Part shown: one piece after another, positions 1 through 12,572 of the stretch
Position numbering within the stretch: the stretch's first letter is position 1
Layout: each line of letters starts with the position of its first letter
Source: Clostridia bacterium
GTDB lineage: Bacteria > Bacillota > Clostridia > Oscillospirales > CAG-272
NCBI GenBank assembly: GCA_017958845.1
Contig: JAGDBW010000012.1
Span: forward strand, 1 to 12,572
DNA: 12,572 nucleotides
Direction: 5' to 3'
Program-made: the position numbers and the translations under genes
Notes under the pieces: generated by a model
What the model was told of the DNA's origin: nothing
Seen by the model: only the letters and a program-made list of their open reading frames with translations
Databases searched by the model: none

Positions 1-171
1 CCGCTGCCGACGGCGGTGGGCTACGCCTCGCTCAACCCGGCGCGGAACATCGGCGTCGCCGCCGAGCGCGGCAGCATCGAAGTCGGCAAGCGCGCCGACT
101 TCGCCCTGCTCACCGACGACTTTGAGACCGTCGCCACCGTGGTCTCCGGCCGCGTCGTTTACCGCGCCTGA
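1..171 (+). CDS. nagA: C-terminal end of an amidohydrolase, probably N-acetylglucosamine-6-phosphate deacetylase (partial)
   Basis: Only the last 56 residues are present; the reading frame is open from base 1 and stops with TGA at 169-171. The visible part has the typical C-terminal signature of NagA-type amidohydrolases: an ASLNPAR segment, then a G-S-I-x-x-G-K-R-A-D-F turn and a final V-x-G-R-V-V-Y strand, which rebuilds the small beta-sandwich domain next to the TIM barrel. NagA removes the acetyl group from GlcNAc-6-phosphate in the cytoplasm during amino-sugar or cell-wall recycling. The metal-binding residues lie outside the window, so another amidohydrolase (for example dihydroorotase- or adenine-deaminase-like) cannot be excluded. 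The NP-A-R segment and the short tail favour NagA. Confidence 0.65.
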   Translation, partial: PLPTAVGYASLNPARNIGVAAERGSIEVGKRADFALLTDDFETVATVVSGRVVYRA

Positions 172-351
172 TCCTGCTCGTGGGCGACCCCGCGCCTGTC
201 CCGTGCTTTCGAGGCGCTCGTCCCGCCCCCTAGGCGCATCCGCGCCGTTTCGTTCCCCGGGACGTTTCCGCGCCCGATCCCCCTCGCGGCGCGGCCGTCT
301 GCCGCCCGCTTGCTGCCCGCAGCGCGGCTCCTCTCCCACCCACCAAAAAAC

Positions 352-390
352 CCGACAAAAAAAGCGAGCCATGCTCGCTTTTTTTGTCGG
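352..390. terminator. Bidirectional intrinsic terminator
   Basis: A perfect inverted repeat with 18-bp arms (352-369 and 373-390) and a 3-nt CAT loop. The inner stem is GCGAGC/GCTCGC, flanked by seven A on the left and seven T on the right, so each strand ends its GC stem with a T run. It sits between the convergent nagA-like gene (+) and the lipoprotein pair (-), and can end both transcripts. The rest of the intergenic stretch 172-351 shows nothing else I can name. Confidence 0.9.
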
Positions 391-407
391 CGCTCGTTCT
401 TTCCCCG

Positions 408-995
408 TCACTCGCGGAGCAATCCGGTTTTCCAGTCGACAGAGGGAAAGTGCCCGGTCAGATACACCTGCCAGCGCTCCGGTCCGACCCCGATCGGGTC
501 CTCATGGACGCCAAACGCGATCAGCACCCGCGCCTCGTCGGACCAGGCAAACATCGTATACCGATACGGAAAACGCCGGCGCGCGCCCGCGCCGAACCAC
601 GACGCGGAGTATCCCTCGATCTCTCTGAAGGTGATGTCCCCCAGCGTGACATAGTCGCTCCCGGTCAGTTTCATATGGGAGAGATAGTATTCTTTCGCGG
701 CCCGGTAGGTCTCCTCGTCCGCGTAGCGAAACCAGAGTATCGCGCTGACGTCCTTGTTGGTCCGGTCGCCGTGATCCGTATAGACAAACTCGCTGCCCAC
801 GGTCGGATAGGCGTCGGCAAAGCCCTCGGGGATCAGATAGCGGCACATCTTGTCATAGGTCTGATCGGTCCCAAAGCGATCGATCCCGCGCACGTTGATC
901 TCCCGATACGCCTGCCCCCCGCACGACGCGAGCGTGCAGATCACCAAAGACAGGCAAAGCGCGACGCAGAGCCGCCCGCAGCACTTGTTTTTCAT
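408..995 (-). CDS. Predicted lipoprotein of unknown function, paralogue of the next gene upstream
   Basis: 195 aa from ATG at 995. A start at GTG 1010 is possible, overlapping the upstream stop, but the ATG is preceded by a GAGGGGG ribosome binding site about 7 nt away. Residues 1-24 form a hydrophobic signal peptide ending in a lipobox, L-A-S-C25, so the protein should be lipid-anchored on the outer face of the membrane. The mature part matches its upstream neighbour in a series of blocks: CRYL-x-P, F-R-Y, Y-x-x-AK-x-YYL-x-HM-x-L, SDY, RFPY-x-x-TM-x-x-x-SDE, a-IAFG and GHFP-x-x-DW. I do not recognise a named family. The gene is second in a two-gene operon (11 nt gap), and a terminator follows at 352-390. 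Confidence 0.85.
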   Translation of the reverse strand: MKNKCCGRLCVALCLSLVICTLASCGGQAYREINVRGIDRFGTDQTYDKMCRYLIPEGFADAYPTVGSEFVYTDHGDRTNKDVSAILWFRYADEETYRAAKEYYLSHMKLTGSDYVTLGDITFREIEGYSASWFGAGARRRFPYRYTMFAWSDEARVLIAFGVHEDPIGVGPERWQVYLTGHFPSVDWKTGLLRE

Positions 996-1006
996 CACGA
1001 TCCCCC

Positions 1007-1699
1007 TCACTCCACCATCTTGGCCTCGTCCCAGTCAAAAAACGGAAAGTGCCCAAAGAGAAACACCGCCCAGTCGTCCGTGTCCACCACCAGAGGCCAA
1101 CGGACGTGCCCAAAGGCGACGATCGCCCGCTCTTCGTCCGAAAAGGCGGCCATGGTAAACGCGTACGGAAACCGGTGGAGAGCCACCTCCCGGGGGTCCA
1201 TGTCCGGCGTCGGCTCCTCGTATTTTTCAAAGAAACCGACGATCCGATAAAAACAAAAGGACGCGTAGTCAGAATAGGTCTCCTCGGCGAGGGTCATGTG
1301 ATCCAGATAGTACCGCTTGGCCTCCCGATAATCCTCTTCATTCTCAAAGCGAAAGCAAAACAGCGCCGTGTCGGCCTCGATCCGCGTGTTTCCAAAGCCG
1401 TGATACTCATAGTCCCATCGGTCGTTGTCATATTCGTCGACCCACACGCCCGGCTCGGTGTTATCCTCCCGGTTTTCTTTCTTCTCTTTCTCTTTTTCGA
1501 GCAGAAAGTCGAGAAAGTCGTCCGGCAGCAGATAGCGGCACAACAGCAGACTCGAGTCGGCGACGTACGACACCTTGACGCCCTGCCGGATCGTGTGATC
1601 CTGCATCACCGATCGACAGGAAGCGAGACACACGCTCCCCGCGAGCGCCGCGCACAAAAACAGACACGCGACCGTCCTCCGCAGCACTCCGCCTCTCAT
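1007..1699 (-). CDS. Predicted lipoprotein of unknown function, first of a tandem paralogous pair
   Basis: 230 aa. The start at ATG 1699 is chosen over the longer in-frame ATG at 1732 because a full GGAGG (1709-1713) lies 9 nt upstream of it. Residues 1-27 are a signal peptide ending in the lipobox L-A-S-C28. Compared with its paralogue it carries an extra charged insert, rich in Glu and Lys, around residues 65-95, which accounts for most of the length difference. Shared blocks include L-CRYL-x-P, the Y-x-x-AK-x-YYL-x-HM helix, SDY, RFPY-x-x-TM, SDEER and GHFP-x-x-DW. It is read from the promoter at 1792-1820. Function is unknown; an envelope sensor or binding role is only a guess from the anchor. 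Confidence 0.85.
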   Translation of the reverse strand: MRGGVLRRTVACLFLCAALAGSVCLASCRSVMQDHTIRQGVKVSYVADSSLLLCRYLLPDDFLDFLLEKEKEKKENREDNTEPGVWVDEYDNDRWDYEYHGFGNTRIEADTALFCFRFENEEDYREAKRYYLDHMTLAEETYSDYASFCFYRIVGFFEKYEEPTPDMDPREVALHRFPYAFTMAAFSDEERAIVAFGHVRWPLVVDTDDWAVFLFGHFPFFDWDEAKMVE

Positions 1700-1791
1700 C
1701 GACCATCGCCTCCTTTCAACCCATATATCCAAAAAAACAGCGCTCAGCGCCGCTCACGACCGTTTTTTGTCTTTGCGGCGCCGTCGATCCC

Positions 1792-1820
1792 ATTATATAT
1801 GCGAGCGCCGAAAAAGTCAA
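1792..1820 (-). promoter_or_regulatory. Sigma-A promoter for the lipoprotein pair
   Basis: On the minus strand, TTGACT (1820-1815) and TATAAT (1797-1792) are separated by exactly 17 nt. A transcript would start near 1785 and give a leader of about 85 nt before the ATG at 1699. It faces away from the terminator of the acyl-CoA ligase gene. Confidence 0.8.
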
Positions 1821-1863
1821 TATCGCCCCCGCCGTCCCCCGCCGCCCCGCCGACAAAAGGACC

Positions 1864-1898
1864 AAAAAAACAGACCCGCGGCGTTCGCGCCGCGGGTC
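1864..1898 (-). terminator. Intrinsic terminator of the acyl-CoA ligase gene
   Basis: An 11-bp perfect stem (GACCCGCGGCG at 1873-1883, CGCCGCGGGTC at 1888-1898) with a 4-nt loop. On the minus strand it is followed after 2 nt by seven T (1870-1864). It lies 20 nt past the stop codon of the ligase gene. Confidence 0.9.
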
Positions 1899-1917
1899 AC
1901 AGGCAGACGAGCGAGGG

Positions 1918-3561
1918 TCAGCCGGTCGTCTCGGCTTCCACCAGACGCACCGCTCCGTACTTTTCGCGCAGTGCGTTTTTCTGTATCTTTCCGGTGGGGT
2001 TTCGCGGTATTTTGTCAAAGATGATCTTCTTCGGCCGCTTGTATCTCGGCAGACCCAGACAAAACTCGTCCATCTCCTCCGCGGTCGCCGTCGCGCCTTC
2101 TTTGAGCTGGATCACCGCGCAGGTGATCTCGCCCAGCCGCGCGTCGGGCAGACCGATCACGCCCACGTCCGAGACTTTCTCATGCGCACGCAGATAGTCC
2201 TCGATCTGCACGGGATAGATGTTTTCGCCCCCCGAGATGATCACGTCCTTTTTGCGGTCGACCAGGTAAATAAAGCCCGCCTCGTCGGTCCTGGCCATAT
2301 CGCCCGTCCTCAGCCACCCGTCCGGCGTCAGCACCTCGGCCGTGGCTTCGGGGTTCTTGTAGTAGCGGCGCATCACGCCGCGGCCGCGCAGGCACAGCTC
2401 GCCGACCTCGCCTTGACGCACCGGCGTCCCCTTCTCGTCGACGATCCTGACCTCCCAGCCGCAGCCGGGCACGCCGATCGCGCCGACTTTTTCGATATTC
2501 TCCACGCCCAGATGCACCGCGCCCGGTCCGATCGACTCGGACAGGCCGTAGTTGGTGTCATACGCGTGATGCGGAAAGACCCGCAGCCACCGCCGCACCA
2601 GCGACGGCGGCACCGGCTGCGCGCCGATGTGCATCAGCCGCCATTGGTCGAGACGATAGTCAGATAGGGAGAGTTTTCCCGACTCGATCCCGTCCAGGAT
2701 ATCCTGCGCCCACGGCACCAGCAGCCACACGATGGTCGCGCCCTCCTCCGAGGCGGCGCGCAGGATCCACTCCGGCTTGACGCCCCGCAGGATCACGGCG
2801 CGCCCGCCGGTCAAAAGAGACCCAAACCAGTGCATCTTGGCGCCCGTGTGATACAGGGGCGGGATGCAGAGAAAGACGTCGTCTTTTGTCTGCCCGTGGT
2901 GCGCCTGCTCGGTCTCGGCCGAGGCCATGAGAGCGTCGTGCGCGTGCAGGATCGCCTTGGGAAAGCCGGTCGTACCGGAAGAAAAGTAGATGGCCGCGTC
3001 GTCCTCGTCCGAGAGTTCCACCGGGGGAGGATCGGCCGAGCAGTAGCGGAGCAGCGACAGACAGTCTTCGGCAAAGTCGGGTACCACCGCCTCGCCGTCC
3101 CGCACAAAGAAGTAGGTACGCACCCGCATCCCGGCCCTGACTTCGCGGATCCGATCCACAAACTCCGGCCCGAACACCAGCACGTCCACGTCGGCCAGGT
3201 CCGCGCAGTAGGCGATCTCCTCGGCCGAAAAGCGAAAGTTCATCGGCACGGCGACCGCTCCCGTCTTGAGGATCCCAAAGTACAGCGGCAGCCAGTCGAG
3301 ACAGTTCATCAGCAGCAGCGCCACCTTGTCCCCGCGCCTGATCCCGCGCGAGAGCAAAAGATTGCCAAAGCGGTTGGCCCGATTGTCAAACTCGCGCCAG
3401 GTCATCTCCCGCCGATACTTGCGGGAGGAGGTAGACTGGATCAGACTGTACTCGCGCCAGGAGAGGGTCGCGTCGGGCTGGTCGGCGGGGTTGCGCTCGA
3501 CCAGCGCCACGTCCTCGGGCCACAGCCGGGCGTTGCGTTCAAGAAAAGCGGTGATAGGCAT
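1918..3561 (-). CDS. Acyl-CoA synthetase / AMP-forming carboxylate-CoA ligase
   Basis: 547 aa and full length for the ANL superfamily. It activates a carboxylic acid with ATP to an acyl-adenylate and passes it to CoA in the cytoplasm. Visible motifs in order: P-loop YFSSGTTGFPK (192-202), the A5 motif NYGLSE (337-342), LRTGD (417-421), the hinge DRKKD (435-439), GGENIYP (444-450) and the C-terminal PTGK with catalytic Lys525. The N-terminal stretch (about 31-60) reads as two WRE-type segments, SWREY then TWREF, as if the usual entry strand were preceded by an extra copy; I believe this occurs in a clostridial subfamily but could not check. The ATG at 3561 has an AAGGAG site 8 nt upstream. It is monocistronic, behind a T-box leader and ahead of a strong terminator. 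The substrate cannot be read from sequence; the leader suggests a branched-chain or aryl acid linked to amino-acid supply. Confidence 0.92.
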   Translation of the reverse strand: MPITAFLERNARLWPEDVALVERNPADQPDATLSWREYSLIQSTSSRKYRREMTWREFDNRANRFGNLLLSRGIRRGDKVALLLMNCLDWLPLYFGILKTGAVAVPMNFRFSAEEIAYCADLADVDVLVFGPEFVDRIREVRAGMRVRTYFFVRDGEAVVPDFAEDCLSLLRYCSADPPPVELSDEDDAAIYFSSGTTGFPKAILHAHDALMASAETEQAHHGQTKDDVFLCIPPLYHTGAKMHWFGSLLTGGRAVILRGVKPEWILRAASEEGATIVWLLVPWAQDILDGIESGKLSLSDYRLDQWRLMHIGAQPVPPSLVRRWLRVFPHHAYDTNYGLSESIGPGAVHLGVENIEKVGAIGVPGCGWEVRIVDEKGTPVRQGEVGELCLRGRGVMRRYYKNPEATAEVLTPDGWLRTGDMARTDEAGFIYLVDRKKDVIISGGENIYPVQIEDYLRAHEKVSDVGVIGLPDARLGEITCAVIQLKEGATATAEEMDEFCLGLPRYKRPKKIIFDKIPRNPTGKIQKNALREKYGAVRLVEAETTG

Positions 3562-3735
3562 ACAACAGACTCCTTGTCAAAAAAGATGGAAAAACGACCG
3601 TCCGCGTCCGTTTGCCGACGCCCGGCCAAAATCAACCGAAAAACAACCAAACCCCCGCCCGACACGCCCCGACAGAGGGGGGTCACGGCATCGACGGACC
3701 GGAAGACAGGGCAGGGCGCAAAGCCAAAAAGCCGC

Positions 3736-3794
3736 AAAAAAACGGCCGCGGGCACACCCGACAGCCGGCCTTGCCGCGCGGCCGCGGCCGCGCG
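3736..3794 (-). terminator. GC-rich palindrome and second terminator in the leader
   Basis: A perfect 20-nt palindrome of C and G lies at 3775-3794. Part of it, CGGCCGCG (3784-3777), can instead pair with CGCGGCCG (3750-3743), which is followed by seven T (3742-3736). The two folds exclude each other, as expected of an attenuator. Whether this is a second regulated terminator or a back-up is not clear from sequence alone. Confidence 0.55.
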
Positions 3795-3803
3795 AAAAAG
3801 AGC

Positions 3804-3836
3804 AAAAAAGCGCCGGGTACCACCATACCCTCGCGC
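3804..3836 (-). terminator. First terminator hairpin of the T-box leader, with the T-box core in it
   Basis: On the minus strand GCGC (3836-3833) and GGGTA (3830-3826) pair with TACCC (3819-3815) and GCGC (3813-3810) around a TGGTGG loop, with GA/G mismatches between the two helices, followed by six T (3809-3804). The hairpin uses part of the T-box core, so tRNA binding to TGGT and this hairpin should exclude each other. A competing pairing of GCGC 3813-3810 with GCGC 3793-3790 could form the antiterminator. Confidence 0.6.
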
Positions 3837-4006
3837 TGTCACGGGCGCGCCCGTCACGTCCTACGCGGACGCCCGACGGCGTCTTTCGGCGTGCTGCTCT
3901 CGGGAGGTAATTCTCGCGGCAAACGACGGACTGCTCGCACCAGCCGCAGTCTCTCTTTGCGTTGCGTGTGCCGGATACTGGGTTCCCGGTCGTGGCATTT
4001 TCGTTC

Positions 4007-4035
4007 ATTATAGCACCCCGGCCCGGGGTTGTCAA
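4007..4035 (-). promoter_or_regulatory. Consensus sigma-A promoter of the T-box/ligase transcript, with a palindrome in its spacer
   Basis: On the minus strand TTGACA (4035-4030) and TATAAT (4012-4007) are both perfect, with a 17-nt spacer. Transcription would begin near 4000, at the left foot of the T-box Stem I. The spacer contains a perfect interrupted palindrome, ACCCCGG-n-CCGGGGT, at 4015-4029. That could be a repressor site or simple GC-rich spacer. Confidence 0.88.
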
Positions 4036-4086
4036 TTTGTTTGCGTCATTATTTTTCCCCCGACGCGCATTTTCGCCAAAAAAAGA

Positions 4087-4115
4087 TTGCATTTCAAAAA
4101 TACTTGTGTTATACT
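4087..4115 (+). promoter_or_regulatory. Sigma-A promoter of the uL15-like gene
   Basis: TTGCAT (4087-4092) and TATACT (4110-4115) are separated by 17 nt in the AT-rich stretch before the gene. The start would be near 4122, giving a leader of about 50 nt. It is divergent from the ligase promoter 52 nt to the left. Confidence 0.75.
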
Positions 4116-4172
4116 ACATGTGTCAAAATATATCCGATTGCAGGCGTCCCGCCGAGAAAGGAAAGGTGTCCC

Positions 4173-4592
4173 ATGTCCGCCAAAAATTCCGAAGCCGTCT
4201 TCTACCCCATCCCCTCCGGCAAAAACCAGCTGGTCTCTTTCAATGAGCCCGAAGTCCTCCACACCTCTCTCCGTCCCTCCGGCGCGACCAAAAAGAATCT
4301 GCCGGAGATGGAACGCCGCCGCAGCATCATTCGCCTCAGTACCGGCGGGATCAACCGCGCCAGAGTCGCCAAACTCAAACTCGGAAAGCTCTGCTCCGTC
4401 TTCGCCGACCGCTCGTACGTCAGCCTCGACAGCCTCAAGATCGTGGGCCTCGTCCCGCCCGACACGACCTACCTCACTGTCGTCGCAGGCGGAAAGCTCG
4501 ACCGTCGCCTCATGGTCGAGGCCAACGAGTTTTCCAAACGCGCCACGCGCATGCTCGCCCTGACCGGCGGCCGCGCCATCGAGCTGTACTGA
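4173..4592 (+). CDS. uL15-family ribosomal protein paralogue
   Basis: 139 aa from ATG 4173, with an AAAGG-type site 6-10 nt upstream. Residues about 82-138 match the C-terminal half of bacterial L15: SLDSLKxxGLV, then V-x-x-GGKLD-x-x-L-x-VEANEFSK, a helix, and a closing GG-x-A-IEL strand. The glycine- and lysine-rich N-terminal arm that anchors normal L15 in the large subunit is missing. In its place is a shorter Pro/Ser/Asn-rich start and a basic RRRSIIRLSTGG segment (48-59). It stands alone with its own promoter and terminator, not in a ribosomal-protein operon. Whether it sits on ribosomes is unknown; it could be a stand-by paralogue or an RNA-binding relative. Confidence 0.7.
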   Translation: MSAKNSEAVFYPIPSGKNQLVSFNEPEVLHTSLRPSGATKKNLPEMERRRSIIRLSTGGINRARVAKLKLGKLCSVFADRSYVSLDSLKIVGLVPPDTTYLTVVAGGKLDRRLMVEANEFSKRATRMLALTGGRAIELY

Positions 4593-4651
4593 TCCCCCTC
4601 CGCCCGTCTCGGACGAGCGCCCCGCCGCTCATAGAGACCGGCCCACAACTC

Positions 4652-4686
4652 AAAAGAGAGCGCCCGCGCAGGGCGCTCTCTTTTTT
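4652..4686 (+). terminator. Intrinsic terminator after the uL15-like gene
   Basis: Perfect 14-bp arms (AAAAGAGAGCGCCC at 4652-4665, its complement at 4671-4684) with a 5-nt loop and a run of six T at 4681-4686. The intergenic region 4593-4965 otherwise holds the next promoter and operator; 4687-4870 is GC- and pyrimidine-rich with nothing I can name. Confidence 0.92.
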
Positions 4687-4874
4687 GCGCTTTCGCCGTC
4701 CCTTCCGCCACGCCTCCCGCGCTTCTCCCGCCGCGCCCGCCCGCAGCGTCCCGCCCGCACCCCGCCTCCTTTTTGTCTTTCGCGCCTTTTTGAGGTCGGT
4801 TTCCCGCGCGGCGGGTCTTCGCCGCCGCCCCGCCATATCTTTTTATTTTTTGTCGCTTTTTCGCTTTTTCTCTC

Positions 4875-4903
4875 TTGACTTTCCCGCCGCCCCGTGATAT
4901 GAT
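4875..4903 (+). promoter_or_regulatory. Sigma-A promoter of the Fur-family regulator/permease operon
   Basis: TTGACT (4875-4880) and TATGAT (4898-4903) with a 17-nt spacer. Transcription would start near 4910, just before the inverted repeat at 4918-4932. Confidence 0.82.
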
Positions 4904-4917
4904 AGCCCTGTTCAAAA

Positions 4918-4932
4918 TGAGAGTATCTCTCA
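4918..4932 (+). promoter_or_regulatory. Fur-like operator in the leader of the regulator gene
   Basis: TGAGAG-TAT-CTCTCA is a 15-bp inverted repeat, the size and shape of Fur-family sites of the TGAGAAT-n-ATTCTCA type. It lies at about +8 to +22 of the predicted transcript, so a bound repressor would block the promoter. This suggests the operon is autoregulated by its own first product; that link is inference. Confidence 0.65.
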
Positions 4933-4965
4933 AAATTGCGTCACACGGACCCATCGGAGAAAGCC

Positions 4966-5376
4966 ATGATCTACAAGACCGAACAAAACCAAAAACTCAT
5001 CGCCTACCTGCGCTCCGCCGCCTCTCAGCTGCCCATGCAGACCATCGTCGCGGACATGAAGGCGCAGGGAGTCGCCGAGAGCACCACCTACCGCCTGATG
5101 CGCGAGCTGGTCGAGGCGGGCGAGGTGCGCCGCTTCGTCACGGGGCACAACCGCCGTTTCTACTACCAGGCCGTGCGCGACGCCGCCTGCGGACGCCACA
5201 TGCACCTCAAATGCGTCAAATGCGGAAAGCTCGTGCACCTCAGCCCCTGCGTGTCCGACTTTATCGAGCGGCAGGTCCTGGCGGCCAACCGCTTTGTCAT
5301 CGACGAGGGCATGACCCTCCTGCTCGGCCGCTGCCGCGCCTGCAGCCGGCCCGGAGAAGAGGAGGCACGCCCGTGA
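4966..5376 (+). CDS. Fur-family metal-responsive transcriptional regulator
   Basis: 136 aa from ATG 4966 (GGAGA 6 nt upstream; the in-frame TTG at 4936 lies across the right arm and flank of the operator and is rejected). The N-terminal winged helix is visible, with the recognition helix around STTYRLMRELVEAG (39-52). The C-terminal metal and dimer domain has H78-M-H80, the C83-V-K-C86 pair and a second C123-R-A-C126 pair. Together these cysteines form the structural zinc site of the family. Length fits Fur/Zur (about 135-150 aa). Its stop overlaps the GTG start of the permease, so the two are translationally coupled. Which metal is sensed (Zn, Fe, Mn) cannot be decided; coupling to a heavy-metal permease points to Zn- or Mn-type control. 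Confidence 0.88.
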   Translation: MIYKTEQNQKLIAYLRSAASQLPMQTIVADMKAQGVAESTTYRLMRELVEAGEVRRFVTGHNRRFYYQAVRDAACGRHMHLKCVKCGKLVHLSPCVSDFIERQVLAANRFVIDEGMTLLLGRCRACSRPGEEEARP

Positions 5377-6242
5377 TCCGTCAGATCTGCGAGGTCATCC
5401 TCGACGCCCTGCTCGATACCGCCAAACTCCTGCCGTTCCTCTTTCTCACCTACCTTTTGCTCGAATGGATCGAACACCGCGCGGCCGAGCGTATGCAGCG
5501 CTTTCTCAGCCGGGCGGGACACTTCGGCCCCGCCATCGGCGCCGGGCTGGGCGTCGTTCCGCAGTGCGGCTTTTCCGCCGCCGCCGCGGGCCTCTACTCC
5601 GCGCGCGTCATATCCGTGGGGACGCTCGCGGCCGTCTTTCTCTCCACCTCCGACGAGATGCTGCCGGTGATGATCGCGGGGCGCATGTCCCCCCGCGTGA
5701 TTCTCATCACCCTGGGGCTGAAGTGCGCCGTTGCCCTCCTCGTCGGCTACGCCCTCCATCTTCTCCACCCCCTCTTTTCGAGAAAAAATGAGGGGGGTCA
5801 GGAGCATATCCACGACATTTGCACCGACGAACACTGCCATTGTGAGCGCGGGATATGGCGTGGGGCGCTGCACCATACGCTCCACATCGCCTGGCTCGTT
5901 TTGGTCGTCAATCTGCTGCTCGGAGCGCTTTTCGAGTGGGTCGGCGCCGCGCGGATCACGGCGCTGCTCGCCCACCACGGACTGCTGACCTACCTCGCCG
6001 CGGGCCTCGTCGGCCTGATACCCAACTGCGCCGCCTCGGTGGTACTCACCGAGCTCTACGTCGACGGCGTTTTGCCCTTCGGCGCCATGCTGGCGGGGCT
6101 GCTGCCCGGCGCGGGCGCGGGTATACTGGTGCTCCTACGCACCAACCGACCGGTCCGCCGCTCCCTTTTGATGCTCGCCTTTCTGCTCGCGGTCGGGATC
6201 TCGGCCGGCCTGCTCGCCTCCCTCGTCTTTCCGTCCCTGTGA
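5373..6242 (+). CDS. Polytopic permease, ArsP_2 / putative heavy-metal exporter family
   Basis: 289 aa from GTG 5373, which overlaps the regulator stop by 4 nt (GTGA); GGAGG at 5361-5365 supports it. It has about eight to ten hydrophobic segments in two related halves. Half one carries VPQCGFSAA (62-70) and STSDEMLPV (91-99); half two carries IPNCAASVVLTELY (216-229) and LLPGAGAGILVL (243-254). The paired PQCG/PNCA motifs and the SDE motif are those I associate with the putative 10-TM heavy-metal exporter family, often labelled arsenic efflux protein or manganese transporter. Between the halves lies a His/Cys-rich loop (144-158: H145, H147, C150, H154, C155, H156, C157), a likely metal-binding site. 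Direction and metal are not shown by the sequence; I see no clear terminator after it. Confidence 0.8.
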   Translation: MIRQICEVILDALLDTAKLLPFLFLTYLLLEWIEHRAAERMQRFLSRAGHFGPAIGAGLGVVPQCGFSAAAAGLYSARVISVGTLAAVFLSTSDEMLPVMIAGRMSPRVILITLGLKCAVALLVGYALHLLHPLFSRKNEGGQEHIHDICTDEHCHCERGIWRGALHHTLHIAWLVLVVNLLLGALFEWVGAARITALLAHHGLLTYLAAGLVGLIPNCAASVVLTELYVDGVLPFGAMLAGLLPGAGAGILVLLRTNRPVRRSLLMLAFLLAVGISAGLLASLVFPSL

Positions 6243-6293
6243 TAAAAAAACACAAAAAAACCGCAAAAAAGCTGTTCCGTTCTCTCTGTTTTA

Positions 6294-6302
6294 TGGTATA
6301 AT
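6294..6302 (+). promoter_or_regulatory. Extended -10 promoter of the oxidoreductase/hydrolase pair
   Basis: TGGTATAAT (6294-6302) is a perfect -10 box with the TG extension. The -35 region is weak (TTCCGT or nearby), as is common with extended -10 promoters. It lies about 88 nt ahead of the ATG at 6390. Confidence 0.65.
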
Positions 6303-6389
6303 AAATCGTCGCGCACGACCCTCCGGCGTCCCCGGCGGATCCGCCGCGCCCACACAAAAAAACAGTCAAAAAAAGGACCGAAAACCACC

Positions 6390-7439
6390 ATGAAAAGCGT
6401 CGCCATCATCGGCTTCGGCGGTCAGGGCAACTGGCACGCCGACATGATCAGAAAAAACAACGTCGTCTCCCTCGCCGGCGTGTGGGACATCCGCCCGGAG
6501 CGTCTCGCCTACGCCGGGAGCATGGGGATCAGAGCATACGCGAGCCGCGAAGAACTTCTCGCCGACCCCGCCGTTGACATCGTACTCATCGCCACCCCCA
6601 ACGACCTGCACAAACCCTTCGTCATCGAGGCTCTCTCCCGCGGCAAGCACGTCGTCTGCGAAAAGCCCGTGGCCCTCTCCGTCTCCGACTACGACGAGAT
6701 GACCGCCGCCGCCCGCGCGGCCGGCCGTGTGTTCGAAGTGCACCAGAACCGCCGGTGGGACACCGACTACCTGGCCGTCAAGGACCTGATCGACAGCGAA
6801 CGGCTCGGAAAGCCCCTTTTCGTCGCCTCCTACGTGCAGGGCTCGCGCGGCATCCCCGGCGACTGGCGCCGCCAAAAAGAATACGGCGGCGGCATGATCT
6901 ACGACTGGGGCGTGCACATGATCGACCAGATGCTGAAACTCATCCCCGGCTCCATCACCGACGTCTTCTGCCTGACCACCCACTACACCAACTCCGAGGT
7001 GGATGACGGCTACCGCCTGTATCTCAAGTTCGACAGCGGCGTGCTGGCCTACAGCGAGGTCGGCACCTACAACTTCATCTCCCAGGGGCGCTTTTACGCC
7101 CAGTTCGAGACCGGCACGGCGCACATCCCCGGCTGGCACGATCCGGTCGAGGTCAGAGAGTGCCTGGACTGGGGCGAGGGCGACGTCCACCCGGTCCTGA
7201 CCGCGTCCGGCATCACCCGCACCATGGCCCCGCGCAGTGACCGCACGGTCCGCAGCTACAACATCCCGCAGCCGTCCTCCGACGTCCACGACTTCTACCG
7301 CAACCTCGTCGAGGCCATCGACGGAAAAGCGGAAAAACTCATCCGCGACGAGGAGGTCCGCCGCGTCCTGTCGGTCATCGAGGCGGCTTTCGCCTCGGCC
7401 GACGCGGGGCAGGTCATCCGCCCCGAGCGCCCGCTCTGA
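6390..7439 (+). CDS. Gfo/Idh/MocA-family NAD(P)-dependent oxidoreductase
   Basis: 349 aa, full length. The N-terminal Rossmann fold has IGFGGQG (7-13), an acidic D33 after the second strand that favours NAD, IATPNDLH (67-74) and the family's E91-K92-P93 with the catalytic lysine. The C-terminal sheet domain has GGGMIYDWGVHMID (166-179), where D172 and H176 are the usual catalytic pair. Members oxidise or epimerise sugars, inositols or related polyols in the cytoplasm; the substrate cannot be told. The ATG at 6390 has an AAAGGA site about 12 nt upstream, a little far. It is followed after 75 nt by the serine hydrolase, probably in one transcript. Confidence 0.9.
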   Translation: MKSVAIIGFGGQGNWHADMIRKNNVVSLAGVWDIRPERLAYAGSMGIRAYASREELLADPAVDIVLIATPNDLHKPFVIEALSRGKHVVCEKPVALSVSDYDEMTAAARAAGRVFEVHQNRRWDTDYLAVKDLIDSERLGKPLFVASYVQGSRGIPGDWRRQKEYGGGMIYDWGVHMIDQMLKLIPGSITDVFCLTTHYTNSEVDDGYRLYLKFDSGVLAYSEVGTYNFISQGRFYAQFETGTAHIPGWHDPVEVRECLDWGEGDVHPVLTASGITRTMAPRSDRTVRSYNIPQPSSDVHDFYRNLVEAIDGKAEKLIRDEEVRRVLSVIEAAFASADAGQVIRPERPL

Positions 7440-7514
7440 TCCCGTCCCCGGACAGAGCCGTCCGCACCGTTCGATCCGCCCCCGGCACCCCACCCAACAA
7501 ACAAGGAAACGTCT

Positions 7515-9389
7515 ATGGAATTCATGTCTCCCCTGCAGTCTCGCCTGCTGCAGATGTTCAAGGGCTTTGTGCGCGGCCGGACGGATTTTTCGCCCGTCCC
7601 CTTCTACCCGCAAAAGACCGACGTTTTCTCCGCCCGTGCGCCGCAGCTCTTTTTCAAGCGCACCACGCCCGAGACGGTCGGCCTGGACTCGGCGGAGATC
7701 GGCGAGCTGCTCTCCGCCATCGAGGGAGAGCGCGCCGCCAACGTCCACAACCTGCTCATCCTGCGGGGCAACAAGGTCGTCTGCGAGGCCTCCGCGCCCG
7801 GCTACAGCGTCACCACCTGGTGCCAGACGTACTCAATGGCCAAGAGCCTGACCGCCATCGCGATCGGGATGCTGGTGGACGACGGACGGCTGTCGCTGTC
7901 CGACCGGCTGTGCGATCTGCTCTTTGACGAGATCCTGCGGCTGGGCGGCGGCACGCCTCTGCCCGTCCGCCCGGAGATGAAAGCCGTCACCATCCGCGAC
8001 CTGCTCGCCATGTCCGTCGGCGTCAACACCATCAGCGAGACCACCGCCGCCGTCTGCGACGACTGGACGCGCACCTTTCTCACCTCCAAGCCCGAGTTCA
8101 CCCCCGGCTCCGCCTTCCGCTACAACAGCCTCAACACCTCCATGCTCTCGGTGGTCGTCCGCCGCGTCGCGGGCATGCCTCTCGGCGACTTTCTGACCGA
8201 GCGGCTCATGCGACCGCTCGGCATCCGCAACTTCCTGTGCGAAAAGGGCCCCGAAGGCATCGAAAAAGGCGGCTGGGGCATGTACATATCCCCCGAGGAT
8301 ATGGCGCGCGTCGGCCGCCTGTTCCTGCAAAAAGGCCGCTGGGAAGGAAAGAGGATCCTCAGCGACAACTGGATCAACCTCATGACCCGCCGCACCTTTG
8401 CCACGGGCGAAAACTACGGCGACTACGACTACGGCCTGCACGCCTGGGTCTCCCGGGACCAAAAGACGTTTTTGTTCAGCGGCATGCTGGGACAGAATAT
8501 GTGGCTCTGCCCGGACAACGATATCGTCGTCGTCCTCACAGCCGGCAACGACGACGTCTTTGAGCGCTCCGCCGTCCTGCGGCTCGTCGAGCGCACGCTC
8601 GGCCCCGCGCGCCGCTTTCCCGCCGGTCCTCTGCCGCCGCAGCGCGAAGCGTGGAACGCCCTCTGCCACACCGAACAGCACTTCTGCGAAGCCTATCGTT
8701 TTGCCACGCCTTTGCACACGCCCGGCGCCGTCAAGACCTTCTTTTTGCACCTTTTCAGAAAAAACCCCACCCCTCTCCCCGCCGCTTGCGGGGGGTACGT
8801 CGGCTCCTACACCGTCGCCGCTCCCACCTCGGCGGGCCTGTTGCCGATGTTCGTCCGCTTCATGCAAAACAACCATACCGAGGGCGTCCGCCGCGTTTCG
8901 TTTACGGTGGAGGAGCGGCGCTTTATCGCACACGTCGAAGAGGGCAGCGCCTCCCACACCTTTGAGATCGGCTTTTACGGACCCGCGAGGGGAGAACTCA
9001 ACTTCCGCGGCGAGCACTACGTCGTGCAGACGTTCGGCCAGTTTTCGGTCGGTGAGGCAGGCGAAGCGCAGCTGCGCGTCGAGATGATCTTCCCCGAGAT
9101 CCCCCACGCGCGCCGGATCTGCTTTGTGCGCGAGCAGGGCGGGCTGCGCGTCAGCATGACCGAGACCCCGGGCCGAAAGATGCTCGACGCCATGATCGCC
9201 ACCTTCATCCCCGACGTGTTCCGCGCCGGCGGCATCGTGGGCATGATCCGCACCCGTCTCTTTGACGGCGTCGACCCACTCAAAGCCATCGGCCCCATGA
9301 CCGAGCCGGTCTTCTTCGCCGCCCGGGACGGCGCTCTGGTCGCCTCGGCCCCGTCTCCTAAAGCCGGGCGTCACCGGCGCCAAAAATAG
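7515..9389 (+). CDS. Serine beta-lactamase-like hydrolase (class C/PBP-like fold) with a C-terminal beta domain
   Basis: 624 aa from ATG 7515 (AAGGAAA upstream; ATG at residue 4 is an alternative). Residues about 50-355 are the beta-lactamase/esterase domain: S107-M-A-K110 with nucleophile and general base, Y203-N-S, and F-S-G-M-L-G-Q (321-327) in place of the usual H/K-T-G strand. Residues about 420-600 form a separate region (GGYVGSYTV at 427-435, then repeated strands) like the lipocalin-type domains that follow such hydrolases. No signal peptide or membrane segment is visible, so it looks cytoplasmic, unlike true penicillin-binding proteins. It may be an esterase, amidase or peptidase acting on the same small molecule as the upstream oxidoreductase. 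A terminator follows at 9492. Confidence 0.85.
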   Translation: MEFMSPLQSRLLQMFKGFVRGRTDFSPVPFYPQKTDVFSARAPQLFFKRTTPETVGLDSAEIGELLSAIEGERAANVHNLLILRGNKVVCEASAPGYSVTTWCQTYSMAKSLTAIAIGMLVDDGRLSLSDRLCDLLFDEILRLGGGTPLPVRPEMKAVTIRDLLAMSVGVNTISETTAAVCDDWTRTFLTSKPEFTPGSAFRYNSLNTSMLSVVVRRVAGMPLGDFLTERLMRPLGIRNFLCEKGPEGIEKGGWGMYISPEDMARVGRLFLQKGRWEGKRILSDNWINLMTRRTFATGENYGDYDYGLHAWVSRDQKTFLFSGMLGQNMWLCPDNDIVVVLTAGNDDVFERSAVLRLVERTLGPARRFPAGPLPPQREAWNALCHTEQHFCEAYRFATPLHTPGAVKTFFLHLFRKNPTPLPAACGGYVGSYTVAAPTSAGLLPMFVRFMQNNHTEGVRRVSFTVEERRFIAHVEEGSASHTFEIGFYGPARGELNFRGEHYVVQTFGQFSVGEAGEAQLRVEMIFPEIPHARRICFVREQGGLRVSMTETPGRKMLDAMIATFIPDVFRAGGIVGMIRTRLFDGVDPLKAIGPMTEPVFFAARDGALVASAPSPKAGRHRRQK

Positions 9390-9491
9390 CGCCTTCCTCG
9401 CCGCCCCCGCCCGGTCTTCCGTCCGCTCTCCCGCCGCGCTCCGCGCCCGAGAGCCGGGCCGAAGCACGTGGCCGCCCCATACAAAAACAAG

Positions 9492-9525
9492 AGTCCCTTT
9501 TGTCCATCGACAAAAGGGACTTTTT
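9492..9525 (+). terminator. Intrinsic terminator after the serine hydrolase
   Basis: Perfect 13-bp arms (AGTCCCTTTTGTC at 9492-9504, complement at 9509-9521), loop CATC, then five T (9521-9525). On the minus strand a weaker T-rich tail follows, so it may also end the GNAT transcript. The stretch 9390-9644 holds nothing else I can support. Confidence 0.88.
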
Positions 9526-9644
9526 GCGTCTTCATATCCAAAACAACAGAACAAAAGCAAAACCCCTGCCCACGACCATCCGCAACGGGAGGTGCTTGCC
9601 GTCCGGCGCGACCGCGCCGTAGCGCCCCGCCGCCCGCTTTGCCG

Positions 9645-10166
9645 TCACAGGTCGATCCGGTAGCGCTCGATCATCTGCCCCGGCGTATCTTCGTACGGGA
9701 TGGTGTCCAGATAGACGCCGCCGTTCTTTTGGATCGTTCGGCGGCTGCCCTCGTTTTCGGGAAAGCAGGTGATGAGCACCCACGTCAAACCCGCCTCGCG
9801 GCATTTGCCGAGCGCCTCAGCCAGCATCCGCGTCGCGTACCCTTTCCGCCGCTCGCTCGGCGCGACCGAATAGCCGATATGTCCGCCAAACTTTTTCAGA
9901 TATTCGTTCAGTTCGTGACGGATCTGGATCACGCCCACGATCTTTTCATCCTCCTCCCGCACGTAGATATACTGGGAGGAGCGGACGTATTCCGGCGCCG
10001 CCGTCTCGGACCGTTTCAGCCGTTCGATCAGCGCCAGCCATTCGGCGGTGCTCCCGCACTTTCTCAGTCCGCCTCCGCCGTCCATCGACGCGCCGGGAAA
10101 GAGAAATTCGCTCCGGTACGCCTGTATCTGCCGGTCATAGTCCATCGTCGGTTCGATCAGTTTCAT
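9645..10166 (-). CDS. GNAT-family N-acetyltransferase
   Basis: 173 aa from ATG 10166, with GGGAG 7 nt upstream; a longer open frame extends to 10295 but has no site and no family match. The acetyl-CoA-binding signature is VAPSERRKGYATRML (101-115), preceded by the GHIGYS strand. It is followed by NEGSRRTIQKNGG (138-150), the usual helix and turn next to the acceptor site. It transfers an acetyl group from acetyl-CoA to an amine in the cytoplasm; the acceptor is unknown. It is probably monocistronic. Confidence 0.9.
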   Translation of the reverse strand: MKLIEPTMDYDRQIQAYRSEFLFPGASMDGGGGLRKCGSTAEWLALIERLKRSETAAPEYVRSSQYIYVREEDEKIVGVIQIRHELNEYLKKFGGHIGYSVAPSERRKGYATRMLAEALGKCREAGLTWVLITCFPENEGSRRTIQKNGGVYLDTIPYEDTPGQMIERYRIDL

Positions 10167-10191
10167 CACATATCTCCCAAAAAAGTAAATA

Positions 10192-10220
10192 ATAATTGTC
10201 GTTTCCGCTTCTTCTGTCAC
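10192..10220 (-). promoter_or_regulatory. Possible promoter of the GNAT gene
   Basis: On the minus strand GTGACA (10220-10215) is followed after 17 nt by AATTAT (10197-10192). The -35 box is a 5/6 match, the -10 only 4/6. The AT-rich stretch just before the gene is otherwise the only promoter-like sequence here. Confidence 0.4.
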
Positions 10221-10340
10221 GCCTCTCTGCCCCCAAGCGACAGATCGCCGGTCCCCCGGCCGCCGGGCGGACAGGCGCCGGAGGAGCGCGACCACCCCTC
10301 CCGTGTCAAAAAGAGAGGCACAACCGGGCCGGACAACGCC

Positions 10341-11246
10341 CTACTCGCCCTCGATCCACAGCCGTATATTTCCGGTCGAGGCCCGGACTTCGCACGACCC
10401 GCCCGCCCCGGAGGCGGGGACTTCGATCTTTCCGGTCGACGCCTGCGCGTCAAAGACCTTGGGGGTGCGCAGCGACCCCGTCACGTCGCCGGTGGTGACG
10501 AGCACGCTGATCTGCGCCGCGTCGCATCGCGCAAAGGTCACGTCGCCCGTTGTCGCCTTGATCGACATACGCCCGCCGACCACCACGTCGGTCAGCGTCA
10601 CCTTCCCGGTGCGTCCGATGATCTCGGCATTCCCGTCGCAGATCACCGCGCTCGCCGCGATGACGCCCGTAGACGCGGAGAGCGACAACTCACCGACACG
10701 CAGATCGCACAGACGGATACCGCCCGTGCTGACCCCGATCTTCATCTGACCCGTCACGGACGCGGCGCACGCGACGTCGCCCGTGCTGACTTTGATATCC
10801 AAAGCCCCAAAAGAAAAGTCCCCCGGGATCGACACCCCGCCCGTACTGTTTTCGATCGTCAGCCGCTCGTATTCGCCGGCGGGCAGCCGGATCGTGACCG
10901 ACAGTTTCTTGGTGGAGAAGAGCGACCATCGCTCATACCACGGTCGCTCGTCCTCGACGCTGACCGTCAGCGTCCCGTCCTCGCAGGTCACCTTGTGTCT
11001 TACGTTCGTGCGTTCCACGCAGACCACACGGCGCTCTCCGTCCTCGGACGGCTGCAGGATCACGTCGGTCTCCTTGGTATTGACGACGATCACGGACGCC
11101 TCCGCGTCCAACACGTATTCGCTGGTCTCGTAGTGGTTCGTATCCAGCGCCCGGAGATCAAACCCGCAGGCGGCGAGCGCGACGCCGATCAGCGCGACCC
11201 CGCACAGCAGCAGCAAAGATGCCGCGACGATCCATCTCTTTTTCAT
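10341..11246 (-). CDS. DUF4097 (adhesin-like beta-helix) protein, membrane- or lipid-anchored
   Basis: 301 aa from ATG 11246, which overlaps the upstream stop (ATGA) and has AAGGAGG 9 nt upstream. The N-terminus is a hydrophobic anchor; it ends in L24-A-A-C27, which fits a lipobox, though a plain transmembrane anchor is also possible. The body carries nine short repeats built on [S/T/R]TG-[D/G/K/N/V]-[V/I/x] spaced about 17-24 residues apart. These are the turns of the parallel beta-helix of the DUF4097 family. These proteins usually travel with PadR and DUF1700 genes, as here, and are thought to act in envelope sensing or stress; exact function is unknown. Last gene of a three-gene operon. 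I find no convincing terminator between it and the GNAT gene. Confidence 0.88.
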   Translation of the reverse strand: MKKRWIVAASLLLLCGVALIGVALAACGFDLRALDTNHYETSEYVLDAEASVIVVNTKETDVILQPSEDGERRVVCVERTNVRHKVTCEDGTLTVSVEDERPWYERWSLFSTKKLSVTIRLPAGEYERLTIENSTGGVSIPGDFSFGALDIKVSTGDVACAASVTGQMKIGVSTGGIRLCDLRVGELSLSASTGVIAASAVICDGNAEIIGRTGKVTLTDVVVGGRMSIKATTGDVTFARCDAAQISVLVTTGDVTGSLRTPKVFDAQASTGKIEVPASGAGGSCEVRASTGNIRLWIEGE

Positions 11247-11875
11247 TTTGCGCGCCTCCTTCTGACAAACAGCATTTTGGTGCCGACCGCCGCCCCGCGG
11301 GTGAGCGCCGCACATCCAAAGTGCCAAAAGATCGCGAGCCCGGCGCAGACCAGACCCGCTCCGCAGAGAACCAACCCCTGCCAGCCGTGTCCCATACAGG
11401 CAAAGAACGCGCCTCCGGCGAGGCCGCCCAGCCCTCCTGCCCACAGCCCGACGCCCGCGGCCCACAGCGATACGATGACCGCCCAGACCGTGATATACAG
11501 AGACAAAAGGACAGAAAAGGCGGCGACCAGCAGCGGCAGCCACAGCGGAAAGCCCAGCGCCAACAGCGCGATCGTCGCCCCGCTCCGTCGCCTCCCTTGA
11601 CTCTCGCTCCCCTCCGACCGCGCCCGTTTTTCGCCTCTCTCACGTTCGGGCAAAAAACGGTCTCTGACCAATGTCGAGAGCGGGATATCCGCGACGGTCT
11701 GCGACACGATCCGGCTGACCGGCCCCGTCCGCGCAACGGCTTCGGCCTCGCTCAGCCCTTCCTCCATGCGGTCGTCGATCATCTCACCGTAAAAGGCCAG
11801 ACGTTCCTCCACGTCCACCCGCGGCAGTCCGGAGAGCGCCCCCCGCAGCTCCGCCAAAAAGCGTTGTTTATCCAT
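11243..11875 (-). CDS. DUF1700-family membrane protein (HAAS domain)
   Basis: 210 aa from ATG 11875, with AAAGGAGG 6-8 nt upstream; it overlaps the PadR stop by 8 nt. Residues 1-65 are the family's helical N-terminal domain: FLAELRGALSGLP (6-18), then ERLAFYGEMIDDRMEEGLSE (24-43) and a VARTG turn. A charged linker (70-98, rich in Arg, Glu and Ser) follows, then four or so hydrophobic segments (100-190) and a basic end. It is a membrane partner in PadR-linked envelope-response operons; its mechanism is not known from sequence. Confidence 0.88.
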   Translation of the reverse strand: MDKQRFLAELRGALSGLPRVDVEERLAFYGEMIDDRMEEGLSEAEAVARTGPVSRIVSQTVADIPLSTLVRDRFLPERERGEKRARSEGSESQGRRRSGATIALLALGFPLWLPLLVAAFSVLLSLYITVWAVIVSLWAAGVGLWAGGLGGLAGGAFFACMGHGWQGLVLCGAGLVCAGLAIFWHFGCAALTRGAAVGTKMLFVRRRRAK

Positions 11876-12185
11876 GACGATCCTCCTTTGCGACAAAGCG
11901 ATAGATGGAGGCCACCTCTTCCCACTCCGTCAAAAAATCTTTGATCCGCCTCGCCCCCGTCGGGGTGATGCGATAGTACTTTCTCAGCCGCCCGGCGTGT
12001 TCCACCGAGTACACCGTCAGCATCCGCGCCGACTCCAGTCTCTTGAGGATGGTGTAGAGCGTCGACTCCGACAGCTCGATGTAAGGTCTCAGATCCTTGA
12101 TGATCCGATACCCGTACGAATCCTTGTTTTTGATGGCGGCGAGGACACAGACGTCGAGCAGACCCCGTTTCAGTTGGATATCCAT
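11868..12185 (-). CDS. PadR-family transcriptional regulator
   Basis: 105 aa from ATG 12185, with AGGAGG 7 nt upstream. It is the short PadR type, nearly all winged helix: LKRGLLDVCVLAAI (5-18), SYGYRIIKDL (23-32), the recognition helix SESTLYTILKRLESARMLT (39-57) and the wing RLRKYYRITPTGARRIK (66-82). It likely represses its own operon, giving the first of three overlapping genes. An exact copy of its middle part recurs at the right edge of the window. Confidence 0.92.
   Translation of the reverse strand: MDIQLKRGLLDVCVLAAIKNKDSYGYRIIKDLRPYIELSESTLYTILKRLESARMLTVYSVEHAGRLRKYYRITPTGARRIKDFLTEWEEVASIYRFVAKEDRHG
11946..12064. repeat. Direct repeat copy 1 (inside the PadR gene)
   Basis: This 119-bp segment is identical, base for base, to 12454-12572 (offset 508). 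It covers the recognition helix and wing of the regulator. Left of it the sequences differ at once (T at 11945 versus G at 12453). Confidence 0.97.
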
Positions 12186-12204
12186 GCCATACCTCCTCTT
12201 GCAT

Positions 12205-12238
12205 AATACATCATATCACGAAGTATTGCCCTTGTCAA
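12205..12238 (-). promoter_or_regulatory. Promoter of the PadR operon with a probable PadR operator over its -10
   Basis: On the minus strand TTGACA (12238-12233) and TATGAT (12215-12210) have a 17-nt spacer. An inverted repeat AATAC (12205-12209) / GTATT (12223-12227), with the outer bases partly matching, straddles the -10 box. That is a sensible place for an autorepressor; PadR binding here is inference. Confidence 0.75.
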
Positions 12239-12310
12239 CGCCCGCCGCAAAAAAAAGAAAGAAAAAAGAAAAAAGCCCCGCGCCGCTCTCGACCCCCCGC
12301 CCGCCGGACA

Positions 12311-12350
12311 AAAAAAGAAAGGACGGACCACGTCCGTCACGTTCTTTTTT
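12311..12350. terminator. Intrinsic terminator, usable on both strands
   Basis: Stem GACGGAC (12322-12328) / GTCCGTC (12332-12338) with a CAC loop. It is flanked by an A-rich stretch on the left (12310-12320) and TTCTTTTTT on the right (12342-12350). On the minus strand the T-rich tail follows the partial gene, whose stop codon lies inside the stem. The remaining stretch 12240-12310 between this and the PadR promoter holds purine runs but nothing I can name. Confidence 0.8.
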
Positions 12351-12572
12351 GTTCCCGCAGGACCCGCCTGATGATCCCGAAGCGCCACCGCTTAGGCAAA
12401 AGGTCAAAGAGGATGAGCAGGGGATTGCGGTTGATCGAGTAGGCAAACTTCGGCCGCCTCGCCCCCGTCGGGGTGATGCGATAGTACTTTCTCAGCCGCC
12501 CGGCGTGTTCCACCGAGTACACCGTCAGCATCCGCGCCGACTCCAGTCTCTTGAGGATGGTGTAGAGCGTCG
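12337..12572 (-). pseudogene. PadR fragment joined in frame to an unrelated C-terminal tail (partial)
   Basis: The frame enters from the right edge as a copy of the PadR middle part and leaves homology after TGARR. It then reads about 38 residues, PKFAYSINRNPLLILF and so on, ending at TGA 12339-12337. The tail is unlike any PadR C-terminus; the NRNPLL and LLPKRW pattern recalls the C-terminal end of some clostridial short-chain dehydrogenases (from memory, weak). The likely reading is the true end of a neighbouring gene joined to repeated PadR sequence, by recombination or by assembly error, rather than a working regulator. Confidence 0.5.
12454..12572. repeat. Direct repeat copy 2 (runs off the window end)
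   Basis: Exact copy of 11946-12064 in the same orientation, with no mismatches. Its true length is unknown because the window ends within it. Confidence 0.97.

What the first reader, a model, noticed from the sequence alone, without database searches (positions are those of the whole stretch)
1918..4035. A T-box riboswitch controlling a single acyl-CoA ligase
T-boxes normally control aminoacyl-tRNA synthetase, amino-acid biosynthesis or transporter genes. Here the leader's Stem I (AGTA/GAA S-turn, GGCTGGTGCGA apical loop, AGAGAG) and T-box core precede one AMP-forming carboxylate-CoA ligase, with a strong terminator behind it. A sensible role is amino-acid rebuilding from scavenged acids: activation to the CoA ester, then reductive carboxylation by a ferredoxin oxidoreductase encoded elsewhere. 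That would be isovalerate for leucine if the specifier is UUA, or 4-hydroxyphenylacetate for tyrosine if it is UAC.
Basis: partly seen in the sequence, partly recalled or inferred. Interest (0 to 1): 0.8.

Follow-up and report, generated by a model that had tools for sequence, protein, structure and literature searches.

The report
Tyrosine-tRNA switch on arylacetate ligase
A gut or rumen bacterium seems to turn on an enzyme that recycles aromatic acids into tyrosine when its tyrosine tRNA runs empty, using an RNA switch that many of its relatives also place before the same gene.

Summary
The minus strand carries a T-box leader (Rfam 58.4 bits, E 7.7e-11, under the cutoff of 93; 53.4 bits, E 4.6e-12, to a Stem I model built without it), a perfect sigma-70 promoter, one AMP-forming acyl-CoA ligase and a terminator. 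It is not an oddity: 35 of 135 orthologous loci read carry a T-box ahead of this gene, and I read all 35 specifiers as UAC (29) or UUC (6), i.e. Tyr or Phe. The window reads GAA-U-UAC (Tyr); the one-base offset also occurs in valS, pheS and thrS leaders, so Leu (UUA) is unlikely. In 65 of 135 loci iorA (indolepyruvate:ferredoxin oxidoreductase) follows the ligase, often with a symporter, iorB and paaK; some iorA and paaK genes have Phe T-boxes of their own. Best reading: starvation-induced salvage of arylacetates, probably 4-hydroxyphenylacetate, to Tyr/Phe by reductive carboxylation. In the window's own genome iorA, iorB and paaK lie on other contigs and no T-box was found before them. Its antiterminator is atypical and Stem III seems missing. 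Substrate, flux and tRNA response are untested. Two key T-box surveys could not be read, so priority is open.

The parts
4007..4035 (-). sigma-70 promoter TTGACA-N17-TATAAT, TG before -10
   Evidence: 12 of 12 matches; 4 promoter-like sites in the region against 0.5 per shuffle
3795..4002 (-). T-box leader, whole Rfam match
   Evidence: RF00230 58.4 bits, E 7.7e-11
3892..4005 (-). Stem I (AGTA, AGAGAG, GGTGCGA loop, GAA)
   Evidence: model from 23 relatives without the window, 53.4 bits, E 4.6e-12
3907..3909 (-). specifier UAC (Tyr), one extra U (3910) after GAA (3913-3911)
   Evidence: aligned with UAC/UUC of relatives; offset calibrated
3816..3822 (-). T-box sequence UGGUACC; UGGU would pair a discriminator A
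   Evidence: pairing rule from general T-box knowledge
3804..3830 (-). hairpin GGGTAT-GGTG-GTACCC over the T-box sequence, then GGCGC and T6: possible first terminator
   Evidence: -15.1 kcal/mol with flanking GCGC pairs
3736..3770 (-). GGCCG...CGGCCG-T7 hairpin, read by eye as the likely attenuator (the scan lists a different stem here, 3751-3732); its UGUGCCC can pair with GGGUAUG (3830-3824), an antiterminator-like helix that leaves UGGUACC unpaired
   Evidence: single-sequence folds
3570..3575 (-). ribosome binding site AAGGAG
   Evidence: by eye
1918..3561 (-). AMP-forming acyl-CoA ligase, 547 aa (proposed arylacetate-, probably 4-hydroxyphenylacetate-CoA ligase)
   Evidence: function inferred from context
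1873..1898 (-). terminator after the ligase

Best explanation
A transcription-attenuating T-box leader specific for tRNA-Tyr controls an acyl-CoA ligase that makes an arylacetyl-CoA, most likely 4-hydroxyphenylacetyl-CoA. When tRNA-Tyr is uncharged it binds Stem I (UAC with anticodon GUA) and the UGGU sequence, an antiterminator forms and the ligase is made. The CoA ester is then carboxylated with reduced ferredoxin by IorAB to the 2-oxo acid and transaminated to Tyr (or Phe). Shown: a T-box leader by sequence and covariance, its recurrence ahead of this gene, Tyr/Phe specifiers in the leaders found, linkage to iorAB/paaK/symporter in relatives, and iorA, iorB and a PaaK homologue in the window's own genome on other contigs. 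Inferred: tRNA response, antiterminator switching in this divergent copy, substrate and direction of flux.
For: T-box by two models. T-box on the same strand ahead of the ligase in 35 of 135 loci, window included, against 1-13 T-boxes per relative genome. Specifiers read by eye: UAC 29, UUC 6 of 35; Tyr/Phe differ within one genus: L057 UUC / L061 UAC, and L071 UUC / L066, L067, L174 UAC. The Stem I model's seed leaders were picked with a pattern that asks for T-N(1-2)-C, so I checked with the general Rfam model: on 76 of the 135 loci (15) it found four ligase T-boxes (L034, L035, L038, L039), all UAC or UUC, and none with another specifier. In 80 named loci 12 have it, all UAC; those records partly repeat the 135. 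GAA-N-codon offset in leaders of identified valS, pheS and thrS genes. iorA downstream in 65 of 135: 17 of 35 with T-box, 48 of 100 without. Order ligase-(symporter)-iorA-iorB-paaK. UUC T-boxes before iorA (L068, L075) and before paaK (L034). Own genome: iorA over cutoff, iorB, a PaaK homologue at 512.6 bits, under its cutoff of 646.3. Two genomes called 100% complete with T-box-ligase-iorAB (G348, G384) show no prephenate dehydratase. A Geobacter genome paper lists iorAB-paaK under tryptophan in a table of predicted regulatory RNA elements of biosynthetic operons, not as a T-box (passages of PMC2700814).
Against: Rfam gathering score not reached. The window's antiterminator is not the canonical one and Stem III seems missing. 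No T-box was found before iorAB or paaK in its own genome. 100 of 135 loci show no T-box in the stretch read, 72 of them also by the general Rfam model. iorA linkage is no commoner with the T-box (17 of 35) than without (48 of 100). Most relatives asked also have de novo genes (prephenate dehydratase in 33 of 40, dehydrogenase in 35 of 40, 34 over cutoff); neither was found in the window's incomplete genome. tRNA-Tyr was not recovered there: ARAGORN named 5 of 6 tRNA candidates, two of them Leu, one with anticodon TAA. Sequence places the ligase nearest to fatty-acyl-CoA synthetases. IOR with a ligase can also run in the oxidative direction (general knowledge).
Confidence: 0.78

Rival explanations
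1. The specifier is UUA (Leu), read directly after GAA, and the ligase activates isovalerate for leucine.
For: GAA is followed by UUA in the window, and the own valS leader reads GAA-GUC with no spacer. A tRNA-Leu with anticodon TAA is in the genome.
Against: The other 34 ligase leaders read UAC or UUC. L066 GAATTACC against L174 GAATACC, same genus, shows a one-base insertion before UAC; A-insertions (GAAATAC) occur in L126 and L154. Leaders of identified valS (L003, L020, L025), pheS (L005) and thrS (L015) genes need a one-base spacer. UUA is 1% of Leu specifiers and UAC 99% of Tyr specifiers in TBDB (passages of PMC7778990).
Confidence: 0.07
2. The leader is a decayed T-box in this genome and the ligase is no longer controlled by tRNA.
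For: Core GGGTATGG-TGGTACC-CGGCGC lacks the GAGG/CCTC-type helix of the relatives printed; Stem III seems missing; the T-box sequence lies in a stable hairpin followed by U6. The protein has a long end branch (0.32).
Against: Stem I, specifier, promoter, UGGU and downstream T-run hairpins are kept; an antiterminator-like fold with UGGUACC unpaired exists (-34.2 kcal/mol over 84 nt).
Confidence: 0.2
3. The pathway runs oxidatively (aromatic amino-acid fermentation), or the ligase serves fatty or other acids, and the T-box is incidental.
For: IOR is reversible (general knowledge). A C. difficile paper lists an aromatic aminotransferase-iorAB-butK operon under SigL (passage of PMC7438776). Nearest named families are fatty-acyl ligases. 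About half of the loci without a T-box also have iorA (48 of 100).
Against: T-boxes raise expression when the amino acid is short, the wrong sign for catabolism. Tyr/Phe specifiers in 35 of 35 ligase leaders, and separate Phe T-boxes on iorA and paaK.
Confidence: 0.13

Closest known systems
T-box riboswitch, Rfam RF00230 (tyrS-type, UAC specifier)
   Same: Stem I motifs, UAC specifier, UGGU, T-run hairpins, consensus promoter
   Different: Target is not a synthetase, classical biosynthesis gene or amino-acid transporter; extra U after GAA; no canonical antiterminator and apparently no Stem III in this copy
Arylacetate reductive carboxylation (aryl-CoA ligase + indolepyruvate:ferredoxin oxidoreductase), known from rumen bacteria and methanogens (recalled, no call)
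   Same: Ligase with iorA/iorB and paaK in relatives; same parts in the own genome
   Different: Here the ligase is under a Tyr/Phe T-box and is not PaaK; direction not shown
Geobacter iorAB-paaK operon with a predicted regulatory RNA element, filed under tryptophan (passages of PMC2700814)
   Same: Same enzyme pair seen as amino-acid biosynthesis under leader control
   Different: Not marked as a T-box there, assigned to Trp, no second ligase named in the passages seen
Phenylacetate-CoA ligase PaaK (TIGR02155)
   Same: Same superfamily and, in some relatives, same cluster; a paaK has its own Phe T-box in L034
   Different: The window's ligase scores only 22.7 bits to TIGR02155 (cutoff 646.3)
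FadD13-like fatty-acyl-CoA synthetase (3r44) and subfamily NF004837
   Same: Best solved and curated relatives
   Different: 403.7 bits against a subfamily cutoff of 476; gene context is aromatic amino acids, not fatty acids

Membership tests
T-box riboswitch (RF00230) | significant covariance-model match | tested here: met
   58.4 bits, E 7.7e-11; own-family Stem I model 53.4 bits, E 4.6e-12
T-box riboswitch (RF00230) | Rfam gathering score of 93 bits (a curation threshold) | tested here: not met
   58.4 bits; the own valS leader also stays under it at 59.6
T-box riboswitch (RF00230) | Stem I motifs AGTA/GAA, AGAGAG, GGTG loop | tested here: met
T-box riboswitch (RF00230) | specifier matching the function of the regulated gene | tested here: met
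   UAC/UUC in 35 of 35 ligase leaders, by eye; spacer calibrated; the match to function rests on the proposed pathway
T-box riboswitch (RF00230) | antiterminator helix with UGGN bulge exclusive with a terminator | tested here: inconclusive
   canonical in relatives; atypical in the window
T-box riboswitch (RF00230) | response to uncharged cognate tRNA | not testable with these tools
   needs in vitro transcription or a reporter
ANL superfamily AMP-forming ligase | AMP-binding domains and motifs | tested here: met
   PF00501, PF13193; SSGTTGFPK, YGLSE, TGDMARTDEAGF, NPTGK in the translation (motif meaning recalled)
PaaK phenylacetate-CoA ligase | TIGR02155 cutoff | tested here: not met
   22.7 of 646.3 bits
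Arylacetate salvage with IOR | ligase linked to iorAB | tested here: met
   in relatives: iorA downstream in 65 of 135 loci; in the own genome iorA and iorB are present but on another contig
Arylacetate salvage with IOR | activity on arylacetates | not testable with these tools
   needs enzyme assay

The most novel reading that the evidence does not exclude
A tRNA-gated acid-salvage regulon of gut anaerobes: Tyr T-boxes switch on a new, non-PaaK 4-hydroxyphenylacetate-CoA ligase and its uptake symporter, Phe T-boxes switch on IorAB and PaaK, so that cells starved for an aromatic amino acid rebuild it from arylacetates released by neighbours. The Tyr/Phe specifier is swapped between close species by one base.
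Probability: 0.5. Interest if true: 0.75.

Novelty: new variant of a known kind. Interest (0 to 1): 0.63.

Why it matters
It would add an acid-salvage route to the known T-box targets (synthetases, biosynthesis, transporters) and give a regulatory argument for the direction of indolepyruvate:ferredoxin oxidoreductase in gut and rumen anaerobes. It would assign a probable substrate to a group of ligases whose nearest named families are fatty-acyl ligases. It would also make testable the old view that rumen bacteria make Phe and Tyr from phenylacetate and 4-hydroxyphenylacetate (recalled).

Tried and rejected
Leu/isovalerate: rejected on specifier comparison. PaaK identity: rejected. Chance T-box: rejected. 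Folding the whole leader gave z -0.93, not informative. The CRISPR-DR20 match at 5530-5570 (E 0.16) was taken as chance. A search for tRNA-Tyr in the own genome was inconclusive. Structure prediction and pocket modelling were not run: I judged that they would not separate substrates inside this superfamily. The pattern count of T-boxes (33 of 135) was replaced by the model count (35 of 135).

Rows dropped: of 147 places, 124 were read (partial genes, two frames with a stop, a second G289 copy and some weaker hits were left out), plus 11 places found only, making 135. The three partial loci L049-L051 were scanned with Rfam (no T-box) but not counted. L009, a further Tyr T-box before a ligase fragment (55% over 141 aa), is outside the 135. 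L101 has a T-box core cut off by its contig end and is counted as without. At most 1.5 kb upstream was read and five loci had under 600 bases with no T-box core, so 35 is a lower bound. In the named set L209 (AAC-like specifier, 2.9 kb before the ligase), L217 (UGG) and L187 (no ligase downstream) were not counted. Two of the 35 (L070, L075) have CAA instead of GAA. The general Rfam model was run on 76 of the 135 loci besides the window itself, not on the others.

Papers: passages of PMC7778990 (plus outline), PMC6167468, PMC3766115, PMC7438776, PMC11477304, PMC2916919, PMC2494555 and PMC2700814; search listings only for the rest. In these passages T-box targets are synthetases, biosynthesis and transport (and one ACT-domain protein). 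Searches with T-box plus CoA ligase/specifier, indolepyruvate/ferredoxin oxidoreductase, or phenylacetate gave 0, 0 and 1 unrelated paper; T-box/tRNA/paaK gave 2, of which one is the Geobacter paper whose table lists iorAB-paaK under tryptophan without calling it a T-box. The surveys PMC2271356 and PMC2650889 are not held, so an earlier report there is not excluded.

Full report
What is there. On the minus strand a perfect promoter (4035-4007) is followed by a T-box leader (4002-3795, RF00230, 58.4 bits, E 7.7e-11), two possible attenuator hairpins with T-runs, a ribosome binding site and a 547-aa AMP-forming ligase (3561-1918), closed by an 11-pair terminator (1898-1873). The Rfam score is under the curated cutoff of 93. 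A Stem I model built from 23 relatives without the window finds it at 53.4 bits, E 4.6e-12, so the leader is real. The genome (67% complete, 228 contigs) shows one other T-box, before valS.

How widespread. Orthologues of the ligase (about 60-73% identical) occur in 146 of 394 genomes drawn from the order. I read 135 loci. With the Stem I model, 34 of the 134 others and the window have a T-box on the ligase strand upstream. The general Rfam T-box model was run on 76 of the 135: it found the same four ligase leaders as the Stem I model among the 15, and none ahead of the ligase in 61 loci that the Stem I model calls empty (one divergent T-box there, in L121, faces iorA). On a quick tree of 134 proteins the T-box label needs 16 changes against a mean of 31 in shuffles; the window groups with L034 and L081, both with Tyr T-boxes, and a supported clade of 49 around it has 28 with T-box. 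In 80 named loci, many from rumen and gut assemblies and partly the same genomes, 12 show a T-box before the ligase or before symporter-ligase.

Specifier. I read all 35 leaders as UAC (29) or UUC (6) after GAA, or CAA in two. Four of them (window, L066, L071, L081) have one extra U and two (L126, L154) an extra A. The seed leaders of the model were picked with a pattern asking for T-N(1-2)-C, which favours such codons; the general Rfam scans above, which have no such bias, found no ligase T-box with another specifier. Within one genus L174 and L067 read GAATACC, L066 GAATTACC and L071 GAATTTCC: an insertion before UAC or UUC. The offset is ordinary: leaders of genes that NCBIfam names valS (L003, L020, L025), pheS (L005) and thrS (L015) need the one-base spacer to read their amino acid, two aspS leaders (L014, L021) read AAC with it, while tyrS (L029) and proS (L032) need none. 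In TBDB UAC makes 99% of Tyr specifiers and UUA 1% of Leu. The window is therefore read as Tyr. Against this, the own valS leader has no spacer, tRNA-Leu(TAA) is present in the genome and tRNA-Tyr was not recovered from it.

Context. iorA lies on the same strand within 2.5 kb downstream in 65 of 135 loci (only 1.5 kb read in 16 of them): 17 of 35 with T-box and 48 of 100 without. Fuller flanks show ligase-(symporter)-iorA-iorB-paaK. In L068 and L075 a Tyr T-box heads ligase-symporter and a Phe T-box heads iorA; in L034 a Tyr T-box heads the ligase and a Phe T-box a paaK; in L121 and L239 a leader that I read as AU-UUC-A heads iorA. The own genome has iorA over cutoff, iorB and a PaaK homologue whose contig begins with the end of an iorB-like gene. 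These lie on other contigs than the ligase, and no T-box was found before them. Prephenate dehydratase was found in 33 and dehydrogenase in 35 of 40 genomes asked for (33 with T-box, 7 without). The salvage route is thus mostly an addition, though two T-box genomes called 100% complete (G348, G384) have no dehydratase hit.

Mechanism. T-boxes let transcription through when the matching tRNA is uncharged (general knowledge; also in the passages). Tyr/Phe control of ligase, symporter, IorAB and PaaK fits starvation-induced rebuilding of Tyr/Phe from arylacetates: uptake, CoA ester, reductive carboxylation, transamination. The step order is inference from known enzyme chemistry. Nothing here measures substrate or flux.

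What is odd in this copy. The relatives printed have GAGG-TGGTACC-RCG...CCTC or close variants, with a hairpin before it. The window has GGGTATGG-TGGTACC-CGGCGC only 68 nt after Stem I, against 77 nt or more in the T-box-ligase relatives where the core pattern was found. It can fold as a hairpin over the T-box sequence before U6, or as GGGUAUG with UGUGCCC of the next hairpin, leaving UGGUACC unpaired. These are single-sequence folds. Decay (about 0.2) is not excluded.

Novelty. T-box leaders and IOR-based salvage are each known. Their union, and this ligase as a T-box target, was not met in the papers that could be searched. The nearest is a table entry for Geobacter that puts iorAB-paaK under tryptophan with a predicted RNA element other than a T-box. 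Two central surveys were not held.

Noticed in passing
window 4029-4592 (+): Frame divergent from the leader whose C-terminal part weakly matches ribosomal L15/L18e (PF00828, 25.3 bits).
   Followed up: no
L039 975-1397 (-): Five tandem Gut-1-like RNA matches (RF01706, under cutoff) between the T-box and the ligase start.
   Followed up: no
L093 and L121: A YerC/YecD TrpR-related gene lies between ligase and iorA (L093) and, read by eye from the DNA, between a Phe-type T-box and iorA (L121): a possible second layer of aromatic amino-acid control.
   Followed up: partly
window 4936-6242 (+): Fur-family regulator followed by an arsenic-efflux-type permease (NF037962, 280.6 bits).
   Followed up: no
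window 408-1732 (-): Two adjacent ORFs without Pfam match behind an 11-of-12 promoter at 1820-1792.
   Followed up: no
G000:C71 and G000:C189: Two contigs carry near-identical but not identical iorB ends: strain variation or two copies.
   Followed up: no
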